Origin: Candidatus Sulfotelmatobacter sp.
Lineage (GTDB): Bacteria; Acidobacteriota; Terriglobia; Terriglobales; Acidobacteriaceae
Length of the DNA stretch: 64,000 bases
Assembly: GCA_036500765.1 (NCBI GenBank)
Contig: DASYBM010000004.1
Location: 1,116,001-1,180,000 of the forward strand
Direction of reading: 5' to 3'
The notes under the pieces: model-generated
The model's database searches: none
The model's input: only the letters and a program-made list of their open reading frames with translations
What the model was told of the DNA's origin: nothing
In this document: positions 1-64,000 of the stretch, in pieces
Layout of the letters: every line of letters begins with the position of its first letter
Numbering within the stretch: position 1 is the stretch's first letter
Translations under genes and position numbers: made by a program

Positions 1-207
1 CTGCTGGCCGACTCGATCTTGACTCTGCCGCTCACGCCACCCAAACGACGCCTGGCAACGATTTTGTACTTCATTTACATTCTTCCGCTGATCGGACCGT
101 TCACGCGCTGGACGCATGTTCAGCTTTCGGTCATCGCGATGACGGCTGCGCTGTATTCAATCTGGAAGATTTCCCTCCGAGTTGAAGCTGTAGCCTCGAG
201 CGTATGA
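1..207 (+). CDS. C-terminal end of a membrane protein (partial)
   Basis: The frame is open from the first base of the window, so this is the last 68 or so residues of a gene that begins upstream, not a small gene starting at the TTG at 19. It shows two hydrophobic stretches (about residues 18-35 and 40-58) separated by a short Gly-Pro/Arg-Trp loop, then a short tail. It therefore ends in a pair of membrane helices. Nothing in it identifies a family. It converges with the esterase gene on the other strand, with only 14 bases between the two stop codons. Confidence 0.5.
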   Translation: MLADSILTLPLTPPKRRLATILYFIYILPLIGPFTRWTHVQLSVIAMTAALYSIWKISLRVEAVASSV

Positions 208-221
208 AGCGGGCCGGACGA

Positions 222-1109
222 TTATTCGTGCGTGCCATATAGAAATTTTAGCGCTTCCGGAAACCGCCGGGCCCATGCGGATTCGTGGTGCGTTGCAGCC
301 TCCTCGATCACCAACTTCAGTCGCGAATCGTCCAATCCTCCGCGCCCCAGGATCGCTGCCAACTCGCGCACGTCATCCACCATGCTCTGATCTTTATCCC
401 TGCGCCCGGCTTCGGCGCTTCCGGTCGCAAGGAAGACTCGTTCCGGCCATCGCTTCACGCCCCGACTCTGCCGAATCAACTGCCGGTTCGATGCCCACAG
501 CGAAGGACTCTCCAACAACAGTCGCCCAATCACTCCCGGACGTACCGTCGCCGTGTAAAGCGCGATCAGAGCCCCCAACGACGACCCGCCCAGTCCGGTA
601 TTCTCCGGCCCCTGGGCCACTCGGTAGTAGCGATTGATGAAGGGCATGACTTCCTTAAACAGAAAACTCGGATAGCGCGTGCCCTGTGCCCGCCACATGC
701 TGGGATGCAGCGAACGATGCGGCATGTACTCGCGAATGCGTTCCCGGCCGCTGTTATCCATGCCCACAATGATCATGGGAGGAACCGCGCCTTCGCGAAT
801 CAACCGGTCGGCGGTTTCATCCACCTGCCATTCCACGCCGTTAAAAGACGACGACGACTCGAAGAGATTCTGACCGTCATTCAGGTAGAGCGCCGGATAA
901 TGGCGTCCGGAACTCTCAGCCTCGTCATAGCCCGGAGGCAGCCATACCCGCAGGAATCGGGTATTCCGAAAAACCTGGCTGCGAAATTCATGCAGCCGCA
1001 AATCTCCCGTCGCCGACTGTGCGCGGATCACCTCGCCAGGCGCTGGCGAGCCATAACTTTCAGATTGCTCGATTTCTTCCATCCGGAAAAATGCCTTATC
1101 AGAATACAA
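222..1109 (-). CDS. Esterase, alpha/beta hydrolase (esterase D/PF00756-like)
   Basis: A 295-residue protein of the putative esterase family that includes enterochelin esterase and esterase D. Residues 50-80 hold the family opening (RVWLPPGY followed by YPALYLNDGQ). The nucleophile elbow GGSSLGA places the catalytic serine at residue 177, and the HH pair at 274-275 near the C terminus fits the catalytic histidine; an acid between them (near 240) would complete the triad. There is no signal peptide, so it is probably cytoplasmic. It lies 15 bases downstream of the VKOR gene on the same strand and may be co-transcribed with the disulfide pair. The substrate cannot be read from the sequence. Confidence 0.85.
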   Translation of the reverse strand: MYSDKAFFRMEEIEQSESYGSPAPGEVIRAQSATGDLRLHEFRSQVFRNTRFLRVWLPPGYDEAESSGRHYPALYLNDGQNLFESSSSFNGVEWQVDETADRLIREGAVPPMIIVGMDNSGRERIREYMPHRSLHPSMWRAQGTRYPSFLFKEVMPFINRYYRVAQGPENTGLGGSSLGALIALYTATVRPGVIGRLLLESPSLWASNRQLIRQSRGVKRWPERVFLATGSAEAGRRDKDQSMVDDVRELAAILGRGGLDDSRLKLVIEEAATHHESAWARRFPEALKFLYGTHE

Positions 1110-1124
1110 CGGCGCGGCTCTACT

Positions 1125-1574
1125 TCAGGCTCTCGGAAACTCACTCCGCACCTTCAATGCGATAGCGAGAAGGCAGATCAGAACAATCAGGAGTAGCGAG
1201 GTCAGGCACAGAACGCACCACGTCATCAACTCATACGCTTCGATGTACGTCAGATAAAGCGCAAAGGCCAGTCCTGCAATCGCCGTTCCCAGCAGCCGGT
1301 TTGGCGTCTCCGCGCGAGAGTTCCAGAAGGTAGCCAGCATGAACAGCACGCCGTAGCCCGCGACGCCGATCCCCGCCACCGGAATCCCTTCAATCGTTGA
1401 GTACTCGCTCCGGTTGACGATGTCGCAGCTGAATTTTTGGCCAAACTCGCAATACGCAGTTGCAGACTTAGCGTAGTGCCGCTCCAGCGATACGGCCGAC
1501 ACGACGACACCAGCGACCGACAAGACGGCGATGACTGCGAAGAGCATGCGATTGCGCGAAGCCGACACGGTCAT
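1125..1574 (-). CDS. Vitamin K epoxide reductase (VKOR) family membrane protein
   Basis: A 149-residue protein with four to five membrane helices. It has the VKOR signature: a loop cysteine pair (Cys42 and Cys50), a Ser/Thr just after it, and the membrane-embedded redox motif WCVLC (Cys120, Cys123). Bacterial VKORs reoxidise a periplasmic thioredoxin-like oxidase and pass the electrons to quinone, replacing DsbB. The gene overlaps the preceding thioredoxin-like gene by four bases (ATGA), which couples the two. In some bacteria VKOR and thioredoxin are fused; here they are separate, adjacent genes. Confidence 0.88.
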   Translation of the reverse strand: MTVSASRNRMLFAVIAVLSVAGVVVSAVSLERHYAKSATAYCEFGQKFSCDIVNRSEYSTIEGIPVAGIGVAGYGVLFMLATFWNSRAETPNRLLGTAIAGLAFALYLTYIEAYELMTWCVLCLTSLLLIVLICLLAIALKVRSEFPRA

Positions 1575-1999
1575 GGCAGGCTACAGCCGGTCTTATCGCT
1601 CAGCGCCTCCAGTGACAAAACTCCCTCATGCGGGGGATCGGTCCCGAACTGCCAACTGGGAAAGAGCTTCAGACCCGCGGCCTTGCATTCCGCCGTCTCT
1701 TCCGAGGTACCCTTCACCGCGCACTCTACATACGGCACGTAGTGGAACGCGTCGCCAAACATCGCTTTCTGGTCCAGACAATGCGGACAGTAGTAAAGTC
1801 CATACATTTTTGCATGCTTTGCCGCCAGACATTGTGCGAAAGCATCGTATTTATGATTTTGATAGCGCCGGTAGTAGCGGCCTCCTAAGAATGCTGCGGC
1901 CAACAGAATCAAGATAATGGCGTAGTTGCGAATCTTCTTCTTATCGCCGCTGGCCTCGGCGTCACGCTCGCCTTGCCGCTTTCGCCTTTCTTCAGACAT
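1571..1999 (-). CDS. Membrane-anchored thioredoxin-like protein with CPHC motif
   Basis: A 142-residue protein with a charged N-terminal cytoplasmic segment, one membrane helix (about residues 25-42), then a small extracytoplasmic domain containing Cys71-Pro-His-Cys74. CPHC is the DsbA-type active site, but the domain is much shorter than DsbA (about 95 residues) and resembles the thioredoxin-like domain fused to many bacterial VKORs. Additional cysteines follow. The likely role is the disulfide-donating partner of the VKOR encoded immediately downstream with a four-base overlap. The start is followed by a Lys/Arg-rich stretch consistent with an N-in anchor. Confidence 0.8.
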   Translation of the reverse strand: MSEERRKRQGERDAEASGDKKKIRNYAIILILLAAAFLGGRYYRRYQNHKYDAFAQCLAAKHAKMYGLYYCPHCLDQKAMFGDAFHYVPYVECAVKGTSEETAECKAAGLKLFPSWQFGTDPPHEGVLSLEALSDKTGCSLP

Positions 2000-2063
2000 G
2001 ATTCTTCCTTATATCATGCGCGTTCGACCCCGATTTTAAACGAGCCGATTTTGGACAGAACGA

Positions 2064-2990
2064 TCAAGCCACAACCTTCAACGCTCCCGGCAACACGTCC
2101 AGTTCTTCGCAATGCAGCGTCAGCACCTCGCCGTCGACCATTACGTCGACCGGCGCCTCGAGATTGAATTCAATGTGCGACGCGCTCTTGCGCTCGGCCA
2201 GCGGATGTTGAATATGCGTCCCGTCATACAACCGCGGCAAATTGCGGATCAGCCCCAGTCGACCAATGGGCCCCCAGCGAACGTATTCAACCAAACCATC
2301 GTTAATCTCGGCGTTGGGCGCAATCATCATCGTCCCACCCGTGAACTTGCTGTTGTTAAAACTAAGGAAGAGGCAGCGCCGCTCATCGAAACCCTCTTTA
2401 CCCTCGACGCGAACCGGAAACGGCCGGCGATGAAAACGCGACAAAGTCAGAAAAATCGATGTCAGATATCCCAACTCGCCCCAATCGCTGAAACGCCGCG
2501 CCCGCAGCGTGGCCACATCTGCCGCAAAACCCATACTCAACAAATTGATGAAATAAATTACGCCGTCGCGATGCCGCAAACGCATCACGTCGCAGTCCCG
2601 CGACTTGCCAGCCAGCAGAGACTCGATGCCGTGTTCCACGCCGCGATGACTGAAGTCGCGCAGAAAAGAATTTCCCGTGCCCAGAGGCAGAAACGCCAGC
2701 ATCGGACGCTCTTCTCCCCGCTCTACGCCCGGTATCCCGCCCAGCGCCTGCGGATACAACCCGTTCACGATTTCATACGAAGTGCCATCTCCGCCGACCG
2801 CTATAAACTTCCGGACGCCTCTTCGATACGCATCGCGAGCCATCTCCGTTGCCTGCCCCGGCCTGCTGGTCTCGCTCAATATGACTTCAATGCCGCCTGC
2901 TCGTAACCGCTCCAGCGCGGGGCCGAGCAGTTTACGGCTGCGCCCACCACCCGCCGCCGGATTCACAATCGCAAGATAAGTGGTCCCCAC
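2064..2990 (-). CDS. Diacylglycerol/sphingoid-type lipid kinase (DAGK catalytic family)
   Basis: About 308 residues. The DAGK catalytic fold is clear: NPAAGGG (residues 10-16), the nucleotide-binding GGDGT (66-70) and LGTGNSF (103-109), then a beta-rich C-terminal domain ending with a D-V-M-V-D-G-E turn typical of YegS/DgkB-type kinases. These enzymes phosphorylate diacylglycerol, ceramide-like or related lipids at the membrane. I chose the GTG at 2990, one base after the stop of the upstream ligase, because the conserved fold begins almost at once; the ATG at 3032 would add 14 atypical residues and overlap the ligase by 41 bases. As last gene of the lipid-type cluster it may act on the cluster product. 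Confidence 0.82.
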   Translation of the reverse strand: MGTTYLAIVNPAAGGGRSRKLLGPALERLRAGGIEVILSETSRPGQATEMARDAYRRGVRKFIAVGGDGTSYEIVNGLYPQALGGIPGVERGEERPMLAFLPLGTGNSFLRDFSHRGVEHGIESLLAGKSRDCDVMRLRHRDGVIYFINLLSMGFAADVATLRARRFSDWGELGYLTSIFLTLSRFHRRPFPVRVEGKEGFDERRCLFLSFNNSKFTGGTMMIAPNAEINDGLVEYVRWGPIGRLGLIRNLPRLYDGTHIQHPLAERKSASHIEFNLEAPVDVMVDGEVLTLHCEELDVLPGALKVVA

Positions 2991-2991
2991 G

Positions 2992-4701
2992 TTACAGTTG
3001 CACCACGGCCGTCCGCTCCGCCGACCTTCCAATCTCCTCCGCCAGCCCTTGTCGCTTGATTTTCATCGAGGCGGTCCGCGGAAAGTCCTTCTCCCAGATC
3101 AAATATCCCCCCACCCGCTTGAAGTCAGGCAGTCGCCGATTTCGCATTACTATATCTTCCAGCAACTGATTGTCGAACTTCTGATTCTGCTCCAGCCGCA
3201 AGATGAAGACCAGGCTCTCCCCCCCGAGTTCCTTCTTCGGCCAGATATAGTTTGCCGCAAACACCGCATATTCTTTGACCGGCATTCCCTCGAAAGCGTT
3301 TTCTATATCTTCGGGATAAATATTCTTCCCGCCCTCGGTGACGATCATATTTTTCTTGCGCCCCAGCAGTTGCAGATGTCCACTGCCGTCAAACCGGCCC
3401 AGATCGCCCGTCAGCAGCCAGCCATCGACGATCGTCTCCAGCGTAAGCTCGGGATCGTCGAGGTAGTGCGACATCACCGTCTTGCTGCGCGCCGCCACTT
3501 CCCCGACGCCCTCCGCATCCGGATTCAGAATCCGCAGCTCAACTCCCGGCAGGGGCTTGCCGACAGTATCGGCGCGAAATGGTTTAAGATCGTTGAGCGT
3601 CAGCGCAGTTCCCGCCTCCGTAAGCCCGTAACCATTCACTACTGGAATGCCGAGATCGTAAAAGAACTGCATGGTCGAAGGCTCCATGAAAGCGCCGCCT
3701 GTGATCAGCGCCAGCACTTCACCGCCAAAACCGCGATGCACATTCGAAAGCAGCATGCGGCTCAGCTTCACATTCGGCCGGCGGTGCGTCAGCGCCCGGT
3801 TAGTCGCGATCATCGCATTCAGAAATGCCCGCTTCCACGCTGGCAACTCGTCGAACTTAGCGCGCAGTCCGCGTTCCAGATTCTTCACGATCATGGGCAC
3901 CAGCGACACATAGGCGATGCGATAGCGCACAAAAGCATCGCGCACAAACTCCGGACGCAGCGTGCGCAAGTGCACCACGCAAGCTCCGCACACAAACGGA
4001 CCGATGAAGCCCACCATAAAATCGATGGCATGATTGGTCGGCAGAATACTCAAGTACCGCACTCCCGGCCAAAACGGATACCACGCGGTCAGCGCCCGGC
4101 ACTGCTCCAGATAATTTTCGTGAGTCAGCACGCAGCCTTTCGGTCGCCCGCCCGTTCCCGACGAATAAACGATGCATGCGACATCATCCTTCTGGCGCAT
4201 GACGAAGTCAGGGGCGCCCCTGCGCTTGAAATCTTCCCACCGAAACGCGCCCGCCAGATCCACGCCCAGTGGAGCCTCGGTCACGAGCACAATACTGGTG
4301 GCAATTTTCTGGAACTCGGCTGACTCCATGATCGCGCGCCACAAATGGTACTCAATGACCAGCACCTTGGCCTTGGAGTGAGCCAGCAGTTGCAGGTGCT
4401 CGGCCGCTGTGAGCTTGTAGTCCAGCGGCACCAGCACTCCGCCACAATAAAAAACCGCATACGCCGAGATCAGCCATTTCGACTGATTCGTCATGATGAT
4501 GGCGGCGCGGTCTCCGGCGTCGAAGTCTGCATCCTCCAGCGCGCGCGCCAAAGGAAGCGAGATCTCTTTGAAATCCGAATACGTCAGGCGTACTTTTTCA
4601 CGATCGCGGTCCGCCTCAATCAGGCAGACCTCAGACGAGAATCGATCCAGTGCCTCGCGCAACGCTGCGCCTAGACATGTGTATTGGCGGAGATCAAGCA
4701 T
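2992..4701 (-). CDS. AMP-forming acyl-CoA/acyl-ACP synthetase (first ligase)
   Basis: A 569-residue member of the ANL (AMP-binding) superfamily. Visible core motifs are the P-loop-like [11 protein letters not shown] (179-189), YGLTE (358-362), TGDLG (431-435) and the hinge region [18 protein letters not shown] around 447-464. The C-terminal lysine region is present (T-A-S-M-K-I-K-R near 550). Such enzymes activate a carboxylic acid, usually a fatty acid, as an acyl-AMP and transfer it to CoA or to an acyl carrier protein. The neighbouring stand-alone ACP gene, 80 bases upstream, makes acyl-ACP loading a reasonable inference. Substrate chain length cannot be read. Confidence 0.88.
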
Positions 4702-4781
4702 AGGTTGCGCACCAGAATATGAAGCATCCTGCGATGTGCCTTTGCCATCGACAATCGAAAATTAAAAATAAAGAATGAAGG

Positions 4782-5024
4782 TCACAGCCGGGCCTGAATC
4801 TTCGCGGCCAGCGTGCGGAAATCGCTCACTCCCTGCAGTTCGTAATCCGGCAACTCGACGTGGAAGTGATGTTCCAGCTTGGTGAGCAGATCCAGCGTCT
4901 GCAGGCTGTCGATCCCGAGCGCCTTGAAGAAGTCATCGTCAGGAGACAACTTATGGCGCGGCACGTTGAAGTGGGCCGCAGCTAGCGTGAGTATCTCGTC
5001 CAGCGTTTTTTCAGCGGTTTCCAT
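4782..5024 (-). CDS. Acyl carrier protein
   Basis: An 80-residue protein with the four-helix ACP pattern and the phosphopantetheine site G-I-D-S-L (Ser40). It differs from the housekeeping AcpP in the residues around the site and in its context: it lies between an enoyl-CoA hydratase gene and an AMP-forming ligase gene rather than in a fab operon. It probably carries an acyl intermediate for the enzymes of this cluster. It starts 26 bases after the hydratase stop. Confidence 0.85.
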   Translation of the reverse strand: METAEKTLDEILTLAAAHFNVPRHKLSPDDDFFKALGIDSLQTLDLLTKLEHHFHVELPDYELQGVSDFRTLAAKIQARL

Positions 5025-5050
5025 AAGCAGTTATTCTAATTCACCTTGCT

Positions 5051-5878
5051 TTACGGCAGATAGGGCTGCGCGTCGCTGCTTTCTACAAACTTCTTCAACC
5101 CGGCCTGCACCACCGGCCGCGGAAATAGCTCACAGAAAATGTCGATCTCCCGGCGCAATTCGTCGCGCGGAATTGGCTTGATGAACTGCTTGGCCCGGGC
5201 CGCGGTCTCGCGGTCGAACTTGCTTATCTGCGCGGCCATGGCTCGCGCTGCATGCAATGCCTCGCCCTCCGCAACCACCTGACTGACCAGTCCGATTTGC
5301 TGCGCCTTAGTAGCGTTGAAACTGCGCCCCGTCAGCAGCAGGTCACGAACCACCGCATTCCCTAAATCCCGCTTCAGCCGTGGGACTCCGCCGAAACCAG
5401 GAATCAATCCCAAGCGCAACTCAGGAAAACAAAAGCGAGCCATTTTGTCAGCGACGATCAAATCACACACCAGGGCGAGCTCGAATCCTCCGCCAAAAGT
5501 CACTCCGTGAACGGCGGCAATGGTAGTCAGCGACGCCGAGTCGATCCGATTCAAGGCGCGGTGAATGCGTTCCAGAAAATCGCGCACGCCATCGACGGCC
5601 CGATCCTTCTCCATCCCCAGCGACCGCTCATAAAGTTCTCGCAGGTCGGCGCCGGCACAGAAACCCGCTTTCAACTCGCTGTGGAGAATCAGCGCATGCG
5701 CGCCCTTCTCCAAGTCATTCAGCGCCTCTACGAATCTCTCCAGTTCTCCCAGCGACAGCGACCCGATTTCGTTGAGCGGCGCACGATGCAGCCCCAGCTC
5801 AATGACGCCGTTCGTCAGACTCCACGACAGCGCCTGCCCGACAAAATGTGCGTCGCTCAATCGAGTCGATTCCCCCAA
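5051..5878 (-). CDS. Enoyl-CoA hydratase/isomerase family protein
   Basis: A 275-residue crotonase-fold protein. Oxyanion-hole segments are seen at FCAGADL (73-79) and HGVTFGGGFEL (124-134). Both acidic positions used by true hydratases are kept: Glu133 in GGGFE and Glu153 in PELRLG. So hydration of an enoyl thioester is plausible, though isomerases share part of this pattern. It follows the second ligase gene by nine bases and precedes the acyl carrier protein gene, so the acyl substrate may be ACP-bound. The N-terminal 15 residues are variable. Confidence 0.83.
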   Translation of the reverse strand: MGESTRLSDAHFVGQALSWSLTNGVIELGLHRAPLNEIGSLSLGELERFVEALNDLEKGAHALILHSELKAGFCAGADLRELYERSLGMEKDRAVDGVRDFLERIHRALNRIDSASLTTIAAVHGVTFGGGFELALVCDLIVADKMARFCFPELRLGLIPGFGGVPRLKRDLGNAVVRDLLLTGRSFNATKAQQIGLVSQVVAEGEALHAARAMAAQISKFDRETAARAKQFIKPIPRDELRREIDIFCELFPRPVVQAGLKKFVESSDAQPYLP

Positions 5879-5887
5879 ATCTTCTAT

Positions 5888-7552
5888 CTAAACCGCCTGT
5901 TTCACCCGGTACATATCTTCGATCTCATTCTTCATAAGCGACGAAATCAAATCTCGCTTAACCTTCCCGTTCGCCGTGAGCATCCCATTCTCAATCGAAA
6001 ACGGCTCTGGGCGCAGGCAAAAGGCCCGTACTTGCTTATAATGCGGAAGTGCCGCGCTCGCCGCGTCGAGCGCGGCTTGCACCTGTTCGCTCGAGACGCT
6101 CCCTGTGACGATCGCCGCAAGATATCCGCGGCCGTTGCCCACAACAACCACGTGTTGAGCGCCGGGAAGGTGCCGCAAAAGTTCGTCCTCAATAGTTTCC
6201 GGCGCGATCTTGTGCCCAGACCCGAGAACGATCAGATTCTTCAGTCGCCCTACGATGCGCCAGTTTCCGGAAACGTCCTTCTCGCCCTGATCGCCGGTGT
6301 GAAACCATCCATCGCGCAGCGCCTCCGCCGTCTGTTGCGGACGGTTCCAGTATCCAGGAAACACGTTCGGCCCGCGCACGACAATTTCTTCATTTTCGCC
6401 CAAACTCATCTCCATGCCGTCAACCGCAGGCCCGACGCGCCCCGGCACAACATAGTTAGGATCGTCCATGGTACAGATGCCGGTCGTCTCGGTCAGTCCG
6501 TAGACCTGAAGCACGGGAATGCCAAGCATGCTGAAATAATCTTGCGTCTCTGGCGCAAGCGGCGCAGATCCGCAGATCAGGGCTTTTAGATTCGCGCCAA
6601 CCATCTTTTTGCGAATCGCGGGAAAGACTATCACGTGAGCTAACCACAGCCAGATGGCATCGCCAGCTTGAGCCCGATTTTCTTTACGCCGGGTTCGCGC
6701 CGCCTTGGCTCGCGAATAAATTGCCTGCGCCACTCCGCCCTTTTGCGCAATCTGTTCGTCCACGCCGCGCCGCATGCGCTCCAGCAACTGCGGCACATTC
6801 AGAAAATAGTGTGGAGCCGTTGCGATAATATCCCCGGCAATCTTCGTCAGATCAGTGTTCAACGTAATCAGACTACCGCGCAACAGGAAGGTAAGCACCG
6901 CAATCCACGAGGCGCAAAAGCTCAACGGCAAATAATGAAAAACGCTGTCCTGGCCGATTCGGCCGCCCATCAATAAATCCAGCCTCGCCGATGTGCAGCC
7001 CAGCATGAATCCAACATTCGCTGCCGTAAGCACCACGCCCTTCGCCTCGCCCGACGTGCCCGACGTATAAATAATGGTGACCGCGTCGTCATCGCGCACT
7101 TGCGGGCGATCGAGCGCAACTCCGTCGCCCCCCGCAAAAACTTCGTCTACCAGAACATGCGGAGGCGCCTCGTTCCAGTTCGGACCCGCCCAGCTCTGCC
7201 GGATTCCATCGCGCAGTCCTGCATCGCCACAGCAGACCAGCGACGGCGTGCTGTCTTTTATGATCGCGACCAGCTCTGCCGGAGCCTGACGGAAATAGAG
7301 CGGAACAACGATTAGTCCCTCGGCCATCGCCGCCAAATCGAGCGCAATCCAGCGCACGCTGTTCGCCGCCAGCAGACCAAGCCGGTCGCCATTCTTCAAA
7401 CCCCGCGCGGCGAGAAACGTCCGTGCCTTGCGAATCAACTCCAGCATTTCGCCGCCGGTGACACCAACGAATTCTCCGTTGCGAATTTCCCGCAGCACGG
7501 GACTATCCGCGGCTGTCTTCAGTTGCGAAAAGATTTCGCCGATAAATGGCAT
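5888..7552 (-). CDS. AMP-forming acyl-CoA synthetase (second ligase)
   Basis: A 554-residue ANL-superfamily enzyme related to long-chain acyl-CoA synthetases. It has TSGTSGEAKG about residue 160, YGLTE about 350, TGDQG about 415 and the C-terminal ANGKVKR lysine motif. It is not a recent duplicate of the first ligase in this cluster: lengths and motif spelling differ, and the fit is closer to FadD15-type enzymes. Two distinct ligases in one cluster suggest either two different acyl substrates or one CoA-loading and one ACP-loading enzyme. The gene begins 33 bases after the stop of the pyruvyl-transferase family gene. Confidence 0.87.
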   Translation of the reverse strand: MPFIGEIFSQLKTAADSPVLREIRNGEFVGVTGGEMLELIRKARTFLAARGLKNGDRLGLLAANSVRWIALDLAAMAEGLIVVPLYFRQAPAELVAIIKDSTPSLVCCGDAGLRDGIRQSWAGPNWNEAPPHVLVDEVFAGGDGVALDRPQVRDDDAVTIIYTSGTSGEAKGVVLTAANVGFMLGCTSARLDLLMGGRIGQDSVFHYLPLSFCASWIAVLTFLLRGSLITLNTDLTKIAGDIIATAPHYFLNVPQLLERMRRGVDEQIAQKGGVAQAIYSRAKAARTRRKENRAQAGDAIWLWLAHVIVFPAIRKKMVGANLKALICGSAPLAPETQDYFSMLGIPVLQVYGLTETTGICTMDDPNYVVPGRVGPAVDGMEMSLGENEEIVVRGPNVFPGYWNRPQQTAEALRDGWFHTGDQGEKDVSGNWRIVGRLKNLIVLGSGHKIAPETIEDELLRHLPGAQHVVVVGNGRGYLAAIVTGSVSSEQVQAALDAASAALPHYKQVRAFCLRPEPFSIENGMLTANGKVKRDLISSLMKNEIEDMYRVKQAV

Positions 7553-7585
7553 GAAATTGCAATGACACAGAGACGCGCCCGCGAA

Positions 7586-8995
7586 TCAGCTATACGCCGC
7601 CACCAACTGCCGCAGCGAATCGTTCATCGGCGGCAGATAATCCTCCCAACTCCAGTCGCCGTGGCGCGTGGTGAACTCGGGATATCGCCGCTGCACTTCT
7701 TCTTCAAACAAAACTCCCATGCGCGCCATCACTTTCAGATTCTTCACGACGGTGCGGGCGATGCCATTTGCAACGCGCTCACCCTCGGTCGCCAATGTTT
7801 CCAGTGCCGCCAGCAACTTCTGTTCGAGATCGGGATCATCCACCGTCATCAGCAATTCAGGATGCCCACGCTCGCGCATCAGATTGCGAATGCGCTCATC
7901 CATAGTGATACCTGCCGAAGGCACCAGCGCAGGCATCGACGTCACAATTCCGTGATAGCGCGACGACGCCATCATGTGGCACGCCCGCAGAATGCTCACC
8001 AGTTCATACATGTTGTACTGATCGGAAGTCAGCACGGGCACGCCGCCAAGTTTCTCGGAGATAGAATTGGCTGGGCGCGCGTCCAGGCGCTCCGTCGCCG
8101 CCAGAATCACAAAAACATTCCGCTTTTTGCGAAACGTATCAACGGCGTTCGCAATCGAATTCAGGTAATGCTCCAGCGCCCGATCGGCGTCCGGTCCCGA
8201 GTTATGAAAGTATGGTCCGCGATAATGGCTTTTTTTGTACGCCCCGGTCAGGCTGTGCAGCGCGGCTTTCGCCACCGACGCTTTCACCGGCCACTCAAAC
8301 GGATTGATCGGACACACGACCAGCACCGGTGTGCGCCCGTCCCACCCGACCTGCCGCAAAATACCCTGGCCATAATTCGCGGGCCGCGGCTCGAACGTCC
8401 ACGCCGTATCCGTCCCCAGTTCCGTCGGCACGCCCAATTCGCGCAACAGTGTGCGCGACTCTTCATTGCGTGTAATCACCAGCGAATTCTTGCAGTAGCG
8501 TCCACACATCTTGGCCAGCAGCGGATCCATCTGCCCGGCTTCCGCGCCATACCCCACGGAAAGTTTGTTCTCGACGGCCGCGATTCCAAGCGATCCAATC
8601 ATCATCGCAGTCAGCGCATTCGCGAACTTGCTCTTGAACATCGAGCCTTCGCACGCCACCACCCCGTGATGCCGTGGAACCTCGTCCGACAAGAACGGCG
8701 GAAAAATATCCGGCAGATGCACCTGCTTCGTGCCGTCGAAATATCCCTTCGAGAATTCGAAGTTCTGGCTCATCACGCTGAGTTCCACCCGCTCTGCTCC
8801 CAGAATGTGCCGAATCTGCCGCAGCATTTCGTCGACTCGCACATCCGATCCCATGTTGCGCGTGCCGTTATATCCGGCGAACAATAGCTTCAGTTTTTCC
8901 CCGGGCTGCCAGGGCTTGTTTCCGCCTAGCATCCATCGCACCTTCGCCCGCTCGATGTTGCCGCTCACCCACGCTTCTAAAAATAAATCCATCAT
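7586..8995 (-). CDS. Polysaccharide pyruvyl transferase family protein
   Basis: A 469-residue protein with the PF04230 pattern: [15 protein letters not shown] near residues 34-48 (the G-x-x-N-x-G-D-like opening), a central segment with [18 protein letters not shown], then [13 protein letters not shown], and a C-terminal [18 protein letters not shown] that matches the conserved R-x-H motif of the family. Members transfer pyruvyl ketals to sugars or have divergent roles. It overlaps the preceding reductase gene by four bases, so it belongs to the lipid-type cluster; modification of a glycolipid head group is only an inference. Confidence 0.8.
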
Positions 8996-10125
8996 GCGGC
9001 ATTCCCTCCCGCGGCGGCGGGCCAGGGCTTGTAAGGATACTCAAAATTATTTTCGCGGCTGAACTTCAACAACGAGAAACTGTACTGCGAAAACGGAACC
9101 GGCCTCCGCCCCAACTCAGAAGTCACCCGCGTATTGTCGAACACTGTGTTCCACACCAGATAGGGCATGAACACTTTCAGCAACGAAGCCCCTTTCGCCA
9201 CCGCTCCCTTGCGATTCGAGAGAAAGTTGACCGAACCGGCAAACGGCTTCTCCGCAAACGGAAGAAACACCGGTCCGCGCTTCTGCTGCGCCGCGGCCAG
9301 TGCGGTCGTCAACTCGCGGAACGTCTGCGACCCCGTCCCCGACGATAGATGATACGTATCAAACTTCGGCTGGTCTTTCTGGTGCAGCGCAGCAATCGCA
9401 TCGGCCACAAAATCCACATTCACAATATCAATCTTGTCCGAGGCCCGAAACGGCAACGCCGGCAAGCCCGCCAGGAACACGAACGCCCGGACCATATCGA
9501 ATTGCGTCGTCTCCGCCTGCCGGCTGTCGCCCAGCACAATACTGGGCCGGAAAATTGTTTTCGGAGTATCCGGCAGTAACACACGCGCCATGTGTTCACA
9601 AAACTTTTTCGTACGCGCGTAAGGATCGTAATCCGACCGGTCCCACTCGATCGCCCGGTCCTCGCTCACCACTTCATTTTGCCGCTTGCCCGCCACCGCC
9701 ACCGTGCTCACTTCGCTGAAACGCCGCAGCCCGTGATAATGCTCCGCATGGCGCGCCAGCGTCAGCACTTCAAGCGTGCCACGCAGGTTCACGTTCAAGC
9801 AACTCTTCTCCGACTTTCGATTCAGCGACGCCGCGCAGTGAATCACCGAATCGGTCGTGTGTACCAGGCGATCGTATTCATCGCGATTCAAGCCGAAGCC
9901 GGAAGACGTCAGATCCCCAACAAACACGCGCACCTTGGTCTGCATGAATTCATAGAATCGCGGGAAGTCCAGATGCAATTGCAACGCGCGCCACAACCGC
10001 AACTGCGCTTCCTGCGGATCACGCGCGCGCACCAGCACGTTCAAGGCCGCGCCATGTGTATCCAGCAGATTGGCAGCAACATGCGCGCCGATGTATCCGG
10101 TCGACCCGGTCAGGAATATCGCCAC
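8992..10125 (-). CDS. SDR/thioester-reductase-like NAD(P)-binding protein
   Basis: A 377-residue extended-SDR protein of the NAD_binding_4 (thioester reductase, male-sterility) type. It begins with the Rossmann motif [10 protein letters not shown] (residues 4-13), has an internal [10 protein letters not shown] segment and HCAASLN, and the catalytic YARTK with Lys four residues after Tyr. Such domains reduce acyl thioesters to aldehydes or alcohols, or epimerise sugars. It overlaps the upstream acyl reductase by 16 bases and the downstream pyruvyl-transferase family gene by four bases, so the three are translationally linked. Confidence 0.8.
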
Positions 10126-12449
10126 GTGGCTCCATCGGTCCCAGTCTTCACGGCAACGCCGCTCGCGGGCGCAAGTTGAAAAGTGCGCGGAGGCCGCGCT
10201 TCCAGTGGCCTGCCTTCAATCAGCGGGTATGTCCAGTAACGCAGCGCCGGGATGTGAATGTTGATCCAGTACTCCCACCAATCGAGCGAGCGCGTGTCGT
10301 AAGCGAAAGTTTCCTGCTCTTCCGGCACCAGTGCATACGACAACTTCTCAATATTTTCCGCAGCGAAATCGTGCTCGTTCAGCAAAATAAAAGGCTCGAA
10401 CAACTCAATCAATTTTTCCAGGCGCTCTAAACTTCTCTCTGTCTTCACCAGCGGCGCTTTTTTCAATGGCAGCGGCGACATAATGCGCTGAATCGACTTC
10501 ACAATCGCCTTCTGCGCCGGAGCCGACATCCGGTTGTACCGCGTCTTCGAAACCGGAATCGCATCGAAGCGCAGCCGCAGCCATGACTCCAGGCCTTCCT
10601 GCGCGCGATAGTGTTTCCGATGCGCCAGCGACGTCAACTCGATCGACCGCCCCATGTCGCAAGGATTGGTCACCGAAGTCGCCAACTGATACAGCGGATC
10701 GTGCCTGCGCTCCATCACAGCCGCAGAAATCAACGTCATGCCGGCGCAAACCGCATCCACAGGAACAATATCCAGCCGCTTGCTTTTATTCGACGGCAAC
10801 TGCCGGAAGTAGGTCCCTAACAGATACGACAGCGATGCCGACGTGTTGATGCCCTCATTCCATCCGAGAAAAGGCTTGGCGACGGAAGTCTCGACAATCG
10901 CCGGACGCACCACGGCAACCGGCAGCCCCGCGCCATGTTTCACGATCAGCGATTCGGCCAGGCTTTTCGTCAGCGTATAAGTATTCGGCCAGCCTAACTC
11001 TTTCGCGCGCCGCGTGCCCGCCTCCGTGAGATACGTCTTCAGCCACCGCACGCGATTCTTACGAATCTGATTTTCCAGCGCCGCGCCCTGCAAGTCTTTC
11101 GCCGCATGTTCCTTCGATCGCGCCTGCATCCGCAAGCCCGAGGTGACCTGCTCGCTCTCGGCCTGCGCTTCGGCCTGCTTCACGAACTCGTGCAGCGAGC
11201 GCCATTCCTGCTCGGCGTCGAAATCTGCCAGCCCGCGCGGATTGTAGTTCGGAGTCAGCCTCTCCGCGACTCGCCCGTCCTGCTCGCCGGCGACGTAACA
11301 AGTCGAGAGATGGAGCAATCCCGCATGATCCGACGCGCGCACAAACTCGAGAATGTTGAGGGCCGCATCCGTATTGGTCGTAAGCGCGTCGCGCAGATCG
11401 GGATTGAAATCCGTTAGCCCCGAGCTGTTGATGATCAGATCCAGACTCTTTTGCAAGCGCCGCGAAGCCTCGGGGCCGAGCCCGAGCCCCGGCTGCGTGA
11501 CATCGCCCTCGACAACTTCGATTTTCTCCCGCAGAAAGCCGAGGAACTTGTCGCCATGCCGTTCAAACAGCGGATCGAACACCGGCGAATCTTCCACCAT
11601 CTTCTCGAAACGCCGTTCCGCCGGATTCGACTTCTGCCGGCGGATCAGCAAATAAATCCGCTTCACCTCCGGCAAATCCATCAGCGTATTCGCCAGCCAC
11701 ACCTTGCCAATAAAACCAGTGACCCCAATCAGCATGACGTGCTTTCCTGCGAACGCCCGGCGCACGGAAAAACCTTGCGCCTGCCGCTGGCCGTCAAAGT
11801 GAACGATCGGCCGCGTCGGCGCCACCGGTTGCCGCTCCGCGGGAATCGCAGCTGAGCGCAAGTCATCTACCGAAATATCGAGTTGCCGCGCCAGAGTTTT
11901 CGGAGCCCGTCGTCCATCGGGATTTTCTTCCCGGAACTTTGCAAACGCTCCCCGCGGCCGGATCACCGGCTTCAGCAACCTTCCAGTCGCCACGCCATCG
12001 CGAAAATCCAACCGGTTCGCCACAATCCGCTTCACGCCCAAATGCTGCGCCAGCGGCCGCATCACATGTTCAAGTCCCTGGCTGACCAGGACAACGTCGG
12101 CCCCGGACTGCACTAGTTCCTGCACCTTTCTCACGCCGCGCTCTTTCAGCCGCGGCTTCAGCTTGTATAAAAAGAATTCTTCGCCGAGCAGATCCATGCG
12201 ATCCCGCGTCACTCCGCGCAGCACGGCGTGCACCACCCGCGTGGCAAATTTGCGGTTCGTGGAATATAAAAACGGACGCAACGCCGCCATCAGGAAGATC
12301 AGCCCGCGCCGCCGGAAGCGCTCGGTAAACGTCTGCGCATTCCAGGTAAAGAACGCCACCGGCTCGACCACAGTCAGGTCAAGCAGACTGCCCTCTACCC
12401 GCCAGTAGACGGTTGGGGCCGCATTGGAGTTGTGGTTGTTCGATTCCAA
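10110..12449 (-). CDS. Fusion of a degenerate HAD domain and a fatty acyl-CoA reductase
   Basis: A 779-residue fusion. Residues 1-200 follow the HAD-IB phosphatase layout (opening strand, then [19 protein letters not shown] and RDGVATGRL), but the nucleophile motif D-x-D-G-T reads R-V-E-G-S, so phosphatase activity is unlikely. From about residue 235 there is a fatty acyl-CoA reductase: [12 protein letters not shown], the segment LLIRRQ, YTLTK as catalytic Tyr/Lys pair, and a sterile-type C-terminal domain. FARs reduce acyl-CoA or acyl-ACP to fatty aldehyde or alcohol, precursors of wax esters and ether lipids. It is the first gene of the cluster, after a repeat-filled gap that should hold the promoter. 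Confidence 0.85.
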
Positions 12450-12545
12450 ATTTGCTATTAGTTCCCTCTACAAGCTGACTCTAGAGCCTGAGCCAGCGCA
12501 ATTAGGCGAAGTTTCTATTGTAAACAATCGAAGCAATAGAACGAA

Positions 12546-12635
12546 GCGGCGTCTTCGTAGCGCTGCCGTCCCGGCGGCTGTCCTGAGAGCCTGCCCTGAG
12601 CTTGTCGAAGGGGCGTCTCGCCCTCGGCGCCGAAG
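12546..12635. repeat. REP-like palindromic repeat, copy A, with embedded GAGCTTGTCGAAGG element
   Basis: Read on the minus strand this has the same plan as copies B-E: a GGGCGAGACGCCC arm and an ACAGCCG-CCGGGACGG-CGCTAC arm. Between the two arms sits a second widespread intergenic motif, CCTGAGCTTGTCGAAGG, with its partial repeat. The stretch 12450-12725 contains no credible gene; the short frames here are translations of these repeats. Confidence 0.65.
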
Positions 12636-12681
12636 ACTAACAAATAACGGAACATGTCAAGGAACCTCTTGGCCTCCAGCG

Positions 12682-12730
12682 CAGCGGGCGAGTCGCCCGC
12701 TGGACAGCCGGCAGGGATGCCGCCGCTACT
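12682..12730. repeat. REP-like palindromic repeat, copy B, covering the stop codon of the MFS gene
   Basis: CAGCGGGCGA-GTCGCCCGCTG is a near-perfect palindrome, followed by ACAGCCGGCAGGGATGCCGCCGCTAC. The stop codon of the transporter gene (12726-12728) is formed by the terminal CTAC of the repeat, so the element has reached the coding end. Confidence 0.7.
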
Positions 12731-14012
12731 TCCTCGCGGTCGATTGCCGCCCCACCACCAGCGCAATTCCACCGCTCAGCGCCAGCGTTGCCCCAATCGC
12801 CAGCAGCCCTCCGCGAAAGCCGCCGTTCAGCTTGCGGAAGAATCCAATAATATCCGGCCCATAATATCCTCCCAAGTTCGCCAATGAGTTGATCACCGCG
12901 ATTCCCGCCGCCGCCGAGAGCCCGCTCATCCGCGAAGTTGCCATCGCCCAGAATGGCCCCACCATCGACTCCGCTCCAACCAGTCCCAGTCCCACGCCAG
13001 CCACGACTACGACCGTCGATCTCCCATAGCCCGCCGCCACCAACGCCACCGCTCCTACAAACGCCGGAATCGCCGTGTGCCAGCGCCGCTCTCCAGTGCG
13101 ATCGGAGCGCATCCCGACCAGCACCATCGCAACCGCCGTCACCAGAAATGGAAGCACCGCAACCATCCCGGTCGCAAAATTACTGAGCCCTGACAGCGAC
13201 TGGATCACGCTCGGCAGCCACAGCGTAACTCCATACATCGTGGTCGAGACTCCGAAATAAACCAGCGACAGCGCCCAGATTTTTGGACTGATGAGAACTT
13301 CCCAGAAGCTGCTACTGCTGGCCACTGACTCCGCTTGTTGTTCACGCGACAACCGATCCAGCAACCACGCCCGCTCCTCACCCTTCAACCAGCTTGCTTC
13401 TTTCGGGTTATCCGCCAAAACCCAATAGACCGTAAATCCAAGCAGAATCGCCGGTATTCCCTCCATGAGAAACATCCATTGCCAACCCGAAAGCCCCTTG
13501 CCGCTTAATCCAAGCAAAGCTCCAGAGATAGGACTGCCCACAATTCCCGCAATCGGATTCGCCATCATGAACCACGCCACGGCGCGCGCCCGTGCATTTG
13601 CCGGGAACCAGCGCTTCATGTAAAGGATCATGCCCGGAAAAAATCCCGCCTCGGCGGCTCCTAGCAGAAAGCGCATCGCATAAAAACTGATCGGCCCGCG
13701 GATGAAAATCATCAGACACGAAATCACTCCCCACGTGATCATGAGTCCCGAAATCCAGCGCCGCACGCCGAACTTTTCCAGCACCAGATTGCTGGGCAGC
13801 TGAAAGAAAAAATAGCCCGCGAAAAACATACCCGCCGCGCGCCCATAGACGCGGTCGCTCAAACCAAGCTGCCCGCGCATCTGCAATATGCCAAAGCCAA
13901 CGTTGATGCGGTCGAGGTAGGCAACAATGTAGAGCAGAAACAGAAACGGCATCAGCCGCCACATCACTCGGGAGACAACCGCGGATTCAAGACGCTCGGG
14001 AGCCGTTTCCAA
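12726..14012 (-). CDS. MFS transporter (anion:cation symporter family), probably gluconate or sugar acid
   Basis: A 428-residue protein with twelve predicted membrane helices in two halves. Family marks are YLDRINVGFG near residue 35, GMFFAGYFFFQLPSN near 60, the helix-4 stretch RFLLGAAEAGFFPGMILY and a central cytoplasmic loop. This is the ACS layout (ExuT, GudP, tartrate transporters), which move organic anions or sugar acids with protons. The gene starts 12 bases after the gluconokinase stop, so gluconate or a related acid is a fair guess for the substrate. Its last codons lie inside a REP-like repeat. Confidence 0.85.
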   Translation of the reverse strand: METAPERLESAVVSRVMWRLMPFLFLLYIVAYLDRINVGFGILQMRGQLGLSDRVYGRAAGMFFAGYFFFQLPSNLVLEKFGVRRWISGLMITWGVISCLMIFIRGPISFYAMRFLLGAAEAGFFPGMILYMKRWFPANARARAVAWFMMANPIAGIVGSPISGALLGLSGKGLSGWQWMFLMEGIPAILLGFTVYWVLADNPKEASWLKGEERAWLLDRLSREQQAESVASSSSFWEVLISPKIWALSLVYFGVSTTMYGVTLWLPSVIQSLSGLSNFATGMVAVLPFLVTAVAMVLVGMRSDRTGERRWHTAIPAFVGAVALVAAGYGRSTVVVVAGVGLGLVGAESMVGPFWAMATSRMSGLSAAAGIAVINSLANLGGYYGPDIIGFFRKLNGGFRGGLLAIGATLALSGGIALVVGRQSTARK

Positions 14013-14024
14013 GGTGGAAGGATT

Positions 14025-14510
14025 CTACGCCAAGCCGAGCTTCTGCCGAATTTCACCAACAATCTGCATCGGTTCCGGAGCGATCGAAACAGTGACGGCG
14101 CATTCCGGTTCTTCAAGGTCGGCGAACTGGCCGGCGAGAATCTGCTCACCGGCGAAGTGCCCGTGGCGCGAGCGCAGTCGATCTGCAATCAACTCGGCGC
14201 TTCCCTTCAAGTAGACAAACCGAACCTCTGGCCCCGCATCGAGTTCGTTCCGGTAGCTGCGTTTAAGAGCGGAACACGCCAGCACTACATTCTTCCCTTC
14301 GGCGATCCAGGCGCCGATCATCGCACGCAGGCGATGCAGCCAGGGCCCGCGATCTTCGTCGTCGAGCGGAATGCCACGCCGCATCTTCTCGACGTTCTCG
14401 GGCGGATGAAAGTCGTCGGCGTCCGCGAACTGCCAACCCAGTTGCTCGGCCAGCATGCGCCCGATGGTCGTTTTGCCGGCCCCGGTCACTCCCATCACGA
14501 TCACGATCAT
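14025..14510 (-). CDS. gntK: Gluconokinase
   Basis: A 161-residue thermoresistant-type gluconokinase. It opens with the P-loop GVTGAGKTT (residues 7-15), followed by DADDFHPPENVEKM and the GIPLDDEDRGPWL motif, which are hallmarks of GntK, and later ACSALKRSYR. The enzyme phosphorylates gluconate to 6-phosphogluconate. I set the start at the ATG at 14510 because the P-loop follows immediately and the length matches the family; the frame stays open further upstream but that part reads as repeat-derived sequence. It precedes the MFS transporter gene by 12 bases, forming a two-gene sugar-acid operon. Confidence 0.9.
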   Translation of the reverse strand: MIVIVMGVTGAGKTTIGRMLAEQLGWQFADADDFHPPENVEKMRRGIPLDDEDRGPWLHRLRAMIGAWIAEGKNVVLACSALKRSYRNELDAGPEVRFVYLKGSAELIADRLRSRHGHFAGEQILAGQFADLEEPECAVTVSIAPEPMQIVGEIRQKLGLA

Positions 14511-14562
14511 GGTGGGATTGTAGTCTGCGCTTCGAAACTCTTTGCATTCGTTGAGCTGGCCA

Positions 14563-14613
14563 GGGCGCGGGCGGGACGCCCACGCAACAGCCGGCGGGAC
14601 GCCGGCGCTACTA
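14563..14613. repeat. REP-like palindromic repeat, copy C
   Basis: GCGGGCGGGACGCCCACGC and AGCCGGCGGGACGCCGGCGCTAC are two adjacent imperfect palindromes. The copy fills the gap between the start of gluconokinase and the end of the MBL hydrolase gene. Confidence 0.75.
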
Positions 14614-14617
14614 GTTT

Positions 14618-15649
14618 CTACTTCTTGTACGCTTTCTCTGCGCCGGTACGGCTGTTGGTTACCGTGAACGTGCCATCGCTTTGCGCGACGACTTTGAGAT
14701 ATTTCCCTTCGCAGTTCTCTTTGACGTTGGCGATACGCTCGTCGGCGACGTTGTGATCTTTGTCGGATTCTTCGGCATAGTGCAGTTGCCACAAATCTTC
14801 GAGGCCGGGAGAGTCGTGCACAATCTGCCACGCCGCGGGACTCGACCCTTTGCGCGGGCCATTGTCGATCACCGCCACGCGCGGATGCAACGCCCACACC
14901 AGCGCCTTCGGATTCGACAAGTCAAAGCCGTGATGCGTCACCAGAAAAAGATCGACGGTTCCGAGCAGGTTGTTGGGGCAGGCCAGCTCCATCTCTTTTT
15001 TCTTGGTGAGATCGCCGAGATCGAGGAAGCGAAATTTTCCGTAGGTGATTAAAGTCCCAATGGACCGGGCATTCTCAGTCGCGTCATCTGCCTCGGCGGT
15101 TGCGCCCTTGCAATAGGAATTAGCTTCTCCCGCTCCGGGCAAGGGCTTTGTGATGACATCGCCTGCCGCCGACAACACCTGAACTTCGAGGCCTTTGATC
15201 GGCAGTCCCCATCCCGGCTTGACGACGACATGGGCATGGCCGGCGACTGCCTTTTCGTAAGCGGCATAGTCGGTACGCGTGACTTCCGAGTCTTCCAGAT
15301 TCGGACCATGATCGACGAACGTGCCCACCTTGAAGCCCTCGACCAGCTGCGGCACGCCGCCGACGTGATCGCGGTGATAGTGGGTGATCAATACATAATC
15401 GATCTGCTGGATGCCGGCCGCATGTGCGGCGGCGACGATGCGGTCGGCGTCACGGCCTTCGTATCCCGGCCATCCCGTGTCGATGAGCAGCGATTGGCCA
15501 GACGGGCTAACCAGCAGCGTGGCCTGGCCACCTTCGACGTCGACGAAATAAATCTGGAGCGGCTTCGGGCTGGATGCGGCGGCGCACGGCAGACTTGCCG
15601 CACAAATACTGAAGCACAGGGCTAGAACGGCAGTCAGGAATGAACGCAT
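14618..15649 (-). CDS. Secreted MBL-fold metallohydrolase (ComEC C-terminal-like)
   Basis: A 343-residue protein with a signal peptide (about residues 1-26, ending C-A-A-A-S-S) and a metallo-beta-lactamase fold. The metal motif is H90-Y-H92-R-D94-H95, with IDTGWPG at 56-62 before it and further ligand candidates at THHG. The overall pattern resembles the hydrolase domain of ComEC and secreted relatives. I chose the ATG at 15649 because the signal peptide starts there; the open frame extends far upstream only because it runs antisense through galT. The substrate is unknown. Confidence 0.82.
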   Translation of the reverse strand: MRSFLTAVLALCFSICAASLPCAAASSPKPLQIYFVDVEGGQATLLVSPSGQSLLIDTGWPGYEGRDADRIVAAAHAAGIQQIDYVLITHYHRDHVGGVPQLVEGFKVGTFVDHGPNLEDSEVTRTDYAAYEKAVAGHAHVVVKPGWGLPIKGLEVQVLSAAGDVITKPLPGAGEANSYCKGATAEADDATENARSIGTLITYGKFRFLDLGDLTKKKEMELACPNNLLGTVDLFLVTHHGFDLSNPKALVWALHPRVAVIDNGPRKGSSPAAWQIVHDSPGLEDLWQLHYAEESDKDHNVADERIANVKENCEGKYLKVVAQSDGTFTVTNSRTGAEKAYKK

Positions 15650-15762
15650 CGGTTGGCACCTGATGGGAAGAGGTTTGCCGATGATTATGCCATGCGGCGG
15701 GCAGAATTCGGCAGGTTGTTTTGGGGGCCTTAGCGTCTGTGAAGATTCCGCCTCGCTGCGCT

Positions 15763-15790
15763 TTGGCGGGACGGCCGCTGCCGCCGCTAC
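15763..15790. repeat. REP-like palindromic repeat, copy D (partial)
   Basis: GGCGGGACGGCCGCTGCCGCCGCTAC is a shortened version of copies B, C and E and ends directly before the annotated galT start codon at 15791. Confidence 0.5.
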
Positions 15791-16861
15791 ATGAGTTGTA
15801 TCGGTCGTCGTAGAATGCTGCGAGGCTGCCACTTGAAACTCAACGAAGATCCGCACCGGCGACTGAATGCCCTGACCAACGAGTGGGTGCTGGTCTCTCC
15901 GCATCGCGCGACGCGGCCTTGGCAGGGAGAAGTGGCCGCCGTGCCCTCGGCTTCGGAGCCGGCTTACGATCCCAGTTGTTATCTTTGTCCGGGCAACACG
16001 CGCGCGGGAGGAATTCAAAATCCGGCGTATGCGACGACTTTTGTTTTTGAGAACGACTTCGCGGCTTTGAAGCCGAACGTGGCGGCGGCGCGTCTCGACG
16101 TCGATGCGAAGGGATTGTTGGTGGCCGAGTCCGAGCCGGGAGTCTGCCGCGTGATCTGCTTCTCGCCGCGCCACGATCTGACTCTCGCGACCATGGGACT
16201 CGCGGAGATTGAACAAGTCGTGCGCACGTGGATGGGGCAATTCCGCGAGTTGGGCGGACGGGCCGAGATCAATCATGTGCAGATTTTCGAGAATCGCGGG
16301 GCGATGATGGGGGCGAGCAATCCGCATCCGCACTGCCAGATCTGGGCGACGGCTTCCATCCCCGAACAGCCTGCAAAAGAATTGATTGCGCAACGAAAAT
16401 ATTTCGATGCCCACCAGCGATGCCTGCTCTGCGACTACGTCGCGCTGGAAGCGGCGCAGCGGGTGCGCCTGGTTTGCGCGAATGACGGCTTCATTGTGCT
16501 GGTGCCGTTCTGGGCGGTGTGGCCGTTCGAAATTCTCGTATGCAGCCGGCGACATTTTGGCAGCATGAACGAGCTCACGGACGATGAGGCGCGTTCGCTG
16601 AGCCAGATTCTGCAACGCGTTTCTTCCACGTACGACAAAGTTTTCGGCGTTCCCTTTCCTTACTCGATGGGCTTTCATCAGTTGCCGACCGATGATGCCC
16701 AACATCCTGAGTGGCATTTTCATGCACATTACTATCCGCCGTTGTTGCGGTCGGCAACGATTCGCAAGTTCATGGTCGGCTTTGAAATGCTGGGCACTCC
16801 GCAGCGCGACATCACGCCGGAGATTGCCGCTGCGCGACTGCGGGAGTTGGGTGGAAGTTGA
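15791..16861 (+). CDS. galT: Galactose-1-phosphate uridylyltransferase
   Basis: A 356-residue HIT-superfamily enzyme of the Leloir pathway, exchanging UMP between UDP-glucose and galactose-1-phosphate. The active site reads N-P-H179-P-H181-C-Q, with His181 as the uridylylated nucleophile; the third position is Cys where E. coli has Gly. Zinc ligands are also kept: Cys63, Cys66, His128 and His179. RGAMMGASNPHPH is the family signature. The start could instead be the ATG at 15815, since the first eight residues precede any conserved sequence and overlap the edge of a repeat. No other galactose genes are adjacent. Confidence 0.9.
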   Translation: MSCIGRRRMLRGCHLKLNEDPHRRLNALTNEWVLVSPHRATRPWQGEVAAVPSASEPAYDPSCYLCPGNTRAGGIQNPAYATTFVFENDFAALKPNVAAARLDVDAKGLLVAESEPGVCRVICFSPRHDLTLATMGLAEIEQVVRTWMGQFRELGGRAEINHVQIFENRGAMMGASNPHPHCQIWATASIPEQPAKELIAQRKYFDAHQRCLLCDYVALEAAQRVRLVCANDGFIVLVPFWAVWPFEILVCSRRHFGSMNELTDDEARSLSQILQRVSSTYDKVFGVPFPYSMGFHQLPTDDAQHPEWHFHAHYYPPLLRSATIRKFMVGFEMLGTPQRDITPEIAAARLRELGGS

Positions 16862-17273
16862 GTGGGATACATATCTGAAAAAAATTGAAAAATGTTTTCC
16901 GTAAAATACTGATTCAAAATAACTTGCCGTGTTTTGATATGCCTCGGATATGGGCAAAATCTTGAGCCGCAAAGAGTTAGCCGCAAAATATTGCGGAATA
17001 TGGAGTTAGATGGAAGATTCGAACGGTCGGATGAGGCTGGCCAGCCGAACCGGTTGAAATAGTTTTCGCGCATCTGGATAGATTGCGCCTTCTACTTTTC
17101 TCAGTAAAGGTTGTTCGTCACAGGATTTGGGTTTCTGGCTGTGGAAGGGTGTGGAAAACGCTTTTGGCGGCGAGCTGTGGAGTACCCACCCTTTCGCAAC
17201 GAACGCGAAAGAGTGGGGCAGCCTTTGTTGGGTAACGAACGGGAAGTCAAAAGCCTTACGCTCTACAACACGC
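16862..17273. other. Intergenic region without a credible gene
   Basis: About 410 bases between galT and the convergent VCBS gene. Short frames exist on both strands but none has a recognisable product or ribosome binding site. The only clear structure is the hairpin at 17185-17218. Confidence 0.6.
17185..17218. repeat. Perfectly stemmed hairpin between convergent genes
   Basis: CCCACCCTTTCGC and GCGAAAGAGTGGG pair over 12 of 13 positions around a 7-base loop. There is no T-run on either side, so it is more likely a palindromic repeat or a bidirectional mRNA 3' end than an intrinsic terminator. Confidence 0.6.
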
Positions 17274-18713
17274 TTATTGCTGAAGAAATACATTCATGCC
17301 GACTCCGTTTTGAAAAATAACGTCTAACATGCCGTCCGAATTGAAATCGCCCAAGGTTATGCCTAGCTCGCCCGACGGCACTGCCGAGCTTATTGTTTGT
17401 CCTGGCTGAAAAGTTCCGTCCCCATTCCCCAGGAATACCACAAGTAGGCTGTTGAAGTTGGAATACTCCGATGCAACCAAATCTGGGTTGCCGTCGGAAT
17501 TGAGATCACCCAGAACGTACGTAAACAGCCCCTGTCCAGTCGAGTCAGCCGTATAGTAAACCGGAGGCTGAAAAGTTCCGTCGCCATTGCCCATAAGAAT
17601 TCCAACTTGGCTCTTCGTGCAGAAAGCCAGATCGAGCTTTCCGTCACCGTTGAAATCGCTCAGTTGCACGCCCCCGCCCTGAGGAGCACCTACTCCACAT
17701 CCGTCCGCACCGGGAAAGGATGCGATCTCCTGTGGTGGCTTGAAGGTGCCGTCACCATTGCCCTGTAGAAACCAGAGAGTAATGCCGCTACCGCTAATTT
17801 GCATGAGGATCAGATCGAGCTTACCGTCGCCGTTGAAGTCTCCGACCTTCATGTCGTTTGCCAAGAGGCTATAAGGATAGTTGGCCACATGCTGAAAGCT
17901 TCCGTCCCCGTTGCCCAGAAATTCGGATACGCTGTGTTCGCCAGCGGTGAGCAGATCCAGCTTACCGTCCTGGTTGAAGTCGCCCACAACGACTCGGCCC
18001 AGCCCCCCGTACGCCGTGATCGTTGGGCCGACACTGAATCTCCCTTTCCCATCTCCCAGCATTACACTCATGTGCGTGACTTGGTTGGTGTTCACATTCC
18101 CGTCGTCGAAAGCCAAGTCGAGGTTGCCGTCGCCATTGAAGTCTCCATAGACAAACTGTGTAGTGTCGAGGTACTTTCGGCTCACATCGGACCTGAGGCG
18201 GAAAGTTCCGTCTCCTTTTCCGATGTCTAGTGATAGACCGTTATACTCTCCGGCCAAGTCGAGGACTCCGTCGTGGTTAAAATCGGCAGCCAACATCGCC
18301 CAGTAACCGAAGTAGTAGTAAGCAGGCGGACTGACCACAATCGTACTGATGGGCGCGTGTACTTCTAATTGCGCCCAACTCGCGCTTGAATCCCCACCGC
18401 CGGGTACCGGATTGGTGACGGAGATAAATCCTGCGGTAGCCTTCGCCACATCGCTGGCAAGAATCTGCGATTGCACTTCGTGGGCCGAGACGAACGTCGT
18501 CGTTCGCGGCTGATAATTCCAGCTCACGACTGCGCCCGGAACGAAATTCGCCCCGTATACGCTCAGTGTGAATGCACCGCTGCCAGGAGCCACCGCCATC
18601 GGATGCACCGGGCCCACGACTTGCGGAATCGGGTTGTTCTGGGCGAGCGCCGCCACCGGGAATGCGAGAGTCAGCACGGTTAGGTTGAGAAGGCGACGGA
18701 GCGAGTTGGTCAT
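17274..18713 (-). CDS. Secreted FG-GAP/VCBS-repeat beta-propeller protein
   Basis: A 479-residue protein. Residues 1-25 form a signal peptide ending A-L-A-Q, then an IPT/TIG-like segment (VAPGSGAFTLSVYGANFVPG), then seven or so FG-GAP repeats marked by the calcium-binding pattern D-F-N-x-D-G-x-L-D-L (for example DFNGDGKLDL and GDFNSDGML). This is a secreted beta-propeller of the integrin-alpha/VCBS type, common in Acidobacteria. The start at 18713 is chosen because the signal peptide begins there; the frame stays open to 18905 through palindromic repeat DNA, which is not protein-like. Confidence 0.85.
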   Translation of the reverse strand: MTNSLRRLLNLTVLTLAFPVAALAQNNPIPQVVGPVHPMAVAPGSGAFTLSVYGANFVPGAVVSWNYQPRTTTFVSAHEVQSQILASDVAKATAGFISVTNPVPGGGDSSASWAQLEVHAPISTIVVSPPAYYYFGYWAMLAADFNHDGVLDLAGEYNGLSLDIGKGDGTFRLRSDVSRKYLDTTQFVYGDFNGDGNLDLAFDDGNVNTNQVTHMSVMLGDGKGRFSVGPTITAYGGLGRVVVGDFNQDGKLDLLTAGEHSVSEFLGNGDGSFQHVANYPYSLLANDMKVGDFNGDGKLDLILMQISGSGITLWFLQGNGDGTFKPPQEIASFPGADGCGVGAPQGGGVQLSDFNGDGKLDLAFCTKSQVGILMGNGDGTFQPPVYYTADSTGQGLFTYVLGDLNSDGNPDLVASEYSNFNSLLVVFLGNGDGTFQPGQTISSAVPSGELGITLGDFNSDGMLDVIFQNGVGMNVFLQQ

Positions 18714-18720
18714 TTCAGGC

Positions 18721-18803
18721 GTCCCTCCGGGACGCTTTTCCTCAATGTGCGATGCTTCCCGGCGCTGGAAGCGCCGGGCTATTTTCGGGTGCCCTTCGGG
18801 CAC
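18721..18803. repeat. Composite palindromic element with three hairpins
   Basis: Three perfect or near-perfect palindromes follow one another: GTCCCTCCGGGAC (18721-18733), CCCGGCGCTGGAAGCGCCGGG (18758-18778) and GTGCCCTTCGGGCAC (18789-18803). The element lies immediately upstream of the VCBS gene start and would be in its 5' leader. Confidence 0.75.
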
Positions 18804-18998
18804 GAATCTGTGCTCATCTTTCGAAGCCGTAGAGACCGAGATCCCTCCCTTCGCCTGAAGAACGGCTCCGGTCGGGATGACAACGGGCGTGCGTTGATTC
18901 GACATTGATACGCGATGGATGTTTTACGCTGAGAAAAACCCGGCGCATTCTACGCGCCGGGCTCGAATCGTTCTACCGAAAAAGATCTGAATAACCCG

Positions 18999-21900
18999 TC
19001 AGTTGACGGTTTCGGTGAAGTTGACTGTGCCCACCTGGGTGGTTCCGGCAGAGATGGTGACGGTTCCCGCTTTCGATCCGGTGGTGTAGCTGACCGAGGC
19101 CTCGCCGAATGAGTTGGTGATCGGCGCTGTTGTCGAGAAGGTACCGCCGGCGCCGTTGTCGGCAAAGGTTACGGTGTAGCCCGAAACCGGGTTGTTGTAT
19201 TGATCGGTCACCAGCACGACGAGCATGCTGGGCAGCTGGGTGTTCGGATTGGCCGACTGGTTATTGCCGGAGACGATTGAGATTTTCGAGGCCGCGGCGG
19301 GCACCGATTTCTCGCTGGCTGTGACGGTCACGCTTCCAACCGATGCGGTAGCGACCAGATTCTGGGCCACCGTGGGAAGCGTGTAAGTTGCCGTCGCGTC
19401 GCCGCTCGCATCGGTGATGGCTGGATTCGGCGAGAAGGTTCCGCCGACCCCGTCGCTGAAGCTAACGGAAGCGCCCACCACGATCGCTCCTGTCGAGCTC
19501 GTGGCTTTAATGACAAGCGGCTGCGGCAACGCCGTTCCCACTGTCCCAGTCTGTTTTCCGCCGGAAACCAGTTGCAGCTTCGTAACTGCGGTCGAACTGG
19601 TTGCAGTCTCGGTAAATGTCGCCGAGGTGTAGCCCGTAGCGCTGGCGGACACGGTGACGGTCTGAGCCGTGGACGGCAGAGTGTAGATGCTCGAGGCCAC
19701 GCCGCTGCTGTTGGTGGTCGCGGTGGCTGGGTTGAACGATCCGCCGACGCCGCCGTCGCTGAAGGTAACGCTCACGCCTGATTGTGCGGTGCCGCCGCTG
19801 GTGGCGGTGACGGCAAGGGCTGTTGGCAGGGCCGTGCTGACGGTGCCCGTCTGATTATTCCCTGCGGTCGCGGTCAGGGTCTTGGAGTTGGAGGTGGAAG
19901 TCTCGGTGAAGGTAGCCGAGGTGTAACCGCCCGCGCTGGCGGTAGCGGTGACCGTCTTCGCGGTGGAGGGCAGCGTATAGGCGCTCGAAGCCAGGCCGCT
20001 ACTGTTGGTAGTGACGTTGACGGGATTAAAGCTTCCACCTGCGCCGCCGTCGCTGAAGGTGACGAGTACGCCAGACTGTAGGGTACCGCCATTGGTGGCG
20101 GTCACAGTCAGTGCGGTGGGCAAGGTCGTGCCCGCCGCTCCGGTCTGGTTGTTGCCGCCGGTTGCGGTCAGAGTATTGGCTGCGGCGTTGGCAGTCTCGG
20201 TGAAGGTTGCGCTCGTATATCCCGAGGCTCCGGCATAGGCGGTGACGGTGCCCGCGGTGGACGGCAATGTGTAGATGCTGGACGCCACACCGCTACTGTT
20301 CGTGGTGGCGGTGGCGGGGTTGAAGCTGCCGCCTGCTCCCTTATCGGTGAAAGTAATGGTCAAGCCGGAAACGTCGGTGCCGTTGTTGGTGGCCACAATC
20401 GCGAGCGCAACTGGCAGCGCGGTGCCTACGGTGCCGGACTGATTGTTGCCACCCGTGACGGTGATCAGCTTGGAGGCGGCGGTAGAAGTCTCGGTGAAAG
20501 TGGCGGAGGTATAGCCTGTCGCGGAGGCGCTTACGGTGATAGTCCCGGCCGCGCCCAGGGTGTAGGAAGTGGAGGCGATGCCGCTGCTGTTGGTGGTGGC
20601 CGTGGTCGGGTTGAAGATTCCGCCCGCGCCATTGTCATTGAAGGTGACACTTACGCCGGACTGCGCGGTGCCGTTGCTGGTGGCTTCCACCGTCAGAGCA
20701 GTGGGCAGCACGGTGCCGGCTACACCGGTTTGGTTATTTCCTCCGGTGACGGTCAGAGTCTTGACGGGGGCTGTGGATGTCTCTGTAAAGGTTGCGGACG
20801 TATACCCGGAAGCGGCGGCCGTGACCGTGATGGTTCCCGCCGCACCCAGCGTGTAGGAAGTGGATGCCATGCCGCTGCTATTGGTGGTGGCCGTGGCCGG
20901 GTTGAAGCTGCCCCCCGCGCCGCCGTCGCTGAACGTCACGCTGACGCCCGCAACCGCGGTGCCGTTGTTCGTAGCCTCAACACAGAGCGCGGTAGGCAAG
21001 ACGGTGCCGGTTACACCGGTCTGGTTATTTCCGCCGCAGACGGCCAGGGTCTTGGTGGAGCCCGTAATCGTCTCGGTATACGCTACCGAGGTATAGCCGG
21101 AGGCGGTCGCAGTGACGGTAAGGGTTCCGGCTGTGGCCGGGGTATAGATGGTGGAGGCGCTACCCTTGCTGTTGGACACCACTGTGGTGGGGTTGAAGCT
21201 TCCGCCCGCACCGTTGTCGTTGAACGTAATGCTGACGCCAGGAGTCAATTTCCCGTTATCGTAGGAGAGCACGATCAACGGTTTAGGCAGGGGAACACCC
21301 ACGGTGCCTGTCTGTTTGTTGCCGGAATTTACGGCAAGCTTCTCGGCGCCAGTTGCGGCGGTTTCCGTAAACGTCGCTGGCGTATAGCCAGTGGCGGTGC
21401 TCGTAATGGTTATTGTCCCATCGGTGCTCGGCAGGGTGTAGGTGGTCGACGCCACGCCGCTGCTGTTGGTGATCACAGTGGCTGGGCTGAACTTTCCACC
21501 GGCGCCGCCATCGCTGAAGGTCACGCTCACACCGGAAACGGCAGTGCCGCCGCTGGTCGCTTCCACCATCAGAGCAGTGGGCAACAGTTTACCCGCGATA
21601 CCGGTTTGGTTATTGCCGTCGGTAACGGTGAGGGTCTTGGTCCCTGAGCTCGTCGAGGTTTCGGTGAACGCTGCGGATGAGTAACCGGTAGCCGCTGCGG
21701 TGACGGTGATGGTTTTTGCGGTAGAAGGCAGGGTGTAACTGGTCGAGGCAATGCCGCTGCTGTTGGTGGTTGCGGTGGCTGGGTTGAAGCTTCCACCCGC
21801 GCCGCCATCGTTGAAGGTAACGCTGACGCCGGATTGGGCCGTGCTGCCAACGGTGGCCAGCACCGACAGGGCTGTCGGCAGGACAGTGCCGGCTGCGCCG

Positions 21901-24900
21901 GTCTGGTTGTTACCGCCATTTACGGCGAGAGTCTTGGTGGCGGATGTAGAAGTTTCGGTGAACGTCGCGGAAGCATAGCCGGTGCTGGATGCGGTCACCG
22001 TAATGGTTCCGGCCGCGCCCAGAGTGTAGCTGGTAGAGGCGATGCCGCTGCTGTTAGTGGTTGCCGTGGCTGGACTGAAGCTGCCCCCTGCGCCGCCATC
22101 GCTGAAGGTTACACTCACGCCGGATTGGGCTGTACCCCCGCTGGTGGCCAAGACAGTCAGAGCCGTCGGCAATACGGTGCCGCTGACCCCTGTCTGGTTA
22201 TTGCCGCCGTTAACGGCAAGGGTCTTAGCGCCGGAGGTGGAGGTTTCGGTGAAGGTCGCGGATGTGTAGCCGGTGCTGGCCGCGGTTACGGTGATGGTCC
22301 CGGCCGCACCGAGCGTGTAGCTGGTGGAGGCGATGCCGCTGCTGTTGGTGGTTGCGGTTGCCGGACTGAAGCTGCCGCCCGCCCCGCCATCGCTGAAGGT
22401 CACACTGACTCCGGACTGCGCGACGCCGCCATTGGTGGCTTCGACAGCAAGGGCCGTCGGCAACACCGTGCCGGTTGCGCCCGTCTGGTTATTGCCCGCG
22501 TTTACGATGAGAGCCTTGCCAGAGGTGGTCGATGTTTCGGTGAAACTCGCCGAGGTGTAGCTGGTTGCGGAAGCGGTGACGGTGTAAGTTCCCGGGGTGG
22601 TCGACAGGGTGTAGGAGGTAGAAGCGACTCCATTGCTGTTGGTGTTCACCGGGTTGGGACTAAAACTGCCGCCCGCGCCGCCGTCGTCGAACATGACGCT
22701 GACGCCGGACTGTTTGACGCCGCCAATGGTGGCGCTGACGCTGAGCAGCGTCGGCAACTTCGTCCCCTCGATACCGGTTTGATGATTGCCGCCGCCAACC
22801 GTCAGAACGTTCGAGCCGGATACAAATTCGGTGAACGTGGCCGAGGTGTATCCCGTGGCGCTGGCGGTGATGGTGGCGTTTCCAGCGCCGGGCGTGTAGG
22901 TGGTGGAGGCCAGGCCGCTGCTGTTGGTGATCGCGGTGGGTGGATTGAAACTTCCATTTGCACCGTTGTCGGTGAAGGTGACGCTCAGGCCAGAAACATT
23001 GGCTCCGTTATTTGTGGCCAACACAACCAGCGGGTTCGGCAAGGGAACGCCCGTCGAACCGGTTTGATTGTTGCCGGAAGATACGGCGAGAACCTTGGAA
23101 CTCGTAGCCGTCTCGGTGAAGGCTGCCGAGGCATAGCCGGTGGCGGTGGCGGTGATGGCATAAGTTCCAGCCGTGGGCGGAAGCGTGTAACTGGTGGTGG
23201 CGATGCCGCTGCTGTTGGTGGTCGCAGTCTTTGGGTTGAAGGTGCCGCCTGAGCTGCCGTCGCTGAAGGTGACGCTCACGCCGGAGACTGCGGTGCCGCC
23301 GTTCGATGCCAACACTGTTAAAGCCGTAGGCAGAACCGTGCCCACGTTTCCGGTCTGATTGTTACCGCCAGTCGGAGTCAGGGCGGTGCCTTGGACCAGA
23401 TACCACGGCGTCGTGGTGTCGTCGGTCTTGAGGAAGTCCATCAACTCGGTGGCGACCTTCAACTGACCGTACTGCGTCGAAGGGTGAGTTCCATCCGCGG
23501 AGAAGTCGGCACAAGTCCAGACCAGGCCGTCATTGCGACCAAGCATGCCATTTGACCAGTAGTACGGTCCCCATGACATCCAGGGTGCGACGACCGGTCC
23601 CAGGGCCGGGTTGTAGTTCAAATTGGCATTGCCGTTCAGCTGATCCTGAATGGCCCATTTCACGGCAAAGCCGACTTCGTAGGCGTAAGGTTCGGGATTG
23701 TCCGGGGTTCCGACTCCGTTGGAATACCCGCCATAGACACGCGAGGAGAAGTAGACCATCTTCAGGTTCGGGAACAGGGTGTGCATGGTCTGCATCATGT
23801 TCTCGTACTCGGTCTGAAGCTCAGCGATGTCGGTGGGGAAGGTTCCGGTGTTGATACCGTCAGTGTCTTCCATCCAGATGACGACGACCTGGTTTGCGGT
23901 GACGCCGTTCTGCGGCAGGTAATTGTTCAGCACCGTGGACCAGTAGACGGAGTTCGTGTCTTCAAAGTTGAACGGGGTGGCGCCGCCCTGAGCGCCGTTG
24001 ACGATGACGAGATTGGGATTCTTGGCGGGATCGGCGTCGGCGATGGGCAGGAAGCGATCGAATTCGTTCTGCGCTGTCGATTCGCCGATGGCCATGAGCA
24101 CATATTTTCCGGTGGGGCTGTAGTTGCCATTGGAATCGAGAGGAACGATCTCTTTGGCCAAGGTGACGCCGTCGGCGTCGTGAGAGGCGGGGCGCACGTT
24201 GCTGCCGCTGGGATAGAGTCCGCCTTCAGAGCCCTGATAGGTTCCAGTGCCGAGATCGGTCAAGGCCGTCATCGGCGTCGTGGTGTTGGGGACGTCGTAG
24301 GAAATGTCGTTGCAGTTGTCGGCCAGATTCGGATAGATGCTGATCGTCAGTGGCAGGCTGGCGGTGGCATGCGAACTGGTGTCGGTCACCGTAACAGTGA
24401 AGGTGTAATTGCCCGTGGCGACAGTCGAAGCGATCGTGCCCGTGATGGCGCCGCTGCTGGAGAGCGTCAAGCCCGTGGGCAAGGTCGATCCTGAGGCGAG
24501 CGCCCAGCTATAAGCTCCGGTGCCGCCGGCAGCCGTCAGATTGGTTTCGTAGAGAGCATTTTGCGTCCCCTGAGGGATCGTGGCGGGACTCGATATGACG
24601 AGAGAAGTCGGCGCAATTCCGTTGCCGGTCAGAGTGATCCCGTTGTCGACAACCTCGTCGTAGGTCAGGTCGAGGGCGCCGGTTTCCGACTCCGCGGCGG
24701 TTGGAGAGTAATACACCGTGATCGGCAAACTGGTGTGGGAGTGGATGCTGACGGGCAGCGTGATTGCATTGGTGGTGAAGCTGGGAGGCGTCAGGGTAAT
24801 GCCGGTCAGAGTGACGGCGCCGGAACCATTGTTGGTGATGGTGACCGTCTGGCCGGCACTGGTCGTTCCGACTTTCTGATTCGGGAAGTTGAACGCAGAT

Positions 24901-25322
24901 TCATTCAGACTTGAAGTTCCGGTGCTCACCAAGCCGGTGCCGGTCAGCGGAACCAGCAGTTGCGTGCCGTCATTAATGCTGATGATGAAGTTGCAGTTGT
25001 AGCTCTGTGCTGCGGTTGGATTAAAGAACATCGAATAGTGCGTAATATTCTGCGTCAGGCCGAAGGAGAATGGGGCTACCCCGGAGGCCAGTTCGAAGGC
25101 GTCGCAGTCAAATCCGATGTTGGTAATAGTCAGGCCATGACCGGTGAGATTGGTAATGGTCAACGCCTTGCTGCCGGAAGGCTTGCCGATATAGACGCTT
25201 CCGAAGGAGAGAGAGGTAGGAGAAGAAGAGAGATCCTGAGCGACAGCCGCAACAGTCGCGGACAAAGTCAGAAGAATGGAAATGGCAGCTTGGGTCAGAA
25301 GGCGACGCGTCTGTAGTTTCAT
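18999..25322 (-). CDS. Giant secreted protein: ASH-like domains, SGNH-like hydrolase domain, 15 Ig-like (Big_1) repeats
   Basis: 2107 residues. Signal peptide 1-28. Two choice-of-anchor D/ASH-like domains follow (LSFGSVYIGKPSGSKALTI and FPNQKVGTTSAGQTVTI), then a putative-Ig domain (about 245-330). Around residues 335-640 is a region with SGNH-hydrolase blocks: G-E-S, G-A-Q-G-G and D-G-T-H-P near its end. The rest is 15 tandem Ig-like repeats of about 97 residues, each starting G-N-N-Q-T-G and containing LPTALTV, GVSVTFSDGGAGG and TATTNSSGIAS. The protein ends in the last repeat with no visible anchor. It is probably a cell-surface or secreted carbohydrate-active or adhesive protein; the hydrolase assignment is weaker than the repeat assignment. 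Confidence 0.85.
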   Translation of the reverse strand: MKLQTRRLLTQAAISILLTLSATVAAVAQDLSSSPTSLSFGSVYIGKPSGSKALTITNLTGHGLTITNIGFDCDAFELASGVAPFSFGLTQNITHYSMFFNPTAAQSYNCNFIISINDGTQLLVPLTGTGLVSTGTSSLNESAFNFPNQKVGTTSAGQTVTITNNGSGAVTLTGITLTPPSFTTNAITLPVSIHSHTSLPITVYYSPTAAESETGALDLTYDEVVDNGITLTGNGIAPTSLVISSPATIPQGTQNALYETNLTAAGGTGAYSWALASGSTLPTGLTLSSSGAITGTIASTVATGNYTFTVTVTDTSSHATASLPLTISIYPNLADNCNDISYDVPNTTTPMTALTDLGTGTYQGSEGGLYPSGSNVRPASHDADGVTLAKEIVPLDSNGNYSPTGKYVLMAIGESTAQNEFDRFLPIADADPAKNPNLVIVNGAQGGATPFNFEDTNSVYWSTVLNNYLPQNGVTANQVVVIWMEDTDGINTGTFPTDIAELQTEYENMMQTMHTLFPNLKMVYFSSRVYGGYSNGVGTPDNPEPYAYEVGFAVKWAIQDQLNGNANLNYNPALGPVVAPWMSWGPYYWSNGMLGRNDGLVWTCADFSADGTHPSTQYGQLKVATELMDFLKTDDTTTPWYLVQGTALTPTGGNNQTGNVGTVLPTALTVLASNGGTAVSGVSVTFSDGSSGGTFNPKTATTNSSGIATTSYTLPPTAGTYAITATATGYASAAFTETATSSKVLAVSSGNNQTGSTGVPLPNPLVVLATNNGANVSGLSVTFTDNGANGSFNPPTAITNSSGLASTTYTPGAGNATITASATGYTSATFTEFVSGSNVLTVGGGNHQTGIEGTKLPTLLSVSATIGGVKQSGVSVMFDDGGAGGSFSPNPVNTNSNGVASTSYTLSTTPGTYTVTASATSYTSASFTETSTTSGKALIVNAGNNQTGATGTVLPTALAVEATNGGVAQSGVSVTFSDGGAGGSFSPATATTNSSGIASTSYTLGAAGTITVTAASTGYTSATFTETSTSGAKTLAVNGGNNQTGVSGTVLPTALTVLATSGGTAQSGVSVTFSDGGAGGSFSPATATTNSSGIASTSYTLGAAGTITVTASSTGYASATFTETSTSATKTLAVNGGNNQTGAAGTVLPTALSVLATVGSTAQSGVSVTFNDGGAGGSFNPATATTNSSGIASTSYTLPSTAKTITVTAAATGYSSAAFTETSTSSGTKTLTVTDGNNQTGIAGKLLPTALMVEATSGGTAVSGVSVTFSDGGAGGKFSPATVITNSSGVASTTYTLPSTDGTITITSTATGYTPATFTETAATGAEKLAVNSGNKQTGTVGVPLPKPLIVLSYDNGKLTPGVSITFNDNGAGGSFNPTTVVSNSKGSASTIYTPATAGTLTVTATASGYTSVAYTETITGSTKTLAVCGGNNQTGVTGTVLPTALCVEATNNGTAVAGVSVTFSDGGAGGSFNPATATTNSSGMASTSYTLGAAGTITVTAAASGYTSATFTETSTAPVKTLTVTGGNNQTGVAGTVLPTALTVEATSNGTAQSGVSVTFNDNGAGGIFNPTTATTNSSGIASTSYTLGAAGTITVSASATGYTSATFTETSTAASKLITVTGGNNQSGTVGTALPVALAIVATNNGTDVSGLTITFTDKGAGGSFNPATATTNSSGVASSIYTLPSTAGTVTAYAGASGYTSATFTETANAAANTLTATGGNNQTGAAGTTLPTALTVTATNGGTLQSGVLVTFSDGGAGGSFNPVNVTTNSSGLASSAYTLPSTAKTVTATASAGGYTSATFTETSTSNSKTLTATAGNNQTGTVSTALPTALAVTATSGGTAQSGVSVTFSDGGVGGSFNPATATTNSSGVASSIYTLPSTAQTVTVSASATGYTSATFTETATSSTAVTKLQLVSGGKQTGTVGTALPQPLVIKATSSTGAIVVGASVSFSDGVGGTFSPNPAITDASGDATATYTLPTVAQNLVATASVGSVTVTASEKSVPAAASKISIVSGNNQSANPNTQLPSMLVVLVTDQYNNPVSGYTVTFADNGAGGTFSTTAPITNSFGEASVSYTTGSKAGTVTISAGTTQVGTVNFTETVN

Positions 25323-25621
25323 AATCCTCTTAAATCCTCTCGTCGGAAACGTAGTGATCCGTGCAAGGCCTAAATGGGGGAGCCGGGACGAAGCGGCTTG
25401 CTACCGTTCGGAAAAGCGCTATAGACACTGACGCCCTTCGGCCAGATTTTCACAAGCTTGGGAGTCGTTCGACGTGTATCGCGGGAGCATCCCGGAAACA
25501 CGAGAACATAGGGGAGATTGAGCCATTGTGGAGTCGGCCGGTCGGCGCGTCAAGGATGAAAGTTCCTGCACACTCGGCCTACCGGGAGAAGAAGGCCCCT
25601 AAGGGAGAACAATCAGGGCGA
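25323..25621. other. Upstream region of the giant repeat-protein gene
   Basis: About 300 bases between the start of the giant gene and the tandem repeat at 25622. I looked for a riboswitch-like fold and could not establish one; the short hairpin GCCGGGACGAAGCGGC is the most obvious structure. It should contain the promoter of the minus-strand gene. Confidence 0.4.
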
Positions 25622-25715
25622 GGACGATCAGCCTAGGACTGATCAGCCTGGGACGATGAGCCTAGGACGATCAGCCTGGGACGATCAGCCTGGGACGATT
25701 GCCGCGGACGATCAG
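25622..25715. repeat. 14-bp tandem repeat (GGACGATCAGCCTG type), about six copies
   Basis: Units GGACGATCAGCCTA/G follow one another, first exact then degenerate (GGACTGATCAGCCTG, GGACGATGAGCCTA, GGACGATTGCCGC, GGACGATCAGGCG). The array lies directly after the stop of the sigma-54 regulator gene and upstream of the giant repeat-protein gene. Confidence 0.85.
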
Positions 25716-25725
25716 GCGGGGGGAA

Positions 25726-27624
25726 TCAGGCGGGAAAATCCCATCCTTCTTCTTTCATCTTGCGATTGCTCCAGTGCTGGAGTTCTTCGAATAAGGCAGG
25801 CTCGATAACGGCGAAGCGGATGCCGACGCGGCCTTCGTCGCCGACCCACATCAGGCGGGCTTTGGCCTGGAACCGGACTTGAGTATCGGGCAGTACGAAG
25901 CTTACATCGAACAATCCTGCGAGGCGCAGCGGCTCCTTTAGGCCGTCAAGTCCCATGCCGCCAGTGCTGAGATTGACGCCGTTCACTTGAATTTCTTCGC
26001 TTTGCGCGCTTTTGACCATAACCGGAATCTGCACGCGGGCGCGGAAGAATTTCTGCTGCTCGTTGCTGATGAAGCCCAGCGACGCCGTGGTTTCGCCGGG
26101 GGCGAAGTTAATGTTGTATTCCTTGAGCTTGCGGCTGAGGGTGCGGCGCGAAATGCCGAGTTGCTCAGCCGCCAGGGTGCGTTGTCCGCCGGTGCGCTCC
26201 AGAGCCTTAATGATCATCTGCTCTTCCATGCTGTCAAGATTGCTGACGGGCATGGAAGCGGTTTGACGGAGAGCCGTGGGCTCTCCGGTGAGCGCGGCGC
26301 TGAGCCGTGAGAAATCGATGTCGCGGCCGCTGGATTCCATCGCCATTTTGGCGACCAGGTTCCGCAGTTCGCGGATGTTGCCGGGCCAGGAATGAGAAAG
26401 CAGAGCTGAAATCGCCTGCGATGAAAAATTCTTGCCGGCAGCTTTCAGGCGCAGGAAGTGTTCGGCGAGGGCTACGATATCTTCGGGGCGCTCGCGCAGC
26501 GGAGGAACGCTGAGCCGGAATTGACTAAGACGATGAAACAGATCCTGGCGGAAACGGCCTTCCCGCACCGCGGCTTCGAGATCCTGATTGGTGGCGGCGA
26601 CGATGCGAACGTCTACTTTAATTTTGCGATGGCCGCCAAGCCGGTAGAAAGGCTGGCCATCGAGCACGCGCAGTAATTTCACTTGCGTCTGCAATTGCAG
26701 TTCGCCGATTTCATCGAGGAACAGCGTGCCTTTGTCGGCCAATTCAAACAGGCCGGGCTTGGAGGCGTCGGCGCCGCTGAAAGCGCCCTTTTCGTAGCCG
26801 AAGAGTTCGCTCTCGACCAGATTTTCGGGAAGCGCGGCGCAGTTGATGTCGATCCACGGACGGCTGCGGCGCGGAGAAGATTCGTGAATGGTGCGGGCAA
26901 TCAGTTCCTTACCGGTGCCGGTCTCGCCGGTAACCAAGACGGTTTCGGTTTGGCCGGCGACACGGTCGACCAGGGTCATGAACTGATGCATGACGGGGCT
27001 GGCAAGAATGAACACGGTGCCGTCGATCTCGCGCGAAATCACTCCGGGAATGAGAGCGCTCTCAGGAGCGGCGGCGGCGTTGTTTTCTGCGAGTGGCACG
27101 ACGATCGCGATTAGAGCTGGCGGCGTGGAGCTAAGCGTCGTGGCCGAAAACTGCACGGGGAAATTGCCGCCGGTCTTCGGTCGGGCGATCAGTCGGGCGT
27201 GATATCCCGCGGGCGTAGAGGTGGCGGATAGAATCTCCCGACGTAATTGGTTACTGCGATTGCCGTTTGCGGTTTCGGGCTTTTCCGCTTCGGGCTTTAC
27301 CATTTCGTGCTTTGCCGTTTCGTGCACAAAGAGTGTGGAGAAGTCGCGCCCGAGAAGTTCCGGTACCGAATAGCCAAAAAGTCTCACGAAGGCTGCGTTA
27401 CACGCGCTGAATTCGCCTTGAGGATCGGCGGAGAAAACGGCCATTTGCGGCAGTTGCGACGCCGGGAATTCGTCGCGGCCAGTCGAAGTGGTGGCCATCG
27501 AAGCTCTGGCGATCAAGGCCCCGGCATTCGAAGCTCCTGCAATCGAAGCTCCTGCGATCGAAGCTCGTGCGATCGAGGTGCTGGCAAACGGCTCGTGGTT
27601 CGAACTGCGGGATGGAGTCGGCAT
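25726..27624 (-). CDS. Sigma-54-dependent transcriptional activator with PAS and C-terminal PilZ domains
   Basis: 632 residues. A low-complexity Ala/Ser/Ile head (15-45) is followed by a PAS domain (57-180), an AAA+ domain with Walker A GETGTGKE (233-240), the sigma-54 contact loop GAFSGA (280-285; usual spelling GAFTGA) and Walker B LFLDEIG (301-307), a Fis-type HTH (about 465-502) and, after the HTH, a PilZ domain (about 525-625; R-A-R-V-Q-I-P-V then N-L-S-T-G-G-M-G-L). PilZ commonly binds cyclic di-GMP, so activation may depend on that messenger; this order is uncommon. The gene is divergent from an HD-GYP/GGDEF gene. The N-terminal repeats come from 15-bp DNA repeats. Confidence 0.87.
27496..27586. 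repeat. 15-bp tandem repeat inside the regulator coding sequence
   Basis: Units of the type GATCGAAGCTCCTGC repeat in frame, giving the (A-S-I-A-R/G)n head of the sigma-54 activator. A second 15-bp expansion lies at about 27263-27330 and encodes a Glu/Lys/Thr-rich linker in the PAS region (for example [10 protein letters not shown]). Confidence 0.75.
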
Positions 27625-28024
27625 AGGGCGCGTTTGGGATCATGGTGACACAAGGCGAGCAGTTCGCAGAGAAGCGTGTTACTGGCAGCGTAACGAAGGT
27701 AATGAAGCCCAGTGGTTCGGTCAAACCACTGACCACTGATCCTGACTCCACTGACTCCTGACCACTCACTACTACCCCCCCCGTGTCGCCTCCGTGCAGA
27801 TAACGCTTCCGCTGGTTACCTCGGTAAGCTTTAGAACGCCTAATCATTCCACTACGATGCGGGCAGGCTCGAACCGGGGAGAGATGTCTTCCCCGAGGGC
27901 CTGAGCGCGGGCTAAGGGAGCCGGCGCACTAGATTTTCGTGTGTTCGCGGAGGATGCCGGAGGCGTCATCATCGGTATAGCGCGCGCTTCGAGGCCGGTA
28001 AGGCCGCAGTAGTCAGGTTTGTCG
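27625..28024. promoter_or_regulatory. Divergent intergenic region between sigma-54 activator and HD-GYP/GGDEF gene
   Basis: 400 bases without a credible gene. It holds a degenerate array of CCACTGA/TCCTGAC units with roughly 7-base spacing (27726-27770). No sigma-54 promoter (TGGCAC-N5-TTGC) was found by eye. Promoters for both divergent genes must lie here. Confidence 0.4.
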
Positions 28025-30526
28025 ATGCAAGCAGAGAAGGACGAACTGAAGAAGGACGAGCTAACGCTCCAGACGAAGGCATTCGTCGGCATCACCGCGT
28101 TGATTGGCGTGGTAGTGCTGTGCTGTGCCCTGCTGCATTGGCAATCGCAAGACCTGATGCGTTTCTTCTGCTACCTGGCGGTAGCGGTGCTGGCATCGGG
28201 GTTGAAAGTACAACTGCCGGGCATCGACGGCACGATGTCGGTGAACTTCCTGTTCATCCTGCTCGGAGTGTTGGAACTGAGCCTTCCGGAAACTCTTGTG
28301 ATCGGCTGCACGGCGAGCCTGGTGCAGAGCGTGTGGCAGACGCGCAAACGGCTCGATCCGGTGAAAGTGGTGTTCAATGTGGCCGGCATGATGGCCAATG
28401 CCAGCGCCCTGACCTACATCGGCTATCACTGGATGGCGGCGCGATCGGGATCGAATAAGCCGATTCTGCTGATGATAGCCGCTCTGGTATTTTTCTTCGC
28501 CAACACCTTGCCGATTTCGGTTGTGATTGCGCTGACCGAAGGCAAATCGAGCCGCAAAGTTTGGTCGGAGTGCTACTTCTGGTCGTTCCCTTATTACCTG
28601 GTCGGCGCGGCCGCGGTGGGCCTGGTGGGAATTGTGAACCGCTCGGCGGGATGGCAAACCTCGCTGCTGGTGCTGCCTCTTATTTATTGGGTGTACCGAT
28701 CCTATCGCCTTTACCTCGGCCGGTTGGAAGCGGAAAAGGAACGAGTCGAAGTAGAAAAACGGCATGTGGAGCAGATCGCCTCGCTGAACATGCGGACCAT
28801 TGAGGCGCTCGCGCTTGCCATCGAAGCCAAAGACCACACGACGCACACCCACTTGCAACGAGTACGAACCTATGCCGTCGCAGTGGCGCAGGAATTGAAT
28901 CTCCGGGAGAGCGAGGTGGAGGCGTTGCGGGCGGCCGCTCTGTTGCACGACATCGGCAAGCTGGCAGTGCCGGAACAGATCATCAACAAGCCGGGAAAGC
29001 TTACGCCGGAAGAGTTCGAAAAGATGAAGGTGCATCCGATCGTGGGCGCTGAGATTCTGGAGCGGGTGGCGTTTCCTTATCCCGTCGCGCCGATTGTTAA
29101 GTCGCATCATGAACGCTGGGATGGAACGGGATATCCGGAGGGATTGAGCGGGCAAGACATTCCAATCGGCGCGCGCATTCTGGGCGCGGTCGATTGCCTG
29201 GACGCCCTGGCTTCGCATCGGCAATACCGTCCGGCGCTGCCGCTGGTCGAGGCCATGGCCAAGGTCAAGGAGAAGGCAGGGACGTGGTTCGATCCTCGGG
29301 TCGTCGAAATTCTGGAGAACCGCTATATCGAGTTGGAGCGCGTCGCGCAAATGTCGGAAGAGACGCTGGTCTCGCACGGGCTTTCGAAGATGGTACGTGT
29401 GGAGCGCGGCCTGGCGCCGGCAGCCGGATTCGAACGAAGCGAATCCGCGCAGGGCTCGACCGACAGCGCGGATTTTTTGACGTCGATTGCGTCGGCGCGG
29501 CAAGAGGCGCAGACCATGTTCGAACTGAGCCAGGATCTGGGCGTGTCGCTGAGCCTGAGCGAGACGCTGTCGGTGCTTTCGATGCGCTTACGCCGCATGA
29601 TTCCTTACGATTCGATAGCTGTATTTGTAAACCGCAATGGCTGGCTGCTGCCGGAACTGGTGAGCGGTGAAAATTTTCGCATGCTGTCTGCGTTGAAGGT
29701 CAGGGTCGGCGAGGGATTATGCGGATGGGTGGCGGAGAACTGCAAGCCGATCGTGAACGGCAATCCGCAGGTGGAAGAGGGATATGTGGTCGATCCCGAC
29801 AAGCATACGACGTTGCAATCGGCGCTGGTCGTGCCTCTAGAGGGGCTGAACGGCGTGGTAGGCGTGTTGGCCATGTATCACTCGACCCGGGATGCGTTCA
29901 CGCCCGATCATTTGAGAATTCTGCTGGCCGTGGCCTCGAAGGTCGCGCTGTCGGTGGAGAACGCATTGAAGTATCAGCAGGCGGAGAGTTCGGCCACCAC
30001 CGACTACCTGACCGGGCTGCCCAATGCGCGCTCGCTGTTTGTGCATCTGGCGCAGGAAGTGGCGCGCTGCCGTCGCATGAAAACGTCGCTGGCGGTGCTG
30101 GTCTGCGATATCGATGGATTCAAGGCGATCAACGATTCCTTCGGACATCTGGAGGGCGACAAACTGCTGCGCGAATTTACGGCGCGTCTCAAGGAAGTTT
30201 GTCGCGGCTATGACTATGTGGCGCGCATGGGCGGAGACGAATTCGTAATTACGGCTCCCGGACTGACAAAAGAGGCCGCCGTGGAAAAAGCGGAATTGTT
30301 AAATCAGGCGGCCATCGAGTCAGGACGGCATATCTGCGGGCGCGATGTGATCACGCTGAGCGTGGGGATGGCATCGTGTCCGGACGACGGCTTCGACGTA
30401 GAGCGCTTGCTGGCTGAGGCTGATCGACGCATGTATTCCATGAAGCAGCAGCACCATGCCGAAGCGGCTACACGCAAAGACGACACCAGGACTCGCTTGG
30501 CTTCCCGCGGGGCTGCCGGCCAATAG
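28025..30526 (+). CDS. Membrane cyclic-di-GMP enzyme: MASE-like, HD-GYP, GAF and GGDEF domains
   Basis: 833 residues. Residues 1-230 form a multi-helix membrane domain. A coiled linker leads to an HD-GYP phosphodiesterase domain with LLHDIGK (His308-Asp309) and HHERWDGTGYP (361-371) intact. A GAF domain follows (about 500-650), then a GGDEF cyclase domain with GGDEF intact (736-740) and an RxxD inhibitory site (RGYD, 727-730) five residues before it. Both making and breaking of cyclic di-GMP are therefore possible. I prefer ATG 28025 over the TTG at 28019. The membrane domain has a stand-alone paralogue at 38634. The stop overlaps the AGGAGG of the next gene. Confidence 0.9.
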   Translation: MQAEKDELKKDELTLQTKAFVGITALIGVVVLCCALLHWQSQDLMRFFCYLAVAVLASGLKVQLPGIDGTMSVNFLFILLGVLELSLPETLVIGCTASLVQSVWQTRKRLDPVKVVFNVAGMMANASALTYIGYHWMAARSGSNKPILLMIAALVFFFANTLPISVVIALTEGKSSRKVWSECYFWSFPYYLVGAAAVGLVGIVNRSAGWQTSLLVLPLIYWVYRSYRLYLGRLEAEKERVEVEKRHVEQIASLNMRTIEALALAIEAKDHTTHTHLQRVRTYAVAVAQELNLRESEVEALRAAALLHDIGKLAVPEQIINKPGKLTPEEFEKMKVHPIVGAEILERVAFPYPVAPIVKSHHERWDGTGYPEGLSGQDIPIGARILGAVDCLDALASHRQYRPALPLVEAMAKVKEKAGTWFDPRVVEILENRYIELERVAQMSEETLVSHGLSKMVRVERGLAPAAGFERSESAQGSTDSADFLTSIASARQEAQTMFELSQDLGVSLSLSETLSVLSMRLRRMIPYDSIAVFVNRNGWLLPELVSGENFRMLSALKVRVGEGLCGWVAENCKPIVNGNPQVEEGYVVDPDKHTTLQSALVVPLEGLNGVVGVLAMYHSTRDAFTPDHLRILLAVASKVALSVENALKYQQAESSATTDYLTGLPNARSLFVHLAQEVARCRRMKTSLAVLVCDIDGFKAINDSFGHLEGDKLLREFTARLKEVCRGYDYVARMGGDEFVITAPGLTKEAAVEKAELLNQAAIESGRHICGRDVITLSVGMASCPDDGFDVERLLAEADRRMYSMKQQHHAEAATRKDDTRTRLASRGAAGQ

Positions 30527-30540
30527 GAGGATCTCTCACC

Positions 30541-31407
30541 ATGTTGGGGCGGAAAATTGCGCGGCATGGACTTGCCATCGTCGCCACGGTTTTGCTCGGC
30601 GGCTTGCTCTCGACGGCGCTGGTGCGGCTGGCGCCCGGCTTCGATGTGGATGAAGAACAACTGGATCCGCATCTGAATGCCGAAAGCATTCGCGCTTTGC
30701 GCCAGGCCAGGCTGGAACAGCACAACATCTTCCGCTTTTATTTTCATTCCCTGGAACGTGCCGCTCACGGCGATCTGGGTACTTCGCTTTCGCTGGGGCA
30801 GCCGGTAAGTGTGCTGCTGCGGGAGCGTACGCCGCTTACACTACGCCTCGTTGGGCTCGGGCTGTTACTGAGTTGGGCGGTCGCGATGGCGATGGCGCTG
30901 AGCGCGGCATGGTTGCGCGTGTCGGCGTACGACGCATTGACGACAACGATCAGCGGGACATTCCTGTGTATTCCTGCCGCGGCGCTGGCGCTGTTGTCGG
31001 TGCTTTGGAATGTTCCGGGAGCGCTGGCGATTGCGTTGATCGTGTTTCCGCGCGTTTATCGCTACGCGCGCAATCTGCTGGGCAAGGCTTATGCCCTGCC
31101 ACACATTATTACGGCGCGGGCGAAAGGAGTGAGCGAGTTGCGGATTCTGTTCTGGCACGTCGTTCCGGTGGCCGGGCCGCAGTTGCTGGCGGTGGCAGGA
31201 GTTTCCGTAAGCATCGCAGTCGGGGCGGCGATTCCGGTTGAAGCTTTATGCGGCTTAGCGGGAGTTGGACAGTTGGCCTGGCAGGCGGCATTGGCGCGCG
31301 ATCTGCCGCTGCTTACGAATCTGACGATCCTGGTTACGCTGGTAACCTTGCTGGCCAACTCGGGCGCAGATGTAATCGGAACGATGCTTCGCGGTCAGGA
31401 AGCATGA
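30541..31407 (+). CDS. Peptide/nickel-type ABC transporter permease (DppB-like)
   Basis: A 288-residue permease with five to six helices. It carries the EAA-like loop near residues 190-215 (ARAKGVSELRILFWHVVPVAGPQL), and GLAGVGQLAWQAALARDLPLL near the C terminus, typical of the DppB/OppB family. It is about 20-50 residues shorter than usual because the periplasmic region after helix 1 is brief. A strong Shine-Dalgarno (AGGAGG, starting in the stop of the preceding gene) lies before the ATG, so it is probably translated from the same mRNA as the HD-GYP/GGDEF protein. Confidence 0.82.
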   Translation: MLGRKIARHGLAIVATVLLGGLLSTALVRLAPGFDVDEEQLDPHLNAESIRALRQARLEQHNIFRFYFHSLERAAHGDLGTSLSLGQPVSVLLRERTPLTLRLVGLGLLLSWAVAMAMALSAAWLRVSAYDALTTTISGTFLCIPAAALALLSVLWNVPGALAIALIVFPRVYRYARNLLGKAYALPHIITARAKGVSELRILFWHVVPVAGPQLLAVAGVSVSIAVGAAIPVEALCGLAGVGQLAWQAALARDLPLLTNLTILVTLVTLLANSGADVIGTMLRGQEA

Positions 31408-31417
31408 GGTTCATAGC

Positions 31418-32269
31418 ATGGGGTCAGACTATGACGTTCAGAGTATGACGCCCGCGAGTACGAACCTGTGGCGCAAGCTCGCGTGCACCGTTCTTCTGCT
31501 GGTGGTGGGCGTATCGCTGGCGGCGAACTGGCTGGCTCCGGCGGGATATGCGAAGCAGTATCGCGAGGCCGCAGGCGCCCCTCCATCGCATGAGCACTGG
31601 CTCGGGACCGATGAAATTGGGCGCGACCGCTTCGCGCGCGTATTGTATGGAACGCGGATTTCGCTGCTGCTGGCGCCGGCGGCGGCATTGCTCTCGACTT
31701 TGATGGCGGCGCTGGTCGGTGGACTCGCCGGATATCTGGGCGGGGCATGGGCACGCGCTGCGATGGCGGTGACAGATTTATTTCTCTCGCTGCCGTGGCT
31801 GTTTTTGTTGATCACAGTTCGCGCGGTGATGCCGCTCAATGTATCGCCGCTGGTTTCGGTGCTGGTGACGTTTCTGATGTTGGGCTTATTGGGCTGGACA
31901 AGCGCCGCGCGGGTTTTGTGCTCGTCGGCGGGATCGCTGCGGGATTCGGATTTCCTGCGACAGGCGCGCGCTTCCGGCATTCGCGGGTCGCGGTTGTTCT
32001 GGGTACACGTGCTGCCGAATTTGAAACCAGTATTGCTGGCGCAGTTCTGGATTTCAATTCCAGCCTTCATTTTGAGCGAAGCGAATCTGGGAATTTTAGG
32101 CTTGGGTGTGGCCGAGCCCATGCCTTCTTGGGGAAGTTTGTTGAAGGAGTTGGAAGGAATGGTCTCGGTGGGCGAAGAGCCGTGGAAGTTTGTGCCGTTG
32201 ATTTTGCTGGTGGTGGTGGTGACGTCGTTTCAGTTGGTGCTTTCAAAGCAGGAAGAGGTAGCCGCATGA
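31418..32269 (+). CDS. Peptide/nickel-type ABC transporter permease (DppC-like)
   Basis: A 283-residue permease: an N-terminal helix followed by HWLGTDEIGRDRFARVLYGTR-type sequence (residues about 62-82), diagnostic of the OppC/DppC family, then five further helices and the cytoplasmic loop ARASGIRGSRLFWVHVLPN. It follows the DppB-like gene by ten bases and overlaps the substrate-binding protein gene by four (ATGA). Together the two permeases form the membrane channel. Confidence 0.86.
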   Translation: MGSDYDVQSMTPASTNLWRKLACTVLLLVVGVSLAANWLAPAGYAKQYREAAGAPPSHEHWLGTDEIGRDRFARVLYGTRISLLLAPAAALLSTLMAALVGGLAGYLGGAWARAAMAVTDLFLSLPWLFLLITVRAVMPLNVSPLVSVLVTFLMLGLLGWTSAARVLCSSAGSLRDSDFLRQARASGIRGSRLFWVHVLPNLKPVLLAQFWISIPAFILSEANLGILGLGVAEPMPSWGSLLKELEGMVSVGEEPWKFVPLILLVVVVTSFQLVLSKQEEVAA

Positions 32270-33888
32270 AGAACCGAGTTTACCCGAGCTGGAAGACATT
32301 CGTAGCATCCCTTATCGTCGTGATCGGCGCGCTCGCTGGCTCGGCCATCGCGCAAGGCGAACTGCGGTTTTGTTTGCGGTCGGAGCCGAAGACGTTCGAT
32401 CCGTTGAAGGTCGAAGACGATGCGTCGGTGGCGATCCGGTACTTGACCGGCGGAGTGCTGGTGCGGATGAACCGGCAGACGCAGGCTCTGGAGCCGGGGC
32501 TGGCGGAATCCTGGAAGATTTCGAAGGACGGCAAGCAGATCACGTTCAAACTACGCAGTGGAATTTCGTTCTCCGATGGCACACCTTTTTCTGCCGAAGA
32601 TGTGGCCTACACGGTGAAGCAGTTGATGGATCCGGCGCTGCACTCGCCAACTGGCGACGCATTCCGTTCCGGGCAGGGCGATGTGGAGACGAAGATCATT
32701 TCGCCGACGCAGATTTCGATTACGTTTCCAGCGCCCGTGGCCGGACTCGACCGCCAATTCGATCAGGTCGCGATTCTCTCCGAGCATTCGTCAAGAAAAG
32801 AAATGGCGGTGCTGGGGCCGTTCATGGTCGCCGATTATAAGCCGGGCGCGACTGTGCTGCTGAAGCGCAATCCGAATTACTGGAAGACGGATGCGCAGGG
32901 GCGGAGGCTGCCATACCTCGATTCCATCAAGCTGGACATTCAGCCCAATCGCGATGTGGAAATGCTGCGCTTCAAGCGCGGAGAGATCGACCTGATCAAT
33001 TCGCTGGACAGCGAGTACTTCGACAAACTGGCGGCGACCAATCCGCAGGTGGTACACGATGCCGGCGCTTCACTCGACAGCGAGCAGATGTGGTTTAACG
33101 AAGTGGCGAAGTCTCCGCTGCCGGAATTCAAGAAGAGCTGGTTCCGCTCGCCGACTTTCCGGCGTGCGATCTCCGAGGCGATCAATCGAGCGGACCTGGC
33201 GCGGGTGGTATTTCGCGGGCACGCGCAGGCCGCGGTGGGCCCGGTGTCTCCGGCCAACAAGCTCTGGTTCAACGCCAACCTGAAGCCCGATGTTTATTCG
33301 CCGGACGCCGCGCTGAAAGCCTTGCAGGGCGACGGATTTCGGCTGGAGAACGGAACTTTAAAAGATAAAGCTGGAAATGCCGTCGTATTTTCCATCATCA
33401 CCAATGCAGGCAACAAATATCGCGAGCGCATGGCCACGATGATTCAGGAGGACCTCCAAAAAATCGGGATTCAAGTCAACGTCGTAACGCTCGACTTCCC
33501 TTCCCTGATCGAGCGCATGACGCAGACGTTCGATTATGAAGCAATCTTACTGGGCCTCACCAATGTCGGACTCGACCCGAGCGAGCAGATGAACGTGTGG
33601 TTGAGTTCGTCGGAGAATCATCAGTGGAATCCGTCGGAGAAGGTTCCGGAAACCGCGTGGGAGGCCGAGATCGACCGGCTGATGCGGGCGCAGGCTTCGT
33701 CGGCGGATGCCAAGAAGCGCAAGGAAAGTTTCGACCGCGTGCAGGAAATTGCGGTCGAGCAGGCGCCGTTTATTTTTCTGGTGAATCGGAATGCTTTGTC
33801 GGCCGTGGCTGCGACGGTACACGGAGCTAGTCCAGTGATCCTGGTGCCGCAGACTTATTGGAATGCGGAGCGGCTGGCGGTGAAGTAG
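32266..33888 (+). CDS. ABC transporter substrate-binding protein (SBP_bac_5 family)
   Basis: 540 residues with a signal peptide (1-30, ending G-S-A-I-A-Q) and the extracellular solute-binding family 5 fold: LRSEPKTFDP near the start, LAESWKISKDGKQITFKLR around residue 80, and FSDGTPFSAEDVAYTVK. Family members bind peptides, nickel or other solutes. The start at 32266 is chosen because the signal peptide begins there and the ATGA overlap with the permease gene is typical; the open frame before it is antisense to nothing but lies inside the permease gene. The ligand is unknown. Confidence 0.88.
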   Translation: MKNRVYPSWKTFVASLIVVIGALAGSAIAQGELRFCLRSEPKTFDPLKVEDDASVAIRYLTGGVLVRMNRQTQALEPGLAESWKISKDGKQITFKLRSGISFSDGTPFSAEDVAYTVKQLMDPALHSPTGDAFRSGQGDVETKIISPTQISITFPAPVAGLDRQFDQVAILSEHSSRKEMAVLGPFMVADYKPGATVLLKRNPNYWKTDAQGRRLPYLDSIKLDIQPNRDVEMLRFKRGEIDLINSLDSEYFDKLAATNPQVVHDAGASLDSEQMWFNEVAKSPLPEFKKSWFRSPTFRRAISEAINRADLARVVFRGHAQAAVGPVSPANKLWFNANLKPDVYSPDAALKALQGDGFRLENGTLKDKAGNAVVFSIITNAGNKYRERMATMIQEDLQKIGIQVNVVTLDFPSLIERMTQTFDYEAILLGLTNVGLDPSEQMNVWLSSSENHQWNPSEKVPETAWEAEIDRLMRAQASSADAKKRKESFDRVQEIAVEQAPFIFLVNRNALSAVAATVHGASPVILVPQTYWNAERLAVK

Positions 33889-33899
33889 GAACACCAAAT

Positions 33900-33990
33900 C
33901 CTTAACCACAGAGGGCGCTGAGAATCACAGAGTAATTCAAATTCTTGGCCACGGATTTTCGCGGATTCTCACGGATCTGAATTCTGAATT
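33900..33990. repeat. Degenerate short-period intergenic repeat (CACAGAG and CGGAT units)
   Basis: The gap between the binding protein and the ATPase contains CCACAGAGGGCGCTGAGAATCACAGAG and then CGGATTTTCGCGGATTCTCACGGATC, two short runs of imperfect repeats spaced about 10-17 bases. They look like other low-complexity spacers in the window. Confidence 0.5.
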
Positions 33991-33994
33991 TTTG

Positions 33995-34831
33995 ATGGAC
34001 TCCAGTTATCAGGGCGACGCTCTTCTCACGGCACGCGTCTCGGTGCGGTATGGGGAGAAGCCTGCGGTGCTGCGTGATGTGCAGTTCGAGATTCGGCGGG
34101 GCGAGGTTCTTGGGCTGGTCGGACAGAGCGGATCGGGCAAGAGCACGCTGGCTATGGCGATTCTGGGATTGCTCGATCGCAAGCGGGTGAAGACCGAAGG
34201 TGCCATCGATCTCGACGGCTGCGATCTGCTCCAGCTACGCGATCGGGAGTTACGCGGGCTGCGCGGAAGAAAAGTTGCGCTGGTGTTGCAGAGTCCGCTG
34301 TCGTCGCTGAACCCGGCGCTGAAGATTCGGACGCAGTTAAAGGAAGCGTGGCGGGCGCATGCTTCAGGCTCGAGCGCCGATTGCGATCTTGCGATCCGGG
34401 CGGCCCTCGATAGCGTAAGTCTGCCATCCAGCGATGAGTTCCTACAAAAATATTCGGCCCAGATGAGCGTGGGGCAGGCGCAGCGCGTGCTGATCGCGAT
34501 GGCGGTGATGCATCGCCCTGCACTGCTGATTGCCGATGAGGCCACGAGCGCGCTCGATGTAATCACGCAATCCGAGATCCTCGCGCTGTTTCGCGAACTG
34601 AACCGCAGCACCGGGATGGCGATCCTCTATATCTCACACGATCTGCCGTCGGTGGCGGGCATCTGCGACCGAATTGCCATCCTGCACGGAGGCCAGATCG
34701 TCGAGACTGGCACGACCGAGCAGGTCCTGACCAATCCTCGCCACGAATATACGCGGCGCCTGATGGCGGCGATGCCGAAAATGCCGCATCGAGTCGCGTC
34801 GACCAAGGCGGCGGCTGCGGCCGCGATCTAG
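33995..34831 (+). CDS. ABC transporter ATP-binding protein (DppD/OppD-like)
   Basis: 278 residues. Walker A GQSGSGKST (43-51), Q-loop LVLQSPLSSLNP, signature MSVGQAQR (unusual; LSGGQ is the normal spelling), Walker B LLIADEATSALD and the H-loop in LYISHDLPS. It is a typical peptide-transporter ATPase, but these systems usually have two (DppD and DppF); no second ATPase follows here, so either this one acts as a homodimer or the partner is elsewhere. I use ATG 33995 rather than the TTG three bases earlier. Confidence 0.86.
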   Translation: MDSSYQGDALLTARVSVRYGEKPAVLRDVQFEIRRGEVLGLVGQSGSGKSTLAMAILGLLDRKRVKTEGAIDLDGCDLLQLRDRELRGLRGRKVALVLQSPLSSLNPALKIRTQLKEAWRAHASGSSADCDLAIRAALDSVSLPSSDEFLQKYSAQMSVGQAQRVLIAMAVMHRPALLIADEATSALDVITQSEILALFRELNRSTGMAILYISHDLPSVAGICDRIAILHGGQIVETGTTEQVLTNPRHEYTRRLMAAMPKMPHRVASTKAAAAAAI

Positions 34832-34922
34832 TTTCGAGAAAAACCAAAGGTAAAACTTTGAGGTCCGTGGTCTTCAGACCGATGGTTGGCGAAATATCGC
34901 ATAACGCTTAAACAGAATCTTC

Positions 34923-36164
34923 TTACGGTTCGTCCAGATCCCCTGGTAGGCCGAAGGCGTACATACGGTCGTCATACGACCCGGCGTAAACTACTCCGTT
35001 TACCACCGTCGGCGAGGAGAACACATAGTACCCGGTCTGGTAGCTCCACAATTTCACGCCAGTGCTCGCGTTCAGCGCGTACACGTTACCGTCTTCCGAG
35101 CCGACATAAACCACACCATTGGCTAGGGCAGGCGCGCTATACACTCCGGCGCCGGTGGCGTAAGCCCAAAGCTCGGTGCCCGTCGTGGAGTTCAGCGCGT
35201 ACAGGTTACCATCACCCGAGCCGAAGTAGAGCACTCCATTTGCGACTGCGGGAGCGGAGCCCACCTGGCCTCCCGTTGTGTAGCTCCAACGCAGAGCACC
35301 CGTCTTCGCGTTCAACGCGTACAGGTTATTGTCGTCCGAGCCGATGTAGACCATCCCATTCGCGACTGCGGCTGATGAGAGTACGGCGTCCCCGGCGGTG
35401 TAATTCCATCGTTTGTTGCCCGTACGGGCGTTCAGCGCATAGACGTTGTGGTTCGCTGAACCGAAGTAGACCAACCCGTACGCTATCGCAGGTGAGGAAA
35501 ACTCCTGCCCGCTCGTATACTTCCACAACAGGGTACCGCTCATGGCGCTCAGCGCGTAAAAAAAACCGCTTTGGGATCCTACATAGACTACCCCGTTGGC
35601 AACCACGGGTGAGGAAGATACGTAGTTTCCGTCGGTGTTATATCTCCAAAGCAGAGTGCCGGTCATCGCGTCCAGCGCATACAGGTAAAAGTCGTCGGAG
35701 CCGATATAAACTACCCCGTTCGCGACCGCGGGCGAGGAAAACACCTGACCACCGGTGGTATAGGTCCACAGCTTCGCGCCGGTATGGGCATTCAACGCAT
35801 AAATCTTATTATCCTCCGAGCCGAAATAAACCACCCCATTTACTACCGCAGCAGAGGAATATACGTAACTGCCAGTGGTGTAGCTCCACAGCTCCTGGAG
35901 GCTCCCTACATTGTTCACATTAAGAATGCTTTCGTAAGGGTTCCAGCGCATCATGTCTGGTAAGAGGAACTCCGTCCAGTTGACACGGACATTGGTCGTC
36001 GACACATCCCCAGGTCCGCCGCTGGTGGACGCTGTGAGTTCCGGCAGTTGCCTAACATCGGTGGGGCCACCTTCAGAAAAGATCTGGGCTTGGGCGCACA
36101 CCGCCAGGCTGTATGGAAGGGCTAACGCTGCGAGCAGCGAGAGGGAAAAGCGCATCGACTTCAT
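34923..36164 (-). CDS. Secreted PQQ-type beta-propeller repeat protein
   Basis: 413 residues with a signal peptide (1-26, ending A-Q-A-Q) and eight or so repeats of the type LYALNAxTGxxLWxYxTG followed by VANGVVYxGSxDG. This is the PQQ/BamB-like beta-propeller pattern with the W motif of each blade. No catalytic or lipobox residues are seen, so it is a secreted or periplasmic binding propeller, not a quinoprotein dehydrogenase as far as can be told. The blade DNA is also repetitive. Confidence 0.85.
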   Translation of the reverse strand: MKSMRFSLSLLAALALPYSLAVCAQAQIFSEGGPTDVRQLPELTASTSGGPGDVSTTNVRVNWTEFLLPDMMRWNPYESILNVNNVGSLQELWSYTTGSYVYSSAAVVNGVVYFGSEDNKIYALNAHTGAKLWTYTTGGQVFSSPAVANGVVYIGSDDFYLYALDAMTGTLLWRYNTDGNYVSSSPVVANGVVYVGSQSGFFYALSAMSGTLLWKYTSGQEFSSPAIAYGLVYFGSANHNVYALNARTGNKRWNYTAGDAVLSSAAVANGMVYIGSDDNNLYALNAKTGALRWSYTTGGQVGSAPAVANGVLYFGSGDGNLYALNSTTGTELWAYATGAGVYSAPALANGVVYVGSEDGNVYALNASTGVKLWSYQTGYYVFSSPTVVNGVVYAGSYDDRMYAFGLPGDLDEP

Positions 36165-36397
36165 TTTTTCTCCCTTGTTTCAAAACGGCGATTCGAATTG
36201 TCGTGGGACCTGAGCCTAACTGCTGGGGAGCTGAAGACAACTACGGGGCCTGTACGCAAGATTGAACATACCGGAGCTAACAGGGTCAAGATGAAAGAAT
36301 TTGCAGACTGCACATGGTCATTGGCGTAACAATCTTTAGATTATTCTACTCAGAACGTCGGGACATTTTGAGTGTATTGGCCTGATTTGGAGAAAAC

Positions 36398-36462
36398 CGG
36401 GGACAGACGGGTGGAGTGCATCCCAGGTGCACTCCAGGGTGCACTCCACCCGTCTGTCCCCG
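36398..36462. repeat. Long perfect palindrome (23-bp stem), REP-like
   Basis: The arms 36398-36420 and 36440-36462 (beginning CGGGGACAGACGGGTGGAG and ending CCACCCGTCTGTCCCCG) pair perfectly over 23 bases around a 19-base spacer that itself repeats part of the arm (GGTGCACTCCA). The GGGGACAGACGGG arm resembles palindromes associated with REP-type tyrosine transposases in this phylum; that link is from general knowledge. Confidence 0.9.
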
Positions 36463-36583
36463 TATTTTCGTCCCCGTATTTTCCCTTCCTTTTTTTGAAA
36501 TAGTTCCCACAAACATCTCGTAACGTCGGCTTCCCTTAACTACGTCGGGTGAGTAACCAGCGCTCGCGGTACGAAAGGCCAGT

Positions 36584-36627
36584 GGGACACACTGTCCCAT
36601 GCCCGCCGGGGCGGGACAGTGTGACCC
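36584..36627. repeat. Palindrome GGGACACACTGTCCC / GGGACAGTGTGACCC
   Basis: 15-base arms with one mismatch around a GC-rich spacer that has its own small hairpin (GCCCGCCGGGGC). It lies 140-180 bases upstream of the subtilase start. Confidence 0.8.
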
Positions 36628-36764
36628 AGACAGATGCTCTGTCGATTCGGAAATCTCCAGCAGAAACAATCACTTACAAGCGTTCAATTGGCTGACGCCG
36701 TGCAACAGGGGGAGTGGGAACGAACTCGATCTTTTCCCCCACCACGAAAGAAGGGTGACACTTT

Positions 36765-38600
36765 ATGAAGTACAAGAAGAAATCACCGAAACCTGCGCAG
36801 CGCGGAGAACGACACAGCGCCGCCTGGGGTAAGCGCCTGAGCCTGGTGCTGATGCTGGTGCTGGCCACGGGGATGGCGTTCGGTCAGCGCTGGAACAATC
36901 TCACGACCGGCGCGCCCAGATGGTCGGGACGGATTTCTCCTGAACTTTCTGGACAGTTGGCGAAAGCCCATCAGGGAACGGCCAAGGGCCAGACCGTGCG
37001 CGTCATCGTGCAATACAAACAAGTCCCCACGCCGACCCATTATGCGACGATGCAAGGCCGCGGCGGACTGTTGCACTCGAAGCTGCACATGATTAAGGGT
37101 GCGGCCTTTACGATTCCCGTAAGCGCGTTGGCTGCTCTTGAATCGGATCCTGAAATCGTGGCGGTGAGCATTGATCATGCGACGCAGGTAGCGGACGAGC
37201 TCACTGACGGCGCAATTGGCGCAAGCTCGGCCTGGAATTCCGGGTTCACGGGCGCCGGCGTTGGAGTCGCCGTGATTGATAGCGGCATCAACGACAGCCA
37301 TCCCGACCTGTGGAATTCAAGCGAGACCGCCTCGCGCGTGGTCTATCGCCAGGACTTCACGGGAACTCCGGCCACGAACCTGGCCGGAGGCAAATATGAC
37401 CTGTATGGCCACGGCACACATGTGGCGGGCATCATCGGCGGCAACGGTTACCGTTCTGGCGGGCAGTATGAAGGCGTAGCTCCTGGGGTCAGCCTGATCG
37501 ACCTGCGCGCCCTGGACCAGAACGGCGCGGGCAACGACAGCACGGTGATCGCGGCGATTCAGCAGGCGATTGCTTTGCAGAAGACCTATAACATCCGCGT
37601 CATCAATTTGTCGCTGGGTCGCGGAATTGGCGTCAGCTACACGCAGGATCCTCTCTGTCAGGCGGTAGAAGCAGCCTGGAAGAGTGGCATCGTTGTGGTT
37701 GTGGCTGCCGGCAACTATGGCCGCTTGAGCGTGAACGGAAGCAACGGCTTCGGCACCATCACGGCGCCGGGCAACGATCCGTTTGTGCTGACCGTGGGTG
37801 CGACCAAGAGCAACGGTTCGACGTCGGTATCTGCTGAAACCAAGGCCAGCTTCAGTTCGAAAGGGCCCACGACCTACGATCACATCGTGAAGCCTGACAT
37901 CATGGCGCCGGGCAACGACATTGTTTCTCTGTCGGCCCCGGGAGCCACGCTGGAGGCGGGCTATCCGGAGGAACTGGTGACCGGAACCGATAACAAGAAC
38001 GATTATTTCACGCTGAGCGGCACCAGCATGGCGACCCCCGCGGTCGCGGGCGCGGTGGCTTTAATGTTGCAGGAACAGCCCACCCTCACACCCGACCAGG
38101 TGAAGGCGCGGCTGATGAAAACCGCGAACAAAATGGGAATATTCTCGACGTCGGCGTATGTTCCGCATCTGTTGCAGAGCTTCGTCGATTACTACGATCT
38201 GTTCTCGGTGGGATCGGGCTTGGTAAACGTCCAGGCTGCAACGACCAATACAGATCTGGCTCCGTCCAACGTTGGAGCCGCATTGTCGCCGACCGTGGTC
38301 TATAACTCGCAGAATGGGACGATCTCTCTGGTCTACGGAAACTCGAGCGTCGCCTCGAACTCCGTGGTCTGGGGATCGTCGGTGGTCTGGGGTACGTCGG
38401 TGGTGTGGGGAGCTTCGACGGTGAGCGGCACCTCGGTGGTTTGGGGAGCTTCAGTGCCCTGGAACAGTAATGCCCTCAGTGCATTCAGCGTGGTTTGGGG
38501 ATCGAGCACGGGTACAGCTTCGGCCACCAGTGTGGTCTGGGGCGCTTCGGTGGACAACTCCGACGCCGCGTTTACCGACGCGGGAGACGACGAACAATAG
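36765..38600 (+). CDS. Secreted subtilisin-like serine protease (S8 family) with SVVWG-repeat tail
   Basis: 611 residues. An N-terminal basic stretch and helix (22-40) act as signal peptide; residues 75-140 look like an inhibitor_I9 propeptide. The catalytic triad is complete: Asp172 (VIDSGIN), His216 (GHGTHVAG), Ser421 (SGTSMATP), with the oxyanion Asn317 (AAGN). After the catalytic domain (to about 510) comes a tail of about 75 residues with six exact VVWG units and two degenerate ones (TVSG, SVPW) on an S-V-V-W-G-x-S plan, then an acidic end. The tail is probably a surface or sorting module; its role is not known to me. Confidence 0.9.
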   Translation: MKYKKKSPKPAQRGERHSAAWGKRLSLVLMLVLATGMAFGQRWNNLTTGAPRWSGRISPELSGQLAKAHQGTAKGQTVRVIVQYKQVPTPTHYATMQGRGGLLHSKLHMIKGAAFTIPVSALAALESDPEIVAVSIDHATQVADELTDGAIGASSAWNSGFTGAGVGVAVIDSGINDSHPDLWNSSETASRVVYRQDFTGTPATNLAGGKYDLYGHGTHVAGIIGGNGYRSGGQYEGVAPGVSLIDLRALDQNGAGNDSTVIAAIQQAIALQKTYNIRVINLSLGRGIGVSYTQDPLCQAVEAAWKSGIVVVVAAGNYGRLSVNGSNGFGTITAPGNDPFVLTVGATKSNGSTSVSAETKASFSSKGPTTYDHIVKPDIMAPGNDIVSLSAPGATLEAGYPEELVTGTDNKNDYFTLSGTSMATPAVAGAVALMLQEQPTLTPDQVKARLMKTANKMGIFSTSAYVPHLLQSFVDYYDLFSVGSGLVNVQAATTNTDLAPSNVGAALSPTVVYNSQNGTISLVYGNSSVASNSVVWGSSVVWGTSVVWGASTVSGTSVVWGASVPWNSNALSAFSVVWGSSTGTASATSVVWGASVDNSDAAFTDAGDDEQ

Positions 38601-38633
38601 TGAGCCGTGTGAACCTACGAAAGGAGACTAATC

Positions 38634-39368
38634 ATGAATAACACACGGCGAATTCAAACGTTCATCGGAGCCATGATGCTGGCCGCAGTCATTACGGCAG
38701 GCTACGCAACCTTCACCAGCCACGCCCTGCACAGTTACTTTGCGCTGGCGCTCCTGATGCTGGCGGCGGTTACGTCGCGGATGAAAGTGAAGCTCCCGGG
38801 AATTAACGGCAACATGTCGGTAAACCTGCCCTTTCTGCTGACAGCCGTCATCAGCCTGAGCGCTGCCGAAGCGGCGGCGATTACGTTCGCGTCGACGGTG
38901 GTGCAGTGTTGGCCGCGAAAGGGCGCGAAGGTCAACCTGCAACAGATGGCGTTCAACCTGAGCATGATGGCGTTCGCCAGTTGCCTGGCGAGCCTGATAT
39001 TTCACGCCAGTTGGTCTGGACTGCATGGCGGTTCCACTGGTCTTGGACTCGCGCTGGCGACGGCCACGCTGTTTCTAGGGCAGACCGCTCCGGTCGCTGC
39101 CATCGTAGCCGTCAGCGAAGGCAAAGCGGCAGGACAGATCTGGTGGAGCCTGGCGCATCTGTCGTTCCCTTACTACGTAGTCAGCGCGGGAGTAACAACC
39201 ATGGTCCAGACCGTCAGTTCGCACATGGGCTGGGGACTGGCGCTCTCAGTCTTCCCGGTGATGTACGTAATCCACCGCTCTTACAAGTTGTACTTTAGTG
39301 GAATGGTGGCAGGCATGACGGAAACACGCCCGCAGGTGATGGTGCAAGCGGCGCGCGCGGGTGCGTAG
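38634..39368 (+). CDS. Stand-alone membrane sensor domain, paralogue of the HD-GYP/GGDEF N-terminal domain
   Basis: A 244-residue membrane protein with seven or so helices and no output domain. It aligns by eye with the first 230 residues of the protein at 28025: MKVKLPGINGNMSVN against LKVQLPGIDGTMSVN, EGKAAGQIWW against EGKSSRKVWS, SFPYY in both, and YVIHRSYKLYFSGM against YWVYRSYRLYLGRL. It sits 33 bases after the subtilase stop with a good AAAGGAGA ribosome site, so the two are likely co-transcribed. The role could be sensing or interaction with the cyclic-di-GMP enzyme; this is inference. Confidence 0.85.
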   Translation: MNNTRRIQTFIGAMMLAAVITAGYATFTSHALHSYFALALLMLAAVTSRMKVKLPGINGNMSVNLPFLLTAVISLSAAEAAAITFASTVVQCWPRKGAKVNLQQMAFNLSMMAFASCLASLIFHASWSGLHGGSTGLGLALATATLFLGQTAPVAAIVAVSEGKAAGQIWWSLAHLSFPYYVVSAGVTTMVQTVSSHMGWGLALSVFPVMYVIHRSYKLYFSGMVAGMTETRPQVMVQAARAGA

Positions 39369-39412
39369 GGGTCCAACGGAAATCGATTTCAACCGATCGA
39401 TTCAAAGGAAGG

Positions 39413-39440
39413 AAGGGTGGCGCAGCTTGCCACCCTTTTT
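39413..39440 (+). terminator. Intrinsic terminator after the subtilase/membrane-domain pair
   Basis: AAGGGTGGC and GCCACCCTT form a 9-bp stem around a 7-base loop and are followed directly by TTTTTCTTT. Confidence 0.85.
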
Positions 39441-39512
39441 CTTTCGCGTTTTTTTTGGGAGCTGTTTGGGTTCGCATGCGCTGAACGCAAGCGGAGAATC
39501 TGGCGGGGTCAA

Positions 39513-40142
39513 TCAGGGGTTGCCGGTTCCTTTGATCTGGTCGCGATACTGCTGCTCGGTTCCAACGAAGAATTCTTCGTACTTCCGCGTGCCCGATACG
39601 CCTGATTTCTCTCCGTTGATCTTTTCCCCGTCGATCTTTTCCCCGTCGACCTTGCCCCAGATCAGGCGGCCGGGACCGGAATCGGGGATTGGCCGCAGAC
39701 CGCTGGGGGAGTCAAAAAAGTACGCGTCTTTCGTCCGTCCGTATTGTTCTGGCGACGACGTTCGCAACGATCCATCGGGCGGAATTTCGAGCACAGTCCG
39801 CCCATTTTCCGATTTTAGCGGTGGCGCTCCGGGAATCTCGAACTCGACTCGCACCCAGCCGGTATAGCCGTTGGGAAGTAAGAATCGAAACGAACGCGGA
39901 GTCGAGTTTCGTTGACCGATGCCGATCCACGCGCCCAGAATGAACATGAATGCGAGCATAAGAACTCCGGCGACGATTCGCACCGGACGGGTCGCGCGAT
40001 CGGGAAACAGCCAACTGCCAGCCCCCGCTTCAGGCCTTGGACGAAAACTGACAACCGCGGCGTACACGGTGACTAGAACCAGAAGGAACGTGGCTAGAGA
40101 AGGAAGGATCATCCGGTCATAATGGAACATCAGGTCAGGCAT
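39513..40142 (-). CDS. Hypothetical membrane-anchored protein
   Basis: 209 residues. Two hydrophobic helices lie near residues 13-33 and 55-77, followed by an extracytoplasmic domain with a PNGYTGWVRVEF segment and a C-terminal stretch in which DGEK/NGEK repeats four times (a 15-bp DNA repeat). The GYxGWVxVxF segment recalls small DUF domains found in secreted bacterial proteins, but I cannot name a family with confidence. The start overlaps the end of the next upstream gene by 13 bases, so the two are probably translated together. Confidence 0.65.
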   Translation of the reverse strand: MPDLMFHYDRMILPSLATFLLVLVTVYAAVVSFRPRPEAGAGSWLFPDRATRPVRIVAGVLMLAFMFILGAWIGIGQRNSTPRSFRFLLPNGYTGWVRVEFEIPGAPPLKSENGRTVLEIPPDGSLRTSSPEQYGRTKDAYFFDSPSGLRPIPDSGPGRLIWGKVDGEKIDGEKINGEKSGVSGTRKYEEFFVGTEQQYRDQIKGTGNP

Positions 40143-40546
40143 CGTTTAGAGCCCTGCATGGCGGCAGAGTGCATGAGGGGAGGCGAAATCACTCGCGACA
40201 CTCGTGCCGGCTTGAGCACATGGGTGCGCATCAGATTCTTAATCGCGGGAGCGTAGAAACACCACATTGCCAACGCTGCAATCAGCGCCAGCCGCGCCGC
40301 CCCATGTGGCCGAAACAGGCTGACGCACGCGGCAACCAACAACAACATCGATCCCAACAACGAAACCAGTTCCAGCGGATTGAACGGCGCTCCATACACA
40401 GTGAAGGCGAGGAGCAGGTAAACGTGAATCCCGGTCACCAGGCCGGTAACGAAATATAAGAAGAACGGCAGCATAGGGAGAACCAAAATGCGCGAAATTA
40501 TTTTAGCGCCGTTCGCGCTGGCAAGCAGAAGGGCCGTAAAGGCCAC
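40130..40546 (-). CDS. Hypothetical multi-helix membrane protein
   Basis: 138 residues with three or four hydrophobic helices (about 20-45, 55-75, 80-100) and a basic C-terminal tail. No family motif recognised. The start is uncertain: a GTG at 40546 gives the longest form, and no strong Shine-Dalgarno is visible. It overlaps the downstream gene by 13 bases and lies close to the 3' end of the tRNA-Leu gene on the same strand. Confidence 0.55.
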   Translation of the reverse strand: MAFTALLLASANGAKIISRILVLPMLPFFLYFVTGLVTGIHVYLLLAFTVYGAPFNPLELVSLLGSMLLLVAACVSLFRPHGAARLALIAALAMWCFYAPAIKNLMRTHVLKPARVSRVISPPLMHSAAMQGSKRCLT

Positions 40547-40623
40547 TTGAGTCTACGAATCCTCCGGTTCTTACGCGTGGATCGGGGACTTTGGTGAAAG
40601 GGTGCCGAGGGGGAATAAAAGCG

Positions 40624-40954
40624 TGGTGCGGGCGGAGGGACTTGAACCCTCATGGGCCGTTTAAGCCCTGCGGATTTTCATGCCGTCTACGGCTTTCGCC
40701 GCCCGGACGTGGAGCTTTTTCAGGCTCACGTCAAGTTTGCGGTCTGGACTATCCCTTCACCCTCCTCCGGAAATTCCGGAGCTTAGGTGCTGCCCGTCTA
40801 GTCTCTACACCTTCCCGGTTGATTTCTCTCCGGGCTTGGCTCGGGATTGCCAGTGAAGGTTCCCCCGAATTTGAGCAGTTCTGCATCGCCGATTTCCCGG
40901 CGAGCACTCAAGTTTTCCTTAAGTCCGCTGCGTATGCCATTCCGCCACGCCCGC
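40624..40954 (-). tRNA. tRNA-Leu(UAA), interrupted by a group I intron
   Basis: Joining 40954-40921 (34 nt) to 40678-40624 (55 nt) gives an 89-nt tRNA with acceptor arms GCGGGCG/CGCCCGC, D-arm with AATGGCA, anticodon stem GCGGA/TCCGC, loop C-U-U-A-A-A-A with anticodon UAA, a long class II variable arm, T-arm GAGGGTTCAAGTCCCTC and an encoded CCA. The long variable arm and anticodon identify leucine. The open reading frames across this locus are antisense artefacts. A likely -10 (TATGAT) lies at 40984-40979, about 25 bases upstream of the mature 5' end. Confidence 0.93.
40679..40920 (-). ncRNA. Group I self-splicing intron in the tRNA-Leu(UAA) anticodon
   Basis: 242 nt between U34 and A35 of the anticodon. 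P1 can be drawn: exon ACTT plus intron AAG pairs with CTTGAGT, giving the conserved U.G pair at the 5' splice site. The Q-like element AATCCCGAGCCAAG, the R-like element GTGTAGAGACTAGACGGG and the S-like element AAGGGATAGTCC occur in the right order, and the intron ends in G before the 3' exon. There is no open reading frame for an endonuclease. Position and core resemble the cyanobacterial/plastid tRNA-Leu(UAA) intron. Confidence 0.92.
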
Positions 40955-40978
40955 GCGCGGCTGTCTGACTGCCTTTCT

Positions 40979-40984
40979 ATCATA
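40979..40984 (-). promoter_or_regulatory. Probable -10 element of the tRNA-Leu promoter
   Basis: TATGAT on the minus strand, 25 bases before the mature tRNA 5' end. The -35 region is not clear. Confidence 0.4.
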
Positions 40985-41224
40985 GGACAGGATTGCCCGG
41001 AACAGTGGGCGGTAGCAATGCGGCATGAGCCGGTGACCCGGCCACAATGTTCCTGCGGGAACATAACGTCATGACGGGGGAGGATATACGATCATGTGAT
41101 GACAGCTAAGACTAAGAAAGCAAAGAGACGAACGGATGGGCACCGGCAACCCAGGCTGATGGGCCATGGACCCACGTTGTTCGCGGGGCGATCGAAGCCT
41201 GTCGATTTGCAGGTCGTGAGCCGG

Positions 41225-42493
41225 CTATGGCGTGACCGCGAAGACTACGCCGCAACCAATAAACTGTTCACAGCCGAAATCACCGGCGTCCGGGGCGGTG
41301 CCGTAAAGTTTGCCCGCTGCATCCATGACCAAACCGGCCGTGGGGAAGCCGCCATCTTTCTTCCCTGTAAATCTGTACAACACCGTTTCCTGGCCCGTCG
41401 TATCGAGCTTGAAAACCGTTCCGCACCCGAGTTGTTCACCCAACAAGTTGCAGGAGAGATCGCCCCCGAATTCGGTGGTTCCGTATAAGTTGCCGGCCGC
41501 GTCCCGGAGCAATGGCGCGGCTGAATCCCTCCCATCCCTGCCACCCTTGAAGTTGTAAAGTACAGTTATTACGCCCTGCGGGTCGAGCCTAAAGATGGTT
41601 CCGTTGTCTCCCGCAGCGCAAGCATTGGCGGTTCCATAAAGGTTCCCAGCCCGGTCCCCGATTAAACCGCCAAAAGGAAAACACCCGTAGGCATCGGAGT
41701 TAACGAAAACGTGCAATATAGTTATGGCCCCGCTCATATCCAGTTTGAACAGCGTCCCGCAACCGGTTCCTACGCAGGAGGAACTGCCCCCCTGGCCCGC
41801 AGTGCCGTAAAGATTGCCTTGCGCATCCCGTACCAGGTTGCCGATTGGCATGGTTCCGTCAAAAGTTCCCTGGAAAGCATAGAGGGTCGTCAGGTTACCA
41901 GCAGGGTCCAGTTTGAAAACGGTTCCGCAACCAACCGGAATGTCGCAGTTTGTGATGTCGCCTCCGTATGCGGTGCTGCCATAGAGATTGCCGGCAGAGT
42001 CCATTATCATGGTCGCCCAAGGACCGGACCCGTCCGCGCCGCCGAAACTGTGCAGGACCGTCTCTCTGCCGGTCTTATCCAGTTTGAATATGGAGCCTTG
42101 CCGGTAAGCGCCGCCGAGATAGGTGGTGCCGTAGAGGTTTCCGGCTGCATCCCGGATCAGTCCTCCGATTGGGTCTGCGCCTCTGGGATAAACGTCACAA
42201 CATCCAGGGAATCTATACAGCACGGTATACTCACCCATTTTGTCTATCCTGAATACCGTACCGATGGAAGAGTTGCCGCCCCCGTCGTAGGTGTTGCCGT
42301 AAATGCCGTCCGGCGCCAGCAGCAAGGCGTCCAAGGGATCGATTCCGTCGTTTCCACCGGTGAAGGTGTGAATTACTGTGAAGGTTTGCGCCTGGGCTGC
42401 CGGGGTCGCCGTGAGCATTGCGGTCAGCGCCAGGGCCAAGACCAAACTGGCGCGACCGCGCTTGATAGAATTCCACGCGAATTTCAACTTCAT
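41225..42493 (-). CDS. Secreted Gloeo/Verruco tandem-repeat protein
   Basis: 422 residues with a signal peptide (about 1-36, ending A-Q-A-Q) and nine or so repeats of about 40-45 residues: GNLYGTTxxGG, then GTVFKLDxxGxxTVLYxF. This is the TIGR03803-type repeat (choice-of-anchor GloVer) found in secreted proteins of Acidobacteria, Verrucomicrobia and Gloeobacter; it likely folds as a beta-propeller. I start at ATG 42493 because the signal peptide begins there; the frame is open 19 codons further up. Function beyond being extracellular is unknown. Confidence 0.83.
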   Translation of the reverse strand: MKLKFAWNSIKRGRASLVLALALTAMLTATPAAQAQTFTVIHTFTGGNDGIDPLDALLLAPDGIYGNTYDGGGNSSIGTVFRIDKMGEYTVLYRFPGCCDVYPRGADPIGGLIRDAAGNLYGTTYLGGAYRQGSIFKLDKTGRETVLHSFGGADGSGPWATMIMDSAGNLYGSTAYGGDITNCDIPVGCGTVFKLDPAGNLTTLYAFQGTFDGTMPIGNLVRDAQGNLYGTAGQGGSSSCVGTGCGTLFKLDMSGAITILHVFVNSDAYGCFPFGGLIGDRAGNLYGTANACAAGDNGTIFRLDPQGVITVLYNFKGGRDGRDSAAPLLRDAAGNLYGTTEFGGDLSCNLLGEQLGCGTVFKLDTTGQETVLYRFTGKKDGGFPTAGLVMDAAGKLYGTAPDAGDFGCEQFIGCGVVFAVTP

Positions 42494-42660
42494 AGCATCC
42501 GCCCTTTCATTTCGGTCTACGGAACTCGTACTGCGATCTTTTTGTCTCACTTGAGAATTGTTTCCGGCTCAAAAGGGTACGTAGACTGATGCAGCCTGTC
42601 TGTTGAATGGTTTGCCGAGGCGCCTCGGCTTAAGCCAGGGAAATCGGCAAGCGGTTATCT

Positions 42661-42774
42661 GATTCTCGAGCCCTTATTTGGTTACAACTCGATTTTTCCC
42701 GCATCCGCGATGCCGACCTGGGCCGGTTCACCGTGGATCGCCTGATGGCAATTATCAACCGACTTGCTCTTTAG
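42661..42774 (+). pseudogene. C-terminal remnant of a HigA/XRE-type antitoxin-like gene
   Basis: The frame before TAG at 42772 reads F-S-R-I-R-D-A-D-L-G-R-F-T-V-D-R-L-M-A-I-I-N-R-L-A-L, which matches the end of HTH_37-type antitoxins (helix-turn-helix recognition helix followed by F-S/T-V-D-R-L). No start codon, no N-terminal HTH and no toxin gene are present, so it is a remnant at best. Confidence 0.45.
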
Positions 42775-42834
42775 CGATTTGGGACAGCAACCGAATCACC
42801 TCACGGCAGCATCTTTATCGCCTCGGAGGTGCTG

Positions 42835-43722
42835 ATGCGCCGTACCAACGTCTGCCTGATCATTGTCTTCCTGTTCTTCCTGGTATTCTCGTCGATTTTT
42901 TGTCTTGCTCAAACCACTACCACGGCCACCTGCACGGACTGGCAGTTCTTCACTACCTTCACGCCTTCGGGAATTAACGTTTCGAATACGGTTGTCGGCT
43001 CAGGCCAGCAGAGCGATGGCAGCATTGCCGGTTACATCCGCTACTCCGATGGTGAAACCCGGAAGTATGTTGACCCACACGCCGCTCCGCCCACCGATTG
43101 GACATACTTCAACAAGATCAACGCCGGTGGCGTGACCGTGGGATGGTACCGCGATGCGAACCAGTCCGCTCACGGCCTGCTTTTTTCAGGATCCAGCTTT
43201 GCAACCTGGGATTATCCCGGCGGAGGCGAGACCATTCTCACGGGCATTAACAAACAGAACACGATCATCGGTTATTGGGGCGGCGACTTCAGCCAGCCGT
43301 ATGATGGATTCGAAAGCTGGGCGAATGGCTCGACTCTCATCATCTCCGCTCCCGGAGCCATGCAGACGACCCCCGGCGCGATCAGCGATACCGGGCTTGT
43401 CGTGGGATACTATGTGCCTGACCAGTCCCAGCCTCCCTATCCCGATCGCGGATTCGTGCTCACCGTATCCGGCGCTTATAAGACGCTTGACTATCCTGGG
43501 GCCGACCGCACTTTCTTGAATGACGTCAACTCCGCCGGAGTCATCGCCGGCTCGTGGACCAACACCACCACCGGCGCAACTGGCGGCTTCCTTTTCGTGA
43601 ACGGCACGTTCGAGGATGTTTTGGGACCGAATGGTGAGGCGACAACTTTGAACGGCATCAACGACGCCGGCTACGTTACCGGCGCGATCCCAGGCAGTTC
43701 ATTCACGGCCCAGTGCCACTAA
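42835..43722 (+). CDS. Secreted HAF-repeat-like protein
   Basis: 295 residues. A strongly hydrophobic signal peptide (about 5-26, ending C-L-A-Q) is followed by repeats with the pattern G-I-N-x-x-N-x-I-x-G-Y-x-x and GFxxxxGxxxTLDYPGA, characteristic of HAF (extracellular) repeats. GGAGG at 42825-42829 gives good spacing to the ATG at 42835, so I prefer it to the GTG six bases upstream. Secreted, function unknown. Confidence 0.78.
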   Translation: MRRTNVCLIIVFLFFLVFSSIFCLAQTTTTATCTDWQFFTTFTPSGINVSNTVVGSGQQSDGSIAGYIRYSDGETRKYVDPHAAPPTDWTYFNKINAGGVTVGWYRDANQSAHGLLFSGSSFATWDYPGGGETILTGINKQNTIIGYWGGDFSQPYDGFESWANGSTLIISAPGAMQTTPGAISDTGLVVGYYVPDQSQPPYPDRGFVLTVSGAYKTLDYPGADRTFLNDVNSAGVIAGSWTNTTTGATGGFLFVNGTFEDVLGPNGEATTLNGINDAGYVTGAIPGSSFTAQCH

Positions 43723-43792
43723 ACCGAAACCGGAAAACCGAAACCGTGAAAAACCAGGGAAACCAGAGACGGGACGTACCCCGCCTCTTCGA

Positions 43793-43870
43793 CGAGCGGG
43801 GCTTGCTCATCGGCATTGTGCTGTGGGAGATCCCTCGGCCCGCTGGTGAAAACGCGGGCCTTCGGGATGA
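43793..43870. repeat. REP-like element with two hairpins
   Basis: GGCCCGC...GCGGGCC (43837-43843 with 43854-43860) within a larger CCCTCGGCCCGC/GCGGGCCTTCGGG structure, preceded by a CCCCGC/GCGGGG hairpin (from about 43778). The region 43723-43956 has no credible gene; a degenerate AACCG-type array (43723-43755) starts it. Confidence 0.6.
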
Positions 43871-43956
43871 CTCGGTGTGCGGCGGAATCGCGAGGCGAGC
43901 GGTGTGAGGCTCACCAAGTGCCATCGGCCATCGCCTTTTGACGTGCGATTTCCGCT

Positions 43957-44166
43957 TCACTTGGCGGCGAAGATGTCGTAGGTCCGCTGCCCCAGCAGCA
44001 GGTCGAAGGAACGACTGAACAGGTCGCCGATCGTCTTGCCGATAACTTCGTCGCCAACGGGCGGCAGCCATCCGCCGTGGTTGAACCCGCCGGTAGGATC
44101 CTCCGTCGTTCCGCCCGGCGACTGCATCGCACCGTCAAGCGAAACGAATGCCGGGTAGTGCCTCAG
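43957..44166 (-). pseudogene. Truncated dihydrofolate-reductase-like (RibD C-terminal domain) gene
   Basis: About 70 codons with the YwjB/YyaP-type DHFR signature: FVSLDGAMQSPGG, DPTGGFNHGGW, and DLLLGQRTYDIFAAK before a stop. Full members are about 180-200 residues, so roughly 110 C-terminal residues are missing, and the natural N-terminal methionine is also lost; upstream codons read through unrelated sequence. It is a gene fragment, next to a transposase remnant. Confidence 0.75.
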
Positions 44167-44186
44167 TTTAAAATTGTTTTCAATTC

Positions 44187-44351
44187 TTAAACTTGAGGAC
44201 GGGGTTTCGGAGATGTGTTGGCCGCTCGTCCGGCCATGATAGACAAATAGCAATCCTCGTGAATGGGTTTGCCGTCGTGAGTGATCTTACTTGCTCTAAG
44301 GTCTATCGGTTCGTGGCAAACGATGCAGATGTGCGTAGACTCTGAAGACAT
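44187..44351 (-). CDS. Small four-cysteine protein (possible zinc-binding)
   Basis: 54 residues from ATG 44351. It has C-I-V-C-H at the start and H-E-D-C near residue 37, a CxxC...H/C pattern that could bind zinc, then a basic Pro-rich tail. No family name. It overlaps in another frame with sequence upstream of the DHFR fragment, so it might itself be a remnant; confidence is limited. Confidence 0.4.
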   Translation of the reverse strand: MSSESTHICIVCHEPIDLRASKITHDGKPIHEDCYLSIMAGRAANTSPKPRPQV

Positions 44352-44456
44352 AACGGCCCCCCGGCGAACCAATCAGGTTTCACAAGAGACCGACGCCCAA
44401 GTGGGCACGGCGGAGAGATGTGTGGTTGACTACACGAGAGTATGCCATTTTGTACT

Positions 44457-44663
44457 CTAGCGTACGTAATAGTTCTGTAAAGATGGGTCTTTATGCGTTA
44501 TTAGCCCGCGATTTGTAAGGTCCACGCTTGGCGGGCGGGGCATGTAGTTGTCCGCCATCAACGCGATTTCTTCCAGACTCCAAACATGATCGCTCAAGCC
44601 AGCCGCCATGCTCGGAGTGATCCTCAGCGTCTTGTGGATTCTGGCGAAATTGTAGAAACTACC
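44457..44663 (-). pseudogene. C-terminal remnant of an IS1-like DDE transposase
   Basis: The frame reads S-F-Y-N-F-A-R-I-H-K-T-L-R-I-T-P-S-M-A-A-G then W-S-L-E-E-I-A-L-M-A-D. F-Y-N-F-x-R-I-H-K-T-L-R-x-T-P-A/S-M-A-A-G is the end of an IS1-type transposase. The catalytic portion is absent, and no terminal inverted repeats were identified, so the element is dead. Confidence 0.7.
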
Positions 44664-44764
44664 GATGTCTGACGGTTCGAGACGCCATAACCCAATCCAG
44701 CATTCAGGGAACGACCAGCTCATCCACTAGCCTTCACAAATCAGGGATTTCTATTCGCTCATTT

Positions 44765-45160
44765 CTATTCGCTCCTGGATGGTTCCCAAAGCTCGATCTT
44801 ATTGCCGTCTGGATCTTTAAGCCACGCAAAGTTTCCGTAGTCGGGATATTCCGCGGTCTTTTCGATGGCCACGCCCTTGCTTTTGAGATGGCTGAGGATG
44901 TCGGCCATGTTCTTCACGCGATAATTAATCTGGCCGGTCCGCGGCTTATCCTTGATGTCCTGATCGGTGGGCATAATTGCCCACGCAGTCGTTCTCTTGA
45001 TCTCCGGGTTTTCCAAATCCCTGGAGTCAAAGGTCGCAAAGATTGAATTGCACTCCGTGTCTTCGCCCTCCGGAATTATTCCGAGAGAATCGCGATACCA
45101 GGCAGCCAATCGCTTGGCATCGTTGGAAAAAAGAAAAACACCGCCAATTCCGTCGATCAT
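44765..45160 (-). CDS. VOC (glyoxalase/bleomycin-resistance) family protein
   Basis: 131 residues of a single-domain vicinal-oxygen-chelate protein: an opening G-I-G-G-V-F-L-F-S, DAKRLAAWYRDSLGI, and the closing WLKDPDGNKIELWEP with the metal-ligand Glu. The start at ATG 45160 is supported by an AAGGAGG six bases upstream. Such proteins are lyases, dioxygenases or drug-binding proteins; the substrate is not readable. It is a single gene with its own spacing from neighbours. Confidence 0.85.
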   Translation of the reverse strand: MIDGIGGVFLFSNDAKRLAAWYRDSLGIIPEGEDTECNSIFATFDSRDLENPEIKRTTAWAIMPTDQDIKDKPRTGQINYRVKNMADILSHLKSKGVAIEKTAEYPDYGNFAWLKDPDGNKIELWEPSRSE

Positions 45161-45274
45161 AAAGTTCCTCCTTGAGCAATGAGTTACCTTCGCTCTTTTG
45201 CACGGATTCACATTGTGTCATAGAAATACGCCAGGTGGCCCTATGCGGTTGTGAGGACGAATTCGACTGGCGAT

Positions 45275-46411
45275 TTATGCGTGGGCGGCGGAGGCGCTGT
45301 CCGGGCTGGCAGGTGGGGTGGCGCGTTGTTTGTGCAGGGCGTCGTGGAATTGGTCGGCGGTCAGGGCATCGCCGTAGAACAATTGCAGCAGCGGATCATC
45401 CGGATCGGCGGGGGGTGGGGTCGTGCTGGGCTTCGGCTCAAGCCCTTGCGGCTCTACCCAGAGCTCGGGCATCAGCGTGCGATTCCCGGTGAGCACGGCC
45501 AAGAATTTTTCGACCGCCGCGCGATGCTCCGGAGTAGTTTGAATGAACTCCACGCCCATGCCTTTCTCGGGATGCATGATGCGCACTACGCCCTGGGCGC
45601 GGACTTCGGCGGTGCCAGCCCGCATCGACAGAGTAACGCGAGTCGACGCGGGAAAGGGCGATGAGATATCGAGATAACATCCGCCGAGACTGAGGTCGGT
45701 GAGCTGGCAGCGGATCGGAGGGTCATCCTGTTCAGCGTCGGGAGAATTTTGTTTGAGCCATTCCTGGAGCTGGCGAGTGGCTTCGGGCGAGATGTCGTGG
45801 AAACGAAGGCCGGCTTGCGCCTCCGCTCCCTCCCAGGCAAACTCTGCCGGAATTTCAAGAGTGGCGGAGGTTCCAGGCAGGGTGAAGGCGATCTGCCAGC
45901 GGCCGGTGGGACGACGCCGCCTGGGTATGTCGACTGCGACGCCTCCCTCGCTCAAGTCGACGGTTGTCACCTTCATGTTGCTGCCCAACTCGGGGCTGCG
46001 CAGAACTACAGGAATTTGCACCGAAACCCGCGCGTTGCGCCGGCGCTCACTCTTCATGAGAGCCCGGGCAGCCCGAAAACTCGATTTAGCGCGTTCGCTG
46101 GAAACGGGCTTGTAGAGCACGAAATGCGCTCCAGTTTCAAAAACAGCCTTCAGTCCGATGACCGGCTCCACGATGGCGACGGCGACCGCTTGCTTGTTAC
46201 AGGGAGCGATGCGGGCGCTGCGCAGAACATCGCAGGCTCCGTTGTCGGTAATGTCGACGATAATTGCTTCGAAGCGCTGGCGGGTGAGCTTGCGCAGGGC
46301 GCTGTCGGCGTCGGCACAGAGATCCACTTCGATCTCTAGATCGCCCAGCACTCGCCGCAGGACGCGTACAATTTTTTCGTCCGAACACAGCAGCAACGAT
46401 TTCAGATTCAT
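45275..46411 (-). CDS. Receiver-like protein with two PilZ domains
   Basis: 378 residues. Residues 1-115 fit a receiver fold with acidic pair Asp11-Glu12, phosphoacceptor-position Asp53 (IIVDITD) and Lys101 (LYKP). Two PilZ domains follow: about 120-215, with R-R-R-N-A-R and VDLSEGGVAV, which match cyclic-di-GMP-binding residues, and about 225-320, with TDLSLGGCYLDIS but no clear RxxxR. A Pro-rich C-terminal tail ends the protein. It would read both phosphorylation and cyclic di-GMP; the target is unknown. Confidence 0.85.
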   Translation of the reverse strand: MNLKSLLLCSDEKIVRVLRRVLGDLEIEVDLCADADSALRKLTRQRFEAIIVDITDNGACDVLRSARIAPCNKQAVAVAIVEPVIGLKAVFETGAHFVLYKPVSSERAKSSFRAARALMKSERRRNARVSVQIPVVLRSPELGSNMKVTTVDLSEGGVAVDIPRRRRPTGRWQIAFTLPGTSATLEIPAEFAWEGAEAQAGLRFHDISPEATRQLQEWLKQNSPDAEQDDPPIRCQLTDLSLGGCYLDISSPFPASTRVTLSMRAGTAEVRAQGVVRIMHPEKGMGVEFIQTTPEHRAAVEKFLAVLTGNRTLMPELWVEPQGLEPKPSTTPPPADPDDPLLQLFYGDALTADQFHDALHKQRATPPASPDSASAAHA

Positions 46412-46994
46412 GCCCGGCCAACTCCTGGAACCCGAATGCGAGTCGACGTTTTCAAGTCGGGGCCAACCACTCCTGGCAATGCGCTTCAGACTCCCCTGGC
46501 TCCCACTGTAAGTCTGTCGGCGGGTGTGAGCAATGTATCTGCGGAGGCAATGGGTTACGGGCGTAATCTGCGGGCAAGATGCGCGGCGGAATCAGGATGC
46601 AAAAAAAAAGGCAAATTTGGGCGGGTTGCACGTTCATGAGTAAGACTTAACTCAGCAAGATGCTCGACGATCATACGTAGACCCGTCTTAAACTGTGCAT
46701 TTGCATGTGTTTATGCGGGATCTGATGACAACCTTTGGAGGAGATTTTCGTTGACTTTGAAAGAAAATTGACTGTAAGATGTTGAGTCTCCGATTAGCTT
46801 TGCGTCCGGATTAGTTCAGGGCCTAGGTGTTTTTTCCAGGTTTGGATTGGGGCTGGATATTAGTTGCAGATCCCCATTGCAAACCGCCGCATCCGGTTGC
46901 TGAATCCTGAGGACAGCGCGGAGAATCATATAGTTAGAGAAGTACAGTTAAAGCAGTTTTGGTTCTTATCCCCCTAAGTGGAAAGGCATTGTTC
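46412..46994. other. Intergenic region upstream of a small conserved gene
   Basis: 580 bases without a gene I can support. A promoter-like pair is described separately at 46751-46780, leaving a leader of about 200 bases before the small gene at 46995. A small RNA or structured leader could be here, but no recognisable fold was found. Confidence 0.4.
46751..46780 (+). promoter_or_regulatory. Possible sigma-70-type promoter
   Basis: TTGACT (46751-46756) and TAAGAT (46775-46780) separated by 18 bases, directed at the small gene at 46995. Judged by eye only. Confidence 0.45.
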
Positions 46995-47222
46995 ATGGCC
47001 AAGCGACGCGGAAATCCGAACTGGGGCAAGCCTGAGCCGATCGGGCCGATTACCCCCACCATCACTGAATTTGAACAGGTTGTACGTGAATACAAGCTCT
47101 CCCCGGACCAGTATCTGCGGTCGACGCGGCTGCGCGAATGGGCGCGCCGGAATAAGAACTCGAAGTATATTCCCGAGCCTCTTCTGGAAGCCTGGGGCTT
47201 TGAGATTGAGTCCACGCTGTAA
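46995..47222 (+). CDS. Small basic conserved-looking protein
   Basis: 75 residues starting MAKRRGNPNWGKPEP. A basic, Gly/Pro-rich head is followed by a helical stretch (about 25-60) and ends WGFEIESTL. No signal peptide or membrane helix. The basic head might bind nucleic acid, but I do not recognise the family. I prefer ATG 46995 over the frame's upstream start at 46959. A terminator follows at 47246. Confidence 0.65.
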   Translation: MAKRRGNPNWGKPEPIGPITPTITEFEQVVREYKLSPDQYLRSTRLREWARRNKNSKYIPEPLLEAWGFEIESTL

Positions 47223-47245
47223 CAGCGAGTAGAAAGGAAATTTTG

Positions 47246-47275
47246 GGTCGCTCTACGGAGCGGCCTTTTGTTTTG
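47246..47275 (+). terminator. Intrinsic terminator after the small basic protein gene
   Basis: GGTCGCTC and GAGCGGCC form an eight-pair stem (one G.U) around a TACG loop, followed by TTTTGTTTT. Confidence 0.8.
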
Positions 47276-47287
47276 GGCGAGGCCTTG

Positions 47288-47478
47288 GGTCGTCGGTCCT
47301 CGGTCGTCGGCCTTCGAGGTTAGGCGTTGGGCAGAGAGACTCTACGTCAGCTAAAGGCGTAAGCTGCGATCTGAAGGGAAAGTAGTAAGCGGTTCTCAGC
47401 CTACGCGTTCCGAAGCTCCATCCGAGAATCTGAGACTGAAAGCCGAAGACTGACGACCGAAGACCGACGACCGACACC
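47288..47478. repeat. Inverted pair of phased 7-bp repeat arrays
   Basis: Left array 47288-47316 (GGTCGTC-GGTCCTC-GGTCGTC-GGCCTTC) and right array 47434-47478 (GACTGAA, AGCCGAA, GACTGAC, GACCGAA, GACCGAC, GACCGAC) are reverse complements in the same phase and flank about 115 unrelated bases. The right array runs directly into the ATG of the DUF4126 gene at 47479. Confidence 0.8.
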
Positions 47479-48090
47479 ATGCTGGACGTCCTGAGAATTC
47501 CTTCCGGTGAACTGCTGGCGCTTCTGACGGCGATTGGATTTGCCGCAGGGCTGAATCTGTACGCGACTGTGGCCGTGCTTGGACTGCTGGCGCATTTCGG
47601 GCATCTGCCGCTGCCCCCAGGTCTGCAATTGCTGGATTCATGGCCAGTGATTGCCGTCAGCATTGTGCTTTTCGCGATCGAATTCTTCGCCGATAAAATC
47701 CCTGCGTTCGACCTGATCTGGAACGCGCTGCACACTTTCATCCGCGTGCCGGTTGCGGGACTGCTGGCCTACAACGCGACGAGCCAGCTTACGCCGGAGC
47801 ATCAATTGCTGGCGACGTTACTGGGAGCGGCAGCGGCTCTGATTGCTCACGGAGGCAAGACAGCAGCGCGGGCGGCGGTGACGCCATCTCCCGAGCCGTT
47901 TTCGAACATTGCTCTGAGCTTGGGCGAAGACCTTCTGGCGATCGGGCTAACCTGGCTGGCGACGAAACATCCTTATGCGGCGGGAGTGCTGGCCGCGATT
48001 TTTGTCGTTATTATCGTGCTGCTGGCGCGGATTGTGATTCGGGCGCTGCGCGCGTTATTTCGTGGGGCGGAGCAGGAACTGGCGGGATAG
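47479..48090 (+). CDS. DUF4126 family membrane protein
   Basis: 203 residues with five or six hydrophobic helices. The family pattern is visible: GFAAGLNLYATVAVLGLL near the start, FAIEFFADKIPAFDLIWNALHT around residues 65-85, and GGKTAARAAVTPSPEPFSN around 135-153. Function of the family is unknown. Unusually, the start codon follows a phased heptad array and no Shine-Dalgarno is visible. Confidence 0.82.
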   Translation: MLDVLRIPSGELLALLTAIGFAAGLNLYATVAVLGLLAHFGHLPLPPGLQLLDSWPVIAVSIVLFAIEFFADKIPAFDLIWNALHTFIRVPVAGLLAYNATSQLTPEHQLLATLLGAAAALIAHGGKTAARAAVTPSPEPFSNIALSLGEDLLAIGLTWLATKHPYAAGVLAAIFVVIIVLLARIVIRALRALFRGAEQELAG

Positions 48091-48128
48091 CATCGGAAAA
48101 AATAGGGTGAATTTAAGAGACGAAGGAC

Positions 48129-48176
48129 GCGCGGGCGGGACGCCCCCGCGACAGCCGCCGGGACGGCGGCGCTACG
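48129..48176. repeat. REP-like palindromic repeat, copy E
   Basis: GCGGGCGGGACGCCCCCGC and AGCCGCCGGGACGGCGGCGCTAC, the same plan as copies B and C, placed five bases from the stop codon of the chemoreceptor gene. Confidence 0.75.
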
Positions 48177-48181
48177 AAAAT

Positions 48182-50107
48182 CTAGCCCGCGTGGGTGGCC
48201 ATGGTCATGGGTTGCTCGGCCGATCGTTCGCGGGAGATGAGAACGTCATCCCAAAATGACGTGGGGGGATCGAGGGCGGACAGTCCGATCTGACCTTCTT
48301 CGGGCGAACCCTTCAATCCCAGCCAGGCTACGCGAAAGTCCTCTTTGCGGTTCAAGCGGGAGAGGGAGACTGTCGTTCCCCTGCGAATCGATCCGGCAGA
48401 AGCCCTCAAAAGCGCGCCATAGCGGCTGACATCGATGGTAGTTGCCTTCTGGTCGACCCGGCGACCCCTATGGTCGGTAGTGATCAGCAGAACCGGCAGA
48501 GCCATCTCTACGCGCAAATCACGGCGTTTGATCTTGAACTGGGCCATGAGACTGCTCAACAGTTTCGCGACCTCAGCTAACTCCAGAGCGGATTTTTGCG
48601 ACTCCTGGGCGCGGAAGGAAGTCCCATCGGCCACGCGCGCCACTCCGGCGATGCTGGAGGAGATCTCGCTGGCTCCCGAAGCTGCTTCGGCGACGTTGCG
48701 CTTCATCTCGTTCGTCGTGGCGCTCTGCTGCTCGACGGCCGCGGCAATGGTTCCCGAAATATCGTTGATCTGGTGGATGACGCCGGCGATGGTTCCGATG
48801 GCCTCGACTGCGCCCTTGGTATCGGCCTGAATGGCGGCAATTTTACGGCTGATGTCTCCGGTGGAGGTAGCGGTCTGTTTGGCCAGTTCTTTGACCTCGT
48901 TGGCGACCACCGCGAAACCTTTTCCGGCCTCACCGGCGCGAGCAGCCTCAATGGTGGCGTTCAGGGCGAGAAGATTAGTTTGCTGCGCGATGGTGCTGAT
49001 CACTTTGATGACCTCGCCGATCTCGACGCTGGAATTTCCCAGCTTCGCGACCGCGGTGCTGGCGACCTGCGCAGACTGCACCGCACCGTTGGCGGCGCCA
49101 GCCGCGAGATGCGCATGGGTCGCGATGTCCTGGATACTGATCGCCATCTCTTCAGCGCCAGTGAGAACGGTTTGAAGGTTCTGGCTGGCGCGGGCCACGG
49201 CCTCGGAAACGATATTCGCCTGGGCCGAAGTCTCTTCCGAATTCTTGGTAATCTGCTCGCGGGCGGCAGAGAGTTCATCGCTGGCGCCAGCCACGCGCAT
49301 GGCCGTGTCGGCAATCAACTGAATAACTTCGCCGAGGCCGTTTTTCATGGTGTTCATGGCCAGGCAGGTGCGGCCCATCTCGTCATCGGAATCGACCTCG
49401 ACGTCATCGATCTCCAAATTCTTCGCCGCAATCTCCTGCATGAGAGCCAGCATTCTGCCCGAGGCTACCGACTGCATGCGCCCGATGGTGGTGGCCATGG
49501 CAAAGCCGATGATGACCACGCAAACCAGGAAGGCGATCACGAGATACCGGGCAGACGAATACACTTCGTCGCTTTTTTGAGCGAAGGCTGAGGCGGCCTT
49601 GTCATCCAGTTCGACTTCATCTCGCAGAATCTTCATGGCGGCATCGAAGGCATCGCTCCCCGCGGATTGCGCCAGCAGATTCGCCTGATACTCATTCTCA
49701 TGGGCCAGTGCCACGACCTGTTCGTGCACGGCCAGATATTTTGCCCAGGCGGTGCGAAACTCCTGGTCGAGGGTGCGCTGTTCATCGGAGGTCATGAGTG
49801 TTTCATACTGCTTTTCATTCTCTTCCAGGTCGATCAGGGCTTGCTTCAGGGGCGGGTCCCACTTTTCTTTGTGCTCATAGGCGAGCAAATGGCTTAATTC
49901 GGAACGTCGCGTGGCGGAAGCGTTGTACTTGATCGCACCCAGGAATGTGACCGAGGGCATTTGGCGGGAAACCACCTGTACTGTGGTGCCATTCACTCTT
50001 GACAATTCCCACAGATCGAAGATGCCTAGGCCGACCATCAGAAGCCCGAAACTTCCGAACGCGACCGCCAGTTTCTTGCCAATATTCAGATTTCGAAACC
50101 AACCCAT
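48182..50107 (-). CDS. Methyl-accepting chemotaxis protein with C-terminal PilZ domain
   Basis: 641 residues from ATG 50107 (AGGAAAGG upstream). Membrane helix 10-30, a four-helix-bundle sensor, second helix about 190-210, HAMP, and the signalling domain with the conserved hairpin tip [21 protein letters not shown]. After the signalling domain, residues about 530-620 form a PilZ domain (R-R-D-L-R-V and DVSRYGALL). MCPs with a C-terminal PilZ can let cyclic di-GMP adjust chemosensory output. No che genes are adjacent. The frame extends 15 codons further upstream, but that start lacks support. Confidence 0.88.
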
Positions 50108-50323
50108 GTCAGAGCCTTTCCTCTGGGCGTGATATCGGCAAGCGCTCCGCATTGCATTAGCCGCGAGCCATCACCGGAGGCGCAGCCCGACGCGCGCGGA
50201 GATTCGTTCGACGCCGGTGACGGGCGGCTCTTGGCTTCGCCTGAAAAATCGCTTGGGACGACGACCACCCCTGCGTGATGCCAACTAGAAGCTTGTAACC
50301 TATTTTGTTACAATGGCTTCAGG

Positions 50324-51493
50324 ATGAGCCCTCAAGTTCCATTCACGAGTGTTCCGGATGCGATTGAGGAAATCCGCGCCGGCCGCATGATCGTTGTGGT
50401 CGACGATGAAGATCGCGAGAACGAAGGCGACCTCACCCTGGCAGCCGAGAAAGTTACGCCGGAAGCCATCAACTTCATGGCGAAATATGGCCGCGGCCTG
50501 GTTTGCCTGGCCATGACCGAGGAACGGCTGGAGCACCTGAACATCGGGCCCATGACGTCGGAAAACACTTCGCAGTTTGGCACCGCGTTTTGCGAGGCGA
50601 TCGACGCGCGGACCGGAGTGACTACAGGAATTTCCGCTCACGATCGCGCCCGCACGATTCAGGTAGCGATTGATCCGGCGACGAAACCTTCCGATCTGGC
50701 GCGGCCCGGCCACATGTTCCCGCTGCGAGCGCGCAAGGGCGGAGTGCTGGTACGAGCTGGACAGACCGAAGCCTCGGTTGACCTGGCGCGACTCGCAGGC
50801 ATGGTCCCGGCGGGAATCATCTGCGAAATCATGAAAGACGATGGCAGCATGGCGCGCGTGCCAGACCTGATCGAGTTCTGCCGCGAACACGGGATGAAGA
50901 TGCTGACCGTTGCGGAACTGATCCGTCACCGGATGGCGCACGAGCGTTATGTGCATCGCGTGGGCGAGGCTCTGGTCGATACGCGCTTCGGCGAATTCCG
51001 CCTGATCGCTTATGAAAGCGAAGTGGACGGCGGCGAGTCGCACGTGGCTTTAGTTCGCGGAGACATTGCGAATAGCAAAGAGCCTGTGCTGGTGCGCATG
51101 CATGCGCATTGCCTGATGGGCGACGTCTTTGGTGCGACGGGCTGCGAATGCCACGCCACGCTGGAGGGCGCTTTGCGGCGAATTTCCCACGAAGGCTGCG
51201 GCGCGTTGATCTATCTGCACCAGACTTCGAAAGGATTCTCGGTGGAGCGCGTCGGCGACCGCACCGCGCTCAGCTTTCATCATGGCCGCAAGCTGCCTTC
51301 GCTGCTGGACAGTGAAAGACAGACGCAGCGTGAAGTCGGCATCGGGGCGCAGATTCTTTCGGATCTGAACCTGCACAGAATTCGGCTGCTGACGAATCGT
51401 CCGAAGAGAGTGGCGGCGCTGGAAGGATTCGGGATTGAAATTGTGGAGCAGGTTCCGGTGGAGTTGCAAGGCAGCAAGACAATCGGCCGATAG
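50324..51493 (+). CDS. ribBA: RibBA: DHBP synthase with divergent GTP cyclohydrolase II domain
   Basis: 389 residues. The RibB half (1-200) is intact: DDEDRENEGD (27-36) and the HDRARTI segment. The RibA half keeps the zinc cysteines (C263, C274, C276; HCLMGDVFGATGCEC) and the late IGAQIL and RLLTNRPK, but the QEGRGIGL motif reads HQTSKGFSV and no DTVEAN motif follows. GTP cyclohydrolase II activity is therefore doubtful, while DHBP synthesis from ribulose-5-phosphate in riboflavin biosynthesis should be normal. No FMN riboswitch is seen in the short leader. Confidence 0.88.
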   Translation: MSPQVPFTSVPDAIEEIRAGRMIVVVDDEDRENEGDLTLAAEKVTPEAINFMAKYGRGLVCLAMTEERLEHLNIGPMTSENTSQFGTAFCEAIDARTGVTTGISAHDRARTIQVAIDPATKPSDLARPGHMFPLRARKGGVLVRAGQTEASVDLARLAGMVPAGIICEIMKDDGSMARVPDLIEFCREHGMKMLTVAELIRHRMAHERYVHRVGEALVDTRFGEFRLIAYESEVDGGESHVALVRGDIANSKEPVLVRMHAHCLMGDVFGATGCECHATLEGALRRISHEGCGALIYLHQTSKGFSVERVGDRTALSFHHGRKLPSLLDSERQTQREVGIGAQILSDLNLHRIRLLTNRPKRVAALEGFGIEIVEQVPVELQGSKTIGR

Positions 51494-51557
51494 CCCACTA
51501 CGCTGGAGGCGCAACTTGTCCCGTTGCGATCAAGGGCCGCAGAGCGCGGCCCGAAAA

Positions 51558-51821
51558 TTAGAACGGTTTCCGCACCACGACTTCTGCATCGCGGATGAAG
51601 AATTGCGCGGAACAGTTGTCGGAGCCGCAGATCACGGGCAGGAAGCCGTTGATCTGTTTGCGGGTGATCAGGCCTAGCATGCCGCAGGACGGGCAGGCAA
51701 GGACAGCCCAATAGGGATCTTCCTTTTCGCCGATCTGTCCGGCATTTTCCAGCACGAAGACGGTACCCGGCTGCATCTGTTCGGGAATCCACTCATTGAG
51801 AAGGTCCAGTTCACCGACCAT
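51558..51821 (-). CDS. Small protein with two CxxC-type zinc-ribbon motifs
   Basis: 87 residues from ATG 51821, which has GGGAGGAAG upstream. C-P-S-C near residue 47 and C-G-S-D-N-C near 68 form a zinc-ribbon-like pair in an otherwise beta-rich domain. Conserved-looking but family unknown. A further 36 upstream codons are open, but they overlap the end of the MerR gene. Confidence 0.65.
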   Translation of the reverse strand: MVGELDLLNEWIPEQMQPGTVFVLENAGQIGEKEDPYWAVLACPSCGMLGLITRKQINGFLPVICGSDNCSAQFFIRDAEVVVRKPF

Positions 51822-51909
51822 GTCTTCCTCCCTAGTGTGCCAGTCCTGCCGAGTCCTGATGCTGTTTCTTGAATCGTCTACATTCGCGCTGCGATAAACA
51901 AACGTTAAC

Positions 51910-52383
51910 CTACGAAACTTTTTTAGCACGCCGGCGATGCTCCAGCGAAGTTACCGAAGTATTCGCCTTCCCGGAGATGACCCCCGCCCGCACCTGGCGC
52001 ACCGCGTCACTCAGGCAAATGCCCAAAATGGGTTGGTCGGAATTTTTCAGGATATCCACAATCTGCCGCTCCGAAGTCTCCAGATAAAGATGCTTTCCGT
52101 CAGTCAGCAGATGGCAATCAGAATTGCGGCTGACGATTTCGGCGAGTCCTTTGCCCAGTTCGCGCTTGAGAAACCGCATGACCTTTCGTACCCCTTGCAG
52201 AGAGAATCCCTTGCGGCGCAACTCGGAGATCACGGCCATCTCCGTCAACTGATCCATCGAGTACAGCCGGCGATGCCCTTCCCGTTGCGGTTTGACCACG
52301 CCGCGCTCGTCCCACCACTGCAACTGGCGAGCCGTGATGCCGGTTAGAGCTACCACGTCGTGCGATGTAAATGTGTCTTGCAT
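51910..52383 (-). CDS. MerR-type transcriptional regulator
   Basis: 157 residues with an N-terminal winged helix-turn-helix: FTSHDVVALTGITARQLQWWDERGVV, then GHRRLYS and the wing. The remainder lacks the metal-binding cysteine pairs of MerR/CueR, so it is of the drug- or developmental-type. Target unknown. It is followed on the same strand by the small zinc-ribbon protein. Confidence 0.87.
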   Translation of the reverse strand: MQDTFTSHDVVALTGITARQLQWWDERGVVKPQREGHRRLYSMDQLTEMAVISELRRKGFSLQGVRKVMRFLKRELGKGLAEIVSRNSDCHLLTDGKHLYLETSERQIVDILKNSDQPILGICLSDAVRQVRAGVISGKANTSVTSLEHRRRAKKVS

Positions 52384-52540
52384 GAATCCTCAAATCTGTT
52401 TGAAACAGAAGCAAGCCTGAATGTTTCAAACATTCTAGGCGCAGCTTGATAAGAGTCAAGCAAAGAGTCTGTGAAAAAAGAGTGACTAGGAGAGTTCCGG
52501 GGCAGTACAGGGGCGGACGCCTCGTCCGCTCCCGGCAACG

Positions 52541-52759
52541 TCAGAGTTCCAGACCACCGCCGACGAAATGGACAATTTCCAGGCGGTCGCCGTCGCGCAG
52601 TGGAGTCTGCGCCCAGCGGTCGCGCGGCACGATGTCGCGGTTGAGTTCGACGGCGACACGGTCGGACTTCATGCCGAGGATTTCCAGCAGAGCCGTGAGT
52701 GTAGACGGAGCGGGCGAGCCGGTGAAATCACGCTCTTCGCCATTGATTTGAAGTTTCAT
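52541..52759 (-). CDS. thiS: Sulfur carrier protein ThiS
   Basis: 72 residues from ATG 52759 with the ubiquitin-like ThiS fold: M-K-L-Q-I-N-G opening and a C-terminal [15 protein letters not shown]. ThiS carries sulfur as a C-terminal thiocarboxylate for the thiazole part of thiamine. Normally the protein ends in Gly-Gly; here three residues (Leu-Glu-Leu) follow the glycines, so processing would be needed or the call should be MoaD-like. No other thi genes are adjacent. Confidence 0.8.
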
Positions 52760-52839
52760 CGAAGGCAGTGTATCAGTACGCCGAACTCCAGCCAGAACTG
52801 CAAACGATTTGGTATTCGGCCAATCAGACGGCCCGTCAC

Positions 52840-54774
52840 TTAAGGCTCGTACCTCCACAGATCGTTAAAATCTCCCCCCTTGCTATTCCCGCCAAACAGC
52901 CAAAAATTTCCCGAAGCGTCAATCCAAGCCGCCGCGCCGCCGCGCGATCCTGCGATGTTGCCGGGAGAAGCGACGCCTAAAGTGCCGTAGGTTCCCGCTT
53001 GGTTCGCAAGCTTCGACCCTCCTATCCAAGTCCATTCGCCCGCGCTATATCTCCACAGATCGTTCAATGGGGCGTTCGTCCCATCGAAGTCGAGGCCGGA
53101 CCCGCCAAACAGCCATAAGTTGCCTGCCGCATCGCTCCACGTAATCGGCCATTGACGTGATCCAGGGGTATTGCCGGCTCCGGGCGTGCCTTGAGTTCCA
53201 TAAGTACCCGCCTGATTGAACTCGTTCGAGCCGCTTATCCAGGTCCACTCCCCTGCGCGGTACCTCCAGAGATCGTTGAGAAGTCCTCCTCCTCCTCCTG
53301 CTCCCGATGAGGCGAAACCAGCTCCGCCGAACAACCACAAATTTCCGGAGGCGTCGCTCCAACCGACTGCCGTGTATCTCGATCCGGGAACGTTACCTGA
53401 CGCTGAGATCCCCAAGGTCCCGTACACCCCGAATTGATCCGCAAGGTTCGACCCGCTCACCCAGGTCCATTGGCCCGCGCTGTACTTCCACAGATCGTTA
53501 AGATACGCATAGGTGCCCACCGAGTCGTAGCCGTATCCCCCGAAAAGCCACATATCCCCGGCGGGGTCAACGAAACTAACAGCATAAGCCCGCGCTCCCG
53601 GCATATTGCTGGGCGCCGCCGTGCCCAAAGTTCCGTAAGTGCCTGATTGGTTGGCCACATTCGAACCGCTCATCCATGTCCATTGCCCGGCGCTATACTT
53701 CCACAGATCATCAAGAGGGCCGTAGGTCCCCACTGAGTCGTAGCCGTATCCCCCGAAAAGCCAGAAATTCCCGACTGCATCGGTCCAACTGACGGCCGAG
53801 TGTCGCGCTCCTGGAACATTGTCCGGTGCAGAAGTTCCCTGAGTTCCATACGTTCCGACTTGATCGGGAATAGTCGAACCGCTCATCCACGTCCATTCGC
53901 CCGCGTTGTACTTCCAGAGATCGTTCATATCGCCGGAGCGAGCTTGTTGCCCCTCCGTGTTTTCATATCCGCCGAAGAGCCAGAAATCCCCGGCGGTGTC
54001 GATCCAATTGACGCTCCAGTACCGCGCGCTGGGCACGTTGCCTGGAGCCCCAACTCCCTGAGTTCCGTAGACTCCTTGCTGATAGGTGATGTCAGGGCCG
54101 CCCTCCCAAGTCCACTCATTGCTGCTGGCAGAGCTATAAACGCAGTCGACCTGAATATTCGTGACATTTGCATTGGCCATTCCGCTGCCGGCTGTAACGT
54201 CACAGGTCTGTGCTGGATTCAAGGGTTCAGTAAGAACAGTGACACTGTACGCACTGCCGTCAGAGATCGCCGTGCCAAACTGAAAGGATCCGTTTGTGGT
54301 GATCGCGAGGTTGTCTCCGCCGTTATCCTGGAGCACTAGTCCTGTACCGGCCAGACCCGAGACCGTACCGCCAATGTTGGAACTGGTCGTGCTGCAGGCA
54401 ACCACAACATTGTTCACATTCGCCTTCGCGGCACCACTGCCATCCGTGACCACGCAGTTCTGCGCGGGATTGGACGGCTGCGTGAGGACCGTAACATCGT
54501 ACGCGCCGCTACTGGCCACGGAGATGGTGAACGTAAACGACGTCTCGTCCGCGATTACGGTGAGGTTATTGCCGGCATTGTTCTGTAGCACCAGTCCCGT
54601 ACCCGCCAGCCCCGAGATCGTACCTCCGATCGTGTATGTGGGGGGAATGATCGTAGTGTTGCCGGCGGAGCCTCCACTACACGACAGGACGGAAACCAAT
54701 GCACCGAGAATCGGCACAAGCATCCAGGACTTAAGAACTTGTGCCTTGACGATAGTCGCGCGCGGATCTCCCAT
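52840..54774 (-). CDS. Kelch-repeat lipoprotein
   Basis: About 644 residues from the preferred ATG at 54774. The N-terminal signal has a lipobox (L-S-C at about residue 32), so it is probably an outer-membrane or surface lipoprotein. Two repeats of the type [19 protein letters not shown] follow, each ending in a D-V/C-V segment. Then seven or so kelch-like units: YGTQGxxAPxNVPGARxxAVxWxDAxGNxWLFGGYG followed by [19 protein letters not shown]. The start is uncertain; longer forms begin at 54852 or 54966. Confidence 0.82.
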
Positions 54775-55011
54775 CCGCCTGCGGGGCGTGGCCGAAACGA
54801 AAGAGGAACACACAGCCGCCGGCAGTGCTGAAATTATTCTGGGGCATCGCATGCAATGGCCTTCTGGGGAGGAAATCCGCTCAAGCGCTGACTGGGGAGG
54901 AAAGAGAGGACAAAAAATTATGTTCCTCGGCCCCCGAAGTGTCAAACGCGATTTTCGAGCCCGCAAAGTTTCACATCAGAGCGTTTGACCTGGCGAAGTA
55001 GATATGCAGGC

Positions 55012-55593
55012 CTACTCTGCTTTGCGCAGAACGAATTTCCTCGTGGCGGTGCGGCCTTCAAAATTGGCTTGAACCAGCAGCGACGAATCCGGCAAGTCGG
55101 CTTCGGCCGCTTCAATCTTGATCTCGGCCGCGCCGCCGTTGTCGGCGACGGCCTGGGTATAGAACGGAGCCGCGCCGGGCCGGGCAAAGCGGAATGTGAG
55201 GCGCGCGCTGGGCGCCGCCGCCCCCCCATCGGTAACGCGCAGTCGCATGGTCAGATTGCGATCGGAGTGGATCGACTCGGCGTTGGTCCAGTGCACGTCC
55301 AATTCTTTGACGGCGGCCAGCACTTCCGGTTCGGGACGGTCGAGAACAGCGTCCAGCTTGCCTTCGCGGATTGCGTCGAGAACTAATCGGTGCTGCTCGC
55401 GCAGCATCTGCTCTTTTTGGGCGTCGCCGATTTGCCCTTCGCTGGTTTTGTTGTAAGAAGTTGCCTTCTTGCCCACGCAGCGCCCGCGGACGAAGACCTG
55501 CGTTTGCAGCAGGAGTTCGTTTTCACGCGCCTCGCTCTGCACGTGATAGATGGTGTCGCCGTGCTTCACGTCGGTATTGAAGCCGAAAATCAT
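55012..55593 (-). CDS. Hypothetical protein, acidobacterial-type
   Basis: 193 residues from ATG 55593. N-terminal half: D-T-I-Y-H-V-Q-S-E, then ENELLLQTQVFVRGRCVGKK and a helical region; C-terminal half has an Ig-like segment (about 110-190) with R-L-T-F-R-F-A-R and A-D-N-G-G. No signal peptide. I do not recognise the family. The start codon is three bases from a phased octad array (55597 onward), with no Shine-Dalgarno. Confidence 0.65.
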   Translation of the reverse strand: MIFGFNTDVKHGDTIYHVQSEARENELLLQTQVFVRGRCVGKKATSYNKTSEGQIGDAQKEQMLREQHRLVLDAIREGKLDAVLDRPEPEVLAAVKELDVHWTNAESIHSDRNLTMRLRVTDGGAAAPSARLTFRFARPGAAPFYTQAVADNGGAAEIKIEAAEADLPDSSLLVQANFEGRTATRKFVLRKAE

Positions 55594-55596
55594 AGG

Positions 55597-55730
55597 AATT
55601 TTGTAATTGGGGAATTGAGCAATTGAGTAATTGTTAATCGAAAAAAATTCAGGAACAGGAACAGCGCCGTCTCCGTTGCCGCTCTTTTTTCGATTTCCCA
55701 ATTACCCGATTACACAATTTCTCAATTCTC
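55597..55730. repeat. Phased octad inverted element, copy 1
   Basis: AATT occurs at 55597, 55605, 55613, 55621 and 55629 (exact 8-base steps). The right arm has A/GATT at 55692, 55700, 55708, 55716 and 55724 in reverse-complement order. Between the arms lie about 55 unrelated bases. It separates the minus-strand hypothetical gene from the nuo operon. Confidence 0.85.
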
Positions 55731-55740
55731 TCTCCATCGC

Positions 55741-55774
55741 TTGACACTCTGAGTGTCAGCCCATAACCTAGAAT
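55741..55774 (+). promoter_or_regulatory. Possible nuo promoter with palindromic operator
   Basis: TTGACA at 55741-55746 is a good -35; the best -10 candidates (TAACCT at 17-base spacing, or TAGAAT at 22) are weak. GACACTCTGAGTGTC (55743-55757) is a perfect 7+1+7 palindrome that overlaps the -35, so it could be a repressor or activator site for the nuo operon. Confidence 0.45.
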
Positions 55775-55816
55775 GTTTAAGGTAACGCTTGGCGCGAATT
55801 ATATATACCTCGTCCT

Positions 55817-56227
55817 ATGCCCGACAATTACTTCGCACGCTACCTCCCCTTTTTGATCCATATGCTGATGGCGGGCGGGATTGCGGCTGCGATTGTCACT
55901 CTTTCCTGGCTCATTGGCCAGCGTAAACCCACGCGGGCCAAACTGTCGCCTTACGAATGTGGTATGACCCCGGTGGGCGACTCCCGGCAGCGCTTCTCGG
56001 TCAAGTTCTACCTGGTCGCTATGCTGTTCATTCTGTTCGATGTTGAAGCGGTTTTTATTTACCCGTGGGCCATCAGCTTGCGCCAGCTCAAGGCCGAGGG
56101 CCAGGGGCATTTCGGGCTGTTCGAGATGTTGCTCTATATCGGCATTTTCCTGGTTGGCTTCTTCTACATTTGGAAAAAGGGTGTGCTCGACTGGGGCGAA
56201 ACTTCTCCGAAGCGGGGAGACTCCTGA
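55817..56227 (+). CDS. nuoA: NADH-quinone oxidoreductase subunit A
   Basis: 136 residues with three membrane helices and the conserved PYECGM near residue 51 in the loop after helix 1, and LFDVEAVFIYPWA in helix 2. NuoA is part of the quinone-site rim of complex I. It opens the operon and is followed by nuoC with the stop and start codons touching (TGAATG). In most operons nuoB would come next; here it is absent. Confidence 0.93.
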   Translation: MPDNYFARYLPFLIHMLMAGGIAAAIVTLSWLIGQRKPTRAKLSPYECGMTPVGDSRQRFSVKFYLVAMLFILFDVEAVFIYPWAISLRQLKAEGQGHFGLFEMLLYIGIFLVGFFYIWKKGVLDWGETSPKRGDS

Positions 56228-56725
56228 ATGCCCTTGGCCCCCGCCATCACCGATCTGGAGCAACTGAAAAACCATCCGGCGATCGCTCGACTTTTGAGTT
56301 GGAACGCCGAGGCGGTGACCGGCGTGAAGTTCGATCGCGATGAAATGACGATTTTCGTTGATCGAGCCTATATCCGCGAGGCGAGCGTTGTGCTGAAAGA
56401 TGACCCAGGTTGTCCTTTTAATTTTCTCTCAGACATAACCTGCGTCGACTGGTATCCCGCCGAGCCGCGGTTTGAGGTCGTGTATCACCTGCTGTCGATT
56501 CCGAATAAGGAGCGTATCCGGCTGAAAGTTCGACTCGATAGCGCCAGTCCGGCGGTCGAGTCGCTGACTTCGACCTGGCCCGGCGCCAATTATTTCGAAC
56601 GTGAAGTTTTCGATCTCTTTGGCGTGCGCTTTACCGGGCACCCTTATTTGCGACGCATTCTGATGCCCGAAGACTGGGAAGGCCATCCGCTGCGCAAAGA
56701 TTATCCCGTGGAGGGCTATCGCTAA
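56228..56725 (+). CDS. nuoC: NADH-quinone oxidoreductase subunit C
   Basis: 165 residues, standard for a free NuoC. Conserved TWPGANYFEREVFDLFGV and HPYLRRILMPEDWEGHPLRKDYP mark the family. It is a peripheral-arm subunit packed against NuoD and NuoB. It is not fused to NuoD. It starts immediately after nuoA and is followed by nuoD after six bases. Confidence 0.95.
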   Translation: MPLAPAITDLEQLKNHPAIARLLSWNAEAVTGVKFDRDEMTIFVDRAYIREASVVLKDDPGCPFNFLSDITCVDWYPAEPRFEVVYHLLSIPNKERIRLKVRLDSASPAVESLTSTWPGANYFEREVFDLFGVRFTGHPYLRRILMPEDWEGHPLRKDYPVEGYR

Positions 56726-56731
56726 AGCGCA

Positions 56732-57937
56732 ATGGCCCACCTGAATCCCACGCCCGTGCTGGAGCCCGGCCAGGATCGCACCATGATCCTGAACATGGGC
56801 CCGCAACATCCCTCGACCCACGGCGTGCTGCGCGTGCTGCTCGAGATTGATGGCGAGACCATCGTGCGCATGATGCCCGACATCGGCTTCCTGCATACCG
56901 GAATCGAGAAGACCTGCGAGGCCAAGTTCTATCAGCAGGTGGTGCCGCTCACCGACCGCATCGACTACCTTTGCCCGTTGACCAATAATCTGTGCTACGT
57001 GCTGGCCGTGGAGAAATTGCTGGGGCTGGAGATCCCGCCAAAGGCGCAATGGCTGCGGGTTCTGTTGAATGAATTGACGCGCATCAACTCGCATCTCGTA
57101 TGGCTCGGCACGCACGCGTTGGATATCGGCGCGATGACGGTGTTTTTGTATTGCTTCCGCGAGCGCGAAGAAATCTTAAAGATATTCGAGATGGTCAGCG
57201 GACAGCGCATGATGACATCGTACTTCCGCGTGGGCGGAATTGCGCTGGAGCCGCCGCTTGGATTTTTCGACCGTGTGCGCGACTTCGCGGGATATTTCCC
57301 CGAGAAGGTTGACGAATACGAAAATCTGCTCACCGGCAATCCAATCTGGGGGATGCGAACGAAAGGCGTCGCGCGGATGACGGCGGAGGACGCGATCGCT
57401 CTTGGCGCCTCAGGCCCAACTCTGCGTGGTAGCGGCGTCGACTTTGACTTGCGCCGGGACATGCCTTATTCGAGCTACGAAAAGTTTCAGTTCAAAGTGC
57501 CGGTATCGCAAGCCGGCGACGTGTTCGCCCGCTACATGTGCCGAGTGCAGGAACTGCGGGAATCGACCAACATCGTCCGCCAGGCTCTGGACGGCATGCC
57601 GGAAGGGCCGATCAAGGCCGACGCGCCGGGCGTGGTATTGCCTGATCGCGAAAAAATGAAGACGCAGATGGAATCGCTTATCTACCATTTCAAGATCATC
57701 ACCGAAGGATTTGCGGTTCCGGCGGGCGAGGTGTATCAGGCAGTCGAATCGCCGCGCGGCGAGATGGGCTACTACATTGTGAGCGACGGCACGGCCAAGC
57801 CCTACCGCGTGCACATGCGCGCGGCGTGCTTGGCGAATTTGCAGACGCTGCCGAAGATATGCGAGGGCAGGCTGCTCGCGGATGTGGTGGCGGCGATTGG
57901 GAGCATTGATATTGTGCTGGGAGAAATCGACCGGTGA
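56732..57937 (+). CDS. nuoD: NADH-quinone oxidoreductase subunit D
   Basis: 401 residues, normal length for NuoD (the 49-kDa subunit). NMGPQHPSTHGVLR near residue 20, HTGIEK around 55 and the C-terminal FRVHMRAACLANLQTLPKICEG type region are typical. NuoD forms most of the quinone-binding chamber with NuoB. The gene overlaps nuoE by four bases. Confidence 0.95.
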   Translation: MAHLNPTPVLEPGQDRTMILNMGPQHPSTHGVLRVLLEIDGETIVRMMPDIGFLHTGIEKTCEAKFYQQVVPLTDRIDYLCPLTNNLCYVLAVEKLLGLEIPPKAQWLRVLLNELTRINSHLVWLGTHALDIGAMTVFLYCFREREEILKIFEMVSGQRMMTSYFRVGGIALEPPLGFFDRVRDFAGYFPEKVDEYENLLTGNPIWGMRTKGVARMTAEDAIALGASGPTLRGSGVDFDLRRDMPYSSYEKFQFKVPVSQAGDVFARYMCRVQELRESTNIVRQALDGMPEGPIKADAPGVVLPDREKMKTQMESLIYHFKIITEGFAVPAGEVYQAVESPRGEMGYYIVSDGTAKPYRVHMRAACLANLQTLPKICEGRLLADVVAAIGSIDIVLGEIDR

Positions 57938-58416
57938 AATTCTCCGACGAATTTGAAAGCCGCTTCGCCGAGATGGTTCCGCACTATCCGACCAAGCGCT
58001 CGGCGCTCGTCCCTACGCTGCTTTACGCGCAGGACGAAGTCGGATATTTGAGCGACGAGGTGATCGCCGAACTGGCCTCGCGGCTCGATCTGACTGAACT
58101 CGAAGTGCGCAACGTAATCAGCTATTACTCGATGCTGACCACCAAGCCGCGCGGGAAATTCAACGTGCAGGTCTGCACGAATATCAGCTGTATGGTGCGC
58201 GGGGGCGAAGAGATCCTGCATCACTGCGCGACGAAGCTAGGCGTCGGCCATAAGCAAACGACGGCGGACGGTATGTTTACGCTGGAAGAAGTGGAGTGCA
58301 TCGGCGCCTGCAGCTGGGCTCCGGCGGCGCAGGTGAATTACGATTTTCATGAGAATCTGACGGCGGAGAAGATGGACCGGATTCTGGACGACTACAAGAA
58401 GAAGGCAACGCAGTAA
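57934..58416 (+). CDS. nuoE: NADH-quinone oxidoreductase subunit E
   Basis: 160 residues of a thioredoxin-fold [2Fe-2S] protein. The four ligands are visible as C-T-N-I-S-C and C-I-G-A-C (C-x4-C and C-x3-C). It carries cluster N1a and works with NuoF in NADH oxidation. Starts inside the end of nuoD; the stop is followed by a phased octad element. Confidence 0.94.
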   Translation: MKFSDEFESRFAEMVPHYPTKRSALVPTLLYAQDEVGYLSDEVIAELASRLDLTELEVRNVISYYSMLTTKPRGKFNVQVCTNISCMVRGGEEILHHCATKLGVGHKQTTADGMFTLEEVECIGACSWAPAAQVNYDFHENLTAEKMDRILDDYKKKATQ

Positions 58417-58419
58417 ACA

Positions 58420-58521
58420 AATTGAGCAATTAGGTAATTGAGAAATTGTGTAATTGAAAAACCAGCCCCGCGGTAGAGGTTCTTCAATTACAAAATTACT
58501 AAATTACACAATTTCCAAATG
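58420..58521. repeat. Phased octad inverted element, copy 2, ending in the nuoF start codon
   Basis: AATT at 58420, 58428, 58436, 58444 and 58452, then about 30 unrelated bases, then AATT at 58486, 58494, 58502 and 58510 and AATG at 58518. The last octad contains the ATG of nuoF (58519). The two arms are reverse complements, so they can form a long hairpin. Confidence 0.9.
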
Positions 58522-59832
58522 GCGTCCCTGGTCTCCCATCCCGACGAAGTAAAAGTGGTCTCGAAGCGCTTCGGCCAAGGTGCGACCGATATCGATCGCT
58601 ATCTTGAACTGGACGGCTACAAGGCCGTGCAGAAGGCGCTCGCCATGGAGCCGGATGCCATCATTAATGAGGTCAAGAATTCCGGCCTGCGCGGCCGCGG
58701 TGGCGCTGGATTCTCGACCGGGATGAAGTGGTCGTTCGTTCCTAAGCAATCGGCCAAGCCAAAATATGTGCTCTGCAACGGCGACGAGAGCGAGCCCGGC
58801 ACCTGCAAAGACCGTTTGATCTTTGAACACGATCCGCATGCGGTGATCGAGGGCGTGATGATCGGCGCGCTGGCGGTCGGCGCAAAGAGCGGCTACATCT
58901 ACATTCGCGGCGAATATCGATACCTTTCGATCATCATGCAGAAGGCGATCCGCGATGCTTACGCGAAGGGATTCGTCGGCAAGAACATTTTTGGCAGCGG
59001 CCGCGATCTCGACATTTATTGGCACGGCGGCGCGGGCGCTTACGAAGTCGGGGAAGAATCGGCGCTGATGGAATCGCTCGAAGGCAAGCGCGGCATTCCA
59101 CGCATCCGTCCGCCCTTTCCCGCAGTGGTCGGTCTTTGGGGCGGACCGACGGTCATTAATAATGCCGAGACGCTGGCCAACGTGCCGCACATTATTCTGG
59201 GCGGATCCGATTGGTTCGCCAAACTCGGCACGCCGAAAAATGGCGGCACGCGCCTGTTCTGCCTAAGCGGCAATATCGCCAAGCCCGGCGTCTACGAACT
59301 GCCGATGGGCTATAACTTAAAGAAAATGATTTATGAAGTGGGTGGCGGCATTCCCCATGGGCGAAAGCTGAAGGCAGTCGTGCCTGGCGGATCGTCTTGC
59401 CCGTGCCTTACCGCCGACGAGATCGATGTCGCCATGGACTTCGATTCGGTGGCGAAGGCCGGGTCCATGCTGGGTTCGGGCGGGGTGGTCATAGTGGATG
59501 ACCAGCAGTGCATCGTGAAATTCGCGCTGCGCACTATGAAGTTCTACAAGCATGAAAGCTGCGGATGGTGCATACCCTGCCGTGAAGGCACGGATTGGCT
59601 GGAGAAGACGCTCACGCGCTTTCATCGCGGCGGCGGCATGAAGAAAGACATCGACAACATGCAATACCTGTCCGAGAACATGCTGGGCAGAACTTTTTGT
59701 CCGCTGGGCGATGCGGCCGCGATGCCGACCATCGCGTTCGTAAAAAAGTTCCGCAAAGAATTCGAGGATCACTTGGACGGCAAGGCGTGCCCGTACGAAA
59801 AGGCGGGCGCGATGGAACTCGTGCACGCGTAG
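58519..59832 (+). CDS. nuoF: NADH-quinone oxidoreductase subunit F
   Basis: 437 residues. GRGGAGFSTGMKW (FMN/NADH site) around residues 56-68, NGDESEPGTCKDR, and the [4Fe-4S] N3 ligands S-C-G-W-C-I-P-C with a later Cys in TFCPLGDAA. This subunit binds FMN and oxidises NADH. No Shine-Dalgarno precedes the ATG; that position is taken by the octad array. Confidence 0.95.
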   Translation: MASLVSHPDEVKVVSKRFGQGATDIDRYLELDGYKAVQKALAMEPDAIINEVKNSGLRGRGGAGFSTGMKWSFVPKQSAKPKYVLCNGDESEPGTCKDRLIFEHDPHAVIEGVMIGALAVGAKSGYIYIRGEYRYLSIIMQKAIRDAYAKGFVGKNIFGSGRDLDIYWHGGAGAYEVGEESALMESLEGKRGIPRIRPPFPAVVGLWGGPTVINNAETLANVPHIILGGSDWFAKLGTPKNGGTRLFCLSGNIAKPGVYELPMGYNLKKMIYEVGGGIPHGRKLKAVVPGGSSCPCLTADEIDVAMDFDSVAKAGSMLGSGGVVIVDDQQCIVKFALRTMKFYKHESCGWCIPCREGTDWLEKTLTRFHRGGGMKKDIDNMQYLSENMLGRTFCPLGDAAAMPTIAFVKKFRKEFEDHLDGKACPYEKAGAMELVHA

Positions 59833-59843
59833 CGCGTTGAAGA

Positions 59844-60296
59844 AATTGAGTAATTGGGAAATTTAGTAATTGTGTAATTTGAGGTGACGGTTTGGGTTCG
59901 CGGCCTGAGGAGCTTCGCGATCGGACAAAGGCGTTCGCTCTTCGGATTATCCGCCTCTTTCGCTCGTTGCCGTATAAGACCGATACGCAGGTCTTAGGCA
60001 AGCAACTCTTGCGATGCGGAACTTCGGTGGCGGCGAACTACAGAGCCGTGTGCAGAGCGCGATCGAAGGCGGAATTCGTTGCGCGGATCGGCATCGTAGC
60101 AGAGGAAGCTGATGAAGCTGTACTCTGGCTTGAATTGTTAACTGAATCAGGAATGATCAAGCCGGAACTGACGACAGAACTATTGAAGGAAGCGAAGGAA
60201 TTGGCGGCGATACTCACCGCCTCGCAACAAACAGCAAGAAGGTCGGCGTGATAAGTTTTCAATTACTCAATTACTAAATTTCCCAATTACCCAATG
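59844..60296. mobile_element. Phased octad inverted element, copy 3, carrying a four-helix-bundle gene
   Basis: Left arm AATT at 59844, 59852, 59860, 59868 and 59876; right arm AATT at 60261, 60269, 60277 and 60285 and AATG at 60293. The arms are near-perfect reverse complements over about 35 bases. Unlike copies 1 and 2 it encloses a gene (59892-60251). The last octad includes the start codon of nuoG (60294). A mobile or formerly mobile unit is my interpretation; no target-site duplication was demonstrated. Confidence 0.65.
59892..60251 (+). CDS. Four-helix-bundle protein (S23/IVS family, TIGR02436-like)
   Basis: 119 residues, all helical by eye: E-L-R-D-R-T-K-A-F-A-L-R-I-I-R-L, then LGKQLLRCGTSVAANYRAVCRA and EADEAVLWLELL. 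These match the family of proteins encoded in 23S rRNA intervening sequences and related to the Avd protein of diversity-generating retroelements; they form basic pentameric bundles. Function in this setting is unknown. The start is a TTG (59892). It lies between nuoF and nuoG, bounded by inverted octad arrays, which is an odd place for a non-nuo gene. Confidence 0.82.
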   Translation: MGSRPEELRDRTKAFALRIIRLFRSLPYKTDTQVLGKQLLRCGTSVAANYRAVCRARSKAEFVARIGIVAEEADEAVLWLELLTESGMIKPELTTELLKEAKELAAILTASQQTARRSA

Positions 60297-62648
60297 CCAG
60301 ATGTGAATCTCACTGTCGACGGCAAGAAGCTCACGGCTCCCGCGGGCACGCTCCTCATTGAAGCCTGCAAGACTGTGGGCATCGAGGTGCCTTCTTTCTG
60401 TTATTACCCCAACCTCTCTCTCCAGGGCGCGTGCCGCATGTGCCTGGTGAAGGTCGAGAAAATGCCGAAGCTGCAAACCGCGTGTACCACGGTCATCAGC
60501 GAGGGCATGATCGTCACCACGGAGAGCGAGGAGATCAAGCAGGCGCGCAAGTCGATGCTGGAGATGCTACTTGGCAACCATCCTCTGGATTGCCCGGTGT
60601 GCGATGCCGGTGGCGAGTGCGAACTGCAGGACATGACGTTTTCCTATGGCGCCGCCGAATCGAAATTCATGGAGGCGAAGAACCACAAGGACGAGCAGCA
60701 GTGGAGTCCGGTGGTGTTCTTCGACCGGCCGCGCTGCATTCTCTGCTACCGCTGTGTGCGGATTTGCGGCGAAGGTATGGACGTGTGGGCTCTGGGCGTG
60801 CAGAACCGCGGCGTGGGTTCACTCATCGCTCCGAATAAGGAAGATCATCTGGAGTGCGAAGAGTGCGGAATGTGCATCGACATTTGCCCGGTCGGCGCGC
60901 TCACTTCGGGCGCGTATCGCTATAAGACGCGTCCCTGGGAGATGAAGCACGTGGGCACCGTGTGCACCCACTGCGGCGACGGCTGCAAGACTACGCTGGG
61001 TGTGCGGCGGTCTGATACTGGAATGGAAATCGTCCGCGGCGATAACCGCGACAAGAGCGGCACCAACGGCGACTTCCTGTGCATCAAGGGCCGATATGCG
61101 TTTGATTTCGCCAATCATGAAGAGCGCCTGGCGCAGCCACTCATCCGCAGGGATGGCAAGCTGACTCCCGCTACATGGGAAGAGGCATTCGAGTTGGTGG
61201 GAAAGAAATTTGCCGAAGTGCGCGACAAAGACGGCGGCGCGGCGATCGGGGTGATCGGTTCGACGCGCACGACCAATGAAGAGGCATATTTGCTCTCCAA
61301 ATTTGCGCGCGTCGTGCTCAAGACCAACAACGTCGATCATCACCGCACGGCCGACTTCCCTGCCCTTTCGGCGGCGCTGCGCGGCAAGGTCGATGCGACT
61401 GCCAGTATGGCGGACGTATTCACCGCCCCCGCAATTCTATTGATCGGCAACGATCCTACGGAACAGCATCCACTGCTGGCCTGGCAGGTTCGCAACAACG
61501 TTCGTCTGCACCGCGCGAAGCTTTACGTGATCAATTCGCAATCGATCAAGCTGCGGCGGCAGGCGGCGAGCTTCACGCAGATTCCAGCAGGATCGGAAGG
61601 CAAGGTTGCTGCGTTCCTGGCTGGTGAGGACACGGCCGCGGATTCTCTGGTCGACACATCGAATAATAAAGACGCGTGGATCTGCCTCCGCGACAAGCTG
61701 CGCGCTGAGCAGAATCTCATCATCATCTTCGGATCGGAAATTCGCGGCAACGATGTTGCCAGTCTCATCAACTTTGGTTCCAGCATTCCCGGCGCGAAGT
61801 TCATCTGTCTCGCCGACTACGCTAACTCGCGCGGCGCGACTGACATGGGACTGTATCCCGATCTGCTTCCTGGCTATCATCCCACGGCGGGCAACAGCGC
61901 GTTCCATCAGGAGTGGACCATCCCGCAAACCGCTGGGCTCGATCTTCCTGGCATGGTCGATGCTGGAAAGAAAGGCCAGATCAAAGCTCTTTACGTCGTC
62001 GGATCTAATCCCGTTGGCCGCCTGAATATTGATCCGTTCGCCTTCTCGAAGAGCTTTGTGGTCGTGCAAGATATGTTCCTCACCGAAACCGCAGTCATGG
62101 CGGACGTGGTGCTGCCCGCCGCCAATGCGTACGAAAAATCCGGCACCATGACCAACACTTCCGGCGATGTGCAACTCGTGAAAAAGGCCGGCGAAATCTC
62201 CGGCACCAAGTCCGATTTTGAAATGACCGTCCGCATCGCCGATGCGATGGGCTTCGACATTCGCAAGTTGGTTCCCTTCGGCGGCAGCGTGCGCGCTGAC
62301 ATGGGACAGTCCCGCGGAGCGCAGTCCGGCGAGGCCGACCGGCACGCCGTGTGGCTTGAGATGCAGGGACTGGAGCCGAAGTTGAGCCCGCTCGACCCCA
62401 TGGCGATTTTCGACGAGATTCAGCGCCTAGTTCCCGGCTATGACATCTCGCGTGTGAATCTGCTGGCTGGCAACGTCGAGCACACTTCGTTTAGCAAGAG
62501 CGGTCCGGGCGTGGCACATCACCCGGAGTCGATTTCTCCCGCCAACGACGGATTGTTTACGTCGGGTACGCTGGGACGCTACTCACGAACGTTGAAGTCC
62601 GTGATGGAGAGTCACGATGTGAAGCCCGCGGAAGTCGCTGCGGATTAG
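60294..62648 (+). CDS. nuoG: NADH-quinone oxidoreductase subunit G
   Basis: 784 residues. [2Fe-2S] ligands C36, C47, C50, C64; the His-Cys cluster H96, C100, C103, C109; ferredoxin-like clusters at C148, C151, C154, C158 and C188, C191, C194, C198. A further C224-x2-C227-x3-C231 with C263 would hold the extra N7-type cluster. The C-terminal part is a molybdopterin-oxidoreductase fold without a cofactor role. Start codon sits in the last octad of the element. Confidence 0.95.
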   Translation: MPDVNLTVDGKKLTAPAGTLLIEACKTVGIEVPSFCYYPNLSLQGACRMCLVKVEKMPKLQTACTTVISEGMIVTTESEEIKQARKSMLEMLLGNHPLDCPVCDAGGECELQDMTFSYGAAESKFMEAKNHKDEQQWSPVVFFDRPRCILCYRCVRICGEGMDVWALGVQNRGVGSLIAPNKEDHLECEECGMCIDICPVGALTSGAYRYKTRPWEMKHVGTVCTHCGDGCKTTLGVRRSDTGMEIVRGDNRDKSGTNGDFLCIKGRYAFDFANHEERLAQPLIRRDGKLTPATWEEAFELVGKKFAEVRDKDGGAAIGVIGSTRTTNEEAYLLSKFARVVLKTNNVDHHRTADFPALSAALRGKVDATASMADVFTAPAILLIGNDPTEQHPLLAWQVRNNVRLHRAKLYVINSQSIKLRRQAASFTQIPAGSEGKVAAFLAGEDTAADSLVDTSNNKDAWICLRDKLRAEQNLIIIFGSEIRGNDVASLINFGSSIPGAKFICLADYANSRGATDMGLYPDLLPGYHPTAGNSAFHQEWTIPQTAGLDLPGMVDAGKKGQIKALYVVGSNPVGRLNIDPFAFSKSFVVVQDMFLTETAVMADVVLPAANAYEKSGTMTNTSGDVQLVKKAGEISGTKSDFEMTVRIADAMGFDIRKLVPFGGSVRADMGQSRGAQSGEADRHAVWLEMQGLEPKLSPLDPMAIFDEIQRLVPGYDISRVNLLAGNVEHTSFSKSGPGVAHHPESISPANDGLFTSGTLGRYSRTLKSVMESHDVKPAEVAAD

Positions 62649-62724
62649 TATCGCCAGTACAAGTTGTCTTTGCCCAAGTTGTCCAACTGACAGTAAGAGC
62701 TACGAGTAAGAGAGGAAGCAAGGC

Positions 62725-63762
62725 TTGACGTTACCCATCTGGCTCTACATACTTGCGTCGGTGATCAAGTCCGGGTTGGTGCTGTTCGTGCTGCTCACCG
62801 CCGTGGCCTACACCGTGTGGCTGGAGCGCAAGGTGGTGGGCCACATGCAGAATCGCTGGGGCCCCACGCGGGTCGGCCCATTCGGCCTGCTGCAACCCGC
62901 CGCCGACGGAATCAAGTTTTTGTTTAAAGAAGACCTGACGCCGCCTCACGTCTACAAGCCGTTGTTCCTGGCGGCGCCGCTGATCGCCGTCATCTTTGCG
63001 CTGACATCCATCGCGGTCATTCCGTTTGGCAATTCGGTCACCATCGGCGGCTACAGCATTCCGTTGCAAATCACCGATGTGAACACGGGCCTGCTCCTGA
63101 TTCTCGGCGTCACCTCGATCGGCGTGTACGGTGTCGCGCTCGCCGGATGGTCGTCGAATAATAAGTATTCTCTGCTTGGCGGCCTGCGCGCGAGCGCGCA
63201 GATGGTGAGCTACGAGATTTCTCTCGGCCTGTCCTTGGTGGGCGTGCTGATCATGTCGGGCAGCCTGAGCCTGCGCGTAATTGTGCAATCGCAGCAGGGA
63301 CACTTCTGGGGATTCATTCCGCGCTGGAATATTTTCACTGGCCAGTTCATCGGCTTCTTCTGTTATCTTATGGCCGCCTACGCGGAAACGAACCGCATCC
63401 CATTCGATCTCCCTGAGGCCGAGACCGAACTGGTCGCGGGCTATCACACGGAATACAGCGCGATGAAATTTGCCATGTTCTTCATGGCCGAGTACGCCAA
63501 CATGATCACGGTGGGCTCGCTGGCTACGCTGTTATTTTTCGGAGGATGGAACGGCCCGCTTTTCGGCCCCAGGATTCTTCAGACCGTCCTGCCAGTATTC
63601 TGGTTTGCGGCGAAGGTTTTCGCATTTCTCTTTTTATATATCTGGGTGCGGGGCACGTTGCCGCGCTTCCGTTATGACCAGTTGATGGCGTTTGGCTGGA
63701 AGTTTCTGCTTCCGCTGTCGCTGGCAAATCTGATCGCAACTGCGATTGCAGTAGCGTGGTAA
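62725..63762 (+). CDS. nuoH: NADH-quinone oxidoreductase subunit H
   Basis: 345 residues with eight membrane helices. ERKVVGHMQNRWGPTRVGPFGLLQP around residues 30-54 and DLPEAETELVAGYHTEYSAM around 228-247 are the quinone-site signatures. The start is a TTG at 62725, with AGAGGAAGC upstream. In most operons nuoI follows; here a heptad element and then nuoJ follow. Confidence 0.93.
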   Translation: MTLPIWLYILASVIKSGLVLFVLLTAVAYTVWLERKVVGHMQNRWGPTRVGPFGLLQPAADGIKFLFKEDLTPPHVYKPLFLAAPLIAVIFALTSIAVIPFGNSVTIGGYSIPLQITDVNTGLLLILGVTSIGVYGVALAGWSSNNKYSLLGGLRASAQMVSYEISLGLSLVGVLIMSGSLSLRVIVQSQQGHFWGFIPRWNIFTGQFIGFFCYLMAAYAETNRIPFDLPEAETELVAGYHTEYSAMKFAMFFMAEYANMITVGSLATLLFFGGWNGPLFGPRILQTVLPVFWFAAKVFAFLFLYIWVRGTLPRFRYDQLMAFGWKFLLPLSLANLIATAIAVAW

Positions 63763-63765
63763 AGA

Positions 63766-63881
63766 AGTTCTCAGTTCTCGGTCCTCGGTTCTCAGTCAGC
63801 GCGCACAAGCCGCAAACTGAGTGGCCGCTCCGGCGGGCTTTACTGAGAACTGAGAACTGGGAACTGAGACCTGATTCATGA
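63766..63881. repeat. Phased heptad inverted element ending in the nuoJ start codon
   Basis: Left array AGTTCTC-AGTTCTC-GGTCCTC-GGTTCTC from 63766 in exact 7-base steps, about 50 unrelated bases, then TGAGAAC (63844), TGAGAAC (63851), TGGGAAC (63858), TGAGACC (63865) and TGATTCA (63872). The next step falls on the TGAG of ATGAGC, the nuoJ start. Confidence 0.85.
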
Positions 63882-64000
63882 GCATTCACCTAATCCTGTT
63901 CCTGGCTTTCGGGGCCGTTTGCGTGGCGGGGGCAATTAACCTGTTGGCGCAGACACATCCGATTAATAGCGCGTTGTCGCTGATTGCTGTGATGGCCGCA
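63878..64000 (+). CDS. nuoJ: NADH-quinone oxidoreductase subunit J (partial)
   Basis: The first 41 codons before the window ends: a hydrophobic start with F-G-A-V-C-V-A-G-A-I-N-L, then Q-T-H-P-I-N-S-A-L-S-L-I, the conserved N-terminal helices of NuoJ. The usual preceding subunit nuoI is not present between nuoH and this gene. The start codon ATGAGC overlaps the final heptad unit. Confidence 0.88.
   Translation, partial: MSIHLILFLAFGAVCVAGAINLLAQTHPINSALSLIAVMAA

Follow-up and report, generated by a model that had tools for sequence, protein, structure and literature searches.

Inverted arrays of phased octamers before nuoF and nuoG point to a possible new type of mobile element rather than a start-codon switch

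The arrays of 8-base units that precede nuoF and nuoG in a Candidatus Sulfotelmatobacter genome probably mark small mobile elements of a common class, in which each end is an array of some five degenerate units of 7 or 8 bases in phase, the two ends are inverted, and a cognate IVP protein serves them. The pairing of an IVP gene with its own repeats is found in many phyla, which suggests that a kind of element able to spread has escaped notice and speaks against a start-codon switch. That the arms touch the start codons of nuoF and nuoG would result merely from the insertion of elements into narrow spaces within the operon. Positions refer to the window, i.e. the whole stretch of 64,000 nucleotides that was analyzed; elements and arms are given without a strand.

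Anatomy of the elements and the gene between the arms

Element 1 follows nuoE (57934-58416, + strand). Its left arm (58420-58455) consists of five octads with AATT at 58420, 58428, 58436, 58444, and 58452. A core without ORF (58456-58485, GAAAA...TTC) separates it from the right arm (58486-58521), in which four AATT octads (58486, 58494, 58502, and 58510) are followed by an AATG at 58518, lying over the start codon (ATG at 58519) of nuoF (58519-59832, + strand, TIGR01959). Element 2 begins after nuoF with five AATT octads in 8-base steps from 59844 to 59876 (left arm, 59844-59879) and ends with four AATT octads (60261, 60269, 60277, and 60285) and an AATG at 60293 (right arm, 60261-60296) over the start codon (ATG at 60294) of nuoG (60294-62648, + strand, TIGR01973). 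This listing of positions confirms the first-pass annotation, which had described five left and five right octads, inverted and in 8-base register, with a last unit AATG supplying both start codons. In 20 runs of a first-order Markov model based on the window, zero arrays were obtained at lags 5-12; the window itself contains 19 AATT pairs at lag 8 and at most 2 at each other lag up to 40 that is not a multiple of 8. Both elements possess terminal inverted repeats, built from degenerate units instead of one fixed sequence. They lie between nuo genes and outside any rRNA gene, hence not at the location of an rRNA intervening sequence (IVS), and no Rfam match at the gathering threshold was found within 54000-64000.

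The arms of element 2 enclose a gene for an IVP/S23 four-helix-bundle protein (59892-60251, + strand, TTG start, 119 aa), the sole + strand ORF there to reach 100 aa; a transposase was not found between the arms. Profile searches assign the protein to PF05635 (23S rRNA-IVP/S23; E 2.5e-16, 60.3 bits vs. a cut-off of 33.8) and TIGR02436 (E 2.3e-24, 85.7 bits vs. a cut-off of 24) and returned no match to a catalytic domain. It also matches PDB entry 2rld (E 5.7e-16). The solved relatives 2gsc and 2rld comprise five chains each, and the Xanthomonas relative is called a homopentamer in the accessible part of a paper. An S23/IVP ORF between inverted termini is present in element 2 only, element 1 being devoid of an ORF. 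Altogether, seven PF05635-family genes were found in the genome, all between inverted arrays; the other six are each flanked by a different heptamer.

The first-pass annotation was silent on the gene inside element 2 and on three further elements of the window. Element 3 (55595-55728) consists of AATT/GATT octads with inverted arms at 55595-55634 and 55691-55728. A heptamer element after nuoH (63766-63882) is made up of AGTTCTC-like units (arms 63766-63800 and 63838-63882), and another heptamer element (47281-47479; arms 47281-47316 and 47438-47479) contains GTCKTCG units, the same motif as around the IVP gene of locus L018. In the whole genome (5.04 Mb), the self-complementary pattern AATTNNNNAATTNNNNAATT has 105 matches per strand, and the reversed pattern none; all array counts use exact patterns and are limited in sensitivity accordingly. 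About 29 AATT elements fill short intergenic gaps. Neighboring genes are co-directional in 21, divergent in 5, and convergent in 3 of 29 cases, as judged from crude ORF calls that place one element inside an ORF. In the two-armed elements, 33/44 arms have five units. The cores of the ORF-less elements, compared by eye only, exhibit no similarity; cores that look so unrelated are not what recent copies of a single mobile element would show, and they count against a mobile-element reading.

Start codons and the nuo gaps of congeners

Control of translation, processing of the transcript, and insertion with a preference for start codons had been proposed for the arrays. Of these, insertion products fit best; the preference for start codons did not survive, as the arm ends of 29 elements of this genome lie as near to stops as to starts. 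The genome-wide check thus gave the kind of distribution that the first-pass annotation itself had named as speaking against its start-codon idea. A start-codon device is rejected because arm ends adjoin stops as well as starts, and because, in ten elements between + strand genes, the distance from the arm to the nearest listed start is 5-20 bp in 8 and 40 bp in 1, the arm overlapping with the start in 1 (nuoF); the overlap with the nuoG start was seen from the sequence itself. At the nuoF site of congeners, the arm reaches the ATG in 13/25 occupied gaps, which makes the contact common there, not universal.

Comparison of the nuo intergenic gaps in relatives, as advised by the first-pass annotation, was very informative and revealed occupied sites, clean empty sites, and a turnover of unit sequences. 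In the window, nuoE overlaps with nuoD by 4 bases and represents an empty site. Among congeners, this clean 4-base overlap is present in 8, while the gap holds an IVP element in 4 and an ORF-less one in 5. Inspection of the flanks of occupied sites by eye disclosed TGAAG on both sides in L119, 4/5 bases alike in L134 and L141, and no clear picture in L120. No insertion event was caught among the congeners compared. Their silent sites are near saturation (pS 0.62-0.87), so that element boundaries and target duplications are only imprecisely defined and dN/dS is not computable for most pairs.

The unit sequence in the nuoE-nuoF gap turns over between relatives. On the nuoF tree, it requires 16 changes vs. 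a shuffled mean of 15.85, with labels assigned by hand, L126 (gap cut by a contig end) and L138 dropped, and L124 taken as a decayed heptamer element. Unit length alone requires 7 changes vs. 6.63 (8/30 rows, which were empty, cut, short, or mixed, being dropped). The CATT octads (4 rows) do cluster on the tree, with 2 changes, a value equally low in 1/500 shuffles. The IVP gene of element 2 displays few amino-acid changes among 8 relatives despite saturated silent sites, and the IVP genes of the nuo operon form two groups, each specific to a position and with few amino-acid changes, a picture more like long residence than frequent hopping.

IVP genes and array dialects across genomes

Periodic arrays (lag 7, 8, or 9; criterion at least 18 of 24) accompany IVP genes far beyond this genus. 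In a wide set, comprising the best 80 of at least 573 relatives from many phyla, they occur beside the gene in 48/78 upstream and 52/76 downstream stretches vs. 6/76 and 10/74 control stretches 500-700 bp away. The lag is equal on both sides of the gene in 43/74 loci of this set vs. 1/70 controls, and in 34/75 vs. 0/35 in a set of 76 Acidobacteriota loci. All ten IVP loci examined on named plasmids (of at least 52 listed) score 26-63 for inverted arms, the 95% null levels being 25 and 24. Plasmid C of Trichormus variabilis ATCC 29413 is one carrier of an IVP gene. The arm test remained at or below the 95% null in 23/76 Acidobacteriota loci and 18/78 others, in part owing to misplaced ORF ends (L017, with arms of 27 nt, had a score of 14). 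Five units per arm is not an exact rule, since IVP loci at large have a median of 4.6 with a wide spread. The genes neighboring the IVP loci examined differ from locus to locus.

The unit sequence, hereafter denoted as dialect, co-varies with the protein. Array dialect tracks protein identity (Mantel r 0.159, 0/300 permutations as high), and the partner nearest in protein has the same motif in 30/102 cases, with 1.1 expected. Arrays without an inner gene agree with the protein resident in the same genome. GGGAATN arrays number 71-276 in 9/9 genomes whose IVP is 69-88% identical to XCC0516 and 0 in 12/12 genomes with other IVPs. GGGAAT units stand beside the IVP gene itself in eight of the nine array-rich genomes (upstream only in L152), the ninth, L155, having GGGATTC units upstream only. 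In the Xanthomonas family (99 genomes), 19/26 with a close protein are array-rich vs. 2/55 without a match (Fisher p 7e-11), an in-trans test that is partly confounded by descent. Exceptions are found on both sides: of the 26 genomes in which a close protein is present, 7 contain fewer than 10 arrays (none at all in 5), and the 2/55 without a match have 17 arrays each.

Proposed mechanism, rival explanations, and known systems

In its full form, an element of the probable mobile class would consist of a single IVP/S23 four-helix-bundle gene between its arms. Solos, such as element 1 and most others, would possess arms and a short core only and rely on the matching protein made elsewhere, each protein being paired with its own dialect. 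A putative homopentameric ring may bind an arm with one protomer per unit and bring the two arms together, and a host enzyme would then copy or move the element into short intergenic gaps. A broader version, to which we give somewhat less than even credence, envisages a widespread, unrecognized class in bacteria, with at least one archaeal case: a pentameric S23/IVP ring would read five-unit end-arrays, one unit per protomer, in lineage-specific 7- or 8-base dialects, and solos would spread in trans through operon gaps without a transposase or reverse transcriptase of their own. This one class would lie behind the heptamer excess of bacteria, the quadruplex repeats of Xanthomonas and Nostoc, the paired sites of Geobacter, and the heptamers both in rRNA IVSs and in the trnL intron stems of Nostoc. 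If true, a large protein family for which "four helix bundle" and "23S rRNA-intervening sequence" are the only names would gain a context, several puzzling classes of repeats described in separate papers would be tied to one cause, and a testable code would emerge that relates unit sequence and number on DNA to the residues and protomers of a small ring. Array dialects should then be readable from the IVP genes of the same genome, and IVP genes from the dialects; this prediction held with exceptions in the two sets tested.

The most serious rival, though an unlikely one, regards the arrays as operators of a regulon, with the IVP pentamer as a global regulator that is autoregulated via its own arms and dialects as co-evolving binding sites. 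It would account for arrays in intergenic gaps beside starts, for a protein that changes slowly at the amino-acid level, and for arms that are kept while cores differ and that are not copies of each other. Moreover, the accessible text of the Geobacter metallireducens genome paper (PMC2700814) labels sets of four or five 7- or 8-mers in tandem, located on opposite strands at variable distance and thus arranged like the present ones, as "predicted global regulator binding sites"; that text annotates them as regulator sites and does not contain the term "four helix". However, near relatives differ in dialect at the same operon gap, clean empty sites exist in congeners, neighboring genes vary, 3/29 elements occupy convergent gaps, and copy number ranges from 0 to 294 inside the Xanthomonas family.

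Slightly less probable still are RNA processing elements, the arms of which would fold in the operon transcript and be cut by RNase III as in 23S rRNA IVSs, uncoupling genes or insulating translation. In the part of the source available, an rRNA IVS is reported to be excised by RNase III and to have heptameric repeats ahead of S23p. RNA hairpins, as envisaged by the first-pass annotation, are possible, four folds being more stable than shuffles (z -3.28, -4.38 for element 3, -6.19 for the element after nuoH, and -5.13), but left and right arms match no better than arms of different elements do. The variable bases of 22 two-armed elements agree arm to arm in 2.39 of 4 positions vs. 2.35 between elements (1681/5000 permutations as high), and this lack of left-right covariation argues against selection for pairing; maintenance of the arms as a perfect RNA stem is unsupported in the solos. 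Arm mismatches at IVP loci lean away from sense pairing, with 68 sense-wobble-compatible vs. 130 antisense-compatible ones (32 vs. 69 in the wide set after 6 near-duplicates were dropped, p 3e-4; 36 vs. 58 in Acidobacteriota, p 0.03), and the solos displayed no lean (20 vs. 15; 19 vs. 15). The wobble test had been meant to support an RNA hairpin; its outcome at IVP loci was the opposite. Furthermore, 5/29 elements lie in divergent gaps, where co-transcription is not required.

Two other explanations are very improbable. Ordinary simple-sequence repeats from polymerase slippage, with a protein devoid of a role, would fit reports that heptamers are over-represented in many bacterial genomes and that slippage was proposed for them in the source as accessible. 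This origin is strongly disfavored, as it would not lead one to expect inverted pairing about one gene family, a correlation between protein and dialect, or array numbers dependent on the resident protein. An equally remote candidate is an element resembling diversity-generating retroelements, in which the IVP would take the part of Avd beside a reverse transcriptase encoded in trans; PF05635 is said to resemble Avd (2GSC vs. 4DWL) in the available text of PMC10053308. Those retroelements have a reverse transcriptase, whereas none is tied to the arrays in the Xanthomonas family, where RVT_1 was matched in 5/25 array-rich vs. 13/74 other genomes (20/25 without match), a count compatible with past movement, incomplete assemblies, and missed reverse transcriptases. 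A reverse transcriptase is thus not needed for the present existence of the arrays, and its role as an obligatory partner is unsupported.

For the mobile elements favored here, a literature search, with most subscription journals and bioRxiv outside its reach, found no published link between IVP genes and dispersed heptamer or octamer arrays. The comparisons below follow the accessible text of each paper. The 23S rRNA IVSs of Coxiella and Leptospira (PMC4990558) resemble element 2 in harboring the same protein family between inverted termini, and the Coxiella IVS even has tandem heptamers ahead of its ORF. The described IVSs reside in rRNA genes, whereas the elements reported here occupy operon gaps, include many ORF-less solos, and carry protein-specific unit arrays. 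REPIN-RAYT systems (PMC3116915) are likewise short, inverted, intergenic multicopy elements tied to the gene of a trans-acting cognate protein; yet a REPIN is composed of two palindromic REP sequences and a RAYT is a tyrosine transposase, in contrast to degenerate unit arrays and a protein without a catalytic-domain match. In the P6b stem of the Nostoc trnL intron (PMC4476775), degenerate heptamers (TDNGATT or NNTGAGT) have been swapped repeatedly at a fixed site, as here; they lie within a group I intron, and no connected protein is named in that text. The heptamer repeats of Xanthomonas (GGGAATC) and Nostoc (GGGGAYT) are treated as quadruplex-forming in PMC4692102, which counts 70 and 75 convergent inverted pairs in two Xanthomonas genomes and in whose accessible text "four helix" is absent. 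GGGAATC-type arrays flank the XCC0516-type IVP gene: at five Xanthomonas IVP loci, they were observed on both sides in four and on one side only in the fifth.

Phased octad elements and their position

The elements preceding nuoF and nuoG (elements 1 and 2) are each composed of five AATT octads on the left and four AATT octads plus one AATG on the right, inverted and in strict 8-base register, exactly as the first-pass annotation had described; its claim that AATG overlaps the ATG of nuoF (58519) and of nuoG (60294) is equally exact. A triple octad pattern yielded 105 matches in the 5.04 Mb of the own genome (GCA_036500765.1) and 0 in the reversed control. The window and 24 stretches around such matches (26 stretches taken in all) provided 29 elements, of which 22 two-armed ones were used for the anatomy and seven with a single or imperfect second arm were omitted. 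With one mismatch per unit allowed, 33 of 44 arms harbor five units, nine four, one six, and one two. The AATT half of the octad is near-invariant and the remaining four bases follow K-N-G-T (GAGT, GGGT, TTGT, GGGA, TAGT etc.); inner arm ends frequently read GAAA...TTTC, and by eye the cores show no relation to one another. The two arms within an element agree in 2.39 of 4 bases; the value between different elements, taken at equal positions, is 2.35 (1681 of 5000 permutations as high). Since this agreement is no better than between elements, an arm acts as an independent array of sites rather than as half of a stem whose pairing is preserved. The order of units in the arms has some effect (63/5000 permutations as high).

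Most elements lie in co-directional gaps (21/29; five divergent, three convergent, one called within an ORF), with genes around solos, i.e. arms plus a short core without an IVP gene, assigned by crude longest-ORF calls. Both arm ends are mostly at most about 25 bp from the flanking genes. For ten plus-strand elements whose neighboring starts were listed, the closest start lies 5-20 bp past the arm in eight, 40 bp past it in one, and is overlapped in one; across congeners, the nuoE-nuoF arm enters the ATG ([AC]AATG) in 13 of 25 occupied gaps. The proposed preference for start codons, examined by a whole-genome array search, thus does not hold: an element in a tight gap often reaches a start codon, without start codons being the target as such.

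IVP genes between inverted arrays

Between the arms of element 2, a gene at 59892-60251 encodes a protein of the 23S rRNA-IVP/S23 four-helix-bundle family (PF05635/TIGR02436; IVP) akin to PDB 2rld. Structures 2gsc and 2rld comprise five chains each, and a Xanthomonas relative is described as a homopentamer in PMC4990558. The own genome harbors seven IVP genes. AATT arrays were found beside none of the other six, each of which is bordered by inverted arms (15-40 nt, 85-96% complementary, 6/6) with a different 7-mer, or dialect, per gene. Within the stretches examined, solos in or near two of these six dialects were also met (47281-47479, L041, L046, L025). The one at 47281-47479, whose core measures some 120 bp, shows GTCKTCG units, the dialect of IVP gene L018. 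Directly past nuoH, a strong heptamer hairpin of AGTTCTC units (63766-63882, RNA z -6.19) represents a second dialect within the nuo operon.

Of 76 loci in Acidobacteriota, taken from the own genome and from relatives among the matches listed, 53 had arm scores above the 95% level of a mismatched-locus null. In a wide set, the best 80 of at least 573 relatives from many phyla retrieved with a Xanthomonas query, the same held for 60 of the 78 loci with both flanks (two with short flanks omitted). In this set, periodicity of at least 18/24 was found upstream of the IVP gene in 48/78 loci versus 6/76 control stretches 500-700 bp away, and downstream in 52/76 versus 10/74; equal lags on both flanks occurred in 43/74 versus 1/70, and in Acidobacteriota in 34/75 versus 0/35. 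The commonest lag is 7, followed by 8, with 9 rare. All ten plasmid loci examined (of 52 rows listed) show inverted-arm scores of 26-63, read against no plasmid-specific null, the weakest being L234 of Pseudanabaena; one IVP locus (L200, ANME-1) is archaeal.

Among arm mismatches at 103 IVP loci, G:U pairing is favored on the strand opposite the IVP gene (130 vs 68), a lean absent in solos. On the Nostoc edaphicum plasmid pNe_5 (L228), an IVP element is located between two ribonucleotide reductase subunit genes, in opposite orientation. DUF1156 and Swt1-family HEPN proteins flank the IVP gene on plasmids of two phyla (Gloeocapsa, L235; Chlorohelix, L237), perhaps as a shared defence cassette.

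Dialect, resident protein, and known systems

At 103 of 156 loci, those with clear arms, protein identity correlates with arm similarity (Mantel r 0.159; 0/300 permutations as high). The proportion of pairs with a common motif rises from 0.00 below 50% identity to 2% (50-60%), 23% (60-70%), 29% (70-80%), and 64% (>80%), and the protein-nearest partner has the same motif in 30/102 cases versus 1.1 expected. Linked inheritance could alone explain this correlation, because the arms adjoin the gene; dispersed solos compared with the resident protein are the stronger test. In the genomes of 21 of the 80 wide-set loci, GGGAATN arrays gave 71-276 matches in each of the nine whose IVP shares 69-88% identity with the Xanthomonas query XCC0516 and 0 in 12/12 with other IVPs. 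The nine are five Xanthomonas, Luteimonas, two Dokdonella, and one Solimonas bin; GGGAAT units adjoin the IVP gene in eight (at L152 upstream only), and the ninth, Dokdonella immobilis (L155), carries GGGATTC units, all of them upstream. One further protein of this kind (L156, 70%, GTGATTG arms) lies outside the 21 genomes. AGTGGNT, the dialect of Thiohalocapsa L212, gave 16 matches in that genome, five within the IVP locus itself, and 0 in the other twenty; its reversed control gave 53 matches in one genome (G082), from an unrelated array.

Shared descent inflates these tests, and a single-family contrast lessens this without removing it. In 99 genomes drawn from the family of a Xanthomonas arboricola genome, at least 10 GGGAATN arrays were found in 19/26 genomes with an IVP match of at least 60% identity, in 4/18 with a more distant match, and in 2/55 with none (19/26 vs 2/55: Fisher p 7e-11, inflated by shared descent). 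Seven close-protein genomes have fewer than 10 arrays, five of them 0. Two family members in which the IVP query found no match (G129, G186) show 17 GGGAATN array matches each, either remnants or a sign of a missed gene.

Five like protomers in a ring, and about five like units in an arm, suggest that each protomer takes one unit. The ring would read the unit sequence as an address, and the inverted arms may allow their ends to be brought together by two rings, or by one ring in turn; binding, stoichiometry, and movement of the elements are putative.

Pieces of such a system are already in print, each separately: Xanthomonas GGGAATC arrays, with convergent pairs among them (PMC4692102), heptamers preceding S23p in the Coxiella rRNA intervening sequence (IVS; PMC4990558), paired octamer/heptamer sites of 4 or 5 units in Geobacter (PMC2700814), and heptamer classes that replace one another in the trnL intron of Nostoc (PMC4476775); heptamers are also given as the most abundant class among longer repeats. 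Searches of an open-access library yielded no paper that links dispersed arrays with genes of the IVP family. Unlike rRNA IVSs, the elements are not located in rRNA; unlike transposon-type elements, they contain no transposase between their ends; and unlike retroelements, they do not depend on a reverse transcriptase for their presence. Only 5/25 array-rich genomes of the Xanthomonas family harbor a reverse transcriptase domain (RVT_1), so arrays can be present without this enzyme. On these three differences, the elements may be regarded as a new category relative to the classes so compared. Taking the IVS literature broadly, it is also fair to consider them a form of a known kind.

The nuo gaps across the genus

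In 45 genomes, species representatives too distant for dating events, 30 nuoF loci were found. The comparison of the same gaps in relatives, which the first-pass annotation had proposed, revealed that both array presence and unit family vary between congeners. The nuoE-nuoF gap contains array sequence, partly decayed, in 25/29 loci (L126, where the contig end cuts the gap, excluded), comprising AATT octads, GATT or CATT octads, and GATT heptamers; it is empty (6-12 bp) in three loci and holds unrelated sequence in L138. Hand-assigned dialect labels require 16 changes on the nuoF tree (28 rows; shuffled mean 15.85, 692/1000 as low), and 7- versus 8-mer alone 7 changes (22 rows; shuffled mean 6.63); CATT octads cluster (2 changes, as low in 1/500). 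Two of the computations rest on hand-copied numbers.

nuoD and nuoE overlap by four bases in eight loci, own genome included; the remaining ones contain an IVP element (four), a solo (five), or other sequence (nine), or are incomplete (four), and occupied versus empty states require five changes on the tree. In occupied gaps, the stop and start, which share TGA in the overlap, stand apart, and in L119 TGAAG is found on both sides of the element; reaching the occupied state from the overlap would therefore need a duplication. Eight IVPs compared are 83-90% identical within the D-E gap, 83-89% within the F-G gap, and 66-80% between these groups, with pN 0.06-0.20 at pS 0.62-0.87. These two gap-specific groups and the low pN argue for a functional protein, long in place. 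In three of 12 loci examined (L119, L123, L128), the nuoF-nuoG gap harbors another, GC-rich insert (GCGCCGGCGTCTCGCCGGC and like).
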